Source: Methanobacteriaceae archaeon (GTDB lineage Archaea; Methanobacteriota; Methanobacteria; Methanobacteriales; Methanobacteriaceae). From it: 64,000 nucleotides of DNA. Made by a program: the position numbers and the translations under genes. Location: the NCBI GenBank assembly GCA_029219465.1, contig JAQXTL010000004.1, forward strand, positions 1 to 64,000, in the 5' to 3' direction. The number at the start of each line of letters is the position of its first letter. Within the stretch, counting starts at the first letter, position 1. The notes beneath the pieces are model-generated. The model did not search any database, had not been told where the DNA came from, and saw only the letters and a program-made list of their open reading frames with translations. This document shows positions 1 to 64,000 of the stretch, piece by piece.

Positions 1-114
1 CATCTTTTAAAACCATGAATAAAACAACCATAAATATTAATATCTATAATAAACGATTGTACTTCATAGTATATAAAATTAAAGAAAAATAAAACAATTA
101 AAATTAGAAAAAAT

Positions 115-172
115 TGTGACTTCGTGTCACATCCTCAAAAAGTAAAAAAAAAGATATTTAGTATATCTTTTT
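115..172 (-). terminator. Tandem intrinsic-type terminators of the first gene
   Basis: Two hairpins follow the minus-strand gene ending at 158. The first has a perfect 10-bp stem (148-157 with 163-172, 5-nt loop) that overlaps the stop codon and continues into a T run on the minus strand. The second has a 6-bp stem, TGTGAC (115-120) with GTCACA (126-131), followed on the minus strand by ATTTTTT. Both are seen directly; that they terminate transcription is inferred from the stem plus T-run layout. Confidence 0.6.
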
Positions 173-1534
173 AACATCAGATGGTTTGATGGTAATATTT
201 TGACGTCTGTACCTAACAGAAATCTCATCGCCTCTAATAGCATAAACTTGGCTTGAATAAGATTCTCCTTGGTAATTGAAGATAATTTCATCTCCTTTTT
301 TAAGTACAACCTCATTATTGTTAATAGTAATTTTAAGATTATCTCTTGCAGGTTTGCTTTTAATAGCATTATTATTTGCTTTTGGAGCTTCAGGTTTTGG
401 AACATCTCTGATTACTTCAAAAGATTTAGGTTCCTGTCTTACTTCCAATTGGTCATCACTAGTAAAAGCAGGTTCAATATCTCCAACAGGATCTACATAA
501 TCAACATGAGTTTCGTTGATAATAGGTTCAAACTCATCATATTCTTTTACAGTTCTAATGTAGGTTTCTTCTTGTGGAATTTCATCATCAGTATAAATAT
601 CTCCAGCAAGTGAATCTTCCGGTTCAGCAGACAATTTTTCTTTAACATCCTGGAAGATTTTAGAACCTTTGATTTTCTTTGTAAATTTATCCAAGTCTTT
701 TCTGTAATCTAAATCCATTAAGTTTTCAGCGTCACGAGTAGTTTCACTCTCAGTAGGTTCTTCTTGGATTTTACTTGGAGTTTTAAGAGTAGGTTCTTTA
801 ATTTCTTCATTAGGAATATCTAAATCATCATTATCACTGCTTAATAAAACATCAGTAATGTTTTCTTCTTTTTGAGCTAATTCAGGAGCATCAGGAGTTT
901 CTTGAGGTTTTTCATCTTCTGCTTCTTTATTTATTAAGCTTCCAATAGTATCGAACTCTTCAGATTGTTTTTTAACAATACTTTCTTTGAGTTCATCTAA
1001 TTCAGGATCGTCAGCTTTAGGCTGTTCTTTTTGCCTTTCATCATCCTTTCTTTTAGACTCTTTGATTAATTCATCAATAGTGAATAAATCCTTCAATTCA
1101 GTTTTATCCTCTTTATTTTGATTCATAATATCCATCTGACTTTGTTTGATTGGTTCTTGAAACTTTTTAACATGATTTCCATAATCGATGATAAGTTGGT
1201 TTTCAGATTCGTATTCAAAAGTTTTATTATTAATTTCCGGAGCAATATAACCAGTATATTCTTTTGGAAGTTCATTTTGATTTCCATATAATGATCTAGT
1301 GCTTTGTGAATTATTGGATCGGGATGATTTTGAAGATAAACTATCAGCAAGACTTTTCGTATTGAATTTTTCTTTTCGTTGTGAGATAACTTCATTTAAG
1401 CTATCAGCACTTGGAATTATAGATTTCTCATCGTGCTCGAGTTCATCACCTTTATAGTGTAATTTAACCAATATACAGGAAATTACACCAACTATTGCAA
1501 TAGTTATCCAAATTAATATGGTTATTCCATTCAT
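158..1534 (-). CDS. Membrane-anchored acidic protein with small C-terminal beta domain
   Basis: I do not recognise a named family. The protein is about 458 residues. One hydrophobic segment lies at about residues 4-22, followed by a long, highly charged, low-complexity stretch rich in Glu, Asp, Lys and Ser (about 30-385) that is probably disordered. A compact C-terminal segment of about 60 residues with alternating hydrophobic residues (DEIIFNYQGESYSSQVYAI and following) looks like a small SH3- or KOW-like barrel. The layout suggests a cytoplasmic tail tethered to the membrane. I start at ATG 1534; an upstream in-frame TTG at 1543 would add three residues. It stands alone, divergent from dapL, and has two terminators behind it. 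The plan (N-terminal anchor, acidic linker, folded C-terminus) is like that of the protein at 57704-58849, but I see no sequence similarity between them. Confidence 0.7.
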   Translation of the reverse strand: MNGITILIWITIAIVGVISCILVKLHYKGDELEHDEKSIIPSADSLNEVISQRKEKFNTKSLADSLSSKSSRSNNSQSTRSLYGNQNELPKEYTGYIAPEINNKTFEYESENQLIIDYGNHVKKFQEPIKQSQMDIMNQNKEDKTELKDLFTIDELIKESKRKDDERQKEQPKADDPELDELKESIVKKQSEEFDTIGSLINKEAEDEKPQETPDAPELAQKEENITDVLLSSDNDDLDIPNEEIKEPTLKTPSKIQEEPTESETTRDAENLMDLDYRKDLDKFTKKIKGSKIFQDVKEKLSAEPEDSLAGDIYTDDEIPQEETYIRTVKEYDEFEPIINETHVDYVDPVGDIEPAFTSDDQLEVRQEPKSFEVIRDVPKPEAPKANNNAIKSKPARDNLKITINNNEVVLKKGDEIIFNYQGESYSSQVYAIRGDEISVRYRRQNITIKPSDVKKIY

Positions 1535-1657
1535 GTTTCCCAATCCTAATTTTTTATTATGTAATAATATATGTTATTTCATTAATTTAAATACTTTTAT
1601 ATTATTAATAAAAATGAAGTTTTTTAAATAAAATATGAAATTATGATTTGCAACATC

Positions 1658-1695
1658 TTTACAATTTTTCCACCAAACACTTTACAATTTTTCCA
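1658..1695. repeat. 15-bp direct repeat, possible operator
   Basis: TTTACAATTTTTCCA occurs at 1658-1672 and again, identical, at 1681-1695. The start-to-start distance is 23 bp, close to two helical turns. It sits roughly 100-140 bp upstream of the probable dapL TATA box and on the 5' side of the divergent gene. Binding by a regulator is an inference from spacing and position. Confidence 0.5.
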
Positions 1696-1795
1696 ATAGC
1701 TAATTTATAAATACAAAAAATAAGATTAGATAAAAACTGAAATCATACTAAAAAATTAAAAACTTATTCAATTTTTACCCCTATTAAAACTACTA

Positions 1796-1808
1796 TTTTA
1801 TATATATT
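1796..1808 (+). promoter_or_regulatory. TATA box of dapL
   Basis: TTTTATATATATTT lies about 50 bp before the ATG at 1858, and the following sequence is A/T rich. A ribosome binding site GAGGAG precedes the ATG by about 7 nt. The promoter role is inferred from match to the archaeal box A and its distance. Confidence 0.5.
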
Positions 1809-1857
1809 TAAAATAAATAATATAATTAGATTAATAAATTAATTACGAGGAGAAATC

Positions 1858-3087
1858 ATGGTTGTTAAAATTAATGAAAACTATCTTAAATTAAAAAGCA
1901 GCTATCTTTTTGTTGAAGTAGCAAGAAGAGAAAGAGAATTCATAGATAATAATCCCGATGCAGACATTATCAAAATGGGTATTGGGGACGTTACCAAACC
2001 ATTAGTACCTTCCGTTATTAAAGCATTTAAAGATGCTGTTGATGAAATGGGTAATGCAGATACCTTTATGGGATATGGACCAGAACAAGGATACGACTTT
2101 TTAGCACAAGCTATTGCAAAAGACTATGAAAAATACGGAGTAAACTTAGATACTTCTGAAATTTTCATAAGTGACGGATCCAAATGTGATACTGGAAATA
2201 TCCAAGAGATTTTCGGAATCGACAATAAAATCGCAATTACTGATCCTGTTTACACAGTTTATGTTGATACCAACGTAATGGCTGGAAGAACTGGAGATAT
2301 GAAAGATGGCATGTATGAAGGTTTAACTTACCTTAAATGTAATTCTGAAAACGGATTCATCCCGCAATTACCAGATGAAGTAGTTGATATTATTTACTTA
2401 TGCTATCCAAACAACCCAACAGGTACTACTTTAACCAAAGATCAGTTAAAAGTATTTGTTGATTATGCAAAAGAAAATAAAGCAATTATCTTATTTGACG
2501 CTGCATATGAAGCATTCATTACTGAAGACAATGTACCTCACAGTATCTATGAAATTGAAGGTGCTGACGAAGTAGCTATTGAATTTAAGAGTTTTTCAAA
2601 AACTGCTGGATTTACCGGAACCCGTTGTGCATACACAGTTGTTCCTAAAAAATTAATCGCATATGATAATGATGGTAATGAAGTAGAAGTTAACCCATTA
2701 TGGAACAGAAGACAAACCACAAAATTCAATGGTGTATCATATCCTGTTCAAAAAGCAGCTGAAGCAACCTTAACTCCAGAAGGTCAAAAAGAAATCCAAG
2801 AAGTAATCGACTATTATATGAAAAACGCTAAAGTTATCCGTGACAGCTTAACTGACATCGGATTAGAAGTTTACGGTGGAATCAGCTCACCTTACATCTG
2901 GGTTAAAACTCCAAATGACATGGATTCCTGGGCTTTCTTTGATTTATTATTAAACGAAGCAAATGTTATCGGAACTCCAGGTTCAGGATTTGGTCCTAGT
3001 GGTGAAGGATACTTAAGACTTACCGCATTTAATACTTTAGAAAATACAAAAGAAGCAATGGATAGAATTTCAAAATTAGAATTTTAG
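1858..3087 (+). CDS. dapL: LL-diaminopimelate aminotransferase
   Basis: This PLP enzyme converts tetrahydrodipicolinate directly to LL-diaminopimelate with glutamate as amino donor, the route to lysine used by many methanogens; it acts in the cytosol. The 409-residue length matches the family. The fold-type I landmarks are present: YPNNPTGT (about 183-190) that contacts the cofactor ring, the Schiff-base lysine K248 in [12 protein letters not shown], and the carboxylate-binding arginine R387 in GYLRL. The N-terminal [13 protein letters not shown] and [12 protein letters not shown] segments are typical of DapL rather than of aspartate aminotransferases. Start ATG 1858 has a good GAGGAG site. 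The next gene begins within 10 bp and is probably co-transcribed. Confidence 0.95.
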
Positions 3088-3096
3088 GTGTTTAGC

Positions 3097-3789
3097 TTGA
3101 AAAAAATAGAAAAACCAGTGGAAATTGAAGAAGGAGACTCATTTAAAGTCATTTTATCAAAATATGGTGCTTTAGCACTTGATAAACAAGAAAACTTATC
3201 TGAATTAATCGGAGAAACCATTGGAGATTTAGATATTGAAAAAGGAAACATCACCTTTGGAGATATTGAAATGCCAGTTCAAATTTTAGGTTTCTACTCT
3301 GCAGATTTAAACCAATGGTCATGGGCATGGGATAACGAAGAAATCTTTGGCGCAGACTTAATTAAAGCAGCTTGTGATATTAAAGAAATCGGAGACAAAT
3401 TCGAAGTTCCTGAATTTAACGCTCCATTAATCCAAACTGATTATGACCACTGCCACCCTATTGCAATGAGTGCAACTGCAATTTTAGGCTATGATGCATA
3501 TTATGCAGTATCTGAAGAAGGATTAGACATCTTTGTTGCAATCAAATCCGATTTAATCAAAGAAAACAATGAAGTTAAAAAGTTCAGAGACACATACTAC
3601 ACTTTCCAGAAAAACTTCAATGTATATCCTACTATTGCTTTTGAATCATACACCAAACTCAAAGGCTATGGTTTCAAACCACACGATGATTTCTACTTGG
3701 CTAAAATTGGAGAATCCCGTGTAATGGCAGGATTTACCGAAAGAGGAAATGTAACTCGTATCTTAATGTTTGGTGAAGATGAACAGTGA
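3097..3789 (+). CDS. Uncharacterised protein resembling the DUF6882 family
   Basis: About 230 residues, no signal peptide or membrane segment. Residues WSWAW, DYDHCHPIAMSA and the spacing of aromatic residues recall the DUF6882 family of unknown function; this is recognition by eye, not a search. An upstream in-frame GTG at 3088 abuts the dapL stop codon but has no ribosome site in front. I prefer the TTG at 3097, which has AGGTG six bases upstream, itself overlapping the dapL stop. The gene therefore probably depends on translation coupled to dapL. The following gene overlaps or abuts it. No function can be stated. Confidence 0.75.
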   Translation: MKKIEKPVEIEEGDSFKVILSKYGALALDKQENLSELIGETIGDLDIEKGNITFGDIEMPVQILGFYSADLNQWSWAWDNEEIFGADLIKAACDIKEIGDKFEVPEFNAPLIQTDYDHCHPIAMSATAILGYDAYYAVSEEGLDIFVAIKSDLIKENNEVKKFRDTYYTFQKNFNVYPTIAFESYTKLKGYGFKPHDDFYLAKIGESRVMAGFTERGNVTRILMFGEDEQ

Positions 3790-3794
3790 TTACT

Positions 3795-4379
3795 ATGAAT
3801 CAGGATTTAGCAGAAGAATTGGAATATATGAAAGATTTACTTGCTAAATCTGGATTTTTTGATAGTGAAGAGATAATTGAAATATTGGAAGATCAGTTTA
3901 TTGAAGAAGACATTGACTTTAGTGAATGTGAAATCTCATTAAATGATTTTTCCAATGAAAATTTCTCAAAATTAGAAAGCGTATTTACCCAATTAGCTAA
4001 TGAAAAGATTGTAGCTATTCATAATTGCGGATACGACATTAGTGAAGGTGTAAATGATGCTTTTGAATTGTATCTTCACTTATACAACAATAAATTCCAC
4101 ACCGAAGGTTTTTGTTTTTACACTTTTGAAGATATTGAAGAGTGTATTTATGATGAAAAATTAAAAATTACATTTGGCGATTTTGAAAACGATGAAAATA
4201 AAGCATTAGAAATCGGCAAAACTGTTTTTTGTTACTTAAAAGAAGCTGGTTTTAATATTAACTGGGATGAAAGCATTAACAATCAAATTGAACTTACATC
4301 ATTTAAATGGGATAAATCCTATGATGAAAGTAAGGAATATGAAATTGAAGGTGCTTATGAAGTATTTACTAAAAGTTAG
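3795..4379 (+). CDS. Uncharacterised acidic protein resembling the DUF6891 family
   Basis: About 194 residues, acidic, predicted cytosolic. The segment AIHNCGYDISEGVNDAFE and the later FCFYTFEDIEECI and LKITFGDF are reminiscent of DUF6891, a family of unknown role; the assignment is by eye. A GTG at 3786 overlaps the previous stop codon, but that GTGAT looks like the ribosome site for the ATG at 3795, so I use the ATG. It lies in the middle of a three-gene string behind dapL (3097-4972) with almost no spacing, which suggests a shared transcript. Confidence 0.7.
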   Translation: MNQDLAEELEYMKDLLAKSGFFDSEEIIEILEDQFIEEDIDFSECEISLNDFSNENFSKLESVFTQLANEKIVAIHNCGYDISEGVNDAFELYLHLYNNKFHTEGFCFYTFEDIEECIYDEKLKITFGDFENDENKALEIGKTVFCYLKEAGFNINWDESINNQIELTSFKWDKSYDESKEYEIEGAYEVFTKS

Positions 4380-4387
4380 GTGTTAAA

Positions 4388-4972
4388 ATGAATGGAAGGT
4401 CATTAAAATTAATACGTGACGTTATTATCAATTCCGGAAAGATGACATCAGTTGAAATTTCCCATGATTCAATTTACTTGCAGTTTAGTGATGTTGAACT
4501 TGGAACTCCAAAATTAGACAGCGAATTTAACTTAACCGCAAGATTTGGCGAAGATTCATTTTTAACTGCTTTTTATAACAATATCTGGGATATTGACTTT
4601 TTATCAAAATATAATTTTAAATATGAATTTCTAAGAGAAGATATTCGCCTTAATGTTAAAAACATCAGGTTTAATGACTTTGAATATTTAAATAGACTTT
4701 TTGAAAAATACCAAAAGGATAAATCAATCTCTACTGTTGAAGATTTTAATATCCGCAATATTAGAAATGACTTTTTTATGATTGTTGAAGCTGAAGATAT
4801 TGCTATCGTTTTAGGTGGAAACCAGATGGATTTCTTTACACCATCTGAAAGACTAGACGATGCAACTTTACGTGAGCTTTCTAATGAATGGATGCTTTAC
4901 TTTTTAAAATACCAGAAAAAAAGAAATCTCATAAGAGACCCAATGTGTGAAAACCATCCACTTAGATATTAG
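4388..4972 (+). CDS. Hypothetical protein, last gene of dapL string
   Basis: A 194-residue protein with no signal peptide, membrane helix, cysteine cluster or catalytic motif that I can recognise. The ATG at 4388 has AGGTG upstream, overlapping the previous stop, so it is very likely translated from the dapL transcript. A hairpin at 5005-5042 ends the unit. Composition is like its neighbours. No function is proposed. Confidence 0.75.
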   Translation: MNGRSLKLIRDVIINSGKMTSVEISHDSIYLQFSDVELGTPKLDSEFNLTARFGEDSFLTAFYNNIWDIDFLSKYNFKYEFLREDIRLNVKNIRFNDFEYLNRLFEKYQKDKSISTVEDFNIRNIRNDFFMIVEAEDIAIVLGGNQMDFFTPSERLDDATLRELSNEWMLYFLKYQKKRNLIRDPMCENHPLRY

Positions 4973-5004
4973 TAAATTAATTTAATAGCTATTTAAAAAT
5001 AAAG

Positions 5005-5042
5005 AAAAGTAGTAGGACTATTAAATTCATTTACCTACTTTT
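5005..5042. terminator. Bidirectional terminator between convergent genes
   Basis: AAAAGTAG (5005-5012) pairs with CTACTTTT (5035-5042), with T-rich sequence on both outer sides. It lies between the stops of the convergent genes at 4972 and 5046. Confidence 0.55.
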
Positions 5043-5045
5043 ATT

Positions 5046-5675
5046 TTAATTGTTCTTTTGATTGAAAACTCCCATTATGAATTCGTATACATGCATCAAT
5101 TGGGAGTAAGGACCATAATTATGGTTGTGAATGTTACTCATATCATCTTCAATACGATCATCTACTTCTTTTACAAATGATGAATTGTTATAGTCATGAG
5201 ATGTAAAGTAGTGCACCTGAATTGCATAATTTGTATCCTCTTTAGGGAATACATAATTAACTCCAATATGACTCCAGGTTACATTATTGTCCCTTGAAGG
5301 ATTTGAGAAGTATTCTTTTGATACATTAACTCCACCAATAGTGGAATTTTCCATTTTTAAAACTTTAAAATTACCGTTTTCCATAGCTCTGAATTTTGCA
5401 TGGGAAATTGAAGTAATATGGTCTTCCGGCCAGTCATCCCAATGGTCAATGTACACATACTGATTTGTAATTGCATGAGGAGTTTTTGAATGGTTGGTTA
5501 AATTCAATTCCTCTGTAGTATTCCATGCTTCAGGAACAACAGTTACACTATGTCCAAAATCAACTGTTTTATCTGTTTGAACACTTAGAAAACTGTTTAT
5601 CCCATTAATATTTAGTGCGATGAAAATAATAATAATTACAATCACCAATGAACGTAACATATCCTCTTTTCTCAT
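5046..5675 (-). CDS. Membrane-anchored extracellular protein beside glycosyltransferase
   Basis: 209 residues. A single hydrophobic segment (about residues 8-27, SLVIVIIIIFIALNI) follows a charged MRKEDMLR start, so it is probably an uncleaved anchor with the rest outside the cell. The outer part holds several N-x-S/T sites (NTT, NLT, NHS, NST, NVS, NNS), as expected for an archaeal glycoprotein. I do not recognise a domain. It starts 9 bp after the glycosyltransferase stop and so probably belongs to the same transcript; a role in binding or exporting the polysaccharide is possible but is inference from position only. Confidence 0.75.
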   Translation of the reverse strand: MRKEDMLRSLVIVIIIIFIALNINGINSFLSVQTDKTVDFGHSVTVVPEAWNTTEELNLTNHSKTPHAITNQYVYIDHWDDWPEDHITSISHAKFRAMENGNFKVLKMENSTIGGVNVSKEYFSNPSRDNNVTWSHIGVNYVFPKEDTNYAIQVHYFTSHDYNNSSFVKEVDDRIEDDMSNIHNHNYGPYSQLMHVYEFIMGVFNQKNN

Positions 5676-5684
5676 TTTACCACC

Positions 5685-7472
5685 CTAACTTGCGTTTTCC
5701 TCAACAGGTTCCTCAATACCCTCACCAGTATGTTCAGTTTTACTCCATTTTCTTTCTTTTCTGGAAATCATATTCGCCATTGTCATAAAGAAAAGTGGAA
5801 TCAAGTGATAACAGTATATGTAATATCTTATTATATCCAAGATATATTCAATGATTCCAGGATCATCTCTTGATAATGCAATCATAGTACCTGGGAAGAA
5901 TGCAACAATTGATAAAAGCCCAACAAGAAGTGGAGCATCCATTCTGATAATTGTTACATTATTAAATACAAACCATGACACTGCATTTACAATAGTTATA
6001 ATAAAACCAAAAAAGATTAGCAAATTAAAACTGTAAAAGGAAATATGTTCAATTATTCCCATCTTTTTGACAATAGGGATTTTTGCTTTTAAAATAACCG
6101 GCAAGTAAACAAATAATGTTTCAAAGTTACCAATAGCCCATCTGACTCTTTGTCTAAATAAAGGCTTCCATTTAGCAACTGCTTCTTGGTAAACTGCACA
6201 TTCACCACAGTAACGGATTTTTCCACCTGCAAGCAATATTTTAACTGCAAGGTTTAAATCCTCAGTTACAGCAAATCCATCCCATTTTCCACAATCAATA
6301 ATTGACTGTTTTTTAACAAACTGACCGTTTCCACCTAAAAAACCAGTCATCCCAAGATTGTCCTTAGCTATTAAAGTGTTTCCAAAACTTGCAAATTCCA
6401 AATGCTGCATACGAGTCAAGTAGTTTTCATCCTTGTTAAACATTTTAACTCTTGACTGAACACCGTCTGTATCATCACAAAGATATGACATGATAATTTT
6501 TAAATAATCAGTTTTAACTTGAGTATCTGCATCAAATACACCAATAACTTCCCCTTTGGATAATGTTAATGCATCATTTAAAACAAAACCTTTACCTTTT
6601 CCAGATCTTGGAGGGTGTCTTGTAACAATCTTAAGATTAGAAATGTCTTTTTTAAGATCATGCAAGATTTCTCCTGTTGAATCAGAAGACCCGTCATTAA
6701 CAACAATGATTTCGTATTGAGGTTTTCCTTCATAGTGGTATTCCATTGCAGCAATACTCTCAACAGTTGATTTGATAGTGTATTGCTCGTTGTGTGCAGG
6801 AATAAAAATACTTACAAAAGGAAGTTTATCTCCATCTTCAATCATTTCAACTTCTTTTTGCTTTTTAATACTTGCAATAGCATTTATAATCATTGCTAAA
6901 GTAGGAATTAGCAATACCCATTGAAGCCAAGTTGCATTTCTTGTTAAAAGTGCCATTAAAATTAAACTAACACATAAAAATAAAAGTAATACTGAGTTTG
7001 ATTTTTCAACTACAAGCTCAACATTTTTTTCTCTAATCTTATCTTTTGCTTCAATAACGTTGATAGTGTTAAGCTTATGCTTTTTTAAAACAACAGCAAT
7101 AGCTCTTAAAAGTTCATCTTCTTCAATTTCCTTTATTAAAAACTGGTATGGTGAACATTCAAGAATATCTTCAAGAATATCATCATCAAACATCACTCCC
7201 ACAATAAAAATAAAAGGAATGTTGTAGTTTTCAAAGTATTGTGAAAATCTGTGTATGTCAATATCACTGTTATCAATATCTAAAAGAATTAAACTAGGTG
7301 ATTGGTTTTTAATTATCTTTTTAATATTTTTGGTGTCAAAATCAGATTTGATAAACTTATAATCTGCGTTTCCGACATACTCATCTACGAGGCCTAAGGT
7401 TTCTTCATCAGTACTTATGGTTAGAATTTTAGGCCTTTCCATAATCTGAGTATTTTGCTTTGCATCTTCCAT
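5685..7472 (-). CDS. Receiver-like domain fused to processive family 2 glycosyltransferase
   Basis: 595 residues in a single chain. Residues about 13-133 resemble a CheY-like receiver: KILTISTDEE at the start, a possible phospho-acceptor D65 in LILLDID, and a lysine near LIKE. The N-terminal acidic pair is weak, so phosphorylation is uncertain. Two membrane helices follow at about 160-200. A family 2 glycosyltransferase domain (about 218-450) has VNDGSSDSTG, FDADTQV (DxD), TEDLNL and QRVRW, the set found in processive synthases such as cellulose, hyaluronan or poly-N-acetylglucosamine synthases. About three more helices occupy 470-580. It probably polymerises a surface polysaccharide from a nucleotide sugar and passes it through the membrane. 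The ATG at 7472 has no clear ribosome site; an in-frame ATG at 7442 is possible. It lies between a lone receiver gene and a membrane protein. Confidence 0.85.
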   Translation of the reverse strand: MEDAKQNTQIMERPKILTISTDEETLGLVDEYVGNADYKFIKSDFDTKNIKKIIKNQSPSLILLDIDNSDIDIHRFSQYFENYNIPFIFIVGVMFDDDILEDILECSPYQFLIKEIEEDELLRAIAVVLKKHKLNTINVIEAKDKIREKNVELVVEKSNSVLLLFLCVSLILMALLTRNATWLQWVLLIPTLAMIINAIASIKKQKEVEMIEDGDKLPFVSIFIPAHNEQYTIKSTVESIAAMEYHYEGKPQYEIIVVNDGSSDSTGEILHDLKKDISNLKIVTRHPPRSGKGKGFVLNDALTLSKGEVIGVFDADTQVKTDYLKIIMSYLCDDTDGVQSRVKMFNKDENYLTRMQHLEFASFGNTLIAKDNLGMTGFLGGNGQFVKKQSIIDCGKWDGFAVTEDLNLAVKILLAGGKIRYCGECAVYQEAVAKWKPLFRQRVRWAIGNFETLFVYLPVILKAKIPIVKKMGIIEHISFYSFNLLIFFGFIITIVNAVSWFVFNNVTIIRMDAPLLVGLLSIVAFFPGTMIALSRDDPGIIEYILDIIRYYIYCYHLIPLFFMTMANMISRKERKWSKTEHTGEGIEEPVEENAS

Positions 7473-7506
7473 TGTATCTTATTAAATCGACATTGGGATT
7501 TAATAT

Positions 7507-7914
7507 TTAATTAAATCCACTAGCATCATTTAATTTTTGTTCTTCTAACTCCGCTCTTTTAATAGCTAATTTAAGAGTTTTATCTAATTTAGTTATTTCA
7601 TAAGGTTTTGGAACAAATCCATATGAACCTTCAATATTGGATCTTTCGAATGTATAATCATCAGTGTTTGCAGTTAAATAAACAACTGGTATTCTCAATT
7701 CTAAAATTACCTTAGCAGCATCAATTCCTTCCATGTCTCCTTTTAATTTGATATCCATTAAAACGACGTCAGGAACTGTTTCAGCAGCCATATCAATTGC
7801 ATCTTGACCAGTGCCAACTGTATCGATGACCTCATAACCTAACTCTTCTAAACTGAATCTCAAATCAAGAGCAGTAATCGCTTCATCTTCAACAATCAAT
7901 ATCCTATTTTTCAT
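7507..7914 (-). CDS. Single-domain response regulator (CheY-like)
   Basis: 135 residues, only a receiver domain. The phosphorylation chemistry is complete: acidic pair E9-D10, phospho-acceptor D54 in VVLMDIKLKG, T81 and K103 in VPKPYE. There is no DNA-binding output domain. The MDIKLKGDMEGIDAA segment is typical of receivers paired with methanogen sensor histidine kinases. No kinase gene is adjacent, so its partner lies elsewhere. The gap to the receiver-glycosyltransferase gene is 34 bp on the same strand, so it likely regulates that enzyme by protein contact or by phosphotransfer; this is inference. Confidence 0.9.
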   Translation of the reverse strand: MKNRILIVEDEAITALDLRFSLEELGYEVIDTVGTGQDAIDMAAETVPDVVLMDIKLKGDMEGIDAAKVILELRIPVVYLTANTDDYTFERSNIEGSYGFVPKPYEITKLDKTLKLAIKRAELEEQKLNDASGFN

Positions 7915-8328
7915 TTTAAATCAACATAATTATAGTAAATTAATTATAACATTTATTTGATAACATATAAAAACTTTATGAATAACAATTATAATTATGG
8001 AAATTCAATGAAAATATAATATAAATAAAATTTATTTGAAAACACCTGTTTTTTCATTAAAACTTATAAAATAATATCAAATCATATAAAAATCTTTTCA
8101 CTTGATTTTCTCATACACAATGATATAACATTCAAATCACAACACCCCATTAAATAAATAAAACCGCTCCAACTTCTAAAATAAGTCATAAATACCATTA
8201 TTGGAAAAATGATTTTACCAACAAATGCAATTTAGCCAAAAGTTTTTAAAACATGAAAAATAAAATACAATTGTTATGAAGATTTTTTAAAAAAAAATTT
8301 TCGAATCAATTTTTTAAGGAGTTATTAG
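7915..8328. other. Divergent intergenic region upstream of purA
   Basis: 414 bp of AT-rich sequence between the response regulator (minus) and purA (plus). I see A/T tracts and the purA ribosome site AAGGAG before the ATG at 8329, but no convincing dyad, RNA gene or short ORF. Confidence 0.6.
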
Positions 8329-9351
8329 ATGACTTGTAATATTTTAGTTGGTGGAGCATGGGGTGACGAAGGTAAAGGAAAATGTATTACCTACCTTTGT
8401 AACAATGATAAACCTGACATTATTGCTCGTGCAGGAGTAGGTCCAAATGCAGGACACTCTGTTGAATTTAACGGAGAAAAATATGGTTTAAGATTAACTC
8501 CATCTGGTTTCGTACACACTGGAGCTAAACTCATGATTGGAGCAGGAGTTTTAGTAAACCCAGATGTTTTATTCAAAGAATTTGAAGATTTAAAAAAATA
8601 TAACGTAAAAGAAAGAATGTGCGTCGACCCAAGATGTGCAATTATCAGCAACGACCACATGGAAAGAGACAAAAGTTCAGAACACTTAGCTAAAAAAATC
8701 GGAAGTACCGGATCTGGTTGTGGACCAGCAAACTCCGATAGAGTATTAAGAACTATTGACTTAGCACAAGACATTCCTGAACTTGAAGAATACATCACTG
8801 ATGTTTCCCTTGCATGTAACGAAACCCTTGATGAAGGCGGAGACGTATTCATTGAAGGATCACAAGGATTTGCACTTTCCCTTTACTATGGAAGCTATCC
8901 TTATGTAACAAGTAAAGACACTACTGCATCAACCTTTGCAGCAGATGTCGGTGTAGGACCAACTAAAGTAGATGAAGTCATTAACGTATTTAAATCCTAC
9001 ATTTCCCGTGTTGGAGAAGGACCATTCCCAACTGAAATGTCACAAAAAGAAGCTGAAGAACATGGATGGGAAGAATACGGTGTTGTAACCGGACGTCGTA
9101 GAAGAATCGGATACTTCGATATGGATCTTGCAAAAGAATCCTGTAGAATTAACGGCGCAACACAAATTGCACTTACTTGCGTAGATAAATTATACCCTGA
9201 TTGTGCAAGAACACAAGACTACAGTGATTTATCTGTTGAAAGTAAAGCTTTCATTGAAGATATTCAAAGTGCAACCGGTGTACCAGTTACTATTATTTCA
9301 ACTGGACCTGACTTAAACGATACTATCGATTTAAGAAAAGAATTATTATAA
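8329..9351 (+). CDS. purA: Adenylosuccinate synthetase, archaeal short form
   Basis: Catalyses the GTP-dependent joining of IMP and aspartate to adenylosuccinate, the first committed step to AMP. The phosphate loop [11 protein letters not shown] is at residues 8-18, with catalytic D13, and H43 sits in NAGHS. The IMP/GTP-binding [13 protein letters not shown] segment and [13 protein letters not shown] are also present. At 340 residues it is the short archaeal type, lacking insertions of the 430-residue bacterial enzyme. Start ATG 8329 has AAGGAG upstream. It is a single-gene unit with a hairpin immediately behind the stop. Confidence 0.95.
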
Positions 9352-9372
9352 CGGATTAAATTTCCGTTTTTT
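9351..9372 (+). terminator. purA terminator
   Basis: ACGGA (9351-9355) pairs with TCCGT (9363-9367) across a 7-nt loop and is followed by a T run. The stem begins at the last base of the purA stop codon. Termination is inferred from this layout. Confidence 0.55.
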
Positions 9373-9729
9373 ACTATTTTTTTTAATTATTTTAAAACGA
9401 GAAAAATAATAGCTATCAAAGACTAACTTCAATAGCTATTGTAGACAGTAAAAAGAAACCTGTGAGAATTTCTTTTTTATTTTTTTAACTATACCTATAC
9501 TAATGGAAAAAAATTAATAACTACTGATTTGAGCTAAAAATCAACAGTTAGCTGATGATGAAATATTAATATAGACATAATTACTTTGAAAAATAACCAA
9601 ATAATTCCTATTTAACTATTTTTCTAACATTAGTACCATTAATACTAATCTTAGAAAGACAATTAGTAGGGAAAGTAAATAGCTAATGTGGAGAATAGCT
9701 ATTTACATTTTTTGGCAGTTTTTTATTAA
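9352..9729. other. Intergenic region between convergent purA and redox unit
   Basis: About 380 bp without a gene. It contains the purA terminator, a second hairpin with AAAAGAAA (9451-9458) and TTTCTTTT (9469-9476), two copies of AATAGCTAT (9408-9416, 9431-9439) and a strong stem at 9675-9706. No ORF is supported. Confidence 0.55.
9675..9713. terminator. Strong 11-bp hairpin, probable terminator
   Basis: GTAAATAGCTA (9675-9685) pairs perfectly with TAGCTATTTAC (9696-9706) around a 10-nt loop, followed on the plus strand by ATTTTTT. It lies 17 bp outside the stop of the minus-strand gene at 9730, so it may serve both strands, although the T run favours the plus strand. Confidence 0.5.
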
Positions 9730-10131
9730 TTACAAATCAAGAGGTCCTAATTTAGTTAAGGTTTTATGAAACTCTTCCATAGTAGTTTGGAATTTTTCAC
9801 CTTCAGATGCGGAAATCCATTCGTGACGGAATCTTTGCTTTTCGATTCCGAATTCTTCAAGAATATCTTCTATGATTTTTGCTCTTCTAGACCATTTGTA
9901 GTTACCAGCATCATAGTGACAGTCCCCAATATGACAACCCCCTACAAATACCCCATCAGCTCCTTCCTGGAAAGCCTTAAACACCATAGACGGATTGATT
10001 CTACCTGAACACATTACACGAATGATCCTAATATTTGATGGGTATTGCATACGTGCAGTTCCAGCGGTATCAGCACCACAATAACAACACCAGTTACATA
10101 ATAAACCTACGATTTTTAAATCTTCAGACAT
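9730..10131 (-). CDS. MvhD/FlpD-like iron-sulfur protein
   Basis: About 133 residues, the length of the delta subunit of methyl-viologen-reducing hydrogenase. Such proteins carry a [2Fe-2S] cluster and link hydrogenase or formate dehydrogenase to heterodisulfide reductase. Family landmarks are the N-terminal [22 protein letters not shown] near residue 43, and [10 protein letters not shown] near 67. I use ATG 10131; the GTG at 10140 is part of the ribosome site AGAGGTGAT. The gene is 11 bp behind the F420 dehydrogenase beta-like gene on the same strand. The set resembles the flp (formate dehydrogenase-like) operon described in Methanothermobacter; whether it acts with heterodisulfide reductase here is inferred. 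Confidence 0.88.
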
Positions 10132-10142
10132 TAAAATCACCT

Positions 10143-11279
10143 CTATAATTCAGTTTTTTGTGGACTATACAAAGGAGGTCTAGCATCATCTGAAACTCCA
10201 GATATATAGCCGGTTCTATTATAATATTTTTTCTGCAATTTATCGAAAATTAATGAAACAGGAATGTCCATTGGGCATACATCATCACATTGACCGCAAT
10301 CGCAACAGCTAAAACTCATATGGGATAATCTTACACCCTGGAATGCAATAGGACTTGGTGATAAGTTTTCTTCATCCTTAAAGTAGGATTTGTCTAATTC
10401 ACATTCATTACACCAGCAGATTGGACAGATATCACGACAAGCATAACATTTAATACATCGTTTCCAGTCATCCATAGTACTTACAGTTTCATAAGTTACT
10501 TCCTGGTTCTTTTTAGCCATGTTAATCATGACATTTTCAACTTTGCTTCTTGTTTGAATAGCTGCTTCAGACGGAGATTTTGTTTCAAGCAAACCCTCCT
10601 TTTTAGCGCCATCAATTAATTGCTGGCCTTTTTCATCGTTGATTTCAATGAAAGTCCAGCCTTGTTCAGCTCCCCAGTTTCCACATGCAATGTTAGCTTT
10701 TCTTGGTATTTTTACATCACATCTCTGACAGTTATTACGTCTTCCATATCCTTTTTCTTCTAAATCATGGATTTTTACTGCTTCTTCACTTCCATCAGCT
10801 AGTTCAATGATAAATTTACCTTTATCAATTTCTTCACTTACAACATCATCAGGAGCAGCTTCGTAAAACAAATCAATCATTTTTCTACCACTTATTGGTG
10901 AAACAGTTCCACCACAGTTAAGACCAATGAAATAGAGATTATCTTTATTGATTTTGTGTCTTTTAATAAGTTCATCCATTGCTCTCATATCACAAGGTTT
11001 AACTGCCATTGCAATTTTTTGATTCCTGCAGTATTTTTCTACTAAATCTCCAATCATTGTTGGTGCACAGTGATATGAACCTGCAGTTTTTAATAAATCA
11101 ACACTATCAGTTATAAATACAGGCATTGCATCATAAATGTCATCACATGGCATGATTGTTAAAACTCCGTCAACAAGTTCACTATCAAGTAAATATTTAA
11201 AAATACTTGTTACTGCTCCTCCACATTCTCCAGCACTTAGAATATCATCATCTTGAGATTTTGCTAAAACATAACTCAT
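10143..11279 (-). CDS. F420-dependent dehydrogenase beta subunit-like protein (FdhB/FlpB family)
   Basis: About 378 residues. The family transfers electrons between iron-sulfur clusters and coenzyme F420 through FAD, as in formate dehydrogenase FdhB and hydrogenase FrhB. The N-terminal [13 protein letters not shown] is the typical start of the FrhB domain. The C-terminal part holds two four-cysteine motifs, [12 protein letters not shown] and [12 protein letters not shown], plus extra cysteines between them (CWCNEC). I use ATG 11279 with GGTGA upstream; the TTG at 11291 only adds residues encoded by the ribosome site. It is flanked by a molybdopterin-oxidoreductase-like gene (gap 13 bp) and an MvhD-like gene. 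The physiological donor is not evident, because the alpha-like neighbour lacks a catalytic residue. Confidence 0.88.
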
Positions 11280-11292
11280 ATAACTCACCAAT

Positions 11293-12297
11293 TTAGTTTA
11301 ATTTATCAATTATTTCGATTATTCCTAATTCGTCTGAGTCTACAATGGTGCTGAAAGTTTGAACATCACCCATTGAATTTACAAATGATCCATCCTTTTC
11401 AAGCCAGGTTTTAATTGGAACAGTGATATCAGACATTTTTGTTGTATTATTTTCACATGATGCAAAAGTGATGATTTTTGATAATTTTGTAAAATCAAAA
11501 TCAAATTCGCAGGTAACATCGTCATCAAATACCACTAAGACTTGAGTATTCTCAAACATATCAATCATTTCATCTAAGGATTTGGCATCGATAATATCCA
11601 ATGCACCTTTTGAATTTGATTTGGAAAATACTGGTAAAACTTTACAGTCAAGTTCTTCAATTTTTATTAAATCATCCTGTGAATCTACATAGTTAAATAC
11701 AACTACGGAGGAATTATCGATTTCACAGGAGCTTAAAAACTCATCAATTGAAGTGTTATATGTTTTATCAGCAATTGAAAATGTAACTGACTTTTCAGTT
11801 TTACCAAGTGCATAAATTTCAGCACCATTCTGTTTAGCATGAACAATTCTTCTTCCAATCAATGGATTTTCATATAAAATATCCCCAATTACAAATACTT
11901 TGTTGGCACCAGCAATATCATCATAAGAAGCAACATCACTAAAATTTTTTAAATTATCTGCATAAAATGCAACGTTATAATTTTTGGACTCACCAAATTT
12001 AGCAATAGCTTCAATTTCTTCAAGAGAATTATTACCAGAACAAAGTAAAGTAACATCAGATGCCTCAACACCATCAAGCTCTTTTGAAACTTCACTTATG
12101 AGTTTAGAAACATCCACATCTCCAAATTTATTTAAGTAACAGTCAATTGAATTTCTTCCATTTAAACAGTTTTTTCCAGCGTTAACCGGATGTCTTTTAT
12201 ATGGAAAAGTTCCAACTATTTCACCATCATTTAAAACTACATTAAGTCCGCAGCCTACACTACAAGACGGACATAATGTATGCTTAATTTCTAACAT
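11293..12297 (-). CDS. Short molybdopterin-oxidoreductase-like protein (FdhA/FwdB-like, no active-site motif)
   Basis: 334 residues, about half the length of a formate dehydrogenase alpha subunit. The N-terminus has the [4Fe-4S] motif C9-x2-C12-x3-C16-x27-C44. A Rossmann-like middle part follows, and the C-terminal VPIKTWLEKDGSFVNSMGDV matches the end of the molybdopterin oxidoreductase domain (pterin cofactor, LPxxxxxEKxGTFxN style). I do not see the segment with the selenocysteine or cysteine metal ligand, nor the C-terminal dinucleotide-binding domain. It may be an electron-transfer or scaffold remnant, or resemble FwdB more than FdhA. ATG 12297 has GGAGATG upstream. It is the first gene of the three-gene redox unit. 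Confidence 0.75.
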   Translation of the reverse strand: MLEIKHTLCPSCSVGCGLNVVLNDGEIVGTFPYKRHPVNAGKNCLNGRNSIDCYLNKFGDVDVSKLISEVSKELDGVEASDVTLLCSGNNSLEEIEAIAKFGESKNYNVAFYADNLKNFSDVASYDDIAGANKVFVIGDILYENPLIGRRIVHAKQNGAEIYALGKTEKSVTFSIADKTYNTSIDEFLSSCEIDNSSVVVFNYVDSQDDLIKIEELDCKVLPVFSKSNSKGALDIIDAKSLDEMIDMFENTQVLVVFDDDVTCEFDFDFTKLSKIITFASCENNTTKMSDITVPIKTWLEKDGSFVNSMGDVQTFSTIVDSDELGIIEIIDKLN

Positions 12298-12908
12298 AAT
12301 ACATCTCCAAAATTTAGTTATAAAAGCATTTCACTCTTACAAACAATTAATTAATAAAAATTATCCAATTAACAAAATAATCAAATAATCTATACAATAC
12401 TAACAAGTAATAACCATATAAAGATTATTAAAAAAATTTGAAATAAATTAGGCTTTAAATTAAATATTAAGGTTTTACAATAGCCATTTTTTAAAAATAA
12501 TTTCTTAGTATTTGAATTATTAAAAATAAAAAGATAATAGCTTAGAAATTGGAAAAAATAATAATTAATAAAAAAATAGAAAATTAATTAAAAATGATTA
12601 AATTGGAAAAAATTTATTTTTATTGGTTATTATTGAAAAAAATAAGAATAATTTATGGAAATTTTTAAAAATAAGTATTTTAAATAGGAATTTTTGAAAA
12701 TAAATTGATTTGAATTTAATTTGAAAATAGTAATACTTTTTAATAAAATAATACTACTTATAATAATAAAATTTTATTAAATATTAATACTTATGAACAG
12801 TCAAGTTTTACAAGATAATAATTTTGAACTAGTACATGAAGATTAGAATTAATCAATGCTTTTATTAAATAGTTTAATAAATACTTTGCAAAATCCAATT
12901 AAACTAGA
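12298..12908. other. AT-rich intergenic region
   Basis: About 610 bp, extremely AT rich. It contains a probable promoter for the redox unit (12415-12422). A 17-codon ORF on the plus strand (12793-12846) has no ribosome site and is not called. No RNA gene or repeat is supported; the region separates core genes from the accessory XRE/ImmA/PIN unit. Confidence 0.55.
12415..12422 (-). promoter_or_regulatory. TATA box of the redox unit
   Basis: TTTATATG on the minus strand lies about 118 bp upstream of the ATG at 12297, implying a leader of about 90 nt. It is the best box A match in this otherwise A/T-rich stretch; role inferred. Confidence 0.35.
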
Positions 12909-13488
12909 TTATAAAGAAATATTATTTAAGAATTTTTTACAGTCCCCATCATAAAGTTCATCATAATACTCAAAAAATGAATTACAAGGCAAATCCATCC
13001 CATTACAAATCATACCAACATATAATGAATTAGCAGTGTCAATTGAAATAATCTCTTTTTTAAGAGCCTCAGTTAAAATCATAGAACTTGTTATTAACCC
13101 AATATCCAAATCTTCAATATATTCCAACACATCACTTAGATTATTACTAGCAACAATCCCATTGTTTAGATGAGCTAATGCCATTGCAGCAGATTCACCA
13201 GAACCACAAACCTTACCTGTTTTGCTCCAAAAACCTTTTTCAATTGATTTATATGTAACATATTCTTGAGATGGAAAATATATTTCTCTAATTTCCACAA
13301 AACTTTCTTTTAAATTTTCAAAATTTCGTTTTACAATTAATGGAGTACTTTCATTCATTATCTCCTGATAAACTTGTTCAGGAATAACAATTTTTGGAAA
13401 ATAACTCTTCTAAAACATAACCTGCATCCACAAATAAAAATGACTCCAAACAGTCAGCATCATAGAAAATAGGCTTATTCAAAGACAT
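12909..13488 (-). pseudogene. PIN-domain protein gene disrupted by a frameshift
   Basis: The apparent 149-residue ORF (13358-12909) is only the C-terminal part. Upstream in another frame, from ATG 13488 (or TTG 13482), the sequence encodes KPIFYDADCLESFLFVDAGY, a typical PIN N-terminus with its first metal-binding Asp. The two frames join at the run of four A (13398-13401, plus strand): removing one base gives LFPKIVIPEQVYQEI, the expected PIN continuation. The full span of 580 bp is one more than a multiple of three. The later GSGESAAMALA segment holds the conserved acidic residue, and the total would be about 192 residues. PIN proteins are Mg-dependent RNases, often toxins. The start overlaps the end of the ImmA/IrrE gene. 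It is either truly inactive or carries a homopolymer sequencing error. Confidence 0.8.
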
Positions 13489-14194
13489 TCACCTCATTAT
13501 AAAGAATATCATTTCTGAAACTCTTTAATAAAATTTCTCTGCGTTTTCCACCAGTTATTTTTTTATCATCAAATGCTTTTTCAGTTAAACGTATCAATTC
13601 ACCTATAGATGAATATTTTTGATTTTCCAAAGAAGGTTTATAAAGACTAGTATCATAACCTAAACGATTAGCTTGCCTAATTATATCTGAGCCATACTCT
13701 TCAAATTGATCATCATTAATCCAGTTCAAGTTTTTAAGACGCATAAGCATGGCTGAATTACTAACTTGAAAATACTGTTCACATTTAATTACATCTTCAA
13801 GTGACCAATCATCAATATTATTCTTATTTTTAAACCAGTATAGAGCACTATCCGGCATAAGTAATGCTGAGGCGAAATCATTTGCATTTTTTTCACTTTC
13901 ACTATTGGTATTAACACCACAAACAACAAATTCACCTATATCATCATAAAGTAAATGATACAACTCATGAGCAAGTGTGAAATTTTGCCTTCCAATAGTA
14001 TGATTTGTATTAACAAAAATTATATTATCCTCATCTGTTTTAGAACAGCAACCACTAATATTTGTTTTCATAGGAAACCAAAGAACAGTTAGATTTTTCA
14101 TATTAGTTTGGATTAAAGAACGAAGATTAACACAGGCAAATCCTTCAATACCCCAATCATGCCTTAATGATTGTGCAAATACAGCAGCATCCAT
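13475..14194 (-). CDS. ImmA/IrrE-family metallopeptidase
   Basis: 239 residues. The zinc peptidase motif HELYH is at residues 76-80 in FTLAHELYHLLY, with a downstream glutamate ligand near 101 before NANDFASALLMP; these are hallmarks of the ImmA/IrrE (COG2856) family, whose members cleave repressors or act with XRE antitoxins. It lies 2 bp behind an XRE regulator gene and overlaps the start of a PIN-domain gene by 14 bp. XRE, ImmA/IrrE and PIN together form a toxin-antitoxin-like arrangement. Start ATG 14194. The peptidase may inactivate the XRE protein under stress; this is inference from the family and neighbours. Confidence 0.85.
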   Translation of the reverse strand: MDAAVFAQSLRHDWGIEGFACVNLRSLIQTNMKNLTVLWFPMKTNISGCCSKTDEDNIIFVNTNHTIGRQNFTLAHELYHLLYDDIGEFVVCGVNTNSESEKNANDFASALLMPDSALYWFKNKNNIDDWSLEDVIKCEQYFQVSNSAMLMRLKNLNWINDDQFEEYGSDIIRQANRLGYDTSLYKPSLENQKYSSIGELIRLTEKAFDDKKITGGKRREILLKSFRNDILYNEVNVFE

Positions 14195-14196
14195 AA

Positions 14197-14523
14197 TTAA
14201 TCATCCCTATCCAAGCTTCTTAATAATTTTAAAAATCCAGTAATTTCATTCATTTTTGCAACAACATTCAAATCTACTTTTTCATCACTACGAAAAGCTA
14301 TACTAAAACTTTCATAAAAATCAGTTTCACCTAGCAAATATTCATGTGAACAATTATATAATAAGCATAATTTGTCAAGTAAAGCCATGTTAAAGTTTCT
14401 CTCACCATTTTCTATTTTAGAAAGATAACTTTGCTTAATTTCCAAATAATCAGAAACCTGTTCTTGAGTATATCCATTTTGGATTCGTAATTTCTTTAAA
14501 TTTTTCGCTACAGTGGTTTTCAT
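14197..14523 (-). CDS. XRE-family transcription regulator
   Basis: 108 residues. The N-terminal half is a classical helix-turn-helix: residues about 5-62 with LKKLRIQNGYTQEQVSDYL and QSYLSKIENGERN. The C-terminal 45 residues are unassigned. It heads the XRE-ImmA/IrrE-PIN unit; the next gene begins 2 bp later. A TATA box and a group of repeats (14562-14600) lie directly upstream and would suit autoregulation. Start ATG 14523 with GGGGTG upstream. Confidence 0.9.
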   Translation of the reverse strand: MKTTVAKNLKKLRIQNGYTQEQVSDYLEIKQSYLSKIENGERNFNMALLDKLCLLYNCSHEYLLGETDFYESFSIAFRSDEKVDLNVVAKMNEITGFLKLLRSLDRDD

Positions 14524-14561
14524 GACAACACCCCATGAGTATTCAATAGTTTGTAATAAAA

Positions 14562-14600
14562 AATATATAAATATTATAGAAAATATTATGACAATATTGT
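14562..14600 (-). promoter_or_regulatory. Promoter and probable operator of XRE/ImmA/PIN unit
   Basis: A TATA-like stretch (TTATATATTT on the minus strand, about 14562-14571) stands about 40 bp before the XRE start. Immediately upstream are two copies of AATATTAT (14570-14577 and 14582-14589, 12 bp apart) and a perfect 10-bp palindrome ACAATATTGT (14591-14600). Position and symmetry suggest binding by the XRE protein; not proven by sequence. Confidence 0.45.
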
Positions 14601-14784
14601 AAAAAATATAAAAAATTGATTTAAAAAGGAATAATATAACTTAAAAAATAAATTAAATAATTAATAAGTAATATTCATACACAATAAGAGAATAAAATTA
14701 GATTATTTAAAAATAACGGATGAAAAATATAATATTGAATTTCAATAATAAAAAAGAATTAAAAATAAAAAAATAAAAGAAAAG

Positions 14785-15765
14785 TTAAGCACTTCTCTCA
14801 AGTACAAAATCAGCAATACCAACAAGTATCTGTTTAGATGCAGAGTCATCTAATATTTCAAGTACTTCTTTTGCTTGGTCGACTGATTCTAATGCCAAAT
14901 TGCGAGCATATTCAATAGCACCACAATCTGTTAAAATTTGAATTGCTTCATCTATGTCGCTTTGTGAGTTTTCAGTGTCTTTTAAGATTTCAAATAATCT
15001 TCCAGAGTCATCACTTTCTAAACCTTTAATTGCGATAATAGTCATTTTTCCTTTACCGATGTCTGATCCGATTGGTTTACCTAAGGTTTCTTCATCAGCT
15101 ACTAAATCAAGGTAGTCATCCTGAATTTGGAATGCTAAACCAATTAAACGACCGTATTCGTACATTGCATCGATTACTTCATCAGATGCTCCACCCATAA
15201 TAGCTCCTGCTTTTGTAGCTGCTGCTATTAATGCACCGGTTTTTTTGAAAATCATTTCCATGTATTCATCTTGTTTAACATCGAATCTTTCTTCAAAACT
15301 CATATCAAGTGCTTGACCTTCACAGATTTTTACACATGCATCTGCAACGGTTGCAAGTGCTTTGTTGTTTTGATCAGAACTAGTTCCTTTACTTCCAATA
15401 ATGAGTTCAAATGCTTTTGAGAATAATGTGTCTCCTGCAAGAATAGCTACATCGTCACCCCATACTTTGTGTACAGAAGGCATTCCTCTTCTTGTATCAT
15501 CCTGGTCCATGATATCGTCATGGATAAGTGAAAATGTGTGGATGAGTTCAATAGCTGCTGCTGCGTTAAGTGAAGATTCACGAGCTCCTCCAACTGCTTC
15601 TGCAGTAATTAATGTTAAAGCAGGTCTAAGCATTTTACCTCCAGCTCTTGTAAGATAAACTGATGCATCTGCAAGGTTTTGTGGAGTAATAGTTGCTAAT
15701 TCCTCTTCAATGGTTTTTGTAATATCAATTGAATAATTTCCAAGTACCTCTTTTATGTCACTCAT
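14785..15765 (-). CDS. idsA: Geranylgeranyl/farnesyl diphosphate synthase
   Basis: A trans-prenyltransferase that condenses isopentenyl diphosphate with allylic diphosphates to make C15/C20 chains for archaeal ether lipids. The first aspartate-rich motif is D83-D84-x2-D87 (LIHDDIMDQDDTRRG) and the second is FQIQDDYLD near residue 215. F78, five residues before the first motif, is the chain-length residue seen in archaeal type GGPP/FPP synthases. Length 326 is typical. The start ATG 15765 has GAGGTGAT upstream. It is the last gene of the mvk-ipk-fni-rnj-idsA string, so isoprenoid supply genes are co-transcribed. Confidence 0.93.
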   Translation of the reverse strand: MSDIKEVLGNYSIDITKTIEEELATITPQNLADASVYLTRAGGKMLRPALTLITAEAVGGARESSLNAAAAIELIHTFSLIHDDIMDQDDTRRGMPSVHKVWGDDVAILAGDTLFSKAFELIIGSKGTSSDQNNKALATVADACVKICEGQALDMSFEERFDVKQDEYMEMIFKKTGALIAAATKAGAIMGGASDEVIDAMYEYGRLIGLAFQIQDDYLDLVADEETLGKPIGSDIGKGKMTIIAIKGLESDDSGRLFEILKDTENSQSDIDEAIQILTDCGAIEYARNLALESVDQAKEVLEILDDSASKQILVGIADFVLERSA

Positions 15766-15779
15766 GTAATCACCTCAAA

Positions 15780-17123
15780 TTAACTTTTAAATACTTGTGC
15801 TTGTGCGTTTCTTAAGATGTGGATATCATATCCAATTCTGTAACCTTCTTCTTCAGCAAGTTCTGAATATGCAGCAAGCATGGATAAGTCTCCGTGTGCA
15901 GGAATAATATGTTGTGGTTTTAACATACGTAAGAATTCTCTGTGGTCTTCTCTTCCAGCGTGTCCGGAAACGTGAGCATTAGGATAAATTCTAGCACCTT
16001 TTAATTTTAATCTTCTCTCCATAATGTGTCTGTTTGCAGCATTTGTTGGATTTGGAATAATTGGTGCTGAAATAATTACATTGTCACCTTTTTTAATATT
16101 GAAAGGTGTTCTTCCATTAGCAATTCTTGGAAGTAATGCATCTGGTTCTCCTTGATGACCAGTAGTTACTAAAAGATAGTTAGCTCTGTCTTCATCAGCT
16201 CTCATTAATGCTTTGTTGATTGCTTTAGGTGATCCGTAGATACTTGCGTTTTTAGGTAATTTTAAGATTCCTAATTTTTGTGCAATTCCACAGAATCTCT
16301 CCATAGATCTTCCAAGGAATAAAATTTCCCTGTGACTTTTCTTAGCAATATCAGCAATAGCTTGTACACGTTCAACGTGAGATGAAAATGTAGTAACTAT
16401 CATACCAGTTTTTTCTTGGAGAGGTCTTTTCATAACATCTTCTAAGATATTGCGAGCAATACGCTCTGAGTGAGTTTTAACCTCATTATAATTGTTAGCG
16501 TTAGTTGTCTCAACGATTAAAGCAAGTACTCCTTCTCTACCTAATTCTTTTAATCTTCTATAATCAGGTGGTGGAGATACTTTTTGATGATTATCAAATT
16601 TGAAATCCAAAGCGTAAACAATGATTCCTTCAGGAGTGTGTAAAACCGGAAATACTGCCTGTGGAATACTGTGAGTAGATTGTACAAATTCCAAAGTAAT
16701 GTCTTTTGATAATTTTAATTTACTACCTGCATTTAAAGGTCTGATTGGATTGTTTACTTTGAATTTACGTTCTCCTTTAATCTGCTTTTCAATTAAAGCA
16801 GTAGTATATGGAGTTCCAATTAATGGTGCGTCATATCTGTGTGCTAATTTAGCAACTGCACCAATGTGGTCTAAGTGACCGTGTGAAAAAATTATTCCTT
16901 TAACTTTTCCATCAACATCCTTCATTAATGTGTCGTCAGGAATAACTCCCCTTTCAATTAAGTCTAAACTATGCATTCTGTCGATATCTGTATCTTCATG
17001 CATACTAATTCTGTCCAAATGGATACCCATATCAAAAATGATGACGTCTTCACCAATTTTGACAGCAGTCATGTTCTTCCCAACTTCCTGATATCCACCG
17101 ATAGCGATTACTTCAACGCTCAT
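15780..17123 (-). CDS. rnj: Ribonuclease J (archaeal, beta-CASP metallo-beta-lactamase)
   Basis: 447 residues. The metallo-beta-lactamase metal motif HGHLDH is at H81-x-H83-x-D85-H86; beta-CASP features include TFSSHVERVQAI, LLVTTGHQGEP and HVSGHAGREDHREFL, and a final IIPAHGD. Archaeal RNase J is a 5'-3' exoribonuclease acting in RNA decay. It lacks the N-terminal KH domains of aCPSF proteins, which separates it from that relative. It sits between fni and idsA with gaps of 3 and 14 bp; this arrangement within an isoprenoid string recurs in Methanobacteriales as I recall it. Confidence 0.92.
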   Translation of the reverse strand: MSVEVIAIGGYQEVGKNMTAVKIGEDVIIFDMGIHLDRISMHEDTDIDRMHSLDLIERGVIPDDTLMKDVDGKVKGIIFSHGHLDHIGAVAKLAHRYDAPLIGTPYTTALIEKQIKGERKFKVNNPIRPLNAGSKLKLSKDITLEFVQSTHSIPQAVFPVLHTPEGIIVYALDFKFDNHQKVSPPPDYRRLKELGREGVLALIVETTNANNYNEVKTHSERIARNILEDVMKRPLQEKTGMIVTTFSSHVERVQAIADIAKKSHREILFLGRSMERFCGIAQKLGILKLPKNASIYGSPKAINKALMRADEDRANYLLVTTGHQGEPDALLPRIANGRTPFNIKKGDNVIISAPIIPNPTNAANRHIMERRLKLKGARIYPNAHVSGHAGREDHREFLRMLKPQHIIPAHGDLSMLAAYSELAEEEGYRIGYDIHILRNAQAQVFKS

Positions 17124-17126
17124 GTC

Positions 17127-18173
17127 TTATCTCCTTGAATAATTTTTTGTGTTAATTCCTCTTTCATTAAGCCATTCCCTTGTTTTTCCTCGAATAACCA
17201 ATTTAGATTCTTTTAATTCTTCAATGCTGTTAGCACCAACTAAAAACATTGCAATTCTTAAAGAATCATTGAATCTTGAAATGAATCTGTTTAATTGTTC
17301 TTGAGAAGTAGCATTTTTCAAGAATGGTAAAGCCATACCAACAGCATCTGCTCCAAGAGCAATTGCTTTTGCTGCTTCAAGACCACTGCGAATTCCACCT
17401 GATGAAATAATAGGAACATCTACAGTATTTGCAACTTCAGCAGTACTTACTGCAGTTGGAATTCCCCAGTCCCAGAAGGTTTCACCTAAATATCTGTCTT
17501 CAGCACGATATGTTTCTACAGCTGCCCAGCTGGTTCCTCCTGCACCCTCAATATCAATATAATCAACACCTGCTTCAACTAATGCTTCAGCAGATTCTGC
17601 TGAAATACCACAACCTGTTTCTTTTGCAAGAATCGGAATGTCAACAGAAGAAGTAATCTCACCAATCATGTCAAGATATCCTCTTGCATCCAAATCTCCT
17701 TCAGGCTGTATTGATTCTTGAAGAGGGTTTAAGTGAATTGCTAAAATATCTGCATCCAAAATTTCAACTGCCTTATTAGCAAGAGTTAATTGTGGTGCAC
17801 CGATATTACCTATAAGCAAACAGTCAGGAGCATTTTCACGAACAACAGTGTAAGTATCTTCAAGTTCGCTGTGTTCACATGCTGCTCTTTGAGATCCAAC
17901 ACCTAATGCAATATTATTGTTTTGAGCTGCAATAGCTAATTGTTTGTTGATTTCTTTTGCAGTAGGATGTCCTCCAGTAATTGCAGTTATGAATAATGGA
18001 GAATCAAGTTTTTTACCAAATGCAGTAGTTGACAAATCAATTTGCTGTTTGTCAATTTCTGGTAAAACATTATGGATTAACTCAATGTCTTCAAAACCAG
18101 TGGTTTTGTTTTTAAATGAAACATCATAATTTTCACAAATTAATAAATGCTCTAATTTTCTATCTGAAATCAT
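17127..18173 (-). CDS. fni: Type 2 isopentenyl-diphosphate isomerase
   Basis: Interconverts isopentenyl and dimethylallyl diphosphate using reduced FMN. Landmarks are [14 protein letters not shown] (about 64-77), GVGSQRAA near 96, the ETGCGIS segment, and the phosphate-binding [20 protein letters not shown] near 258. The 348-residue TIM-barrel length fits. It abuts the isopentenyl phosphate kinase gene with no gap, and its product takes up the IPP made by that kinase. Confidence 0.95.
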
Positions 18174-18974
18174 TTAATTTCCCCTTGAAATTACAGTTCC
18201 TTTCACGTCTTCATCTTCTAATACTTTGAAAATATTATTTTCAACTTCAGCATTTATTATCATAGATTCTATTCCGAGGTCTGCTAAATATAATAATTCT
18301 TTTATTTTGCCAACCATTCCACCGGTAACGTCTATATTTGTAGTTCCTTCGAGTGTATCTAAATCTTCAAGTGAAGAGAATTTATCAAAGAATATAGCGT
18401 CATCGTGGGTTTTTGGATTTTTATTATACACTCCGTCAACATCAGTTCCAAGAATTACTTTGTCAGGAGTAAGGTTTCTTGCAAGATACTGGATTAACTG
18501 ATCTCCGGAAATAACACAGATTCCCAAATCATCATCAAGTACTACATCCCCGTATATTACAGGAATAAAACCTTCATTTAAATATCTTGTAAATGCATCA
18601 AGGCTACAAGGATTTATTCTCTTATCTTTTGCAGTCATGAAACTTGAAGCAGGAATTGCTACAACAGGCAAGCCCTGTTTAATGAATGCTTCACAAACGT
18701 GCATGTTTAATTTTTTAACAGCATTTTGGGTTTCGCAAAATCCAATTCTTTTTTGTGGATATTCGCTCTCATCAAATGCTTCGCCAATTTTATATTTTTT
18801 AGCTGGCGGATGGCCAAAAGAGCCTGCACCATGAACAATAATTAATTGTTTAGGTCCATTATCAAGAGAAGATTTAATTTCTAAAGCTATTCTTTCAAGA
18901 CTTTCGAAATTAACTTCACTTTCTGATGAGTCCTTATTTGTTAGGCTGCTTCCACCTATTTTTAAAATAATCAT
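18174..18974 (-). CDS. ipk: Isopentenyl phosphate kinase
   Basis: Phosphorylates isopentenyl phosphate to IPP, the last step of the archaeal mevalonate route. It is an amino-acid-kinase fold protein with MIILKIGGSSLT at the N-terminus, HGAGSFGHPPA containing the histidine typical of the family, ISGDQL, and GTDVDGVY. I use ATG 18974; the GTG at 18983 overlaps the mevalonate kinase stop and reads as the ribosome site GTGAT. About 266 residues. Neighbours are mvk upstream and fni downstream. Confidence 0.92.
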   Translation of the reverse strand: MIILKIGGSSLTNKDSSESEVNFESLERIALEIKSSLDNGPKQLIIVHGAGSFGHPPAKKYKIGEAFDESEYPQKRIGFCETQNAVKKLNMHVCEAFIKQGLPVVAIPASSFMTAKDKRINPCSLDAFTRYLNEGFIPVIYGDVVLDDDLGICVISGDQLIQYLARNLTPDKVILGTDVDGVYNKNPKTHDDAIFFDKFSSLEDLDTLEGTTNIDVTGGMVGKIKELLYLADLGIESMIINAEVENNIFKVLEDEDVKGTVISRGN

Positions 18975-18979
18975 TATAA

Positions 18980-19942
18980 TCACTTGTAAACTCTTGAGGA
19001 AACTCCTCTTCTAGTAAATCTCACTTTTAAAATATTATCATCACGAGCAATAGCATCTGCAACTTCATCAACTTTTCCAGGACAAAGTGCAATGATACTT
19101 CCTCCACCACCAGCACCAGTAGTTTTAGAACCAATAGCTCCTGCTTCTCTTGCATTATACACCATACGTGATAATTCTAAAGTGTTAACACCAATAACAT
19201 CTAAAAAACCATGATTAATGTTCATTAATTCTCCAATCTTATTGTAATCCTTTTTTAAAATAGCCTGTTTTGCATAATTGGTTAAATTACCCATTGCAGT
19301 AATTACAGGATCAATAATCTTTGGATTTCTGTTTTTCAAGTTTTTAACATCTCTAACCATTTTTCCAGTATTACCATGTTTAGTAGTGTAACCTACAACC
19401 AAAGGAGCATTGAAGTTTACCTTAAAGTGCTCGATTTTTTTGTTTCTGGATAAATAAACAAGACCTCCGTAGGTAGATACTAATGTATCCAAAGGACTTG
19501 CAACTCCCTGAACTGCCTGTTCAACCATATGAGCATCATGAGCTAGAGATTTTTTATTAAAACGAATATTATGGTATCTGTATAATGCAGCAAGTGTAGC
19601 TACAGTAACTGCTGCTGATGAACCAAGCCCTGAACCAATAGGGACATTAGATGATAATGTAATGTCAATTGGAGAGTGGTCATGTGCTTTATAAAGAGAT
19701 TCTAAAATATATCTAATAATACCAGGTTTTCCCTTTGTTAAAACGTATTTTTTCTGTTTTGAAAGTAATTCCGCTTCAAATCCTATATCTGGAGCTCTGA
19801 AAATAGATTTATCACTATCAGATTCCTTAATTGTAACATAAGCCCTTTTATTAACTGCACCTGCAATTGCAGGTTCACCATAAACAACTGAGTGTTCACC
19901 AAATAATATAGTTTTTGCCGGAGCAGAAGCTTTTGCGATCAT
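18980..19942 (-). CDS. mvk: Mevalonate kinase
   Basis: GHMP kinase that phosphorylates mevalonate. Motif 1 is KTILFGEHSVVYG near residues 10-22, motif 2 is PIGSGLGSSAAVTVA near 101-115, and motif 3 is KTTGAGGGGSIIAL near 275. The 320-residue length is usual for archaea. The stop codon overlaps the ribosome site of ipk, so the two are translationally close. The other mevalonate enzymes are not in this window. Confidence 0.94.
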   Translation of the reverse strand: MIAKASAPAKTILFGEHSVVYGEPAIAGAVNKRAYVTIKESDSDKSIFRAPDIGFEAELLSKQKKYVLTKGKPGIIRYILESLYKAHDHSPIDITLSSNVPIGSGLGSSAAVTVATLAALYRYHNIRFNKKSLAHDAHMVEQAVQGVASPLDTLVSTYGGLVYLSRNKKIEHFKVNFNAPLVVGYTTKHGNTGKMVRDVKNLKNRNPKIIDPVITAMGNLTNYAKQAILKKDYNKIGELMNINHGFLDVIGVNTLELSRMVYNAREAGAIGSKTTGAGGGGSIIALCPGKVDEVADAIARDDNILKVRFTRRGVSSRVYK

Positions 19943-19954
19943 AAAAAAACACCT

Positions 19955-20797
19955 TTATTTAAAAATTCCTGAAGCATATCCTACAACTGAAGTAAAATCA
20001 CCAGTTACATCCCCACTAGTTTGATATGCCAATATTTCACAAGAATTCTTCCCGCATCTTTTGGAAAGTGAAATATTTGTCATTACCGGACCATAACCAC
20101 ACATAGTAATATTAAATTGAACGATTTCTTCAAACAATTTAAATTCATTCATTTCTGCAATATCTTCCAAAACAAAGCCATCAACCTTGTTTGCTTTTTC
20201 CTGATTGTTAAAATGAGACAAATCAGTACTTGCAATAACACAATAAGACTTGCCTAACTTATTTCCAGCTTCAAAAATAGCATTTGCCAAATCATTTGAA
20301 GTTACAAATGTTTGAGATTCCATTGTAATCGGGACAATTTTAAAATCAGAAGAAAAATATTGAAGGAAAGGTAGTTGAACTTCAATACTATGTTCTTGAA
20401 CATGAGCTTGAAAATCAGCACTTGCATAATCAGAAACAGAAATTATTTCATCAGCAAATTCACTGTCAACTTCAACATTTCCTAAAGGTGTAATCCATTC
20501 ACCTTCATTAAAAACAGAAATTTCACTACCAAAACCTGTGTGGTTTGGACTTAAAATAATAAAAACTTCAGGAAAACCATTTTCAACGATGTTACAATAG
20601 CCATGAGAAGCTATTGCACCAGAATATTGATAACCTGCATGTGGAACCATAACATTGATAGGGTAAGTGTCCCCTTCAAAGTCTTTTAGTTCAGGTATAA
20701 ACCCTACACCATCTAAAAAACAACTTTCAATAAGTCTATTTAGATTTTCGGCATCACTGGGATAAAATGACCCAGCCACAGCAGGTTTTCTTAACAT
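19955..20797 (-). CDS. MEMO family protein (AmmeMemoRadiSam system protein B)
   Basis: 280 residues. The MEMO family resembles aromatic ring-opening dioxygenases; its archaeal role is unknown, but it often co-occurs with an AMMECR1 protein and a radical SAM enzyme. Conserved residues visible are VPHAGYQYSGA (His), LSPNHTG (His), EHSIEVQLPFLQ, and STDLSHF (His near 193). Neither usual partner is beside it here. It lies 9 bp behind rps2 and 12 bp before mvk in the same strand string. Confidence 0.9.
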   Translation of the reverse strand: MLRKPAVAGSFYPSDAENLNRLIESCFLDGVGFIPELKDFEGDTYPINVMVPHAGYQYSGAIASHGYCNIVENGFPEVFIILSPNHTGFGSEISVFNEGEWITPLGNVEVDSEFADEIISVSDYASADFQAHVQEHSIEVQLPFLQYFSSDFKIVPITMESQTFVTSNDLANAIFEAGNKLGKSYCVIASTDLSHFNNQEKANKVDGFVLEDIAEMNEFKLFEEIVQFNITMCGYGPVMTNISLSKRCGKNSCEILAYQTSGDVTGDFTSVVGYASGIFK

Positions 20798-20806
20798 TTA
20801 ACTCAC

Positions 20807-21409
20807 TTAAAATTTAAGTTCAAAGTCAGTGGAATCAATATCTAAGTCACCGTCTTCAGGAATGTCTCCTCTTTCTCTTAAGATTTGTCTTGCAAGTAAC
20901 CAGTAAACTAAAGCGATAGCTTTTCTACCTTTGTTGTTAACTGGGATTGCAATATCAACAAAACTGAGTAAGTTTTCAGTATCACATAATCCAACAACGA
21001 GAATACCGTTTTGTTTGGATTCTAAAACAGCTTGTGCGTCAGATCTTGGGTCAGTTACAACAATAACTTTAGGTTCAATGAATTTAGCATAATTTGGATT
21101 GGTTAAAGTACCAGGGATGAATCTACCAGGGATAGTTTTTGCACCGGTAATTTCACCGAATTTTTTAACAGGAGCTTGACCGTATTGTCTGGTAGCTACT
21201 ACTAAAATGTCTTCTGGGTCATATTTTGCTAAAAGTTTTGCGATTTGTCTGATTCTTTCATCAGTTTTTTGAATATCTAATACGTATAAACCGTCAGATC
21301 TTACTCTGAATATGTATTTTTCCATGTCACTGGTTTTTTGTTGAGTTCCAATATGTAAACCAGCTGCTAAGTAATTGTCTAAGTCTATTAAAAGTTCATC
21401 ATTTGCCAT
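20807..21409 (-). CDS. rps2: Ribosomal protein uS2
   Basis: 200-residue small-subunit protein. [15 protein letters not shown] near residue 12, the [16 protein letters not shown] segment and [18 protein letters not shown] identify archaeal S2. It lies in the ferredoxin-S2-MEMO part of the long minus-strand string. Confidence 0.95.
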
Positions 21410-21423
21410 TTTTTACACCTCAT

Positions 21424-21618
21424 TTAAAAATCATCTTCAATTTTAACACAATCGTTTGGACAAACGTCCATACATACTTCACAATAACTACATTCTGAAG
21501 GGTCGACAATTTCAATTTTGTCTCCTTTAAGAACCAATACTTCCATAGGACAGACATCAGAACATTCTGCACAGTCTGCACCATCACATTTATCATATTC
21601 AATAGTTACTTTAGCCAT
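21424..21618 (-). CDS. 2[4Fe-4S] ferredoxin
   Basis: 64 residues. Two cluster motifs are complete: CDGADCAECSDVCP (with one longer first spacing, C-x4-C-x2-C-x3-CP) and CSYCEVCMDVCP. A small soluble electron carrier; its partner is not evident from the neighbours (enolase upstream, S2 downstream). The frame starting at 21618 is chosen because it carries both motifs; a parallel ORF in another frame is a shadow. Confidence 0.93.
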   Translation of the reverse strand: MAKVTIEYDKCDGADCAECSDVCPMEVLVLKGDKIEIVDPSECSYCEVCMDVCPNDCVKIEDDF

Positions 21619-21637
21619 AGTAATTCCTCTAAACTAT

Positions 21638-22882
21638 TTAAAACTTATTCATAATTGGATTTGGAAGTTCCTCTTCTATGCGAATTAGTTCATTTAATTT
21701 AGCTATTCTTTCCCCACCAATAGCTCCTGTTTTAATCATCGGAGATGAAAAACCAACTGCTAAATGAGCAATAGTCTCATCAGTAGTTTCACCGGACCTA
21801 TGAGATACAACAGGGACGATATTATTTTCTTTAGCTAATTTAACAGTAGCATAAGTTTCAGATAAAGAACCAATTTGATTTGGTTTAATAATGATAGCAT
21901 TTGCAGCTTTCATTTCAATACCTTTAGCAAGCAAGTCTTTATTTGTTACAAATAAATCATCACCACATACAAGGCATTTATCTCCCACTTTTGCAGTTAA
22001 CTGAGAAAATCCTCCAAAGTCGGATTCATCAAATGGATCTTCTACATAAAATATATTGTAAGTATCAATAATATCTTTTACGAAATCTATTTGATCTCCG
22101 GTATCTCTTTTAATACCATCTTGAGCATAAATGTATTTTTGCTCTTCTGCATTCCATAATTCGGATGCAGCCATATCAAGTGAAGGTCTAATTTCAATAC
22201 CTAATTCATCAGTTACTTCTTCACAAGCCTGAGCCTGAATTTCTAAAGCAACATCATTAGAAATGTTAGGTACCCATCCACCTTCGTCACCTTTACCACC
22301 AGTAAAGTTTGAATCTTTAGTTTGAATTAACTCTTTAAGTCTTTTGTGAACGTAAGCATTAGCAAAAACTGCATCACCAATGTTAGAAGCTCCTACAGGA
22401 ACAACTAAGAATTCCTGAATATCTGGTGCATTAATACCAGCATGTGCTCCACCGTTCATCATATTACCTAAAGGGAAAGGTAATTCATTTACTAAATTTC
22501 CACCAATGTATTTATATAATGGCATGTTATAAGATGCAGCTGCAGCTTTAGCCACTGCCATTGAAATAGCAACAGTAGTGTTACCACCAATAGCGGACAA
22601 ATTATCGGTTCCATCGACTTCTTTTAATACTTCATCAATGGTTGCTAAATCATCAGCATCCATACCGATAAGTTCAGAAGCGATTAAATCTTCCATTTCA
22701 CTTACAACTTCATCAATACCACCTTTTGGATACGGTACTACTTCGCGTGAACCAGTACTTGCTCCGCTAGGTGCAGCAGCTCTACCCGAACTATTCCAAG
22801 TAACAACATCTACTTCGATAGTAGGGTTACCTCTGCTATCCAAGATCTTACGAACCTGGACGTCTTCTATTATACTAACCAA
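21638..22882 (-). CDS. eno: Enolase
   Basis: Converts 2-phosphoglycerate to phosphoenolpyruvate; in methanogens it serves gluconeogenesis. Landmarks are [29 protein letters not shown], the metal ligands in FYVEDPFDE and VCGDDLFVT, the catalytic lysine in [10 protein letters not shown] and [10 protein letters not shown] prefer TTG 22882 (MVSIIEDV), which is preceded by GAGGTG at six bases; the longer reading from GTG 22891 starts inside that ribosome site. About 414 residues. Confidence 0.94.
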
Positions 22883-23018
22883 AAAAAACACCTCAGTGCC
22901 AATTAATTTATTACCAACTAACCTATACTGCTAAAAAAATCAGTAAGTTTATTTATAGAGTTATATTGGTATTTTTTATTTTTTTTAAATAAATATTAGG
23001 AATAAATAGAAAAGCTAT

Positions 23019-23201
23019 TTATTCGTATCTAATAACATCTAATGGTAAAACTCCAGCTTTGAGTTCTTCGTAAGCTATATCAATAGGATCTAAAGAGTCC
23101 TTAATTTCAACTAAAGGTTTAGCACCCATAGATATTTGAATTGCTCTAGCTCCGAGAAGTCTAGCTCTTTCAAACCTTGTTAATTTTTTTTCAACATCCA
23201 T
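23019..23201 (-). CDS. rpoK: DNA-directed RNA polymerase subunit K (Rpb6)
   Basis: 60 residues from ATG 23201 ([17 protein letters not shown]). The family core [13 protein letters not shown] with [20 protein letters not shown] is complete. An ATG five codons upstream at 23216 is also possible, but the shorter form matches archaeal relatives. It follows rpoN by about 80 bp and precedes enolase by 136 bp, so enolase may have its own promoter. Confidence 0.93.
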
Positions 23202-23278
23202 GAATATTACTTCCATTTTTAGGCATATATTTTACCAAGATTATATTTTTATTAAAAAATATCCCTACAAATGTATAA

Positions 23279-23449
23279 TTATTCCCATGTCTCAACATGA
23301 GAAATTAACATTCTTCTACAACAATATCTAGTTAAACCTAAATCATCTAAAACATCTTTAGATTTTTCACCAGCTTCAACCCTTTTGTTATATTCATCAA
23401 AGACTGCGGATACAGGTTTTCCACAACTTAAACATCTAATAGGAATCAT
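23279..23449 (-). CDS. rpoN: DNA-directed RNA polymerase subunit N (Rpb10)
   Basis: A 56-residue protein read directly from the minus strand: it begins [13 protein letters not shown] and ends HVETWE. The Rpb10 zinc ligands are present: CxxC at C6/C9 and the pair C43-C44 in [12 protein letters not shown]. It assembles with RpoD and RpoL. The gene sits between rps9 and rpoK, its usual archaeal neighbours. Confidence 0.95.
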
Positions 23450-23497
23450 TTATATCATCTTTTTTAATTTAAATAAAAAATAAAAGTACAGAAAGAA

Positions 23498-23899
23498 TTA
23501 TCTGTAACTTTTTTGTTTACGAGCTCTTGCACCAGGACCACCGTATTTTTTAGGTTCGGAACGTCTTGGGTCACCAACTAACATAGTTCTGTCGTGTTGG
23601 ATGAATTTGTCTTTTAAATCCATATCATTAGACCATTGGACGAGTCCTTTTGCAATAACCATACGTGCAGCTTCAGCTTGACCCATTACTCCTCCACCAA
23701 TAACGCGGATGTTAATATCCACTTCATTAGCTAAGTCACCAGCTAAGATTAATGGTTCTTGTAATTTTAAGTTAGCAAGCTCTGGAGAATAAAGTTCTAA
23801 AGGAACTCTGTTAATTCTGATTTTACCGGTTCCTTCACGAACAGTACCTCTTGCGATAGCTGTTTTACGTTTTCCACTAGTATGAATAACTTTAACCAT
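23498..23899 (-). CDS. rps9: Ribosomal protein uS9
   Basis: 133 residues. [14 protein letters not shown] at the N-terminus and the basic C-terminal tail ending in KQKSYR, which reaches the P-site tRNA, are diagnostic. It follows rpl13 by 18 bp, the classical L13-S9 pair. Confidence 0.96.
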
Positions 23900-23917
23900 A
23901 ATTACACATCCATTTAT

Positions 23918-24340
23918 CTAAAAGGTAGCTCCTAAAAGTTTGGAGATTTCACCTAATTCAATACCTTTTTTAATGTTTTTGTATTCTGCTTCAGGAACTG
24001 CGGTGAGTTCTGCATCAGCGTATTCAGCAGGTACGCCAACAAATGCTTTTAAGCCTTTGAATGCAGTTTTACCTTTGGATTTTTTGAAAGGTAACATTCC
24101 TCTTACAGTTCTTCTAAATATATCATCTGGTCTTCTAGGATATTTAGGACCTAAGTCACGAGGGTTGGAGATACTTGCTCTGTCAACTCTTTGTTTGTAT
24201 TTAGCATAAGCCCAATCCTTATTACCAGTTAACATAATTTTTTCAGCATTAATAATAATTACTTCTTCGCCTTCTAAAAGATTTTTACTAGTTACACTAG
24301 CTAATCTTCCTAAAACGCATCCTTCTCCGTCAATAATCAT
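23918..24340 (-). CDS. rpl13: Ribosomal protein uL13
   Basis: 140 residues. [14 protein letters not shown] at the N-terminus and [15 protein letters not shown] in the middle are typical of archaeal L13. Gap of 8 bp behind eL18. Confidence 0.96.
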
Positions 24341-24348
24341 AATAACAC

Positions 24349-24714
24349 CTATTCCATTATCCTAATGTTTGATCCTTTAGGATTAGATTCGATTATTTCA
24401 TCAATAGCGATGCATTCTCCACCAGCACTTTCGATTTTTTCTTGTGCTTTAGCTGAGAATTTTAATGCTACAACATCTACTTTTTCTGTTAAATTACCGT
24501 TTGATAAAACTTTACCTGGTACTAAGATAGTTTCACCAGCTTCAGCATGTCTTGCAATATCAGACAAATTTACTTCAGCGGTTCTTCTATTAGACCTTTC
24601 AAGTCTTTGTGCAACATCTTTCCAAATAGCTGCATCTTCACTTCTTGATTGTTCATAAAGTTTATTAATAAGTTCAATAAGGTTAGGATTAGTTTTTATA
24701 ATCTTTTTAGCCAT
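24349..24714 (-). CDS. rpl18e: Ribosomal protein eL18
   Basis: 121 residues. [23 protein letters not shown] and [13 protein letters not shown]-type segments ([14 protein letters not shown]) are typical. Its start overlaps the rpoD stop by one base (TAATG), indicating coupled translation. Confidence 0.95.
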
Positions 24715-25517
24715 TATTTACTTCCTCCTTCTTCACTAAATCTGATAAACTTATCTGCTTTTTCACCTAATACTTCACAAGCTTTTAATAAAACTTCTTT
24801 AGGAGGCATTGATCCATCAGTTTCTATTCTAAATATGAAATCATTTTCACGATACCCTACGTTAATATAACCATTGGTTGAAGCTCTGACGCAACTTTTA
24901 CACATAGCACAGTTTTCGATGTCTAAAATCTTAATCTTTTTAGATCTTTTATCAGATTTTAAAACACCTCTTGGGCATGCAGATGCACAGTCATAATCAA
25001 TTTCCATATCATCATTAAAAGTGATTTCAGGATATTGTTTATATGCACAAACAGTAGTAGGCATCCATTTAGCATGTTCTTTTCCGTATCCTACTTTAGC
25101 AACAGCTTCAATTTTGAGTTGTTCATTTTCTTTAAGTTTTACTAAAGGAATGGTATCGTATACAGGTTTAATTTTTGAGTCTGAAGATATTAAATCCTTT
25201 GAATAAACTACTTTAGGTCCTTCTTCGACTAAAGAGAACATGATTCCATTATCATACTCATCCCAATCATCATCTTCGGGTAAAGATAATCCTTCAAGAG
25301 CATCAAGATCAGAAACTAAAGGAGTTAAACCAAGTCTATGAGCGAGTACCTCATTAAACATAGCGGAATCATTTCTAATAATATTTACATCTTCGATAGC
25401 TATTTTTGGTACGTTAACCATAGCACATCTTCTAATTGCATTGATAAAAGGTACTTCTGCATCACGAACAATGAATACAATTTCATCATCCTTTTGACTT
25501 TTAACTTCTATCTCCAT
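24714..25517 (-). CDS. rpoD: DNA-directed RNA polymerase subunit D (Rpb3), single-cluster type
   Basis: 267 residues. The dimerisation domain begins with VPFINAIRRCAMVNVPKIAIEDV. A ferredoxin-like insert near residues 178-210 has CASACPRG and CAMCKSCVRAS. In a two-cluster ferredoxin fold, these five cysteines keep the three of motif 2 plus the last of motif 1, enough for one [4Fe-4S] cluster, while the other cluster is lost. The subunit pairs with RpoL and starts polymerase assembly. It lies between S11 and eL18, the usual archaeal order. Confidence 0.95.
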   Translation of the reverse strand: MEIEVKSQKDDEIVFIVRDAEVPFINAIRRCAMVNVPKIAIEDVNIIRNDSAMFNEVLAHRLGLTPLVSDLDALEGLSLPEDDDWDEYDNGIMFSLVEEGPKVVYSKDLISSDSKIKPVYDTIPLVKLKENEQLKIEAVAKVGYGKEHAKWMPTTVCAYKQYPEITFNDDMEIDYDCASACPRGVLKSDKRSKKIKILDIENCAMCKSCVRASTNGYINVGYRENDFIFRIETDGSMPPKEVLLKACEVLGEKADKFIRFSEEGGSK

Positions 25518-25531
25518 ATTAAACCATCCAT

Positions 25532-25924
25532 CTAAATTCTTCTTCCTCTTTTACCACCAGGTCTTCCAGTACCATCGTGAGGAATTGGAGTAATATCTTC
25601 TATTTTTCCAATTTTAATTCCAGCTCTTGCTAAAGCACGAATAGTAGCTTGTGCACCAGGTCCTGGACTTCTAGGTCCATTTCCACCAGGAGCTCTTACT
25701 TTGATATGTAAACCAACGAATCCTTTTTCTTTTGCATCATCAGCAATTCTAGTTGCTGCAGCCATAGCTGCGAAAGGTGAAGATTGTTGTCTGTCTGCAC
25801 GTACAACTTTTCCACCAGACCATTGGGAAATAGTTTCAGCACCAGTAATGTCTGTTACAGTAATAATAGTGTTGTTGAATGATGAGTAAATATTAGCGAT
25901 ACCCCATTTTTCATCTTTTGCCAT
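25532..25924 (-). CDS. rps11: Ribosomal protein uS11
   Basis: 130 residues. [25 protein letters not shown] and the C-terminal [20 protein letters not shown] are diagnostic of S11. Gap of 11 bp behind rps4. Confidence 0.96.
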
Positions 25925-25935
25925 AATTACACCCT

Positions 25936-26475
25936 CTATTCCTCAGTATTAACTTTATCAGCTTTACCATTGTTGTACTCTTCAATTTGTTTAGCTACAG
26001 GTGAAGAACGGTAGAAACCGATGTCGTCTTCTTGACCTTTTAAAACTACATAACTTGGTGAGTTGATTTTTTTACCGTTTAATGCTATGTGTCCGTGTAC
26101 AACAAACATTCTTGCTTCTTTAGGAGTACGAGCTAAACCTTTATTGTATACAATAGTTTGTAATCTTCTTCTTAAGATATCTTCAACGTTTAAGTCTAAG
26201 ATTTCTTCAAGAGCAGCACCTTCAGGTAAAACACCGGTTCTAGCTAAGTGTCCTAATAATTCTAATTTTTCTTCTTGCATTTGATCAGCAGAAAAACCGA
26301 GTAAGTATCTTGCTTCCCTACTGTATCTTCTGACTAAAGTATCAGCTTTCCAAATTTCTTTTTTATTTTTTAAACCGTATTTAGCCATTAATTTGTTTTC
26401 ATTTTTAATTCTTTCCGCATTCCAAGGATGTGGTGGTGTATTATATTTTTTCCTTGATTTTCTAGGTTGTCCCAT
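25936..26475 (-). CDS. rps4: Ribosomal protein uS4
   Basis: 179 residues. N-terminal [18 protein letters not shown] and the S4 RNA-binding domain ([20 protein letters not shown] then [20 protein letters not shown]) identify archaeal S4/S9e. Confidence 0.96.
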
Positions 26476-26536
26476 TAAAACATCTCCTTTATAAAATTGA
26501 ATTTAAAATTTAATTTCTTAAAAAAAAGTTCCATGT

Positions 26537-26986
26537 CTATCCGCGTGAACGTTTTACACCAACTGAAGAACTTTTTCTGAAAGTAGACTTGGTTCTTTGA
26601 CCTCTAACAGGTAAACCGACTTCGTGTCTTCTACCTTTGTAACTTCTGGTCTTTTTCATTCTGTTTAAATCATCTCTTAAAGTCATGTCAAGATCAGATT
26701 CGATTAAGTGAATGTCTTCACCAGTTTCATAGTCTTCCCTACGGTTTAACATCCATCTAGGAATGCCAAAGTCTTGAGGGTTTTCTAAAATTTCTTCAAT
26801 TCTTAAAACATCTTCGTCAGCGATGTATCCAATTTTAGCTTCTAAATCTAAGTCCAAAATACGGCACATAGTTTTAGATAAAGAGATTCCTACACCTTTA
26901 ATTTCAGTTAAAGCTTGTTCAATGGTTTTGTTACCATTTACGTCCTTTCTTGAAATACGCACTAAATGCTTAAAATCGTCTTCCAT
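26537..26986 (-). CDS. rps13: Ribosomal protein uS13
   Basis: 149 residues. [19 protein letters not shown] and the basic C-terminus [16 protein letters not shown] are typical. I start at ATG 26986, preceded by GGAGGT at six bases; a TTG one codon earlier is not needed. First gene of the S13-S4-S11-RpoD run. Upstream lie AT-rich promoter sequence and a tRNA gene on the same strand. Confidence 0.96.
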
Positions 26987-27170
26987 CAAATAACCTCCAT
27001 TTATAGAGCGAATCTACGAGACGTTAGTTATAGATTCGAATGTTTTGATTAACAAAACACAGTTCTTTCAACAGTTATAAACTTAGTTACTAAAATAACT
27101 AAGAGTGCAAAAATATCAGTTTAACAAGTATTTTAATAAAGTTAAAAAAATATAGTTAAAAACTAATAAA
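26987..27170. other. Leader region upstream of rps13
   Basis: About 180 bp between tRNA-Ser and rps13, both on the minus strand. A dyad TTAGTTA/TAACTAA (about 27085-27104) and long A/T tracts near 27140-27165 are seen. Probably holds the promoter of the S13 run; no box is clear enough to place. Confidence 0.4.
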
Positions 27171-27255
27171 CGCCGAGACTGGGATTTGAACCCAGGAGGG
27201 CTGAACGCCCACGAGATTTCCAGTCTCGCGCCTTACCAGGCTAGACTATCTCGGC
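27171..27255 (-). tRNA. tRNA-Ser (GGA anticodon)
   Basis: The acceptor arms GCCGAGA and TCTCGGC pair, the anticodon loop CTGGAAA gives GGA between CGAGA/TCTCG arms, and the extra arm GGGCGTTCAGCCC is the long class II variable arm of serine tRNA. The T-loop GGTTCAAATCC is canonical. The discriminator base is G; CCA is not encoded. No intron. A TATA box TTTATATA (27330-27337, read on minus) and an 8-bp hairpin (27282-27306) lie upstream. Confidence 0.95.
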
Positions 27256-27281
27256 ATTAAAATAGTTAGCAAATACTTGCA

Positions 27282-27337
27282 ATCATGTTGTCTAGAATAA
27301 CATGATAAATTAATATATCTACCTTCAAGTATATAAA
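27282..27337 (-). promoter_or_regulatory. tRNA-Ser promoter and leader hairpin
   Basis: TTTATATA (27330-27337 on minus) is a canonical stable-RNA box A. Downstream, ATCATGTT (27282-27289) and AACATGAT (27299-27306) form a perfect 8-bp stem in what would be a leader of about 50 nt before the tRNA. The hairpin may help processing; role inferred. Confidence 0.45.
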
Positions 27338-27440
27338 GGTATTGATTTCTAGCAATAGTTTTTAAAAAAAAGCTATACTTACAATAATATATTAGATTGT
27401 TCTAGTTAATAAACTTAAAAAAACAGAATTTAAAAAACAA

Positions 27441-27451
27441 CTTTTATATTA
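27441..27451 (+). promoter_or_regulatory. TATA box of lemA
   Basis: CTTTTATATTA lies about 35 bp before the ATG at 27484, which implies a very short 5' leader of about 10 nt containing GTGAT as the ribosome site. Confidence 0.45.
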
Positions 27452-27483
27452 AATGTTAGTGAAAATTAAAGATTAGTGATATT

Positions 27484-28035
27484 ATGTTAATGCCAATAGT
27501 TATTATATTAGTAATTATATTTATTGTATTTACACTCGTACACATGTACAACAACTTAGTTGGACTTAGAAACCGTGTGAAAAACAGTTATTCACAAATC
27601 GATGTTCAGCTTAAAAGAAGAAATGATTTAATACCAAATCTTGTTGAAACCGTAAAAGGTTATGCAGAACACGAAAAATCTGTTCTTGAAGAAGTAACCA
27701 AAGCAAGAACCGGCGTAATGAATGCTACCACTGTTGAAGAAACCAGTGCAGCAAACAATGTATTAACCGGTGCATTAAAAACTCTCTTTGCAGTTGCTGA
27801 AAATTACCCTGACTTAAAAGCAAACAGCAATTTCCAACAATTACAAAGTGAATTAAGTGAAACTGAAGATAAAATTGCATATTCAAGACAGTTTTACAAT
27901 GATGTTGTTTTAAAATACAACAATGCATGTCAACAATTCCCAAGCAGTATGCTTGCAAAAATGTTTGGTTTTAAAACCGAAGAATACTTTGAAACCACTG
28001 AATCAGAAAAAGCAGTTCCACACGTTGAATTTTAG
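27484..28035 (+). CDS. LemA family protein
   Basis: 183 residues. One N-terminal membrane helix (about 3-21) is followed by [34 protein letters not shown], the signature of LemA proteins, and a helical bundle. Function of the family is unclear; members act at the membrane. It is followed after 15 bp by a DUF2207 protein, a common pairing. The two genes stand on the plus strand inside an otherwise minus-strand informational cluster. Confidence 0.93.
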
Positions 28036-28050
28036 ATTATGAGGGATTTT

Positions 28051-29811
28051 ATGAATGTTAAAAAAACATTTGTAATAATCTTACTTTTTTTATTATTGTT
28101 TACAACAGTTGCATCAGTTTCTGCAGATGACGATAGAAGCTATTCAATCGAACATGCAGTATTGGATTTAACTGTTTTTAATAACGGATTATTACACGTA
28201 GAAGAAAGTTATGACTATTCTTTTGACGGATCATTTAACGGAGTATACAGAGATATTCCCCTTAAAACCGGAGAAAAAATAGAAAACGTAAAAGTATATG
28301 CAGAAGGTGCTTATGCAGTCTGCGAGCAAAGTGAAAAAGATGGAAAGACCCATTTAAAAATTTATTTATACTCTGATGCAGCACATACCAAAGGAATAAA
28401 AGACTGTGATGTAACAGTACACATAAGCTATGATATGAAAAACGTAGTAACAGTCTTTAATGATGTTGCAGGACTCCAATACAAACTTGTTGGAGAAGAA
28501 TGGGACGAACCGATCAAAAGTGTAGATGCAACAATACATTTACCGGCAGATAGTGGAAATGAATTTTATTTAAACCCACAAGAGCATAATGTTTCATCAT
28601 CTGTTGAAGGAAACACTCTTAAAACAACCGGTGGTTATGTACCTACAGGAGACTACTACGAAGCACTTGTATTAATGCCTGTAAAAGACTTTGCAACATC
28701 TCCAAATGCAAAACATGTTGACAAAGATGGTCGTGAAATGATTATGAAAAACCTAAAAGAAAGTACTGAAGGACGTGCTTTTTGGAATATGGTTTATACC
28801 ATTTTTGGATTATTATCTTTCTTATCTCCAGTAGCAGCAGTAGTAATTTATCTTAAATATGGAAGAGAACCTAAAGTTGACTATGACGGAATATATGAAA
28901 GAGATTTGCCAACAAATGACTCACCTGAAGTTGTTAATGCATTGGTTGAAAACAGATCAAGTATTGGAACTCCTAACTTAAAAGGATTTGAAGCTTCAAT
29001 CATGAATCTTATCGATAAAAAGGCAATAACCCTTGATGTAAGTGAAGATCATGAAAGTTCAACAAAAGATTTATTCCTAACATTTAAAAGCAATAAAGGA
29101 TTAAGCGAAGCTGAGAAAAAGGTATACAAAATTTTAAATAATTTTGCAAATGACAATACTCTAAATCTCTCAAGACTTAATGGAGTTTTATCTATAGAAG
29201 CAAATGGAAAATGGTTTGTAGATCAAGTTCATGAATGGGAATCAATGGTTAACGAACAAATTGATGTACCATACTACTTTGATGATAAAGGTTATACTTA
29301 CACCCTGTTCTTATCAGCAGCAGGAATAATAATTGGTATTATTCAGGTAATTCTTGGAGCTATTACAAATGCTAGTTCTGGATTTTTCACAATGGGATGT
29401 GGAATATTCCTATTTGCATTTTCCATAATCATAATATTTTTCAAAGAGGATATTTTTGGAAGATGGACAAAAGAAGGTAGGGAATACTATCTCAAATGGA
29501 GAAACTTGAAGAAGTTCTTAAAAGACAACAGTTTAATTAAAGAACACCCTCCAGAATCAATAGTTGTTTGGAACAAGTACTTGATTTATGGAACTGCTCT
29601 TGGAGTAGCAGACCAAGTTTACAAATCCATGAAACTCCATATGCCAAATACTGAAGATATGGGTGATTTATACATGTACCACTACTATGGTGGATACTCT
29701 ATGATGAACTCAGCATTCCATGCTGGTGAAGTATCAGCTAACCCAAGTGACTCTTACGGCTTTGGTGGTGCCGGAGGAGGATCTGGTGGTGGAGGTGGAG
29801 GAGCTTTCTAG
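28051..29811 (+). CDS. DUF2207-family membrane protein with Gly-rich C-terminus
   Basis: About 586 residues. A signal peptide (residues 1-25, FVIILLFLLLFTTVASVSA) precedes an extracellular N-terminal domain with YSIEHAVLDLTV and FNGVYRDIPL, features of DUF2207. A membrane helix near 240-260, a soluble region, and two more helices near 415-465 follow. The end is a glycine-rich tail (GGAGGGSGGGGGGAF). I start at ATG 28051, with GAGG upstream; ATG 28039 would put four charged residues ahead. It is paired with LemA, suggesting joint action at the membrane. The exact role is unknown. Confidence 0.88.
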   Translation: MNVKKTFVIILLFLLLFTTVASVSADDDRSYSIEHAVLDLTVFNNGLLHVEESYDYSFDGSFNGVYRDIPLKTGEKIENVKVYAEGAYAVCEQSEKDGKTHLKIYLYSDAAHTKGIKDCDVTVHISYDMKNVVTVFNDVAGLQYKLVGEEWDEPIKSVDATIHLPADSGNEFYLNPQEHNVSSSVEGNTLKTTGGYVPTGDYYEALVLMPVKDFATSPNAKHVDKDGREMIMKNLKESTEGRAFWNMVYTIFGLLSFLSPVAAVVIYLKYGREPKVDYDGIYERDLPTNDSPEVVNALVENRSSIGTPNLKGFEASIMNLIDKKAITLDVSEDHESSTKDLFLTFKSNKGLSEAEKKVYKILNNFANDNTLNLSRLNGVLSIEANGKWFVDQVHEWESMVNEQIDVPYYFDDKGYTYTLFLSAAGIIIGIIQVILGAITNASSGFFTMGCGIFLFAFSIIIIFFKEDIFGRWTKEGREYYLKWRNLKKFLKDNSLIKEHPPESIVVWNKYLIYGTALGVADQVYKSMKLHMPNTEDMGDLYMYHYYGGYSMMNSAFHAGEVSANPSDSYGFGGAGGGSGGGGGGAF

Positions 29812-30030
29812 CTTTTCCATTTCTTTTTTTACTTTTTTATACCAAAAAACACTATTTTTATAAAGAATATACTATTAAACAACCTTATTTTATTGTTTTT
29901 AGATGAAGTGATTGTAAATAAAATCAAAAGCAAATAAAAAACAAGTAAGTATGCATAAGAAGACAAATACTTAATCATCTAATGTAAATAAAATAAGTAA
30001 AAAAAATTTGAATAAAAAGAATAAAAAAAA
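29812..30030. other. Intergenic region between convergent DUF2207 gene and cbf5
   Basis: About 220 bp. T-rich stretches directly after the DUF2207 stop may end that transcript. Farther on, TGTAAATAAAAT occurs twice (29913-29924, 29983-29994), and TAGATGA (29900-29906) is complementary to TCATCTA (29975-29981). No gene is supported. Confidence 0.45.
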
Positions 30031-30996
30031 TTATTTCCAAAATCTTGGATATGTATCTGGTTTCATGAATACTTTAGAAACATTAACAGCAAAACCGGAA
30101 TCTGCATCCATGATTTCATTGGAAGTTAATAATGAACGACCAGCACCAACTAATTCGCCCTTAAGAGTTTCAATTGCAACAATATCATTCTTTTGAATGT
30201 TATCTGCAAGTTGTGAAATACCTCCGCAAGCAAGATTTGCACCATGACAAATTGCATCTACAGCGGAATCTTTAATAACGATTTTAGGCAAATAATCTGC
30301 TGCTCTTTCCATTGGCATGATTGCTTTTCTTAAGAATGAATCATCCCCATCTTCAATATAGAAATGGTATGCATCAGTTACATCCTGTAATGTAACAAGA
30401 TTGTTTTTTTCATTAAATGAACCTACCTGTGTTCTTCTAAGTTCAGCCATATGTGCGCCAACACCTAAAGCTTCACCAATATTGTGACAATAGGTTCTTA
30501 CATAAGTTCCTGCTTCACAACCGATTCTAAATAAAACATCTCTTCCTTCTATCTCATAAATAGTAGCATAATATACATTACGTGTTCTTAATTCACGTTT
30601 TACTGCTGATTTAACAGGAGGAAGCTGGAATATTTTACCGGTAAATTCTGCAAAAACTTCACGAATGCGCTCTTCGCTAACATCCTGATGGAAAGTCAAT
30701 AAACAAACATATTCCTTTGGAGCAGTTAAAAGAAGTTGAATTGCTCTTGTTGCATCATCTAAACCAACAGGTAAGATACCAGTTACTTTAGGATCTAATG
30801 TTCCACCATGTCCGGACTTTTCAATAGGTAAAATTCTTTTAACCCAAGAATCAATTTCATGAGAAGTTGGACCTGACGGTTTATCTAAATTAATTACACC
30901 TTTAGAAATATATTCAGAAATTTCCCTTTCTTCAGGTTTACATCCAAATTCAGGGGAAGTAAAACTTTTAGATTTAGTAATCATGTCAAATTTCAT
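30031..30996 (-). CDS. cbf5: tRNA/rRNA pseudouridine synthase Cbf5
   Basis: Catalytic subunit of archaeal H/ACA RNPs and a tRNA U55 synthase. 321 residues: the TruB domain has GVINLDKPSGPTSHEID, then KSGHGGTLDPKVTGILPV containing the catalytic aspartate, and GTYVRTYCHNIGEAL. The C-terminal PUA domain (about 235-321) has MPMERAADYLPKIVIKDSAVDAI. It is the last gene of the large ribosomal cluster, behind eL14 with a 66-bp gap. Confidence 0.95.
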   Translation of the reverse strand: MKFDMITKSKSFTSPEFGCKPEEREISEYISKGVINLDKPSGPTSHEIDSWVKRILPIEKSGHGGTLDPKVTGILPVGLDDATRAIQLLLTAPKEYVCLLTFHQDVSEERIREVFAEFTGKIFQLPPVKSAVKRELRTRNVYYATIYEIEGRDVLFRIGCEAGTYVRTYCHNIGEALGVGAHMAELRRTQVGSFNEKNNLVTLQDVTDAYHFYIEDGDDSFLRKAIMPMERAADYLPKIVIKDSAVDAICHGANLACGGISQLADNIQKNDIVAIETLKGELVGAGRSLLTSNEIMDADSGFAVNVSKVFMKPDTYPRFWK

Positions 30997-31062
30997 GAAA
31001 AAACCTTAAAAAAAATAGTTAAATAAAAAAAAGATATGAATAAATAAGATTATTCATTAAAT

Positions 31063-31284
31063 TTATAAGTCAGCTAATGCTGCTTTAATAGAGTCTGCAT
31101 CACCAGAAACATCGATAGAATCTGCAGTTGGTTCTAAGTGAGCAATATTACATCTTCTGTTTTTTACAGCTTCACCAATTACTTCTACAAAGTTTTCATC
31201 GATAATTTCAACGATTGCGCATTTTTCGCCTGCTTCTCTACCAGCAGTTTTAACACATACTCTACCTACTTCGATTGATGCCAT
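31063..31284 (-). CDS. rpl14e: Ribosomal protein eL14
   Basis: 73 residues, the short archaeal form with a KOW-like core: IEVGRVCVKTAGREAGEKCAI. It abuts cmk with no gap; this eL34-cmk-eL14-cbf5 order is usual in euryarchaea. Confidence 0.94.
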   Translation of the reverse strand: MASIEVGRVCVKTAGREAGEKCAIVEIIDENFVEVIGEAVKNRRCNIAHLEPTADSIDVSGDADSIKAALADL

Positions 31285-31806
31285 TTATATCACCTTTAAT
31301 GTTGTTGTAATGATTTCTGATATGCTTTCTGGATCAAAGCTATCAGTGTTTATAATTAAATCATAGATATCCATTTGATTAATATCAATATCATGGATTT
31401 CTTTATATCTTAAAGCTTCGCTTTCTTCACGAATAATAATTTCGTTTTTAGCTACATCAACAGATTTATCCTCTCTTTGAGCAATCCTTTGTGATCTAAC
31501 ATCAAAAGGAGTCATTAACCAAACTCTTAAATCAGCATTTTCTACAAAAAATGCAGATAATCTGCCTTCAAGAATTAAGTTATCTGAAGATTTAGCTTTT
31601 TCAGCTTGACGCCTATCTATTTCTTTATCAATTTCATCATTACCTTCAGCAAATTCACTGAATTCGAGAACACTCATTCCCCTTTCAGCAGCCATTTCCC
31701 TAAATACAAAGCCTGCAGAAATGTAAGGAACATCTAATTTTTCACTTAACACTTCAGAAAGTGTTGTGGTTCCAGTTCCAGCTAATCCACCGATTGTAAT
31801 TATCAT
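31285..31806 (-). CDS. cmk: Cytidylate kinase, archaeal
   Basis: Phosphorylates CMP/dCMP. 173 residues, with P-loop GGLAGTGTTT at residues 6-15 and the short archaeal form without the bacterial insert. YISAGFVFREMA and RIAQREDKS are visible. The ATG overlaps the eL34 stop by one base (TAATG). Confidence 0.94.
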   Translation of the reverse strand: MIITIGGLAGTGTTTLSEVLSEKLDVPYISAGFVFREMAAERGMSVLEFSEFAEGNDEIDKEIDRRQAEKAKSSDNLILEGRLSAFFVENADLRVWLMTPFDVRSQRIAQREDKSVDVAKNEIIIREESEALRYKEIHDIDINQMDIYDLIINTDSFDPESISEIITTTLKVI

Positions 31807-32072
31807 TATTTTCTAGCCTCGTTTTTGAAATGTTTACGAGCACAAGCTGAGCATAAGTATCCACCGAAAGGACGGCTAGGTCTTTTAGCGGTTTTGGATA
31901 ATTTACCTATTTCATATGGACGTCCACGAGGAACACCATGTAATACTGCACCACATTCAGCACAAACATGCTTAGATGGTTTTTTCTTTTTGTATCTTAA
32001 AACATTTTCTCCACCAGGAGTGTTTTTGTGAACTCTTTTATATGATCTTGATCTAAACCTATTAGCAGGCAT
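31806..32072 (-). CDS. rpl34e: Ribosomal protein eL34
   Basis: 88 residues. A zinc-binding pattern is seen: [16 protein letters not shown] and later CSACARKHF. Start ATG 32072 with AAGGTGAT upstream. It begins a sub-unit after a 116-bp gap that includes a probable promoter. Confidence 0.95.
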
Positions 32073-32131
32073 TTAATCACCTTATAATAATTTTTAATAA
32101 TTTAATAATTGTGTAATAGCGCATTCAATAT

Positions 32132-32153
32132 AGAATACTATAATATATATTCT
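32132..32153 (-). promoter_or_regulatory. Probable promoter of eL34-cmk-eL14-cbf5
   Basis: The 116-bp gap upstream of rpl34e holds the minus-strand box ATATATTATAG, framed by a small dyad AGAATA (32132-32137) / TATTCT (32148-32153), about 65-80 bp before the start. It may allow these genes to be expressed apart from the upstream ribosomal run. Confidence 0.35.
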
Positions 32154-32188
32154 TCATTATTAATAAAGATATAGTTTTTAGGGTTTAA

Positions 32189-32767
32189 TTAAAACCCTTG
32201 TTTGAATCCGAGGAATTTTCTTAATATCTGACTCATACCGAAAGTACAAATCATATACCATAATAACCAACCAATTCCATATGGAATAGTAGCTTGACCA
32301 CCATAGAAAAAACTACCAAGTACATGCCAAAGCGGAGTCAAAGTAACCCAATAAACAGTTTTAGGTAAAATGATTACTAAATCATTAATTGCAGATGCTC
32401 TCATCCAGAAGAATATCAAAATAATTGGAACGAAAGTAACAATCATTGGTTTGAATTGTTCTGACATCATTTCAGTGTTTTCTTTCATCATTTCAGTTTG
32501 CTGAGCTTGAAGCTGAGCCATTTTTTTACCGTCGCCTCTTTTTTGAGCTTCTCTGAGTTCTTTATTAAACTCTTTCATTTTAGCTTGCTTTTCATTTAAT
32601 GCATCTTGGTCAACTAAATACTTGTTAGCAACAGTTGTAATTAATGATACAATAAATGCAATGATTAACACTGTTAAAGCAGGATTACTTGGATTCGGAT
32701 CCATAGCGAGAATCGGATTGAAAACAGCGTTTAAAGCGCCATAAACCATCCCCATTATATCAAACAT
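32189..32767 (-). CDS. EMC3/TMCO1-type membrane protein (DUF106, Oxa1 superfamily)
   Basis: 192 residues. One helix near residues 28-48, a coiled-coil-prone basic stretch (about 60-100, KEFNKELREAQKRGDGKKMAQL), and two or more helices in 105-180. The family is the archaeal YidC/Oxa1-like insertase that helps membrane protein insertion at the ribosome. It lies between adkA and eL34 behind secY, its common location in euryarchaea. Confidence 0.9.
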   Translation of the reverse strand: MFDIMGMVYGALNAVFNPILAMDPNPSNPALTVLIIAFIVSLITTVANKYLVDQDALNEKQAKMKEFNKELREAQKRGDGKKMAQLQAQQTEMMKENTEMMSEQFKPMIVTFVPIILIFFWMRASAINDLVIILPKTVYWVTLTPLWHVLGSFFYGGQATIPYGIGWLLWYMICTFGMSQILRKFLGFKQGF

Positions 32768-32788
32768 AATATACCCCTAATAACAAAT

Positions 32789-33349
32789 TTATAAGTTTAA
32801 AACATCAACTAATTTAGAAACAGAGGAATCTAAATGATTATCATGGTTTTCAACTATTTTAACGGTTGCACCAGTTAAAGTAGCGTAAGCCATAGAAGTT
32901 GCTCTGTTCATTTCTTGATGTAATTGAATTTCTTTAACTTTTTGAAGATCTCTTTGACGAGTATCATCATTTAATCTTCTGAAAATGATTTCATCAGGAT
33001 TTGCTTCAATTAAAATGAAAAGATCTGGTTGTAATTGTTCTAAAACCCAATTAGGAAGTCCTGGTAAAAATCCAGACGGAGTATTGATAGTACAATGAGT
33101 ATCAACAATAACATTGTCGTTTTCGGATCTTTGTTTAATTTCTTTAGCTGCTTTAGCTTGAATTTCTTTTTGTGTTTCAGTAGGCAATTTTCTTAAAGAA
33201 TCTCTATCATGTACGATGTTTTCTTTAATTGCGATTTCAGTCATTATGTCACCATAGTTTAAGTGAACATAATCTACTTCTTCTAAAGCTTTGTTAAGTA
33301 AAGTTGTACTTCCAGAACCAGGAATACCAGTTAATACTACTAATTTCAT
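32789..33349 (-). CDS. adkA: Adenylate kinase, archaeal type
   Basis: 186 residues with P-loop GIPGSGSTT at 8-16 and the archaeal AdkA layout (LNYGDIMTEIA, VDTHCTINTPSGFLPGLP). It catalyses ATP + AMP to 2 ADP. It follows secY by 43 bp. Confidence 0.94.
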   Translation of the reverse strand: MKLVVLTGIPGSGSTTLLNKALEEVDYVHLNYGDIMTEIAIKENIVHDRDSLRKLPTETQKEIQAKAAKEIKQRSENDNVIVDTHCTINTPSGFLPGLPNWVLEQLQPDLFILIEANPDEIIFRRLNDDTRQRDLQKVKEIQLHQEMNRATSMAYATLTGATVKIVENHDNHLDSSVSKLVDVLNL

Positions 33350-33392
33350 ATTAATCCCCCACTCATATTGTTAAAAGAAAAAAGGAGATAAA

Positions 33393-34754
33393 TTAATCTC
33401 CTCCTAAAACTTTCCTAAGAACAGGATTTGCAGACATGAGTTGTTCTTCTGCCATTTCTTCATAAAGTTTATGGAGAATACCTACGGTAAGCAATACACC
33501 TGTACCTCCACCTAAAGCACCAGTTAAATCCGCAAGGAAAGCAATAAGACCTACATATACACCACTAATAATGGTAAGTGCAGGAATGTATTTTTTCAAA
33601 ATTTTATATAATTGACGTTTACTACTTCTGAATCCAGGAATCTGAATACCGGATTTGTAAAGTTGTTCGGAAATCTTTTTAGCATTTAATCCACTGATTT
33701 CTACCCAGAGATATGAGAACAATATACAACATGCAATAAAGAAGATTGCATATACAAGTACATGTATAGGGTCTGTTACAAACATGGATAAATTAGGTGT
33801 GGATAATAACCATGCAATACCATCAACAGCTTTACCGTTTTCGAAGTGACCTAAAATTGGAATACCTATTTTTTGGAAAACGTTTCCAAATAAAGTGAAG
33901 TTTACAAGCAATGCACTTGTTAAAATAACTGGCATGTTACTTGAGTAAACAAATTTTAATGGGTATTTACCAACTGATCCTCTAATTCTACCGTGACCTT
34001 TAACTTGACCATGTGAAATAGGAATTTCCACTTTCATAGCCTCACCATATAATACAACTAAGAATACAATAATAGTTGCAATTAATGGAACTAATATGGA
34101 GAAGTCAAAAGTACCGCCAGCTGCAAGTTGGATGAATTTAGGAATAATACCTGCTAATAATCCATCTGCACCATTTAAGATACTGAAAGTACCTACAATG
34201 ATTGCTTGACATACACCAGCTGCAATGAATAATCCAATACCACTACCGAATCCCCATTTTGAAACAACTTCATCAAGGTAAATAATAATAAATGCACCAA
34301 TAACAAGTTGTGCAATTAATATTAAAGTATAAGATCCATCAATAGGAACTAAGTTACCAGTTAATACTAAAACAGCTGCTTCAAAGACTGTAAATACAAT
34401 AGAAAGAATCTTTTGAGTAGCTTGGAAATGAGACTTGTCCTTATGAGAAGACAAATCCAAATCTAAAAGATTTGAACCAACTAACAGTTGTAAAACAATA
34501 GATGCAGTAACAATCGGACCAATACCTAAAGTAAGAATGGAACCGAAGCTTCCTGCCATAACTGCTCTTAACTGAGCAAATGAGTCAATTGCTCCAGGAG
34601 CTAACCCGTATAATGGAATTTGGGTTAATATAAAATATAAAACTAAAACAAGAGCTGTCCATTTAAGTTTTTCATTAAAATCTTCTCTGTGAACAGGAGA
34701 TTTAACTTCAGGAATAATTTTGAAGACAGGCTCTAAAAATTCTAGTGCGGACAT
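33393..34754 (-). CDS. secY: Preprotein translocase subunit SecY
   Basis: 453 residues with about ten membrane helices; forms the protein-conducting channel with SecE and Sec61beta. Landmarks are FEPVFKIIPEVKSPVHR at the N-terminus, the plug-region GSFGSILTLGIGPIVTASIVL, and the cytosolic loop near RIRGSVGKYPLKFVYSSNMPVIL. It follows uL15, the usual order in the spc-type cluster. Confidence 0.96.
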   Translation of the reverse strand: MSALEFLEPVFKIIPEVKSPVHREDFNEKLKWTALVLVLYFILTQIPLYGLAPGAIDSFAQLRAVMAGSFGSILTLGIGPIVTASIVLQLLVGSNLLDLDLSSHKDKSHFQATQKILSIVFTVFEAAVLVLTGNLVPIDGSYTLILIAQLVIGAFIIIYLDEVVSKWGFGSGIGLFIAAGVCQAIIVGTFSILNGADGLLAGIIPKFIQLAAGGTFDFSILVPLIATIIVFLVVLYGEAMKVEIPISHGQVKGHGRIRGSVGKYPLKFVYSSNMPVILTSALLVNFTLFGNVFQKIGIPILGHFENGKAVDGIAWLLSTPNLSMFVTDPIHVLVYAIFFIACCILFSYLWVEISGLNAKKISEQLYKSGIQIPGFRSSKRQLYKILKKYIPALTIISGVYVGLIAFLADLTGALGGGTGVLLTVGILHKLYEEMAEEQLMSANPVLRKVLGGD

Positions 34755-34789
34755 TTTTTTCCTCTAATAATATAAAAAAGAGAAAAAAG

Positions 34790-35227
34790 CTATAATTCTA
34801 TAGCTTCTCCTCCTAATTCTTCAATTTTTTCTACAGCAGATGCTGAAAATTGAGGAGCTGAAATTTTGAAAGTTTTGGTAATTTTACCTTTACCTAAAAC
34901 TTTGTCGTAACCTAATTCAGTTACATCAATTACGATAGCGTCACCATCTTGAGATGCTTTACCATCTGCAATTAATTTATCAGCTTGTTCTTCTAAGTAG
35001 TTTAAATTAACAGCATTGACTTTTTTAATCATTTTTTGAGGTCTTTTGAAACCATGTTTACCAAAGTGGTCAGGGTCGTGGATTACAGTCCAGGTCCAAT
35101 GTTGTTTACCCATACCTGCTTTTCCTTTTCCTCCTTTGTTACCTGCACCTCTACGTTTTTTAGTACAGCCTCCACCGTTGGATCTAGAACCTCTTTGTTT
35201 GTTAATTTTACGTTTTGTTCTAATCAT
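34790..35227 (-). CDS. rpl15: Ribosomal protein uL15
   Basis: 145 residues. Basic Gly-rich N-terminus (KINKQRGSRSNGGGCTKKRRGAGNKGGKG pattern, residues 6-35) and the C-terminal VLGKGKITKTFKISAPQFSASAV region are typical of archaeal L15. Gap 15 bp behind rpl30. Confidence 0.95.
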   Translation of the reverse strand: MIRTKRKINKQRGSRSNGGGCTKKRRGAGNKGGKGKAGMGKQHWTWTVIHDPDHFGKHGFKRPQKMIKKVNAVNLNYLEEQADKLIADGKASQDGDAIVIDVTELGYDKVLGKGKITKTFKISAPQFSASAVEKIEELGGEAIEL

Positions 35228-35242
35228 AATTATCCACCCGAT

Positions 35243-35701
35243 TTAAAGCATTTTCTTTGCGAGATCTTTAATATTTTCTCCCCTGTAACCTAAGGATCCA
35301 CCTTCTTTTACAGATAAACGAATATCTTCATATCCTTTTCTAGGAGGGTGTAAACGGAATACAGGTTTAATTCCTACATCAGCTAATTTAACTTTAGATT
35401 CAATTAAAGCTTGTGCTAAATCAGCGATGTCTTTGTAATCAGTATTTTCAGCAACGTATTCGTCAGTAACTTTTACATTACCTGGAAGTCTACCTCTTTT
35501 AGCAATGATAGCAGATAAGGTTTCTGCATCAATTTCACCCCAGGTGATGTAATCCTTAGCTTTTTGAAGCATACCTTCGTAGCTAGGGTTTTCTTCAACG
35601 AGTACTGCATGGCTGATTCTGTTAAGTCTTAACATATCTAAGGTGTCAGCAATATTTTGGATAACACCAGTAGTTCCTCTAACTCTAATAACTAAAAACA
35701 T
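35243..35701 (-). CDS. rpl30: Ribosomal protein uL30
   Basis: 152 residues, the long archaeal form. [20 protein letters not shown] at the start and [21 protein letters not shown] near the C-terminus identify it. Confidence 0.95.
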
Positions 35702-35712
35702 ATAATCACCAT

Positions 35713-36354
35713 TTAGTAGTTAACGCCCATTTTTTTGAGGTCTTCTTGACTTGCTTTTACATTACTTAACTCTTTTAAAGCAGCGAATACTGCGTTAGCA
35801 AAGTTTACTGTAGTTTGAGTTTGTCCGAAAGATTGGGACCATACATCGTGAATACCAGCAAGTTTTAAGATAGTTTTACCAACATCACCAATTACTAAAC
35901 CTACTCCTGCAGGTGCAGGGATTAAGTTTACGCTTACACTACTGGTTTTACCTTGTACTTTGAATGGTACGGTGTGTTCTCTTCCACAAACACAACCCCA
36001 ATCTCCACAACCTCTTCTTACTTTAATAAGATTGTATTTAGCATTGTCTACAGCTTTTCTGATAGCAGGACCAACCTCTTTAGCTTTACCTTGGCCTAAT
36101 CCTACGTAACCATTTTTGTTACCTACAGCAACAATTACTCTGAAATTAACTTTTCTACCGGATTTGTGCATCCTTTGAACTAAGTTAACATCCATTACTT
36201 CTTCTTCTAAATCCGGAATTAAGGCATCGACAATTTCTAATTCCATAATAGGAAGACCTTTTTCAAAGATTTCATCGATATCAGTAATGGTTCCATCTTT
36301 AACTAATTTACCCAATTTAGTTTTAGGTTCCCATTCATCAATATTAAAACTCAT
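35713..36354 (-). CDS. rps5: Ribosomal protein uS5
   Basis: 213 residues. The S5 double-stranded RNA-binding core [20 protein letters not shown] and the C-terminal half [20 protein letters not shown] are present. Gap 2 bp behind rpl18. A run of cysteines in [14 protein letters not shown] is common in archaeal S5. Confidence 0.96.
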
Positions 36355-36356
36355 AG

Positions 36357-36938
36357 TTATTCCTCTGCCTCATCAATATTCTTAATAGTTTCTTCAAAGT
36401 TTTTAGGTAAATCTTTAGGGTCAAGACCTCTTTCGAAGTATTTTGAGAATTTTTTAGCAACTTCTTCAGCATCTAAAGATTCAGCATACTCAGCAATGTG
36501 AGCACCGTTGATACGTTCTTCAGCTGGGAAGATGAAATCACCGTGAGGGATTTCTAAACCAGCATCTACAGCACCTTGGAGAGCTGCGAAAACTTTGGAC
36601 CCTCTAATTGGAGATTTTAAACCGATGTCTAAAATTGCATTTTCAACACCTGCTGCGATAGCTCTTTTAGCACAGAGGTATGCGGTTAAGTAACATGCAG
36701 TAAGGTTACCAGTGTGTCCTAAGTAACCGTATTTTGCTAATTGTTTACTTACAGCAGCTGCAACAGTTAAATCTCCTTCAGGAGCATAATTAATAACTTG
36801 AACAGTAGTGTGAGAGTTAGAAACTCTGACAACTAAACGAGGAGTGTCATAGTTAACTAATTTCATTCTTGCTGCATAATCAGTTTTTCCTTCTCTTCTT
36901 CTTCTGAAAGCTACTTTGTAATTAGTTCCATGTGCCAT
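36357..36938 (-). CDS. rpl18: Ribosomal protein uL18
   Basis: 193 residues; 5S rRNA-binding. [31 protein letters not shown] (segment at residues 11-41) is diagnostic of archaeal/eukaryotic L18/L5e-type. Tight spacing (2 bp) to eL19 and uS5 on either side. Confidence 0.96.
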
Positions 36939-36940
36939 GT

Positions 36941-37396
36941 TTACTCATCTCCTTTAATTAAATCATGGTCACGGGCATAGTTTCTCATGTAAGATTTACT
37001 TCTGAATGCGCCACCCTTAGCCATTTTGTATAATTTACGGTAGGTAGTAACATCAATTACTTCATCTTCACGCATTTGTTTAAGATCTTTTCTTAAAGCT
37101 CTGATGGTAGTCATCCAAGCTTTTTTCTTAGGAGTACGTGCTTTTTTAGCTCCTTTTACACTACCTCTACCTTTTCTTTTTCCTTTTGCTTTTTGTTCTT
37201 TAATTTTTTTAGATCTGTAGCTACTAATACCTTTTTGAGGTTTTGCTTTAATAGCACCATCATTAATTAACTGCTTAACTCCTTCCCTAGTGATCGCCAT
37301 GGATACTTCTTCTAATCTTTCTGGATCAATCCATACACGATTAAGTCCTACTTTGAGGATACTAGCAGCTAATCTTTTTTGAGTTGTAAGATTCAT
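36941..37396 (-). CDS. rpl19e: Ribosomal protein eL19
   Basis: 151 residues. LTTQKRLAASILKVGLNRVW at the start and the basic hinge KGRGSVKGAKKARTPKKKAW identify it. A 130-bp gap containing a long hairpin separates it from eL32, unusual in this compact run. Confidence 0.95.
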   Translation of the reverse strand: MNLTTQKRLAASILKVGLNRVWIDPERLEEVSMAITREGVKQLINDGAIKAKPQKGISSYRSKKIKEQKAKGKRKGRGSVKGAKKARTPKKKAWMTTIRALRKDLKQMREDEVIDVTTYRKLYKMAKGGAFRSKSYMRNYARDHDLIKGDE

Positions 37397-37475
37397 ATAT
37401 ATAATCCTCCATACAGCATAGCTGATAAATTTAGATATACTCTAAATTCCCTTATTTTTTAATTTAAATTCAAAT

Positions 37476-37514
37476 AGCCATATCAATTCATAAAAACCCC
37501 GGAATTGATTGGCT
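37476..37514 (-). promoter_or_regulatory. Long hairpin between eL32 and eL19 genes
   Basis: AGCCATATCAATTC (37476-37489) and GAATTGATTGGCT (37502-37514) are complementary over 13 bp with one bulged base; on the minus-strand transcript the loop is CGGGGTTTTTAT. It lies just past the eL32 stop, about 80 bp before the eL19 start. It could be a processing or attenuation site or a ribosomal protein target; not followed by a clean T run, so termination is less likely. Confidence 0.5.
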
Positions 37515-37526
37515 TATAATTATGAT

Positions 37527-37856
37527 TTATTTATTTAAAACTTTAATACCAAGTTCTAATGCTTTAGCAAGCATTAAATCTTTTTTCCTTTTCCCGATAG
37601 AAGCACTTATTCTTGCAGCTTCGGTAGCTGGGTCTAAGTCTTCTAATTCTTGCATATTGTGAACAAGAACATCTTTGAATCCGGAAGGGTGTAAATCCCT
37701 AATTGCTCTAGGGGTTCTGTAACCGATTGCAGGCATATCAGGTTTACCTGCTTCGTATCTTCTCATTTTACTGGTTTTACCTCTAGGGCGTCTCCATTTG
37801 ATTCCAAGTTTTTTATAACGAGCATATTCTTGTCTTTTAAATCTTTTATTAGCCAT
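37527..37856 (-). CDS. rpl32e: Ribosomal protein eL32
   Basis: 109 residues, shorter than many eL32 proteins (about 130), lacking an N-terminal extension. RYKKLGIKWRRPRGKTSKMRR and PAIGYRTPRAIRDLHPSGFK are diagnostic. Start ATG 37856 with GGTGAT upstream. Confidence 0.93.
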   Translation of the reverse strand: MANKRFKRQEYARYKKLGIKWRRPRGKTSKMRRYEAGKPDMPAIGYRTPRAIRDLHPSGFKDVLVHNMQELEDLDPATEAARISASIGKRKKDLMLAKALELGIKVLNK

Positions 37857-37870
37857 TTAAATCACCGAAT

Positions 37871-38407
37871 TTATTCCCTGCTAATTAAATATATTCCGTC
37901 TTGGAATACTCTAGGATCTCTTCCTTTAATTTTAGTTGCTTGTTCTAAGTTAGCCATAGTTTGACCAACATGTTCCTTATTAATACCAGTAATTGTTACT
38001 GCGTCACCTTTAACAGACACTTTTGCAGAACCTACAACTTTTGCGGTTCTTGGGTGTCTTTCCCCGAGGAAGTTGTCAATTACAACAGTATCTTTTTGAA
38101 CTTTTACAGTCATTGGAAAGTGAGCAAATACGATTTTCATGTGGTAAGTAAAACCATCAGTAACACCAGTAATCATATTGTTAATGTGTGCTCTAGTGGT
38201 TCCAATCATTGCTTTATCTTTCTTTTTTGGGAATGCTGTTTCTAAGATAACAACATCGTCTTCTTCTTTAATACTTACATTTGGGTAAGTAAATTTTCTG
38301 GAGTCTTCTCCATTAGGTCCTTTTACAGAGACCTCATTATCGTTAATTATAACTTCAACGCCTTCAGGGATTGCAATTTCTTCCCTTATAGCTGCAGCTA
38401 CTACCAT
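37871..38407 (-). CDS. rpl6: Ribosomal protein uL6
   Basis: 178 residues with the two-repeat L6 fold; EIAIPEGVEVIINDNEVSVKGP and FLGERHPRTAKVVG are typical of the archaeal protein. Gap 8 bp behind rps8. Confidence 0.95.
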   Translation of the reverse strand: MVVAAAIREEIAIPEGVEVIINDNEVSVKGPNGEDSRKFTYPNVSIKEEDDVVILETAFPKKKDKAMIGTTRAHINNMITGVTDGFTYHMKIVFAHFPMTVKVQKDTVVIDNFLGERHPRTAKVVGSAKVSVKGDAVTITGINKEHVGQTMANLEQATKIKGRDPRVFQDGIYLISRE

Positions 38408-38415
38408 TTTATCAC

Positions 38416-38808
38416 CTAATACATGTAAGCCAACAAACGTCCACCAATTCCTCTTTCTTTAGCCTCGTAGTGAGTCATAATACCTTGAGGAGTAGTAACG
38501 ATTAAAATACCAAAGTTTTTAGCTGGCAAATATCTTTTTTCAAATTTTTCAAATTCATCTTTCTTAACAGCATGACGAGGTTTGATAACACCACATTTGT
38601 TAATGTTACCGATTAATTCAACAGTGAATTTACCTGCCCTATTGTCATCAACATATTCAAAATTACCAATATAATTCTCTTTTTGCATAGTGCTTAAAAC
38701 TTGTCCAATTAATTTGGAAGCAGGAGAAATAACACAAGAACCGTTTACTTGTAATTCGTTATTTCTGATATTAGTTAAAGCATCAGCAAGAGGATCCATA
38801 AGACTCAT
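38416..38808 (-). CDS. rps8: Ribosomal protein uS8
   Basis: 130 residues. [16 protein letters not shown] at the N-terminus and [20 protein letters not shown] at the C-terminus are diagnostic. Confidence 0.96.
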
Positions 38809-38819
38809 AGTAATTACCT

Positions 38820-38963
38820 CTAATTATATTTTTTAAATCCAATTTTAGGAGCAATTTCCCTAAAACATTGTCTGCATAAGTTTAATCCATATCTACTAAT
38901 CATAGCAGAGTGGTCTCCACAACGACTACATTTTTTAGCAGCTTTTCCGTATTTTCTTGGCAA
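38820..38963 (-). CDS. rps14: Ribosomal protein uS14, zinc type
   Basis: A 47-residue protein read directly from the minus strand, between rps8 and rpl5. It begins [20 protein letters not shown] and has the zinc ligands CSRC and CRQC, then GFKKYN at the end. The start codon is TTG at 38963 with GGTGAT at a good distance. There is no ATG or GTG alternative that keeps the conserved N-terminus. Confidence 0.95.
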
Positions 38964-38972
38964 AATATCACC

Positions 38973-39485
38973 TTATTCAGTTACGTAGTTAACTTTAAAG
39001 TTTTCTTCCATAAATTTCATAGTTTCTTCTTTAGAAATTCTATGTTTTTGAGGAACTTTCTTTTGTTGGATTTTTCTTTTAGATATTCTGTAACCTGGTT
39101 TTTCAAAAGTAACAGAAACATTCATACCAAAAATACCGATATCTGGATTATATCTCATACCTGGAATATCAATATGTTCTTTAATACCAAAAGAAAGGTT
39201 TCCTTGTGCATCAAATTGAGTAGGTTTAATATTTCTACTAATACCTTCTAATACCATATCAATAGCTTTGTCTGCTTTTTCTCCACGTAAAGTTAATTTA
39301 CATGCGATTGGTTGTTTTTTCCTAATTCCCCATTCTGGGTTAGTAACTTTGGAAAAAGTTTTAACAGGAGTTTGTTCGAACATACTTTCTAAGAGATTAA
39401 TAGCACGAGATAATTTTTCACCTGCTTCACCAACACCAATACTTACAGTAGCTTTTTCTATACGTACTTCATTCATTGGGTTCAT
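38973..39485 (-). CDS. rpl5: Ribosomal protein uL5
   Basis: 170 residues. [19 protein letters not shown] and [19 protein letters not shown] are archaeal L5 signatures. The ATG at 39485 overlaps the eS4 stop (ATGA) with GGAGG seven bases upstream; an internal ATG at 39476 is a less likely start. Confidence 0.95.
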
Positions 39486-40210
39486 TTATTAACCTCCAAT
39501 AAATCGATTACTGGTGCATCAGTACCAACTACAAATGCATAGTCTTTTAAAGTTAAGAATTCATCTTTGGAACTATTTTCAATAATAATAGTGTTTGGAT
39601 TAGTTGATTTGTTTTCAATGATTTCAGAAACGGTACCTAATTCACCGGTGTGTTTACCACCAGTAACAAGAACGGTAGCTCCTACTTCTAAAGGATATAC
39701 TTCAACAATTTCTTGTTCAGGTACTTTTAAACAAATTACATCTCCAACAGAGTAAGCATCTTCTTCAATGATAACGTTTTTACCATCGTGAAGGTTTAAT
39801 TGAGTTTTTCCACCTTTAATAGTGGTTTTGTTAACAATTTTAGATAATTTAGCACTACTATCTTCGATTAATTTTAATTGTAATCTTGCTTTCCTATCTA
39901 AAAGAACTCTATAAGATTCTCCAGTTTTAGGAATGTTTAAAACATCCATGAATCCTACTGGGAATTTATAATCTTTAACGACAATTCCGTTTACTAAAAT
40001 GTTACCAGAGTTGATAATTCTTTTTGCTTCTCTAGCATTATCAGCTAATTTTAAAACATCTCTAATAACTAAAGTTAATGGAATAGAATCATTAATGGAG
40101 TGAGAACCTGCGGAAGGTTTTACAGTCCAAGTATCTTCTTTAGGATGAATAGGCCAAGATTTTGGTGCTTTGTATCTTTTAAGATGTTTTCTAGATCCCA
40201 TTTTAGCCAT
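39482..40210 (-). CDS. rps4e: Ribosomal protein eS4
   Basis: 242 residues. [20 protein letters not shown] at the N-terminus, an S4-type RNA-binding domain ([20 protein letters not shown]), and a KOW segment near [15 protein letters not shown] are visible. Confidence 0.96.
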
Positions 40211-40211
40211 A

Positions 40212-40562
40212 TTAATTATCTCCTTTATTTTTAATTCTTCTATCGTCTTTTAAATCTGCATCAATAATTACTAAGTTAGATGGATCAACTGGAAGGAAAG
40301 TAGCAGTTCCATCAGGTTTAGATAAAGTAACTTCTTCAATAGTAACTTTGTAAGAAGTGTAATCTACAGTAAGAACTTCGCCTTCATGTCCTTTAAAGTC
40401 ACCACGTACAACTCTAACTTTGTCTCCGGTTTTGAGAGGTAAAGATTTTTTACCAACTTTTTCCCTTAAATCTTTACTTACGGATGCGCTTAAGTATTTA
40501 CCACGTGCGTGAGCAGGAGCAGTATAACGAGCTTTTCTTTGTTTTCTTGGTTGAATTGACAT
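40212..40562 (-). CDS. rpl24: Ribosomal protein uL24
   Basis: 116 residues from ATG 40562 ([16 protein letters not shown]), with AGGTG upstream; the GTG at 40571 is part of that ribosome site. KOW core [20 protein letters not shown] is complete. Confidence 0.95.
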
Positions 40563-40571
40563 ATTTTTCAC

Positions 40572-40970
40572 CTATACTAAAATATTAGCCGCACTACCAA
40601 CACTAGGCCATCTGTCAGCTGCTTCTTTAGCAACAGGTCCTCTGATTTCGGATCCTTTTAAAACTCCTTCTGGAGTAATAATAACAGCAGCGTTATCTTC
40701 AAATTTAACACGAAGACCATCAGCACGTCTATATTCCTTTTTTTGTCTAACTACAACTGCGTTGACAACTTCTCTTCTCATGTCAGCAGTTCCTTTTTTA
40801 ACAGAAGCAACAACTAAATCTCCAACACCAGCAACGTCGAGTCTTCTTCTTACACCTTTGAATCCTTTTACGGAAATGATTTCGATTTCACGAGCACCAG
40901 TATTATCAACACATTGGAGAGTTGCTCCAATTGGTAATGCTTTAGTTACACTTGAGGTTAATGGTTTCAT
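40572..40970 (-). CDS. rpl14: Ribosomal protein uL14
   Basis: 132 residues. [20 protein letters not shown] and [20 protein letters not shown] are diagnostic. 5 bp behind rps17. Confidence 0.96.
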
Positions 40971-40975
40971 AATAT

Positions 40976-41293
40976 TTACTCTCCTTTAACTTCAACTAAA
41001 ACAAAATGTTTAGTTTTACTTAATGGTCTACATTCTGCAACTTTTACAGAATCACCAACGTTCACATTTAAGCAATCTGGTTTGTGAACATTGATTTTAG
41101 ATTTCCTTTTTTCATATCTTTCATATTTTTTAATGAATTTATAGTAACTACGTTCAACACTAATAGTCCTTTCTGCTTTGTTACTGACAACAACACCTTC
41201 GAGAACTTGTCCTCTTACAGATAAAGTTCCGTGGAAAGGGCAATTAGGATCATTACATGTAGTTTCTGGTTCTTGAACGTTAAGCCCAACCAT
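40976..41293 (-). CDS. rps17: Ribosomal protein uS17
   Basis: 105 residues with an archaeal N-terminal extension ([12 protein letters not shown]). The OB core [20 protein letters not shown] and [12 protein letters not shown] follow. Confidence 0.95.
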
Positions 41294-41304
41294 ATTATCA
41301 CCAT

Positions 41305-41583
41305 TTATATTTTTTTAAATCTTTTTTTTATTCTATCTTCAGGACGAATAGACAAAATGTTACCATTAATTTCAACTTTTTCCCCGTTAGGAAGTTCAAA
41401 TACGAAAAATGTTCCTTTCTTAGGAATCACTTTTTCGTTATTGTCTTCTTTTTCAATATTAATGGTATTTTTTGTCTCATCAACAACTGTTCCTTTTAAA
41501 TTAAGAGAGGGATTCTTCTCGTTTACAGCATGAACCTTTAATCCGATGAATTCATGATGTACCAAGTTATTTGAAGTAATCAT
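41305..41583 (-). CDS. rnp1: RNase P protein component 1 (Rpp29)
   Basis: About 92 residues from ATG 41583 ([17 protein letters not shown]), which matches archaeal relatives; ATG 41592 would add three residues. The Sm-like barrel shows [16 protein letters not shown] and [10 protein letters not shown]. It is a protein subunit of the tRNA 5'-end processing enzyme, embedded in the ribosomal run between SUI1 and uS17 as in other euryarchaea. Confidence 0.92.
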
Positions 41584-41666
41584 TCCAATCATCTCTTAAT
41601 ATAACATTTACAATAAATTATGCAGAATTACAATAATTTAATTGAAAAACATATCGAATAGATGAA

Positions 41667-42005
41667 TTATCTCCTTTTCTTATTATTTTTCTTAGATTCA
41701 CGAATTTCGATAGTATCTGATGAGAAACCTAAGTCAGATAAAACTTTTTTAACCTTAACTTTGTGGTCACCTTGAAGTTCTATTTGACCATTTTTAGCAG
41801 TACCTCCGCAAGCACATTTTGCTTTGAGAGTTTTTGTGAGTTCTCTTATATCGATATCATGTTCATCTATACCTTCGATAATAGTCATGAGTTTCCCAAA
41901 TCTTCTTCTGACAGTAAACACTTTTAAAGATTGAACTTCACGTGCAATTTCTTCACAAACACAAAGTTCCTCAGGAAGCCCACATACATCACAAATTTTT
42001 GACAT
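41667..42005 (-). CDS. Translation initiation factor aIF1/SUI1-family protein
   Basis: 112 residues. An N-terminal zinc-type motif CDVCGLPEELCVC precedes the SUI1 domain (RRFGKLMTIIEGI, then KCACGGTAKNGQIELQGDH). aIF1 helps start-codon selection on the 30S subunit. It directly abuts uL29. Confidence 0.93.
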   Translation of the reverse strand: MSKICDVCGLPEELCVCEEIAREVQSLKVFTVRRRFGKLMTIIEGIDEHDIDIRELTKTLKAKCACGGTAKNGQIELQGDHKVKVKKVLSDLGFSSDTIEIRESKKNNKKRR

Positions 42006-42212
42006 TTAATTCTCCTTTTGTTTTTCATTCATTATTGTAAGAACACGAGCAATAGTTCTTTTTAATTCTCTGATTTTTCCAGGGTTTTCATTTACCCCAG
42101 CAGCTGCACTTTTAGAAATGTTTTTGGATAATTCAGCTCTGAGTTCAACTAATTTGTCTTGAATCTCATCGACTTCCATGTCCCAAATTTCTTTACTTCT
42201 TAAAATCGCCAT
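42006..42212 (-). CDS. rpl29: Ribosomal protein uL29
   Basis: 68 residues. LRSKEIWDMEVDEIQDKLVEL and IRELKRTIARVLTIMNEK are typical. Gap 34 bp behind rps3. Confidence 0.95.
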   Translation of the reverse strand: MAILRSKEIWDMEVDEIQDKLVELRAELSKNISKSAAAGVNENPGKIRELKRTIARVLTIMNEKQKEN

Positions 42213-42246
42213 TGTTCCAACTCTTTTAAGATAATTAAATTAAAAT

Positions 42247-43002
42247 TTAACTATCGTCTTCCTCTACATCTTCAGTAGATTCTTCTTCAACAACTTCTTC
42301 TAATTCGTCGAGATCTTCAACTTCTTCAATGATTTCTTCTTCGATGATTTCTTCGGTTTCAACATCGATTTCTTCTTCAATGACATCGCCATCTTCTTCG
42401 ATGATCATTTTAGGAGGAAGAATTTCAACGGAATCAGGTAATACAGTTTCTGGAGGCATGATTCTTACATAAATACCTAATACACCTGGTTTTAATTGAG
42501 CAGTAGCGAAACCTTCTTCTACTAATCTGATGGAAGGTTCTCCACATTTTTTGATGTATCCTTCAACAAATTTAGCTACAGCAGATCTAGAACCTCTGAT
42601 TTTACCAGAAATAGTTACTTCTACACCTTGAGCTCCTGCACCCATAATTCTACGAATGGTTGAGTAAGCAACTCTTCTGAAGTGCATTCCTCTTTGTAAC
42701 ATGTTGGATATTTTGTAAGCCATGATTTTAGGGTTAAGTTCTGGAACTTCTACTTCTTTAACTTCGATTTGAGGGTTGTCTAAACCAAACTCGTTTTTAA
42801 GAGTGTTGGTAATAGCTCTTACGTTTTTTCCACCTCTACCGATAACCATACCAGGTCTTTCTGCGTAGACAACAACCATGGTACCTAAAGGAGTAATTTG
42901 AACGTCCATACCACCGTATCCAGCTCTTTCAAGTTCTTTTTCTAAGTATTCGTCAATTCTGGTTCTTCTAAGACCTTCTGTGACAAAATCTTTTTCTATC
43001 AT
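42247..43002 (-). CDS. rps3: Ribosomal protein uS3 with acidic C-terminal tail
   Basis: 251 residues. The KH domain (VVYAERPGMVIGRGGKNVRA) and S3 C-terminal domain (YSTIRRIMGAGAQGVEVTISG) are complete by about residue 200. The last 45-50 residues are almost only Glu, Asp, Ile and Val, an extreme acidic tail encoded by a low-complexity stretch (42250-42400). The start overlaps the uL22 stop by one base (TAATG). Confidence 0.95.
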   Translation of the reverse strand: MIEKDFVTEGLRRTRIDEYLEKELERAGYGGMDVQITPLGTMVVVYAERPGMVIGRGGKNVRAITNTLKNEFGLDNPQIEVKEVEVPELNPKIMAYKISNMLQRGMHFRRVAYSTIRRIMGAGAQGVEVTISGKIRGSRSAVAKFVEGYIKKCGEPSIRLVEEGFATAQLKPGVLGIYVRIMPPETVLPDSVEILPPKMIIEEDGDVIEEEIDVETEEIIEEEIIEEVEDLDELEEVVEEESTEDVEEDDS

Positions 43003-43466
43003 TAGTTAGCCTCCTGTAAGACTATTTGAATGTGGGTAGTTGGAGTGTTGAAAGGAGTCATTCTACCAAATGCTCTTGGTATGTATCCAGGAATTACAAC
43101 ACCTTTGTGACTAGAAATGTGTTCGATGACTAATTTTTCAGTATCCATACCTTTGTATTCAGCGTTTGCTTCAGCATTTTCTAAAACTTTTAAAATTTGC
43201 TCAGCAGCTTTTACAGGGTATCTACCAGAAGCCCATCCTTCGAGTCCTTTTCTGTGACCAACTTTTTTGTTGTGTCTTTTGAAAGGAACTGCTTTTTTCA
43301 TTTCAATAACGTCTGCTAAGTAAGCTTTTGCTTTACCTACTTCCATTCCTCTGATTGCACTGCAAATCTCAACACTGTGTTTTGGAGAAATCTTAAGAGA
43401 TTTTGCCATAGCACGTGCAGTTTTTGCTTCATCAACTTCTTTATTATAAGCATATTTGTTAGCCAT
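43002..43466 (-). CDS. rpl22: Ribosomal protein uL22
   Basis: 154 residues. [20 protein letters not shown] at the start and [20 protein letters not shown] in the tunnel-lining loop are archaeal L22 signatures. Confidence 0.96.
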
Positions 43467-43478
43467 GTTCTAATCTCC

Positions 43479-43889
43479 TTATTTAAGTGGTACAAACATG
43501 GATGATCTTGTAGCACCCATACCAGGGTCTCCGTGTTGAACTCTTTTTCTTGTTGGTGCGTATTCACCAAAGTAATGACCAATCATTTCTGGTGCAATAG
43601 TGACTTCAACAAAATTTTGACCATCATAAATACCGAAAGTGGTTCCAACCATTTCAGGTATTACAATCATGTCTCTACAATGGGTCCTAATTACAACAGG
43701 ACGACCATCTTTAGTTCCTTCTTTATTTAACTTTCTCATTTTGTCCAAAACAATTTGTTGTCTTGGTAAGAATCCTCTTTTTAAAGATCTTCTTTGTCTT
43801 GCAGGGAATAATTCCATTACTTCTTCTAAAGACATTTGTTGAAGCTCTTCAAGAGTATAACCTTTGTATTTGAATATTTTTCTTGCCAA
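43479..43889 (-). CDS. rps19: Ribosomal protein uS19
   Basis: 136 residues. [19 protein letters not shown] and the C-terminal [19 protein letters not shown] are diagnostic. Confidence 0.96.
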
Positions 43890-43904
43890 TGAAACACCCT
43901 CTAT

Positions 43905-44630
43905 CTATCTTTTTAAACCTGTTCTCTTAGCTGCAATTGAACCAACTTTTCTTCCTGGTGGTGCATGTCTTGAAACAGTAGTTGGACGACCAGGATGTTG
44001 TCTGTTACCTCCCCCGTGAGGGTGATCTACAGCGTTCATTGCTACACCTCTAACAGTCATGAACTTCTTACCTTTAGCTTTATAAGCATGCCATCTTTTA
44101 CCAGCTTTAAGGAATGGTTTATCTTTTCTACCTCCACCAGCAACTACACCGATACTTGCACGGCAGTTAGGGTTTAAGTATTTTAATTCACCAGATGGTA
44201 ATTCAACAACAGCTTGATTTGCGTCATGAGTAACTACAGAAGCGTAAGTACCAGAAGATCTTACGAAACGTCCACCGTCTCCTGGGGTGTTTTCAATATC
44301 GTAAATTGGGGTACCTTCAGGGATTTCTGCGAGAGGTAATGTGTTACCAAATTTAATAGGAGCAGAAATACCACATTCAATTTCATCGTCAATTTGAATG
44401 CTTTCAGGTGCTAAGATGTATTTCTTTTCACCATTTTCGAATTTTACTTCTGCGATAGGAGCGGTTCTTGCTGGGTCGTGTAAAATATCAACAACTTTAC
44501 CTTTGATACTACCTTCTTTTTCTAATGCATCGTAAGATCTGTATCTGATTTTATCTTTGAAACGATGAGAAGCAACACGGTGAGCAGGAGTTCCTCTTCC
44601 TCTTCTTTGATGTATTAATCGTTTTCCCAT
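43905..44630 (-). CDS. rpl2: Ribosomal protein uL2
   Basis: 241 residues. RGRGTPAHRVASHRFKDKIR at the start and VAMNAVDHPHGGGNRQHPGR near the peptidyl transferase centre identify it. Confidence 0.97.
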   Translation of the reverse strand: MGKRLIHQRRGRGTPAHRVASHRFKDKIRYRSYDALEKEGSIKGKVVDILHDPARTAPIAEVKFENGEKKYILAPESIQIDDEIECGISAPIKFGNTLPLAEIPEGTPIYDIENTPGDGGRFVRSSGTYASVVTHDANQAVVELPSGELKYLNPNCRASIGVVAGGGRKDKPFLKAGKRWHAYKAKGKKFMTVRGVAMNAVDHPHGGGNRQHPGRPTTVSRHAPPGRKVGSIAAKRTGLKR

Positions 44631-44642
44631 TCAAATTCCTCC

Positions 44643-44903
44643 TTAGAATACACCTATTCTGACAGCGAGTTCTTCTGCCATTTCTTCTTCAACAAGTTTG
44701 ATGTATGCTACTTTTACACCTTTAGTAGTAATGTGAGTGTTTACTCTTTCTACTTTTTCTTCGTATAATTGTTCAAAAGCTCTTTTAATTTGACCTTTGT
44801 TAGCAGTACGGCGTACAACAAAAGTAATTTCGTTATTTTGATCAATTAAGTTCATGGTTTTTTCAGTAACATGAGGTTTAATAATAATTGAGTATGCATC
44901 CAT
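44643..44903 (-). CDS. rpl23: Ribosomal protein uL23
   Basis: 86 residues from ATG 44903 (MDAYSIIIKPHVTEKTMNL); GTG 44912 belongs to the ribosome site GGTGAT. FVVRRTANKGQIKRAFEQLY is typical; located at the polypeptide exit. Confidence 0.95.
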   Translation of the reverse strand: MDAYSIIIKPHVTEKTMNLIDQNNEITFVVRRTANKGQIKRAFEQLYEEKVERVNTHITTKGVKVAYIKLVEEEMAEELAVRIGVF

Positions 44904-44925
44904 AATAATCACCTATTTTCCAATA

Positions 44926-45690
44926 CTATTGGAATAAACCTCCTAATTTCTCAACTGCTGATTTAGTGTAAATAGTGAGTCTTCCAGCATGGGTACCAGG
45001 TGCTAATAATTCAACGTTTAAGTTTTCAGCAACCACTACATCTACACCAGCGTGGTTTCTTGCACCTAAGTGAATACCTTTATCTTCACCGACAACAACG
45101 AGAGGTCCTTTTACTTTTTTGTATTTTCTTCCTCTTGTTTTACCTCTACCAGCTCTGATTCTTTTTCCTTCTTTAGCACGAATTACGTCATCGTAAACGC
45201 CTAAGTTTTGGAAAATTTCACGAGTTTGTTTAGCAGTTTTTACAGCTTCGATTTCATCTTCAACAATAATAGGAACTTGTTCTAAATCTGCTACTTTGTG
45301 TCCTCTGTTTTCAACAATTTCTTTGTTAGTAGTTGCTGCAACAGCAGATCTGATAGCAAATCTTCTTTCTTTTATGTTGATTTTTTCATGATGGTTTTTC
45401 TCTGCTCTAGTAGGGTGAGCTTGTCTACCACCAATTGCCATTGGTACGAATGCTGCTTTAGAACCGTTTTTAATCCTAGGTACTCTAGCAGTTCCTCTAC
45501 CGGAACCCCATCCTTTAGCAGAAGTTCTTTTACCTGCCATTGGATCGTTACCCCATGGTTGTACTCTAGCAGATTGTGCAGAAAGTACAGCTCTTTTGAT
45601 TAAATCTGGTCTGTATACTTCATCAAAAATAGCTGGAAGTTCAATTTCTTCTTTAACTTCCCCATTAATAGAATAAACATTAACTTTCAT
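44926..45690 (-). CDS. rpl4: Ribosomal protein uL4
   Basis: 254 residues, archaeal L4/L1e type. GSGRGTARVPRIKNGSKAAF and GRGKTRGRKYKKVKGPLVVV are diagnostic. Gap 2 bp behind rpl3. Confidence 0.96.
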   Translation of the reverse strand: MKVNVYSINGEVKEEIELPAIFDEVYRPDLIKRAVLSAQSARVQPWGNDPMAGKRTSAKGWGSGRGTARVPRIKNGSKAAFVPMAIGGRQAHPTRAEKNHHEKINIKERRFAIRSAVAATTNKEIVENRGHKVADLEQVPIIVEDEIEAVKTAKQTREIFQNLGVYDDVIRAKEGKRIRAGRGKTRGRKYKKVKGPLVVVGEDKGIHLGARNHAGVDVVVAENLNVELLAPGTHAGRLTIYTKSAVEKLGGLFQ

Positions 45691-45692
45691 GA

Positions 45693-46703
45693 TTATACCC
45701 CTTGTTTAGATTTTGTACTAATATAATTAATTTGAGGTATATCCTCAGCTTTATTATTAGGTCTGATAGGTTGTCTTAAAATGACTAATCTTTTAGATGG
45801 TCCTGGTAAGGATCCTTTTACTAAAACATAATCGTTTTTGACAAGACCGTATTTTACAAATCCGCCATCAGGGTTGATTTGATCAACTTCATCTGCTGAT
45901 GCGATTTTTAAAATCCTTTTATTGAATTCAGTTCTTTTGTGGTATCCCATTTGACCTGCTTGAGCTACAGTCCACATGGTTCTACTAGGAGTCCAAGGTC
46001 CGATAGAACCTACGTGTCTACCTTTACCTGCTCTTACAGCTTTACCATATTGAATTCTAATTCCCCATCTTTTAACTACACCTTGGAATCCTTTTCCTTT
46101 TGTAGTTGCAATAGCATCAACAAATTCACCTTCGTTGAAGATTTCACTAGCTTTTACTTCGTTACCTAATAATTCTAATGCAGTGTTTAATTTTTCTTCA
46201 GGATTGGATCCTCCAATACCACATTCGAATATATCTGGTTTTTTCTTAGGTACGCTAGTTACTTTTGGATTTGTGTGTACTAATACCTTAATGTCTTCTG
46301 TGTTTTCTAATGCACCTTGTATTTTTGCAATAGCTTCAGATTTATTGTATTCTTTAGGAAGAGAAATTTTCCTTGAAAGTTCTTCATCTAAATTGTCTGC
46401 AAGAACTTCGGTGATTACTTTCAATCCACGAGAAGTTTTTTCATAAGCTCTAATTCCCATTACAACGACCGGAGGTACTTCCAATACAGTTACTGGAGTG
46501 AAAACGTCCATACCATTGGTTGGAGAGTTTTTATCGGAATCAGTCATTAAAACATGAGTCATACCGACTTTGTAACCTGCGAGGCCGAGTAATTTTGGTT
46601 CATCAATTTGTGGCCAAGATTTTACTCTAGGGGTTTCTTTAGCTGCTCTTTTCCTTGGACTAAAAGCAACAGACCCTTTTCTTGGCTGGTGATGTCTTAC
46701 CAT
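45693..46703 (-). CDS. rpl3: Ribosomal protein uL3
   Basis: 336 residues. RHHQPRKGSVAFSPRKRA, LGLAGYKVGMTHVLM and the central KGFQGVVKRWGIRIQYGKA identify archaeal L3. First gene of the large ribosomal run; start ATG 46703 has AAGGAGG. A 340-bp leader precedes it. Confidence 0.97.
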   Translation of the reverse strand: MVRHHQPRKGSVAFSPRKRAAKETPRVKSWPQIDEPKLLGLAGYKVGMTHVLMTDSDKNSPTNGMDVFTPVTVLEVPPVVVMGIRAYEKTSRGLKVITEVLADNLDEELSRKISLPKEYNKSEAIAKIQGALENTEDIKVLVHTNPKVTSVPKKKPDIFECGIGGSNPEEKLNTALELLGNEVKASEIFNEGEFVDAIATTKGKGFQGVVKRWGIRIQYGKAVRAGKGRHVGSIGPWTPSRTMWTVAQAGQMGYHKRTEFNKRILKIASADEVDQINPDGGFVKYGLVKNDYVLVKGSLPGPSKRLVILRQPIRPNNKAEDIPQINYISTKSKQGV

Positions 46704-47043
46704 TTAATTAACCTCCTTATTAATATTTTTTTACCTTATTTTTAAATTATTTTAATTTTTTGTAGAGTAATAGCCAAATGAATAACTATTACGAAGTTTT
46801 TGACAAGTCTGTATAAATACAACCTTATCAAGTTAATAAATAGCCGTAAGCAAGCTTACAACTAGATAAATATTAAATTTCAATATATCCTATTGAGTTA
46901 ATCCAATTGGAGCACAATAAAGAATATATTTAATGTATAAATAATTCTGTGCTAAGATAATTTTTAGAAAGTCCTAAAAACATCCATGTATAAAAAGTTG
47001 AGCAAGTTATCTATTAGCGTGTAAAACTAATAAATCGAGAGAA
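46704..47043 (-). promoter_or_regulatory. Long upstream region of the ribosomal cluster
   Basis: 340 bp between the methyltransferase and rpl3, both on the minus strand. It holds GTAAGC (46846-46851) / GCTTAC (46854-46859), a pair GCACA/TGTGC about 40 bp apart near 46911-46955, and more than one TATA-like stretch (for example TATTTATACAG near 46810-46822). It probably contains the main promoter(s) and a structured leader. No ORF. Confidence 0.45.
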
Positions 47044-47871
47044 TTAAAATCTCATAGAATTGAATAAAGAAAGTGTAGCGACAACAGCCTCTTCGCTTCT
47101 TACAGTTTCAGTTCCTTGTCCAGGAAGAGTATTTATTTTAAATAAATCCCAATTTGGATTAGAAACATCCTCTTGAATTGAAGAATATGGGCCACCAAAT
47201 AAAATAGCAATACTTTTAGATTCATCTAATTTTGGTTTTAATTCATCAAAAATAGAATTAATATAATCTCCATATCTTGTAGTTTCAACAACAAGATTAG
47301 GTTTAATTAATTTTAAGCTATTTTTAAGACTCTTAGTAGAAGATATAACATTATATCCCCAGTAAACGTCATCTGGTTTATCAGGTGTGACTATTACTTC
47401 TTTCTTAGCAATTTTAGTAATCTTAAAGTCAAAAATTCTTTTAACAGAAAGTTGTTCTTTACAGAATGCAAGTTTATCCATACCTATATCAACATAAGTT
47501 CCTTTCTTATTTCTCTTAACAGTGAAACCTTGTCTATAATCGCCCACGTCTGGTTGACTATTTACAGGATGATGTGGAGTCCTAAGAGGCGGGAGAATTC
47601 CAACATGCTTTAATTCAGGTCTTATAGGAAATGCTTGTTTCCTCAAGTATTGAGGAGTATTCATATAATTTAAAATTTCCGCAATAAATTCTCCATCCAT
47701 TTCTCCGTCTTCATTTTTAACATGATCATCATTGTAGATAACCACATTATCTGCTTGAAAAATCGCCAAAGCTCTGCCTAAAATACCTACTTTATAAGTA
47801 CGAATTTTAAGATCCTTAGACTCAGAAAGAAATGAGTTTGGAATAAATATAGATAGCTCATCTTTATACAT
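47044..47871 (-). CDS. SPOUT-fold RNA methyltransferase (COG2106 family)
   Basis: 275 residues. Family landmarks are LSIFIPNSFLSESKDLKIRTYKVG-type start, VVIYNDD, LPPLRTPHHP, and the C-terminal SAM-binding ILFGGPYSSI, LFKINTLPGQGTETVRSEEA. Members are putative RNA uridine N3 methyltransferases related to SPOUT1/C9orf114, with an inserted OB-like domain (about 90-155). In Methanobacteriales this gene commonly precedes rpl3, as here. The exact RNA target is unknown. Confidence 0.88.
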   Translation of the reverse strand: MYKDELSIFIPNSFLSESKDLKIRTYKVGILGRALAIFQADNVVIYNDDHVKNEDGEMDGEFIAEILNYMNTPQYLRKQAFPIRPELKHVGILPPLRTPHHPVNSQPDVGDYRQGFTVKRNKKGTYVDIGMDKLAFCKEQLSVKRIFDFKITKIAKKEVIVTPDKPDDVYWGYNVISSTKSLKNSLKLIKPNLVVETTRYGDYINSIFDELKPKLDESKSIAILFGGPYSSIQEDVSNPNWDLFKINTLPGQGTETVRSEEAVVATLSLFNSMRF

Positions 47872-48200
47872 TATATATAACTATATTAAATAAACTATAT
47901 AAAGATTTCCCTACATTTATATACTACTAATTAATTTTACACATTTACAAGATATTATATCAGTTATAATATCCGTAGCTTCTTTTTATGCTACCAACTT
48001 TTTTATACTCAGAGAATATATTAATATAAAATATGTATGAAACAGTATATAAAGGTATTGTTTTTTGTAAATAAAATCCAATAAAAAAAGTTTTTGAAAA
48101 AAAATCGAATACAATTCAATTCATTACATAAATCAAATATTTAATATATTATATAATATAATAATTATATTATTAATGAAAAATTACTTTGAGGTTTCAA
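47872..48200. other. Divergent promoter region, methyltransferase and pycA
   Basis: About 320 bp. A TATA box TTTATATAG (minus, near 47895) suits the methyltransferase gene, and ATATTATATAAT (plus, near 48146) suits pycA. A 5-bp hairpin GTAGC/GCTAC (47975-47994) followed by TTTTTT on the plus strand lies between; it could end a short transcript, but no RNA is supported. Confidence 0.45.
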
Positions 48201-49694
48201 ATGTTCGAAAAAGTATTAGTTGCAAATAGAGGAGAAATCGCAATTAGAGTTATGCGTGCTTGTCGCGAACTTGATATCAAAAGTGTATCAATTTACTCTG
48301 ATGCAGACAAAACTTCTCTTTATACAAATTATGCGGATGAAAGCTATCCATTAGGAAACCCTTCACCTGCAAAATCTTACTTAAATATTGAAAAAATTAT
48401 AGATATCGCAATTGAATCTGGTGCTGATGCAATTCACCCAGGATACGGATTTTTAGCAGAAAATCCTAAATTCGGTGAAGAATGTGAGAAAAATGGAATC
48501 AAACTCATCGGACCAAGTGGAGATATCATTAACAAAATGGGAGACAAAATTACTTCCAAAGCACTTATGAAAAAAGCAGGAGTTCCAGTTATTGAAGGAA
48601 CACCTGAAGGTATTACTGATATTGAAGAAGCAAAAGACATTGCTCGCCAAATAGGATACCCTGTAATTGTTAAAGCATCCGCTGGTGGTGGAGGTATTGG
48701 AATGCGTGCAGTTTACGAAGAAGGTGAACTTGTACGTGCAATTGAATCTACCCAGTCTGTTGCATCAACCAACTTCGGTGATCCAACTGTATTTATTGAA
48801 AAATACCTTGAAAAACCACGTCACATTGAATTCCAGCTCTTAGCTGATGAGCACGGAAATGTAATTCACGTAGGTGATCGTGAATGTTCTATCCAAAGAA
48901 GACATCAAAAGCTTTTAGAAGAAGCACCTTCCCCAATTATGACTGAAGAGTTAAGAGAAGAAATGGGTGGAAGTGCAGTAAAAGCAGCAGAATATATTGG
49001 ATACACAAGTGCAGGTACTGTAGAGTTCTTATATGACAACGGACAATACTACTTCCTTGAAATGAACACACGTATTCAAGTAGAACACCCTATTACCGAA
49101 CTTGTTACTAACACTGATTTAATCAAACAACAAATCTTAATTGCAAATGGTGATGAATTAAGCTATGAGCAAAAAGACATTAAAGTAACAGGACACGCAA
49201 TTGAATGTCGTATTAATGCTGAAGACCCACTTAACGACTTTGCACCAAACCCTGGTAAAATTACTGGATACAGATCTCCTGGAGGTCCTGGTGTACGTTT
49301 AGACAGTGGAGTATACATGAATTATACTATTCCAACATTTTATGATTCAATGATTTCAAAATTAATCACTTATGGAAGAGACAGAAATGATGCAATGAAC
49401 AGAATGAAAAGAGCATTAAGTGAATACATCATTTTAGGTGTTAAAACTACAATCCCATTCCATAAAGCTATTTTAAGAAATCCTAACTTTATTTCAGGAG
49501 ACTTAAACACACACTTCATTGATACCTACAAGAAAGGTATTGAAGCTGAAATGGAAAATGTTATTGCTGAAGACTTAGAATACGTAAACAAATTAAAATC
49601 AACATTTATGCCTGGTAAAAAAATAGCTGCAATTTCTGCTGCTGTTGGATCTTATCAAAACATGAGTAAAAACCAATTCTTACAAAAGAAATAA
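48201..49694 (+). CDS. pycA: Pyruvate carboxylase subunit A (biotin carboxylase)
   Basis: 497 residues. ATP-grasp biotin carboxylase: [20 protein letters not shown] at the start, the Gly-rich ATP loop [47 protein letters not shown] and [14 protein letters not shown] with the catalytic residues. In methanogens it carboxylates biotin on PycB to make oxaloacetate from pyruvate; acetyl-CoA carboxylase is absent from most. PycB is not adjacent, but biotin ligase follows by 15 bp. ATG 48201 has GAGG upstream. Confidence 0.93.
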
Positions 49695-49709
49695 ACTGGG
49701 GATTTAATA

Positions 49710-50627
49710 ATGAAAGAAGAAATCGTAAACTTGTTAACAAAGGAAAACAAAATTTCTGAAAAAACCATTGACGAACTAAAACAAGTTGATATTAACGACT
49801 TTAAATCCATTGTTGAAGAAATTGGAAAACAAGAAACCGAATATATTAAAGCAGATAAAATTGCTGAAAACTTAAACACAAAATATATTGGTAAAAACTT
49901 ATATGTATTCCACGAAGTTCAATCAACAAACAATATAGCTAAATTCTTATCTGCAAACGGAATTGCAGATGGAAGTGTTATAATTTCTGAAAAACAGACT
50001 GCTGCAAGAGGAAGATCTGGAAAAGTATGGAACTCCCCATTAGGTGGTGCATGGTTATCTATAGTTTTAAATCCCCATGTGGACCACTCCAAACTTCCTT
50101 TAATAACATTGGCTACAGGTGTTGCTGTTGCAAAAACACTTGAAAAAATAGGAATCAAAAATCCTGAAATCAAATGGCCAAATGATATTATTATCAATGA
50201 TAAAAAAGTCTGTGGAATCTTAACCGAAGCAGTTGCAAAATTCAATACTATCGAAAATGTCATTATCGGTGTAGGTATTGATGCTAATGTAGATATTGAA
50301 ACTTTCCCTGAAGAAATTAAAGACTACAGTACTGCTTTAGAAAAAGAACTTGGAAGAAAAGTTGACGAACATGAACTAATTAGAATCTTCTTAGAAGAAT
50401 TTGAAAAAATTGGTGAGCTTTTCGACCAAGAAGGATACGAAGAAATCTTAAAAGAATGGAGAAAACGTTCCTACTCAATTGGAAAAATTGTGGAAGTTAA
50501 AGAACCATTCAACAAATGTTATGATGGATACGTATTAGGTATTAGTAAAGAAGGCGCACTTGTCATTGAAAAAATTGACGGAACCTTAGAAAAAGTAATT
50601 TCTGGAGAATGTAATATTAAAAAGTAA
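49710..50627 (+). CDS. birA: Biotin-protein ligase
   Basis: 305 residues. Attaches biotin to the PycB carrier. The first 70 residues are a helical, HTH-like segment without clear DNA-binding identity. The catalytic part has the ATP/biotin loop ARGRSGKVWNSPLGGAW (about 95-110), KWPNDIIINDKKVCGIL, and a C-terminal SH3-like domain (GKIVEVKEPF...GYVLGISKEGALVIE). It is placed directly behind pycA, so the enzyme is made with its substrate complex. The 3' end overlaps the convergent PLP gene by 11 bp. Confidence 0.92.
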   Translation: MKEEIVNLLTKENKISEKTIDELKQVDINDFKSIVEEIGKQETEYIKADKIAENLNTKYIGKNLYVFHEVQSTNNIAKFLSANGIADGSVIISEKQTAARGRSGKVWNSPLGGAWLSIVLNPHVDHSKLPLITLATGVAVAKTLEKIGIKNPEIKWPNDIIINDKKVCGILTEAVAKFNTIENVIIGVGIDANVDIETFPEEIKDYSTALEKELGRKVDEHELIRIFLEEFEKIGELFDQEGYEEILKEWRKRSYSIGKIVEVKEPFNKCYDGYVLGISKEGALVIEKIDGTLEKVISGECNIKK

Positions 50628-51771
50628 ATACAATCTCCTTACATTTTTCTTCATTTGAAACTACATCTTGTAATTTTTCAAATGAAGCTTCTATTTTTTT
50701 AATTAAATCTTTTAAATCTAAATTAATTGCATCACTTGATGATAATTCAAATCTTATTGTAGCAGATGCACCAGGCATTGAAACTGGTGGAATTGTAATT
50801 ATTCCATAATCTCTTAATAAAATAAATGAGAACACATATGCCAAATCATCATCAGATAAATTATGTGAAACACTAACTTCCTTGCTTAAACCTTCAGGAT
50901 AAATCATAACACCTGTAGGTGATTTTACAAAATTAGAGAAGTTTTCACACAATAATTCATACAATTCATCTTTTTTAGTGAAACTTTTAATCAGATTTTC
51001 CTCTTTGAAGTTTTTAATACCATTTACCATTGCAAGAACTGCTGGTGGTTGAGCTTCAAGACCAAACTGATTTACTTTGATTTTAATCTCATCAATTAAA
51101 TCTTCACGCCCTGCCATTAATCCTCCTCTAGGACCTGCCATTAGCTTATCAGTACTTGTAATAGAAATATCTGCACCTAAATCACAAGCTTTAGGTTGAT
51201 TGTAAACAACGGTTCTGAGTCTTGCACCGGATGCATCATCAACCATAACAGGAATGTTTTTAGCATGAGCCATTTCAATAACTTGTCTGAATTCATCTTC
51301 ATCAATTACCTTATGATCCATTGTAGAACCAGTAACAACAACTAATGAAGTGTTATCAGGTATAGTAAACTCTTCAAAAACATCAGTTTCAAAGTATTCA
51401 GCACCAACTAACTTACAGCTTCTTGGAATTGATGGGTGAGCTGGCAACTCAGCAAGATAATGGACAACATTTGAACCTTCGCTAACTAAAGATAATATTG
51501 TAGCAAGGATTCCTGAAGAAGTTCTGTTAACAGCAAGAACTTTGTCTCCACCCATATGTTCTTTTCCAACTTCCTGAATAGCATCTTCAAAAATAGCTGG
51601 ACCAACATAAGTTTCTAAAAGACTGATTTCAGCCTCAGAAGCAATGAATCCTCCTGCTAATCCAGTAAGGTCAAATAAAGAAGATCTGCCATTTGTTTCT
51701 ACATGATTTTTGATGATAGAAAGAGCATTTTCTCTTTTTTTAACTTCATCTAAAGAGTTATTAATTATCAT
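50617..51771 (-). CDS. TIGR03576-like PLP-dependent enzyme
   Basis: 384 residues, fold-type I. The PLP lysine is K209 in SITSTDKLMAGPRGG; VDDASGAR at 178-184 holds the cofactor aspartate. It resembles a methanogen family related to L-seryl-tRNA selenium transferase SelA (TIGR03576, related to MJ0158), whose reaction is not established. It starts after a 109-residue conserved protein at the same strand (stop and start adjacent). The two may work together. No selenocysteine machinery is visible here. Confidence 0.8.
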   Translation of the reverse strand: MIINNSLDEVKKRENALSIIKNHVETNGRSSLFDLTGLAGGFIASEAEISLLETYVGPAIFEDAIQEVGKEHMGGDKVLAVNRTSSGILATILSLVSEGSNVVHYLAELPAHPSIPRSCKLVGAEYFETDVFEEFTIPDNTSLVVVTGSTMDHKVIDEDEFRQVIEMAHAKNIPVMVDDASGARLRTVVYNQPKACDLGADISITSTDKLMAGPRGGLMAGREDLIDEIKIKVNQFGLEAQPPAVLAMVNGIKNFKEENLIKSFTKKDELYELLCENFSNFVKSPTGVMIYPEGLSKEVSVSHNLSDDDLAYVFSFILLRDYGIITIPPVSMPGASATIRFELSSSDAINLDLKDLIKKIEASFEKLQDVVSNEEKCKEIVFTF

Positions 51772-52101
51772 TTAATCAGAGTCATCCAATTCTAATTTGT
51801 AATCTTCAAAGAATTCCAAAATTGATTTTAATTTTTTCTCATCAATAGGAATTTGAGTGTATTCTTGTTTTTCTGGAATTCCATAGTAGTATTCTGCAAA
51901 TAAAACTTTACCTTCAGGAGTGGTAAAGAAGTTAATACCATCTGCAAGTTCATCCGGTTTTTTGTTATGGAATTCTACATCAAAAGAGACACCTAATTTT
52001 TCTGAAAATTTTGCTTTTTCTTCAGGTTCTCTGTTAGATTTTCTAATTTTTGCCATCCTTGATTTTAATTTCTTTTCTGCGAGTTCATTAATATCTGCCA
52101 T
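51772..52101 (-). CDS. Conserved hypothetical protein
   Basis: 109 residues, charged, with no membrane segment or cysteines. An N-terminal helix rich in Lys and Glu precedes a small alpha/beta part (VEFHNKKPDELADGINFFTTPEGKVLF). I do not recognise a family. It directly abuts the PLP enzyme gene, so co-transcription and shared function are likely. Confidence 0.7.
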   Translation of the reverse strand: MADINELAEKKLKSRMAKIRKSNREPEEKAKFSEKLGVSFDVEFHNKKPDELADGINFFTTPEGKVLFAEYYYGIPEKQEYTQIPIDEKKLKSILEFFEDYKLELDDSD

Positions 52102-52171
52102 AATATTACAACCCTAATTTTTAATTTTAATATAGTTAGTATGAAACTAAATAATATATAAGTATTCCTTT

Positions 52172-52696
52172 TTAGTCATATAGACTGTTACCGTTACTAT
52201 CCATAGCAACTATAAGTGGTCCAAAGTCTTTAACCTTTAAGTTCCACATTGCTTCAGGCATTCCTAAGTCCAACCAGTCCACACTTTCAATTTCCTCAAC
52301 TGCATCAACATATAATGCTGCACATCCACCTGTTGCAACAACATAAAGAGCTTCATTTCTAACTAATGCTTCTCTTACGCTGTCATCCATACCTCCTTTA
52401 CCAATGACGATTTTAGCACCTAAGTCTAAGACATCACTTTGGTATGGATTCATTCTCATTGAAGTGGTAGGTCCAACAGCAACCATTTTGTAATTTCCAT
52501 CGTCATCTTTTGTAACAATAGGACCTGCGTGGAACAATACTGCACCTTCAATATCTACAGGAGCGCCTTCTTCAAGAATTCTTTTGTGAGCTTGATCTCT
52601 TGCAGTATAAATATTACCTGTTAAGTATACTACATCACCTGCTTTCAATTCACTTAAATCTTCATCTTTAATTGGAACATTCAATTTTCTTTCCAT
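52172..52696 (-). CDS. fumB: Fumarate hydratase, class I, beta subunit
   Basis: 174 residues from ATG 52696 with AAGGTGA upstream. The C-terminal domain of class I hydratases is shown by [27 protein letters not shown] (segment at about 58-84) and [13 protein letters not shown]. It interconverts fumarate and malate with an alpha subunit holding the iron-sulfur cluster, which is not in this window. It serves the incomplete reductive TCA path of methanogens. Confidence 0.88.
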
Positions 52697-52810
52697 CAAT
52701 TCACCTTTAATTAGTAATAAATATTATATTATAAAAAACTATAATTATATTTATATAAAATTTTTAGATTAAATAAATTTAATGGGTAAAAATAAAAAAG
52801 AGGAAAATTT

Positions 52811-54631
52811 ATGTCAAGTATGAGTAGTGTAGCAGGTTTATCCAAATATATAACAACCTTACCAAAAACTAAATTTTCAATTTGTGGAATGTTAATTATA
52901 AGTTTCCTTATTGGAGGTTTATACAATCTAATCGATTCTTCAACAGCAGTTGGATTTATCGAAGATATTATTTTGGGAGGAATTTTCGGTTTAATTGTAT
53001 ACGGAATTCCTTCAATTATGAGTGGAGCTCTTAATCAGCAAACAATCAGTGTTGTTCATGGAATAAACTTAAAAATAAAACACTCAATGTTTTTATCTGT
53101 ACTCTCAATGACTATCCTTGGAGTAATTATTGTTGCAGGCGGAGTAATCTCCCACATATTCAATATTGACATTTACTTAAACTCCATGCTATTTGCATGT
53201 GTTTTAATCTACGGTTTTAATACATTGGTATTTTGGACTACTTCCAAAGTAAGATTCATAACTGCTGCAATTACTGGATTTATTCAGCCTGTACTCATAT
53301 TAACAATGTATACTATCCTCACATTTTTATTTATTGACACCAGTTTTTTAGGCCCTGCAATTATACAAATTACAGTAAAAGCACTTATTGCTGCAATTAT
53401 CTTTGTTATGGCAATATATGCATTCATTAGTGTTATTGCATCCCCATTTAATAAAAATCTTGGAATTGGTGTTTTAGATTTATTAAGTTTATTTATCGCA
53501 CACATGAACGAAGGATCAAATTCCCTAGAAGGATTATTTGAAAACATGAGTGAAGCTATTGATACAATAGTTACTTTTGTCAGTTTTAAAACAGAACAGG
53601 GAATTAAAGCATTGTTCATCTCTCCATCCGTGCACCCAGGACCTTTAGGTGATCTTGGTGGATCAAATATGCCAACAATCTTAGCAAACAAATTTGATCA
53701 TTTCACAATGGTGGCTCACGGTCCATCTACACACGATTTCAATCCAATTGCAGTTTCAGAAATTGATAAAGTGGAAGATTCTGTAAGAAGAGGATTGCAA
53801 AAAGTTGAATACGCACCAAATGCTAGTAAATTTGTAAGATACACTGCTGAAAAAGCAAATATTGGTGTACAAATGTTTAATGACGGAATGGTTATTTTAT
53901 CCACTTTTGCACCCGAAGCAGTTGATGATATTGAATTTGGTGTTGGATTGACAATGATGGCACAAAGTAGAAGCCACTGTAATGTTAAAGATTCTGTGAT
54001 TGTAGACTGTCACAACTCATTTACAGCAGAAAGTGGGGAAATTTTACCTGGAAACTCTGAAGTATTCCAGTTAATTGATGTTATTGATACTATAAATCCA
54101 AATCAGGAAAGATATGAAATAAAAGTAGGTTGTTATGAAGATTCTATGCAGCCACTTGGAAAACAGGAAGGAATTGGAGACAGTGGTATTAAAACAATGA
54201 TTATTGAAGTTGACAATCAAAGAACTGCATATGTGCTTTTCGATTCCAACAACATGGAAATTGGATTTAGACAAGAAATCATTGATGCAGTAAGTGATTT
54301 GGAAATAGATGAAATCGAAGTAATGACTACTGATACCCATACTGTTAACACACTTTCCAGAGGATACAATCCTATTGGAATTGCAAAAAGAGCAGAAATC
54401 ATAGAACACGTTAAAATAAGTATCAAAGAAGCAATAAATGATTTAGAAAAAGTAGAAGTTGGAACTGGAACTGAAAAGATTGTAAATCTTAATACATTCG
54501 GACCTAAAAACTCAACTGAATTGATTTCAACAATCAGTTCAGTAGTCGCAGTAAGTAAGATAATAGCTCCAGTTTTATTCATTACAGCATTATTAATTGT
54601 ATTTATATGGATATTCTTTGGTGGTTTATAA
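52811..54631 (+). CDS. DUF2070 family membrane protein
   Basis: 606 residues. The N-terminal 220 residues contain about six to seven membrane helices; the C-terminal part is soluble and includes SPSVHPGPLGDLGGSNMPTILANK and DCHNSFTAESGEI. This is the layout of the archaeal DUF2070 family, whose function is unknown. His- and Asp-rich conserved loops hint at a metal site. Start ATG 52811 has GAGG upstream. The end overlaps the convergent small membrane protein by 6 bp. Confidence 0.85.
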   Translation: MSSMSSVAGLSKYITTLPKTKFSICGMLIISFLIGGLYNLIDSSTAVGFIEDIILGGIFGLIVYGIPSIMSGALNQQTISVVHGINLKIKHSMFLSVLSMTILGVIIVAGGVISHIFNIDIYLNSMLFACVLIYGFNTLVFWTTSKVRFITAAITGFIQPVLILTMYTILTFLFIDTSFLGPAIIQITVKALIAAIIFVMAIYAFISVIASPFNKNLGIGVLDLLSLFIAHMNEGSNSLEGLFENMSEAIDTIVTFVSFKTEQGIKALFISPSVHPGPLGDLGGSNMPTILANKFDHFTMVAHGPSTHDFNPIAVSEIDKVEDSVRRGLQKVEYAPNASKFVRYTAEKANIGVQMFNDGMVILSTFAPEAVDDIEFGVGLTMMAQSRSHCNVKDSVIVDCHNSFTAESGEILPGNSEVFQLIDVIDTINPNQERYEIKVGCYEDSMQPLGKQEGIGDSGIKTMIIEVDNQRTAYVLFDSNNMEIGFRQEIIDAVSDLEIDEIEVMTTDTHTVNTLSRGYNPIGIAKRAEIIEHVKISIKEAINDLEKVEVGTGTEKIVNLNTFGPKNSTELISTISSVVAVSKIIAPVLFITALLIVFIWIFFGGL

Positions 54632-54898
54632 GTAAACTGTAAAAAGAGTGTAAGCTATAACCCATATAAAGTAAAATGGTACAATACCATCACCTAACCA
54701 TTGGGAGAATCCAGAAATTTCATCCCCAAACATTTTTTGACAAGCTTGGCCTGTGAAATATAAAATGATTACAGCAATGAAAAATGCAAAAATATCATTT
54801 TTAAATCCGAACCAACCTAAAGTCAAAGCAGCGGAAATAAGAGAGGCAAAAATACCAACAACAACATGAATTCCAGTAACTTTAATAGTTATGTCCAT
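54626..54898 (-). CDS. Small membrane protein, three helices
   Basis: 90 residues with hydrophobic segments at about 8-28, 33-50 and 68-88. The loop between helices 2 and 3 holds GQACQKMFGDEISGFSQWLG. Possibly the DUF5379 family of methanogens; low certainty. Lies between the DUF2070 gene (convergent) and the divergent RqcH gene. Confidence 0.7.
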   Translation of the reverse strand: MDITIKVTGIHVVVGIFASLISAALTLGWFGFKNDIFAFFIAVIILYFTGQACQKMFGDEISGFSQWLGDGIVPFYFIWVIAYTLFTVYL

Positions 54899-54981
54899 TT
54901 ATATCCTCCATTAAATTAAATATATTAATTTAATTATGGTAATTTATAATATATTAATGTATTGATAAAAAAGGTGTAATA

Positions 54982-56988
54982 ATGAAATCCATGTCCAATG
55001 TAGACATTTATACAGTAAGTGATGAATTAAATAATTTATTAAGCGGTGCTAGAGTAGATAAATCCTTTCAACCTACCAATGACATAGTAGTAATGAGATT
55101 TCACGTTCCAGGAACTGGTAGAGTTGATTTAGTAATGCAATGTGGTTCAAGAATACATACTACACAGTATCCTTTAGAAAATCCAACTACTCCACCATCA
55201 TTTCCTATGCTTTTAAGAAAAAGGATTAAAGGAGCTCACGTTGAAAGCATAACACAGCATAATTTTGATCGTGTAATTAAAATCAGAGTTAAAAAAGATA
55301 AATATTACACAATAATTGTTGAATTGTTTGATAAAGGAAACATTATTCTTTTAGATGATGAAAACAACATTATCCAACCACTAAAAAGAAAACAGTTAAG
55401 TGAAAGAGATATCAGTTCCAAAAGAGAATATGTATTTCCTAAAGAAAGAGGAATAAATCCTATTGAAGTTACAAAAGAAGAATTAAGCGAATTATTCAAG
55501 AATGCTGATAGTGATGCTGTTAGAACTCTTGCAATGAATGGACTTGGAAGTTTATATGCTGAAGAAATTATTCAAAGAGCAAATAACACTGTTGAGATTG
55601 ATAAAAATACACCTACTTCACAATTAAGCGATAAACAAATAGCTGAAATTCACAACAGCATGCAGGAGTTATTTGATAACTTAAAAGATGGTTCAATCAA
55701 ACCTCAAATCGTTAAAAAAGATTCAAAAGAAGATGTTGTTCCATTGGATCTTATCAAATATGATGATTTTGAAAAAACTTTTTACAATGACTTTAACGAA
55801 GCATGTGATGAATTTTACTCCAAAAAGGTAAACAGTACCATAAAAAATGTAAAAGAAGCAGCATGGAATAAGAAGGTTAAGAAGTTTGAAAAAAGATTAA
55901 ACTTACAGCAAGAAACACTGGATAACTTTGAAAAGACCATCAAAGAAAGTAAACATAAAGGAGAGGTTATCTATTCAAATTATCCGACCATTGAAAACAT
56001 CATCAATGTTGTAAACAATGCATGGAGTAATGATTATTCCTTTAAGGAAATTGGAAAAATATTGAAAAAAGCTAAAAAAGATGGAATGGCTGAAGCTCAA
56101 ATTTATGAATCAATTGATAAAATGGGAGTTTTAACACTTAACATATCAGATACTTCATTTAATATTAATCCAAAATTAACAATTCCTGAAAATGCTGAAA
56201 TTTATTATGAAAAAGCTAAAAAGGCAAAAAGAAAAACAAAAGGTGCACTAATAGCTATTGAAAATACCAAAAAACAACTTGAAGACATTAAGTCCAAAAA
56301 AAACATAGCTATGGAAAATGTTTCAGTACCTAAAAAGAGAATCAAAAAGAATCTCAAATGGTATGAAAAACACAGATGGTTTATTAGCTCTGATAACACA
56401 TTGGTTGTTGGTGGAAGAGATGCAAACAGTAATGAACTGATTGTTAAGAAATATTTGGACCCAAATGACATATATTTGCATGCAGATATACATGGTGCAA
56501 GTTCAGTTTCTATAAAATTAAATGGTGAAGAATTAAATGAAAATATCATTAAAGAATCTGGAGAGTTTGCAGCATCCTTTTCATCTGCTTGGTCAATGGG
56601 TTTCACAACACAGGACGTATACTGGGTCCATCCCGACCAAGTTACAAAAACACCTGAATCAGGTGAATTTTTGAAGAAAGGGTCATTTGTAATAAGAGGG
56701 CATAGAAATTACATAAGAAGTGCAAGAGTAAGACTTGGAATTGGAATTGTTGATTATGAAGGAAAAAGAATAATGGCAGGACCAGTTGATGCTCTTGAAG
56801 CACACTGTGATAATTTTGTTGTATTAAAACCAGGATTTACAAAAAAAGAAGCAATAGCTAAAAAAATATTGCACAAAATAAACGAAGATGACTTAATAAC
56901 CCTTGACGATATTATAAGAGTATTGCCATCAGGAAAATGTGATATCGATGAGGAATATCATCTAAGAAAAAAATATGAAAAAAATTAA
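54982..56988 (+). CDS. rqcH: RqcH-type ribosome rescue protein (NFACT)
   Basis: 668 residues. The NFACT-N domain (about 1-220), a long coiled coil (about 290-450) and the NFACT-R domain (RWFISSDNTLVVGGRDANSNE, IYLHADIHGASSVSI) are in the family order; a C-terminal IVDYEGKRIMAGPVDALEAH follows. Homologues (Rqc2/NEMF/RqcH) bind split 50S-peptidyl-tRNA complexes and add alanine or similar tails. ATG 54982 has AAGGTG upstream. The end overlaps the UPF0173 gene by 4 bp. Confidence 0.92.
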   Translation: MKSMSNVDIYTVSDELNNLLSGARVDKSFQPTNDIVVMRFHVPGTGRVDLVMQCGSRIHTTQYPLENPTTPPSFPMLLRKRIKGAHVESITQHNFDRVIKIRVKKDKYYTIIVELFDKGNIILLDDENNIIQPLKRKQLSERDISSKREYVFPKERGINPIEVTKEELSELFKNADSDAVRTLAMNGLGSLYAEEIIQRANNTVEIDKNTPTSQLSDKQIAEIHNSMQELFDNLKDGSIKPQIVKKDSKEDVVPLDLIKYDDFEKTFYNDFNEACDEFYSKKVNSTIKNVKEAAWNKKVKKFEKRLNLQQETLDNFEKTIKESKHKGEVIYSNYPTIENIINVVNNAWSNDYSFKEIGKILKKAKKDGMAEAQIYESIDKMGVLTLNISDTSFNINPKLTIPENAEIYYEKAKKAKRKTKGALIAIENTKKQLEDIKSKKNIAMENVSVPKKRIKKNLKWYEKHRWFISSDNTLVVGGRDANSNELIVKKYLDPNDIYLHADIHGASSVSIKLNGEELNENIIKESGEFAASFSSAWSMGFTTQDVYWVHPDQVTKTPESGEFLKKGSFVIRGHRNYIRSARVRLGIGIVDYEGKRIMAGPVDALEAHCDNFVVLKPGFTKKEAIAKKILHKINEDDLITLDDIIRVLPSGKCDIDEEYHLRKKYEKN

Positions 56989-57704
56989 TCCTGATAATCT
57001 TCAGGATTATATTCAAAGTATTCTTCAGGATTCATAACCACAACATCAATGTTAGGGTTAAACTGACTTACAAAATTAGCAAAAATTGCAGGATCTTGTT
57101 CAATTGGTGGGAATGTATTGTAATGCATTGGAATAACTACCTTTGGATTCATCCACATAGAAGCTAATGCTGCTTCAAAAGGACCCATAGTAAATTTATC
57201 ACCAATTGGAACTAACACCACATCAGGTTTATAAATAGATCCAACAATATCTTTCATATCACCAAATAAACCAGTATCACCACAGTGATATATTGAAGTT
57301 CCATCTTCAAAGGTTATTAAAAATCCTGCTGCTTCTCCACCAGGAACAATTTCTTCAACCATATCAATAGCTGAAGAGTGTTTTGCTTCAAGCATAGTAA
57401 ATTTAATATTGTGGTATACAAATGAACCACCAATATTAACTCCAATATTTCTAATTCCTTGTTTAGCTAAGAATAAGGAGATTTCGTGAATACATGCAAT
57501 AGGTGCATTAGTACGATTAGAAATTTCTAAAGCATCACCAACATGATCAGAATGACCATGAGTGAGTAAAATAATATCCGGATTTATTTCTTCAACAGGA
57601 ATTTGACATGCCGGATTATTACTAATAAACGGATCAATTAAAATTTTAACATCATCATCACTAATAATTTCAAAAGCTGAGTGACCTAACCATCTTATTT
57701 CCAT
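56985..57704 (-). CDS. UPF0173 metal-dependent hydrolase
   Basis: 239 residues of metallo-beta-lactamase fold. Metal motif LTHGHSDHVGDA (H49, H51, D53, H54), later YHCGDTGLFGD and IPMHYNTFPPI. The natural substrate is unknown. Its start overlaps the preceding stop by one base (TAATG), so it is coupled to the 381-residue membrane protein upstream. Confidence 0.9.
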   Translation of the reverse strand: MEIRWLGHSAFEIISDDDVKILIDPFISNNPACQIPVEEINPDIILLTHGHSDHVGDALEISNRTNAPIACIHEISLFLAKQGIRNIGVNIGGSFVYHNIKFTMLEAKHSSAIDMVEEIVPGGEAAGFLITFEDGTSIYHCGDTGLFGDMKDIVGSIYKPDVVLVPIGDKFTMGPFEAALASMWMNPKVVIPMHYNTFPPIEQDPAIFANFVSQFNPNIDVVVMNPEEYFEYNPEDYQD

Positions 57705-58849
57705 TAAGCAGAACCCCCTGCATATTGTACTAAAATAGATTCATCTAAATTAGATGCAATACTCCAAGTTTTTTCGAAACTGGAGCGAATAGTTGAAATA
57801 GAATCTCTATCATCATATATAGCACCGTATTCGAAATCATTATTACCTGCAGAGATAATCATTGCATAAGAATCATCTGCAATCAAGTTAACTGTATGAA
57901 CTTTAGGAACTGTTTTGATATGTACTCCCTGTTTTAATAAAGATGAAATCAAGAACATGTAAGACATATCAGACGGATCAAATTCATCAATAATAATTCT
58001 TGAATAGGATGAAGGCACATGAGATAAAAATCTATCAGATAAATTGTTTAAAGAAGGAATTTCTAACATGACTTCTTTGTTAATATGAACAGCCAATTTA
58101 TCAAATGCTTCTTGTGAAGTTAAAACTTCTTCATCAGAAATGATATGACTATTAAGGGATTTAGGTACAGGCAATTTTTCAGGATCATTAATGTCAATCT
58201 TGATATCTCTAGGTTCAGTTACTTCAGATGCAACATATTTTGGGGAAGGGAGATCATCTTCAGTTGGTTCTTCTAATGCACGTTTGATTTCCTCAGATTT
58301 ATCAGTTTCAATAACAATTGGTTCAACGCTTTCGCTACCTTGTTCAAAATAATCTGCTTGACGTTTTTTAGGAACTCTAGTTACTTTTAATGGTCTTCCA
58401 TATTGAGGAGTGAAAACTAATGGTTTATCTAAATCCACTTCTTTTTCTTCTCTTGGAACTCCCCTCAATACTAATTTGGAATCATCTGAATTGCCATAGT
58501 ACTCACCAGGAGTTGAATCTGAAAATTCTTCAACAACTAAATCATCATACCCTATTTCATCATAATCATCATATTCACGGCGAACTCTTAAAGGTCCCTG
58601 TGAAGTGTTTTGTCTGTTAAATCCAGAATTAACTTCTTTTGAATCTAAAAACTCTTTAATTTTATTAGCAGTTTTATCAACATTGGATTCAACGATATAA
58701 CTAGCTATTAGAACCATTCCAATAACTATAATCAACAAACCAACTATTAATAAAATATCTACTAAATTATATGTATATGTCTCATAAGAAATGAGGACAC
58801 CAATTACAAATAAAATAAAACCTGAAACTAATTTTATCGCATTTCCCAC
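57704..58849 (-). CDS. Membrane protein with degenerate PLD/TrmB-like C-terminal domain
   Basis: 381 residues. Two N-terminal helices (about 5-23 and 28-51), an acidic linker (about 60-245), and a folded C-terminal part (about 250-375). This C-terminal part has VHIKTVPKVHTVNLIADDSYAMII and a final FEKTWSIA, recalling the phospholipase-D-like effector domain of TrmB-type proteins; the HxK lysine is replaced by Val, so catalysis is unlikely. It may sense a ligand at the membrane. It is coupled to UPF0173 and lies divergent from the pilin-like genes. Confidence 0.65.
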   Translation of the reverse strand: MGNAIKLVSGFILFVIGVLISYETYTYNLVDILLIVGLLIIVIGMVLIASYIVESNVDKTANKIKEFLDSKEVNSGFNRQNTSQGPLRVRREYDDYDEIGYDDLVVEEFSDSTPGEYYGNSDDSKLVLRGVPREEKEVDLDKPLVFTPQYGRPLKVTRVPKKRQADYFEQGSESVEPIVIETDKSEEIKRALEEPTEDDLPSPKYVASEVTEPRDIKIDINDPEKLPVPKSLNSHIISDEEVLTSQEAFDKLAVHINKEVMLEIPSLNNLSDRFLSHVPSSYSRIIIDEFDPSDMSYMFLISSLLKQGVHIKTVPKVHTVNLIADDSYAMIISAGNNDFEYGAIYDDRDSISTIRSSFEKTWSIASNLDESILVQYAGGSA

Positions 58850-58968
58850 GTTTTCACCCTTATAAATTTTTAATCACTCTATTAAACTACTATATATTAT
58901 CTAAATAACTATTTATAAACCTAATGGAAAAAAACGCCAAAATTTAAAAAGAACAAAACTACAATAAG

Positions 58969-59026
58969 TATTACTTTTTTATAAAATAGTAATATTAATA
59001 TAGTAAAAAATCCAATTAAAAATTGG
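58969..59026 (+). promoter_or_regulatory. Promoter and dyads of the pilin-like genes
   Basis: TATTACT (58969-58975) and AGTAATA (58988-58994) frame a TATAAAAT box (58980-58987). About 30 bp later, CCAATT (59012-59017) and AATTGG (59021-59026) form a hairpin whose last GG is the start of the ribosome site GGTGA (59025-59029). Both elements are direct sequence features; roles in regulation are inferred. Confidence 0.5.
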
Positions 59027-59034
59027 TGAAAAAC

Positions 59035-59241
59035 ATGCAAAATATCAACTCACTCATAAATGAAAATTCAGGTCAAGGCGCTGCAGAATATATTTTACTA
59101 TTCGGAGGAGTGCTTGTAATAGCATTACTTGCCCTAACAATTTATAGATCATATATGGAAACAAGTGATGTTAGCCTCAAGGCAAAAGACGATATAATTG
59201 ATGTAAGGAATACAATTCTTGACAACAGAACACATGTTTAG
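59035..59241 (+). CDS. Class III signal peptide (pilin-like) protein 1
   Basis: 68 residues from ATG 59035; the GTG at 59023 lies in the AATTGGTGA ribosome site. The Q-x-x-x-E type III signal motif GQGAAEYILL precedes a hydrophobic helix (about 20-40), as in archaeal type IV pilins processed by EppA peptidase before the Gln. It is likely an adhesin or pilus minor subunit. The stop overlaps the second pilin ATG by 8 bp (59234-59241). Confidence 0.88.
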   Translation: MQNINSLINENSGQGAAEYILLFGGVLVIALLALTIYRSYMETSDVSLKAKDDIIDVRNTILDNRTHV

Positions 59242-59416
59242 ACAAAAAATAGACAATAAAGGACAGGGAAGTGCAGAACTAATTTTAATAATAGGAGGAA
59301 TAATTGTTGTTGTACTCTTAATATCCACATATATTACGAATATAACAGAAAAAACACAAAAAAATATGGAAAATTTATTAAAAAAAGAAAGAGATTTTTT
59401 GATAAACAAAATATAA
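59234..59416 (+). CDS. Class III signal peptide (pilin-like) protein 2
   Basis: 60 residues from ATG 59234, overlapping the first stop. The motif GQGSAELILI and a following hydrophobic helix are as in the first gene. The short charged C-terminus (NLLKKERDFLINKI) has no globular domain. Probably co-translated with the first; the two may form one filament. TTG 59219 reads inside the first gene and is not the start. Confidence 0.85.
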   Translation: MFRQKIDNKGQGSAELILIIGGIIVVVLLISTYITNITEKTQKNMENLLKKERDFLINKI

Positions 59417-59434
59417 AATAGAGAGCTCATCTCT

Positions 59435-60445
59435 CTATTTTCCCATAAATGTTGAATTTAAAATTTCATCCCAAGATTCGGAATTGATATTTTCTAATTT
59501 GAAACTAGATCTAGTTAAGATTCTAATGTTTTGAGGACATGCTTTTACACAGGCACCACATAAATTACAAAATGTCAAATCAGTAACGGATTTTCCATCA
59601 ACGATTGTAACAGCCCTACATGGACAAACATCAAGACATGCGTGGCAGGAATCACCTTTACAGATTTTTTCTTCCTCTTCAACTAACTCCAATTTACCTT
59701 CAAATGGTTTAATTATATCAACCGCATCAACTGGACAGACTTCACTACACCATGAGCAGTACACACATGAGTTTTCCAAGATGATAGTTTCTCCAGTGAT
59801 TTTAGGAACTTTAATTTCATCTCCATACATACAGGTTGAACATATTTGTTTAATTGCATCTTCTGGACATACTCTTTTACAAACACCACAGAAAATACAT
59901 TTTGAAGTATCAACTTCGATAGAATTGTTTAATTTATCAACAGATGATGTTGGAATATTTTTAATTGTAATTGCTCCAACAGGACACATATCGCTACAAA
60001 AAGAACAATATATACAATCATCCCCATTAATTTCGATTTCTCCCCTTACTAAATCAACAGCATTAGGAAGATTTCTTTTGAAAATAATGGAATCTCTTGG
60101 ACATGCCCTATAACATTTTCCACAATACATACAATCTTCATCATCGATTTTAGAATCTTTGTTCCAGGAAGGATAAGAATCAACTTCTTTAATATTCTCC
60201 CCGTCAACAGTCAATGATAATGCATCAAAAGGACAAGCTATTGAACATAATCCACAAAATACACAGGAATCTTTGTTAACAGAAATTAAATCCATTTCTA
60301 TTAATCCACGTGCAATAGGAACAATTGGCCCTAACCTTAAAGAGGAAGTAGGACAAACGTCAGCACAAATTCCACAGCCAACACAATTTTTATCATCATA
60401 TGACAAATTACGGAATTCTTCACCGTTTCTTTTAATATCAAACAT
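59435..60445 (-). CDS. Polyferredoxin with eight [4Fe-4S] motifs (FwdF-like)
   Basis: 336 residues from ATG 60445 (GAGGA upstream; the ATG at 60457 overlaps the ferredoxin stop as ATGA). Eight cysteine motifs follow each other: CVGCGICADVCP, CVFCGLCSIACP, CMYCGKCYRACP, CIYCSFCSDMCP, CIFCGVCKRVCP, CVYCSWCSEVCP, a variant CKGDSCHACLDVCP, and CNLCGACVKACP. Count and length match FwdF, the electron-wire subunit of formylmethanofuran dehydrogenase. No other Fwd subunit lies nearby, so it may be a standalone carrier or a second FwdF copy. Confidence 0.85.
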   Translation of the reverse strand: MFDIKRNGEEFRNLSYDDKNCVGCGICADVCPTSSLRLGPIVPIARGLIEMDLISVNKDSCVFCGLCSIACPFDALSLTVDGENIKEVDSYPSWNKDSKIDDEDCMYCGKCYRACPRDSIIFKRNLPNAVDLVRGEIEINGDDCIYCSFCSDMCPVGAITIKNIPTSSVDKLNNSIEVDTSKCIFCGVCKRVCPEDAIKQICSTCMYGDEIKVPKITGETIILENSCVYCSWCSEVCPVDAVDIIKPFEGKLELVEEEEKICKGDSCHACLDVCPCRAVTIVDGKSVTDLTFCNLCGACVKACPQNIRILTRSSFKLENINSESWDEILNSTFMGK

Positions 60446-60453
60446 AAAATTCC

Positions 60454-60645
60454 TCATGCTTTAGAAATAGCTTGATTTGGACAGTTTTGTATGCATAAGT
60501 CACAATCATCACAGTTTTCAGGTACGATAAATACATCACCATCTTTTTCTATGATTGCTCCTTGCTCACAAAGTTTAATACATAATCCTTGTACTGGACA
60601 ATCTTGGATGTGTCCGCATACATTAGCATCAATGTTTACTGGCAT
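60454..60645 (-). CDS. 2[4Fe-4S] ferredoxin-like protein
   Basis: 63 residues. The second motif CDDCDLCIQNCP is canonical; the first is divergent (CGHIQDCPVQGLCIKLC). It precedes the polyferredoxin with an overlap or few bases, so the two likely exchange electrons. Confidence 0.88.
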   Translation of the reverse strand: MPVNIDANVCGHIQDCPVQGLCIKLCEQGAIIEKDGDVFIVPENCDDCDLCIQNCPNQAISKA

Positions 60646-60700
60646 ATTTTCACCCCATAAAATAATTAAGATTGTTATCGGTTAAAACCGATTTTTTAAA

Positions 60701-61159
60701 CTATTTAATGACATTCCCGTTTTGATTAATCTCCCCACTTCTAATACGTGTGGAAGAAATTGGATTGCCATCATATGCTAGCACAAAACTTACTACAACA
60801 ATATCAAGAGGCTTCATGCCTTTAGAAACTCTAATTTCATTAATTTTAACTGCAGTAGGCTCAGTTTCCTCACTAACAACAATTGCATCGAAATCTTCAT
60901 CATGAATTGTAGTTCCATAAGGATCATTTAATGGAATCACAACAAAATTGGATTTATCAGAAAAAAATGCATTTAAATTACTCATCCTTGTTTTACAAGA
61001 ATCAATGTCGCCTTTTAATCCTCCAAAAGCATCAGAGGTAACACCAATCTCAATTTGATTACCTAATTCAAAAGCAGTTGATAATAATTTTTTGTGACCA
61101 TCATGAAATTTGTCAAAAGTTCCACCAACAGCTACTTTATTATATTTCTTAGAGTTCAT
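60701..61159 (-). CDS. coaD: Phosphopantetheine adenylyltransferase, archaeal
   Basis: 152 residues. Nucleotidyltransferase motif GGTFDKFHDGHKKLL (H19-x2-H22) and SSTRIRSGE near the C-terminus. Makes dephospho-CoA from ATP and 4'-phosphopantetheine. The archaeal type is distinct from the bacterial CoaD. Spacing of 55 bp to the ferredoxin downstream. Confidence 0.92.
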   Translation of the reverse strand: MNSKKYNKVAVGGTFDKFHDGHKKLLSTAFELGNQIEIGVTSDAFGGLKGDIDSCKTRMSNLNAFFSDKSNFVVIPLNDPYGTTIHDEDFDAIVVSEETEPTAVKINEIRVSKGMKPLDIVVVSFVLAYDGNPISSTRIRSGEINQNGNVIK

Positions 61160-61246
61160 AATATTGTCCTAATAATTTGCTATAATAACTATTTATCAAA
61201 ACTATTATAAAAATTGTTAGATAAAAAAAGAAAAAATAAAAAATAG

Positions 61247-64000
61247 TTAAAATGGAAGGCTTGCATAATATCCATGTAATGAATAAGAGCCAGTATTCCA
61301 GTTAACTATTGTTCCTAAGGAGTTTCTAGAACTTGTAGCATCTGCAACAGTCCAAACACCATCAATTAAAACCTGATTCCAAACATGTCCATAAGTACTT
61401 CCACTGGAAAACGTACATGTTCCATGGACATATTTAGTTGCAAGTCCTGCTGTTCTAAACATTGCCGCAAGCAAGTGAGCATGATCAACACAGTTTCCAT
61501 TTCCAGACTCTAAAGTACCAACAGCACCATATTTAGTGTCATAATAAAAACTATATGAGATATGATCTCTTACATAGTTAAATATTGCTTTTGCCTTAGA
61601 TTTCTCACTAGTTAAGTCTTTAGTTAATTTATCAACTAATAGCTTAATTTTAGTACTGTTCACTTGACAGTTAGCAGTTGCTGCTAAATATGCCATTAAG
61701 CTGCTGTCCTTAGTAGGAAGCGGTTTAATTTCTACATATGCTGGCATTACATTTTCATCATCATAAAATGAAATTACACGTGAAAATGCATAAACAAGAC
61801 TTTTATAACCTATAGATCCAACATCTGAACTTACAACATTCGGAACTTTACCCTCTGCATCAGCAGTCTTTATAAGATTTTTTGCAACACTAAGATAGTC
61901 TTTTAAGTTACCTGAAGAGTAAGTTGAAGACGGACTACTTGGACCTCCAACATGTTTAATTGAAATTGGTGATTTATTATTAGCTTTTAAATTTACAATA
62001 GATTTAGAAGCTAAATACAAATATTCATTGGTTGTGTAAGTTATACTTCCAATTTTGACTGTAGCTGGCAATTTATAATTCTTATTGATGTAAGATTTCA
62101 CATTTTGAGATGCAGCAATAATCTGATTAATAGTTACTGAACTAACGACAGTTATTGTAGAAGATTCTGTATAAACACCCTGAGAGTATTTAATAACATG
62201 ATTTCCACCGGATAAAACACCTAAACTCACTTTAGCTATACCATTTAAGTCAGATGTGGCTGAATATTTATTACCGTTAATGTTGAATGTAATTTTAACA
62301 TTTTTAACAGGTTTTTTATTTGCATCAGTTACTTTAACAGAATATGAAACTTTACTTCCAATTGAAACATATATATTTTCACCAGTCATTTTGGTTCCTT
62401 TAACAATTATATGTTTCTTAACAGTGCTAGATTTATAATAGTCATTACTTACAACTGCACTAATCGGATAATCTCCAAATGTAAGGCCTATTTTTAACTT
62501 AGCTTCACCTTTTAAGTCAGTGTATTTTGTGTAGCTAACACCTTTAACTGTGAATTTAACTCCTATATTTTTGAGAGGAGTTCCAGATTTGGTTTTAACA
62601 ACAACTTTGAAATAAGACCCATCCCTGTATTTCATCACTAAATCATTAGCAGATATTGTAACAGTTTGTTTTGCGATTATAACCTTATCTGAACCATAGC
62701 AGTAATCAGCATAACCATTTGTTAAATAATAAAATTTAATGGAAGATGTTCCGGGTTTTAAATCAGGAATCTTCAAATATGCATTACCATATGCTGTGGT
62801 TTTTACAGTGTATGTTTTTCCATTGAATACAAACTTAACATACTTATTAGCTAGTGCCTTACCATTTTTTGTAAGTTTAACTTTGAATTTTGGTCCATCT
62901 TTATAAACCATATTCAATGTTGAAGATGTAAATTTTGTAGTTGGAGTTCTAACAGTTATTTTCCCAGATCCTGAAGATGCACTAAAGTGTTTATCTCCAG
63001 CGAAGGTAAAATTAATCGAATATTTTCCAATATCCATTCCAGGAATAGTTAAAGTAGCAACCCCTTTAGAATCTGTGTTAACAGTATACTCTTTATCATT
63101 AATATTGAATACAACAGTCCTGTTGCTGAGTAAAAAACCATGATTAGATTTTAAAGTTACCTTATATGAGTATTTTTTATTAGGCTCAATGTAAGTAGTG
63201 GACAAACTAGGCTTTATAGTTGTATTATCCTTTAGAGAAATGTATTCAACATCTACAGTTTCACCAGAAGCTGGATTTGATATTGAAATAATATGTTTTC
63301 CAGGATATAAATTAATAGATAAATATACAATACCTTTTTCATCTGTTGTCTTGGTGTATGTTACACTACCAATTTTAATGGAAACTTTTGTTTTTGCTAA
63401 AACATTATTATTTTTCCAGAATTTTATAGTGTGTTTAGAAACATATCCATAGCATGAAGAAGTAATATTTGGGCTAATGGATGACAATACTTTAACTTTT
63501 TTAGTGGTTGTGAGACTATTATACTTTGAACTACCTGCATATTTAACATAAATGCTATATGAACCAACAGGTAACGCTGCAGTCTTAACTGTTGCTATAC
63601 CGTTTATACTGGTAGTTGCTGTATAAGTAACACCATTAATTTTAAGAGAAACCTTTTGACTAGCTATTACTTTTCCATTAACATCCTTTAAAGTCACTCT
63701 GAAATATGTAGCAGATTTTGAGTAATGAGTATCACTCATAGTTACCTTAACAGATATTTTAGAAGAAGCACTAATCAAATTATCTGATAGAGAAACAGAT
63801 AATAAATTAGATTTTTTTGAATTATCAATTTCTATAAAATCAGAAGCATGAATATCCTCATAATTATTCTCATAACTGCTTAAATTAGAATTATCAGAAT
63901 AATTACTAAAATTCTCATGAGAATCAACCATATTATTTTGTGAGATAGAATCCCCCATAGGAACTTCTAAATTATCTCTGACAGATATTGAATCAACATC
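61247..64000 (-). CDS. Large Ig-like, pseudomurein-binding, transglutaminase-fold surface protein (5' end outside window)
   Basis: At least 917 residues; the frame stays open through the window edge at 64000, so the true start and signal peptide lie outside. After an Asn/Ser-rich stretch come about six Ig-like repeats of 80-95 residues (roughly 65-605 from ATG 63958). Two segments like pseudomurein-binding repeats follow (about 607-660 and 683-745; INKNYKLPATVKIGSITY). The C-terminal 150 residues have a transglutaminase-type Cys-His-Asp set: GNGNCVDHAH, TYGHVWNQV and VADATSS. It is probably a wall-bound adhesin-like protein or peptidase acting on pseudomurein peptides; related phage enzymes PeiW/PeiP have the same fold, but target here is inferred. 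Confidence 0.85.
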   Translation of the reverse strand, partial: DVDSISVRDNLEVPMGDSISQNNMVDSHENFSNYSDNSNLSSYENNYEDIHASDFIEIDNSKKSNLLSVSLSDNLISASSKISVKVTMSDTHYSKSATYFRVTLKDVNGKVIASQKVSLKINGVTYTATTSINGIATVKTAALPVGSYSIYVKYAGSSKYNSLTTTKKVKVLSSISPNITSSCYGYVSKHTIKFWKNNNVLAKTKVSIKIGSVTYTKTTDEKGIVYLSINLYPGKHIISISNPASGETVDVEYISLKDNTTIKPSLSTTYIEPNKKYSYKVTLKSNHGFLLSNRTVVFNINDKEYTVNTDSKGVATLTIPGMDIGKYSINFTFAGDKHFSASSGSGKITVRTPTTKFTSSTLNMVYKDGPKFKVKLTKNGKALANKYVKFVFNGKTYTVKTTAYGNAYLKIPDLKPGTSSIKFYYLTNGYADYCYGSDKVIIAKQTVTISANDLVMKYRDGSYFKVVVKTKSGTPLKNIGVKFTVKGVSYTKYTDLKGEAKLKIGLTFGDYPISAVVSNDYYKSSTVKKHIIVKGTKMTGENIYVSIGSKVSYSVKVTDANKKPVKNVKITFNINGNKYSATSDLNGIAKVSLGVLSGGNHVIKYSQGVYTESSTITVVSSVTINQIIAASQNVKSYINKNYKLPATVKIGSITYTTNEYLYLASKSIVNLKANNKSPISIKHVGGPSSPSSTYSSGNLKDYLSVAKNLIKTADAEGKVPNVVSSDVGSIGYKSLVYAFSRVISFYDDENVMPAYVEIKPLPTKDSSLMAYLAATANCQVNSTKIKLLVDKLTKDLTSEKSKAKAIFNYVRDHISYSFYYDTKYGAVGTLESGNGNCVDHAHLLAAMFRTAGLATKYVHGTCTFSSGSTYGHVWNQVLIDGVWTVADATSSRNSLGTIVNWNTGSYSLHGYYASLPF

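Follow-up and report, generated by a model that had tools for sequence, protein, structure and literature searches.

The question raised by this locus is why an archaeal membrane glycosyltransferase should carry a signal-receiver domain at its N-terminus while an intact stand-alone receiver is encoded directly beside it. The locus occupies positions 5046-7914, on the minus strand, of the window, that is, the whole stretch of 64,000 nucleotides analysed, which derives from a Methanobrevibacter-like member of the Methanobacteriaceae, as judged from its named relatives. It encodes a stand-alone receiver (hereafter RR), a fusion of a receiver with a family 2 glycosyltransferase (GT2) and a single-pass extracellular protein, with 34 bp between RR and the fusion and 9 bp between the fusion and the surface protein (Table 1). 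The initial annotation had described three genes in tight series on one strand, and all three open reading frames were confirmed. The linkage that it had proposed for them was also borne out by neighbourhood comparison: among relatives with the same split arrangement, RR lies directly upstream of the fusion in 24/24 loci and the surface protein gene directly 3' of the synthase in 22/23, the ends of the latter two often overlapping. On the opposite strand, at 3088-4972 of the window, three small genes (DUF6882, DUF6891 and an unassigned 194-aa family) adjoin the locus across the genus.

Table 1. Features of the locus, with positions counted along the window
Feature	Position	Strand	Remarks
Stand-alone receiver RR	7507..7914	-	135 aa; E9/D10/D54/T81/K103 site complete; Pfam Response_reg 1.3e-18
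Receiver-GT2 fusion protein	5685..7472	-	595 aa
Fused degenerate receiver, residues 13-134	7071..7436	-	Acidic pair and Thr gone, D65 and K114 retained; equivalent to receiver 2 of tandem relatives
Unbroken helix 118-177, last receiver helix into TM1; proposed coupling element	6942..7121	-	AlphaFold model; TM1 (159-177) by hydropathy
GT2 catalytic domain, residues 218-460	6093..6821	-	D314xD316, T403ED, Q441RVRW; fold match to BcsA and hyaluronan synthase
Surface protein	5046..5675	-	209 aa; anchored by an N-terminal TM segment (5-23); 8 sequons in the extracellular domain; fold weakly PsbP/Mog1-like
Intergenic stretch, RR to purA-like gene	7915..8328	.	One or two genes for HisKA_2 kinases of ~630 aa here in congeners; absent in the window genome

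The two receivers of the locus differ markedly in the state of their active sites. RR displays the features of a CheY-like stand-alone response regulator, with a complete set of E/D, D, T and K residues and no output domain, and the lone CheY-like protein with intact D54, T81 and K103 that had been annotated here was found to possess E9 and D10 as well. Among its orthologues, D, T and K are invariant in 24/24, and the acidic pair is retained by each of the 23 whose sequence extends over it. RR is also the only intact receiver detected in a genome-wide count of the window genome, and its identity within the genus (90%) exceeds that of the GT domain (80%) and of the fused receiver (57%). Taken alone, the N-terminal domain of the fusion stays under the Pfam cut-off for receivers (E=0.0022). 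A profile of the fused receivers of 16 congeners was aligned by hhalign to receiver 2 of relatives with two receivers in tandem with a probability of 99.5% (E=3e-23; 0.1% for an unrelated control), and the structure model of the fusion (mean pLDDT 84) gives this domain the alternating beta/alpha order of receivers, so that the receiver-like fold initially assigned to it is confirmed by both approaches. In the same model, the last receiver helix continues as one helix of ~60 residues into TM1. The acidic pair of the fused receiver had been regarded as weak; the site is indeed impaired, but the pair is absent outright (S20/T21 where E/D would stand) and V91 replaces the switch Thr, leaving a phospho-acceptor site that is not intact, in which D65 and K114 are retained according to the alignment, with positions read from the sequence. 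Across 23 single-fused receivers, the acidic pair was found in 1, the Thr in 1, the Asp in 18 and the Lys in 16. A decayed site beside a perfectly conserved RR fits with the idea that the fused receiver may bind rather than accept phosphate. Length and fold of the fused domain are maintained throughout the split orthologues examined, apart from L073, where the domain is highly diverged and undetected by profile. The synthase of that locus (L073:5007-9197, genome G065) reaches 1396 aa; an array of SKLD-type heptad-like repeats fills ~700 aa at its N-terminus and precedes the strongly diverged receiver. In another locus, from a single-contig genome (L061, G037:C1:1724596-1726282), the fusion gene is broken into pieces of 395 and 207 aa in different frames, RR, kinase and surface protein remaining open.

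The relationship between both receivers becomes apparent in REC-REC-GT2 orthologues, present in several genera and also as paralogues in some congeners, whose receivers are mostly intact, both of them being so in most deep relatives. The RR gene corresponds to receiver 1 (REC1) and the decayed fused domain to receiver 2 (REC2) of these tandem proteins: RR scores best against the REC1 profile and the fused receiver against that of REC2, and RR groups with REC1 in the tree (support 97/81), though some deep REC1 domains fall outside. Fission of the tandem pair is likely but not proved, because the GT tree does not discriminate between fission and fusion; genomes G045 and G086 contain a split and a tandem form side by side as paralogues. 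Genomes G012 and G013, in which searches for HisKA_2 and HisKA kinases gave no hit, have tandem receivers with substitutions in the active site (in REC2, Ser for Asp and Val for Thr), the pattern that site decay after the loss of kinases would produce. Three loci (L045:3396-4001, L047 and L048) encode, behind the tandem REC-REC-GT2 paralogue and its surface protein, a HisKA_2-like protein of ~200 aa whose H-box is divergent (HRLNNDL) and which may be a reduced kinase or a phosphotransfer protein.

At the input level, a same-strand HisKA_2 kinase gene precedes RR within three genes in 21/24 split loci, and a divergent one is present in 1 more; these linked kinases contain PAS, HisKA_2 and HATPase_c domains. 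The kinase gene is missing at the locus in the window genome and in its nearest relative, G061, which also lacks the surface protein, and a tblastn search with 83 kinase sequences found no kinase remnant upstream of RR in the window. The window genome has lost the locus kinases that nearly all split-type relatives retain. Since these kinases are absent here and lie directly upstream in relatives, the working system reaches past 5046-7914. Elsewhere in the window genome there are five HisKA_2 domains, and no HisKA-type kinase was found in it; only four of the five kinases count as intact, because the gene on contig C13 (L174, G000:C13:15500-20112) is interrupted by an in-frame TGA, an interruption that suggests continued kinase loss. 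The loss of the locus kinases and the lack of the surface protein in G061 indicate that the unit may be eroding in the window genome.

The distribution of these components across genomes links them closely to the synthase. The window genome, 99.6% complete, contains two receivers in total, both at this locus. The synthase was detected in 33 of 67 congeners, and HisKA_2 kinases in 33/33 of those with it versus 4/34 of those without (Fisher p 5e-15, with shared ancestry not corrected for), while just 2/34 synthase-free congeners have any receiver. In most synthase-bearing congeners, RR and the fused receiver make up the receiver total. Receivers and kinases in congeners therefore occur almost only with the synthase. 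Beyond the genus, every receiver found in G009, G012, G013, G108, G109, G116 and G120 sits at the synthase locus, and three of these genomes (G009, G108 and G109) also have their only detected HisKA_2 kinase there; in contrast, genera g4 and g14-g17 carry 12-26 receivers. It seems, then, that nearly all phospho-relay signalling in this methanogen group serves one synthase. The g11 relatives (G104, G105), which have receiver-less synthases of another type, were excluded. Receiver-carrying relatives were found by the genome scan only in Methanobacteriaceae and on one contig labelled 'uncultured Bacillales' (L106), whose locus has the gene order of the Methanosphaera-type G108/G109. Because of this match, transfer to bacteria was set aside, L106 being probably a misbinned archaeal contig.

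As to the enzyme itself, residues 220-447 of the fusion match GT2 families (E=2e-25; PF13641 at 90.6 bits against a cut-off of 27), and the features of processive GT2 synthases are all found, namely DxD (D314-A-D316), TED (T403-E404-D405), QxxRW (Q441-R-V-R-W445) and flanking TM helices, the motifs being invariant or nearly so in relatives. This agrees with the processive family 2 glycosyltransferase that the initial annotation had placed in the same chain as the receiver. The C-terminus carries a conserved TRKERKWxKTxH segment. BcsA and hyaluronan synthases are the top fold matches, with a mannosyltransferase also among the matches, and the best NCBIfam match is PgaC_IcaA (TIGR03937, residues 206-572), whose 132.8 bits fall far under the curated cut-off of 422.3. 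The predicted fold is that of processive synthases, and the product may be an exopolysaccharide. The downstream product had been read as a membrane-anchored surface protein with many N-glycosylation sites, and it does have one TM segment and 8 sequons, where its composition would predict 3.4; the sequons at N52 and N164 are conserved in 27/28 relatives. Its fold is weakly PsbP/Mog1/DcrB-like (Foldseek E about 1e-4, but a TM-score of about 0.35-0.45), and neither Pfam over 28 members nor a PDB profile search gave a convincing family assignment. Deep tandem loci lack the surface protein.

The best account of these observations, to which we assign a probability of roughly 0.55, is a switch on a membrane glycan synthase operated by a kinase through RR and the pseudo-receiver. 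In this account, a two-component system specific to the lineage would act on a membrane polysaccharide synthase, and the locus would encode its output end. HisKA_2 kinases, encoded beside the locus in most relatives and elsewhere in the window genome, would phosphorylate RR, and phosphorylated RR would dock on the degenerate receiver of the synthase, so that two proteins together would re-form the pair of receivers present within a single chain in deeper relatives. Docking would shift the long helix running into TM1 and thereby switch the processive GT2, which would make and export a glycan to be handled or anchored at the outer face by the TM-anchored glycoprotein encoded downstream. We infer the phosphorylation, the docking, the direction of the switch, the identity of the polymer and the role of the surface protein.

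The fast evolution of the fused receiver is as compatible with a relic as with a docking module. The domain could be non-functional and the synthase constitutive, RR being kept for another target and its adjacency inherited from an ancestral tandem fusion, and the loss of the acidic pair and the Thr, the low identity within the genus, the kinases missing from the window locus and the altered tandem receivers of G012 and G013, two genomes with no detected HisKA_2 or HisKA kinase, are all in favor of such a scenario. We consider it unlikely, since the domain keeps its length and fold in the split orthologues examined, L073 excepted, and conservation of RR exceeds that of the synthase although the two are gained or lost together, in a neighbourhood that suggests no other target for RR. 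It is improbable that the fused receiver is itself regulated, by weak phosphorylation of D65 or by another ligand, with RR acting as a phosphate sink or shuttle: the acidic pair, which binds Mg2+ in receivers, is gone in nearly all single-fused receivers and the Asp in 5/23, even if most of them keep the Asp and the Lys and most deep relatives have both tandem receivers intact. A different objection concerns the enzyme, which might not be a polymer synthase and might instead decorate lipid-linked glycans or glycoproteins such as the neighbouring surface protein. The Q-x-x-R-W motif, the multi-TM architecture, the processive synthases as best fold matches and the conserved C-terminal segment make this rather doubtful, against the breadth of the GT2 fold, the low PgaC_IcaA score, the mannosyltransferase among the fold matches and the adjoining protein rich in conserved sequons.

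If the kinase-operated switch is extended to Methanobrevibacter, the Methanosphaera-type and close genera, a broader proposal emerges, which we advance tentatively and at somewhat less than even odds. Two-component signalling would there be reduced to one dedicated circuit, from kinases to one free receiver and from this to the synthase pseudo-receiver, with the tandem pair divided into a free half that accepts phosphate and a fused half that serves for docking only, the pairing of receiver and pseudo-receiver providing direct post-translational phospho-control of polymer synthesis without transcription or c-di-GMP. If true, this would supply a concrete enzymatic target for archaeal two-component signalling, of which few outputs are known, would mean that phospho-signalling in some gut methanogens has essentially no other role than setting a surface glycan, and would bear on methanogen attachment to hosts and partner microbes. 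The genomes whose only HisKA_2 kinase and all receivers lie at the locus make the path from kinase to synthase directly testable.

The receiver-synthase fusion had been thought rare in archaea, and rare it is; it is not new, however, because REC-BcsA and REC-REC-BcsA architectures are recorded in Methanobacterium, Methanobrevibacter and Methanothermobacter in a 2018 census (Galperin et al. 2018, PMC5847659), and thus already described for Methanobacteriaceae. Compared with the MTH_548 type of that census (PMC5847659), the window protein shows the same domain fusion in the same archaeal family, but differs in having an intact receiver encoded by a gene of its own and a degenerate one in the fusion, so that it belongs to the REC-BcsA class by architecture and is doubtful as a phosphorylatable receiver. 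In a literature search thin on subscription papers, the census was the only source found for the function of MTH_548, and no prior description was found of the split, of the pseudo-receiver, of the linkage to kinases and surface protein or of the near-exclusive co-occurrence; nor is the system mentioned in a genome paper on Methanobrevibacter millerae. By comparison, the split with RR as receiver 1, the kinase linkage and its loss here, and the near-exclusive co-occurrence appear to be new.

Other known systems resemble single parts of the unit. The catalytic and channel part finds its best fold matches in bacterial BcsA-BcsB, a system that also pairs a synthase with a TM-anchored extracytoplasmic protein and likewise uses an added regulatory domain. 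BcsA is controlled by c-di-GMP through PilZ, whereas the input here is a receiver, and the surface protein is much smaller than BcsB, with no kinship to it implied. Relative to the poly-N-acetylglucosamine synthase PgaC/IcaA, the closest NCBIfam model in spite of its sub-threshold score, the fusion adds a receiver and two extra N-terminal elements. Finally, RR is a typical stand-alone receiver of the archaeal pairs formed by a HisKA_2 kinase and a CheY-like single-receiver protein, to which the PAS-HisKA_2-HATPase_c kinases linked in relatives also conform; what sets the locus apart from those pairs is that its gene series also encodes the presumed target, a membrane enzyme that bears a receiver.
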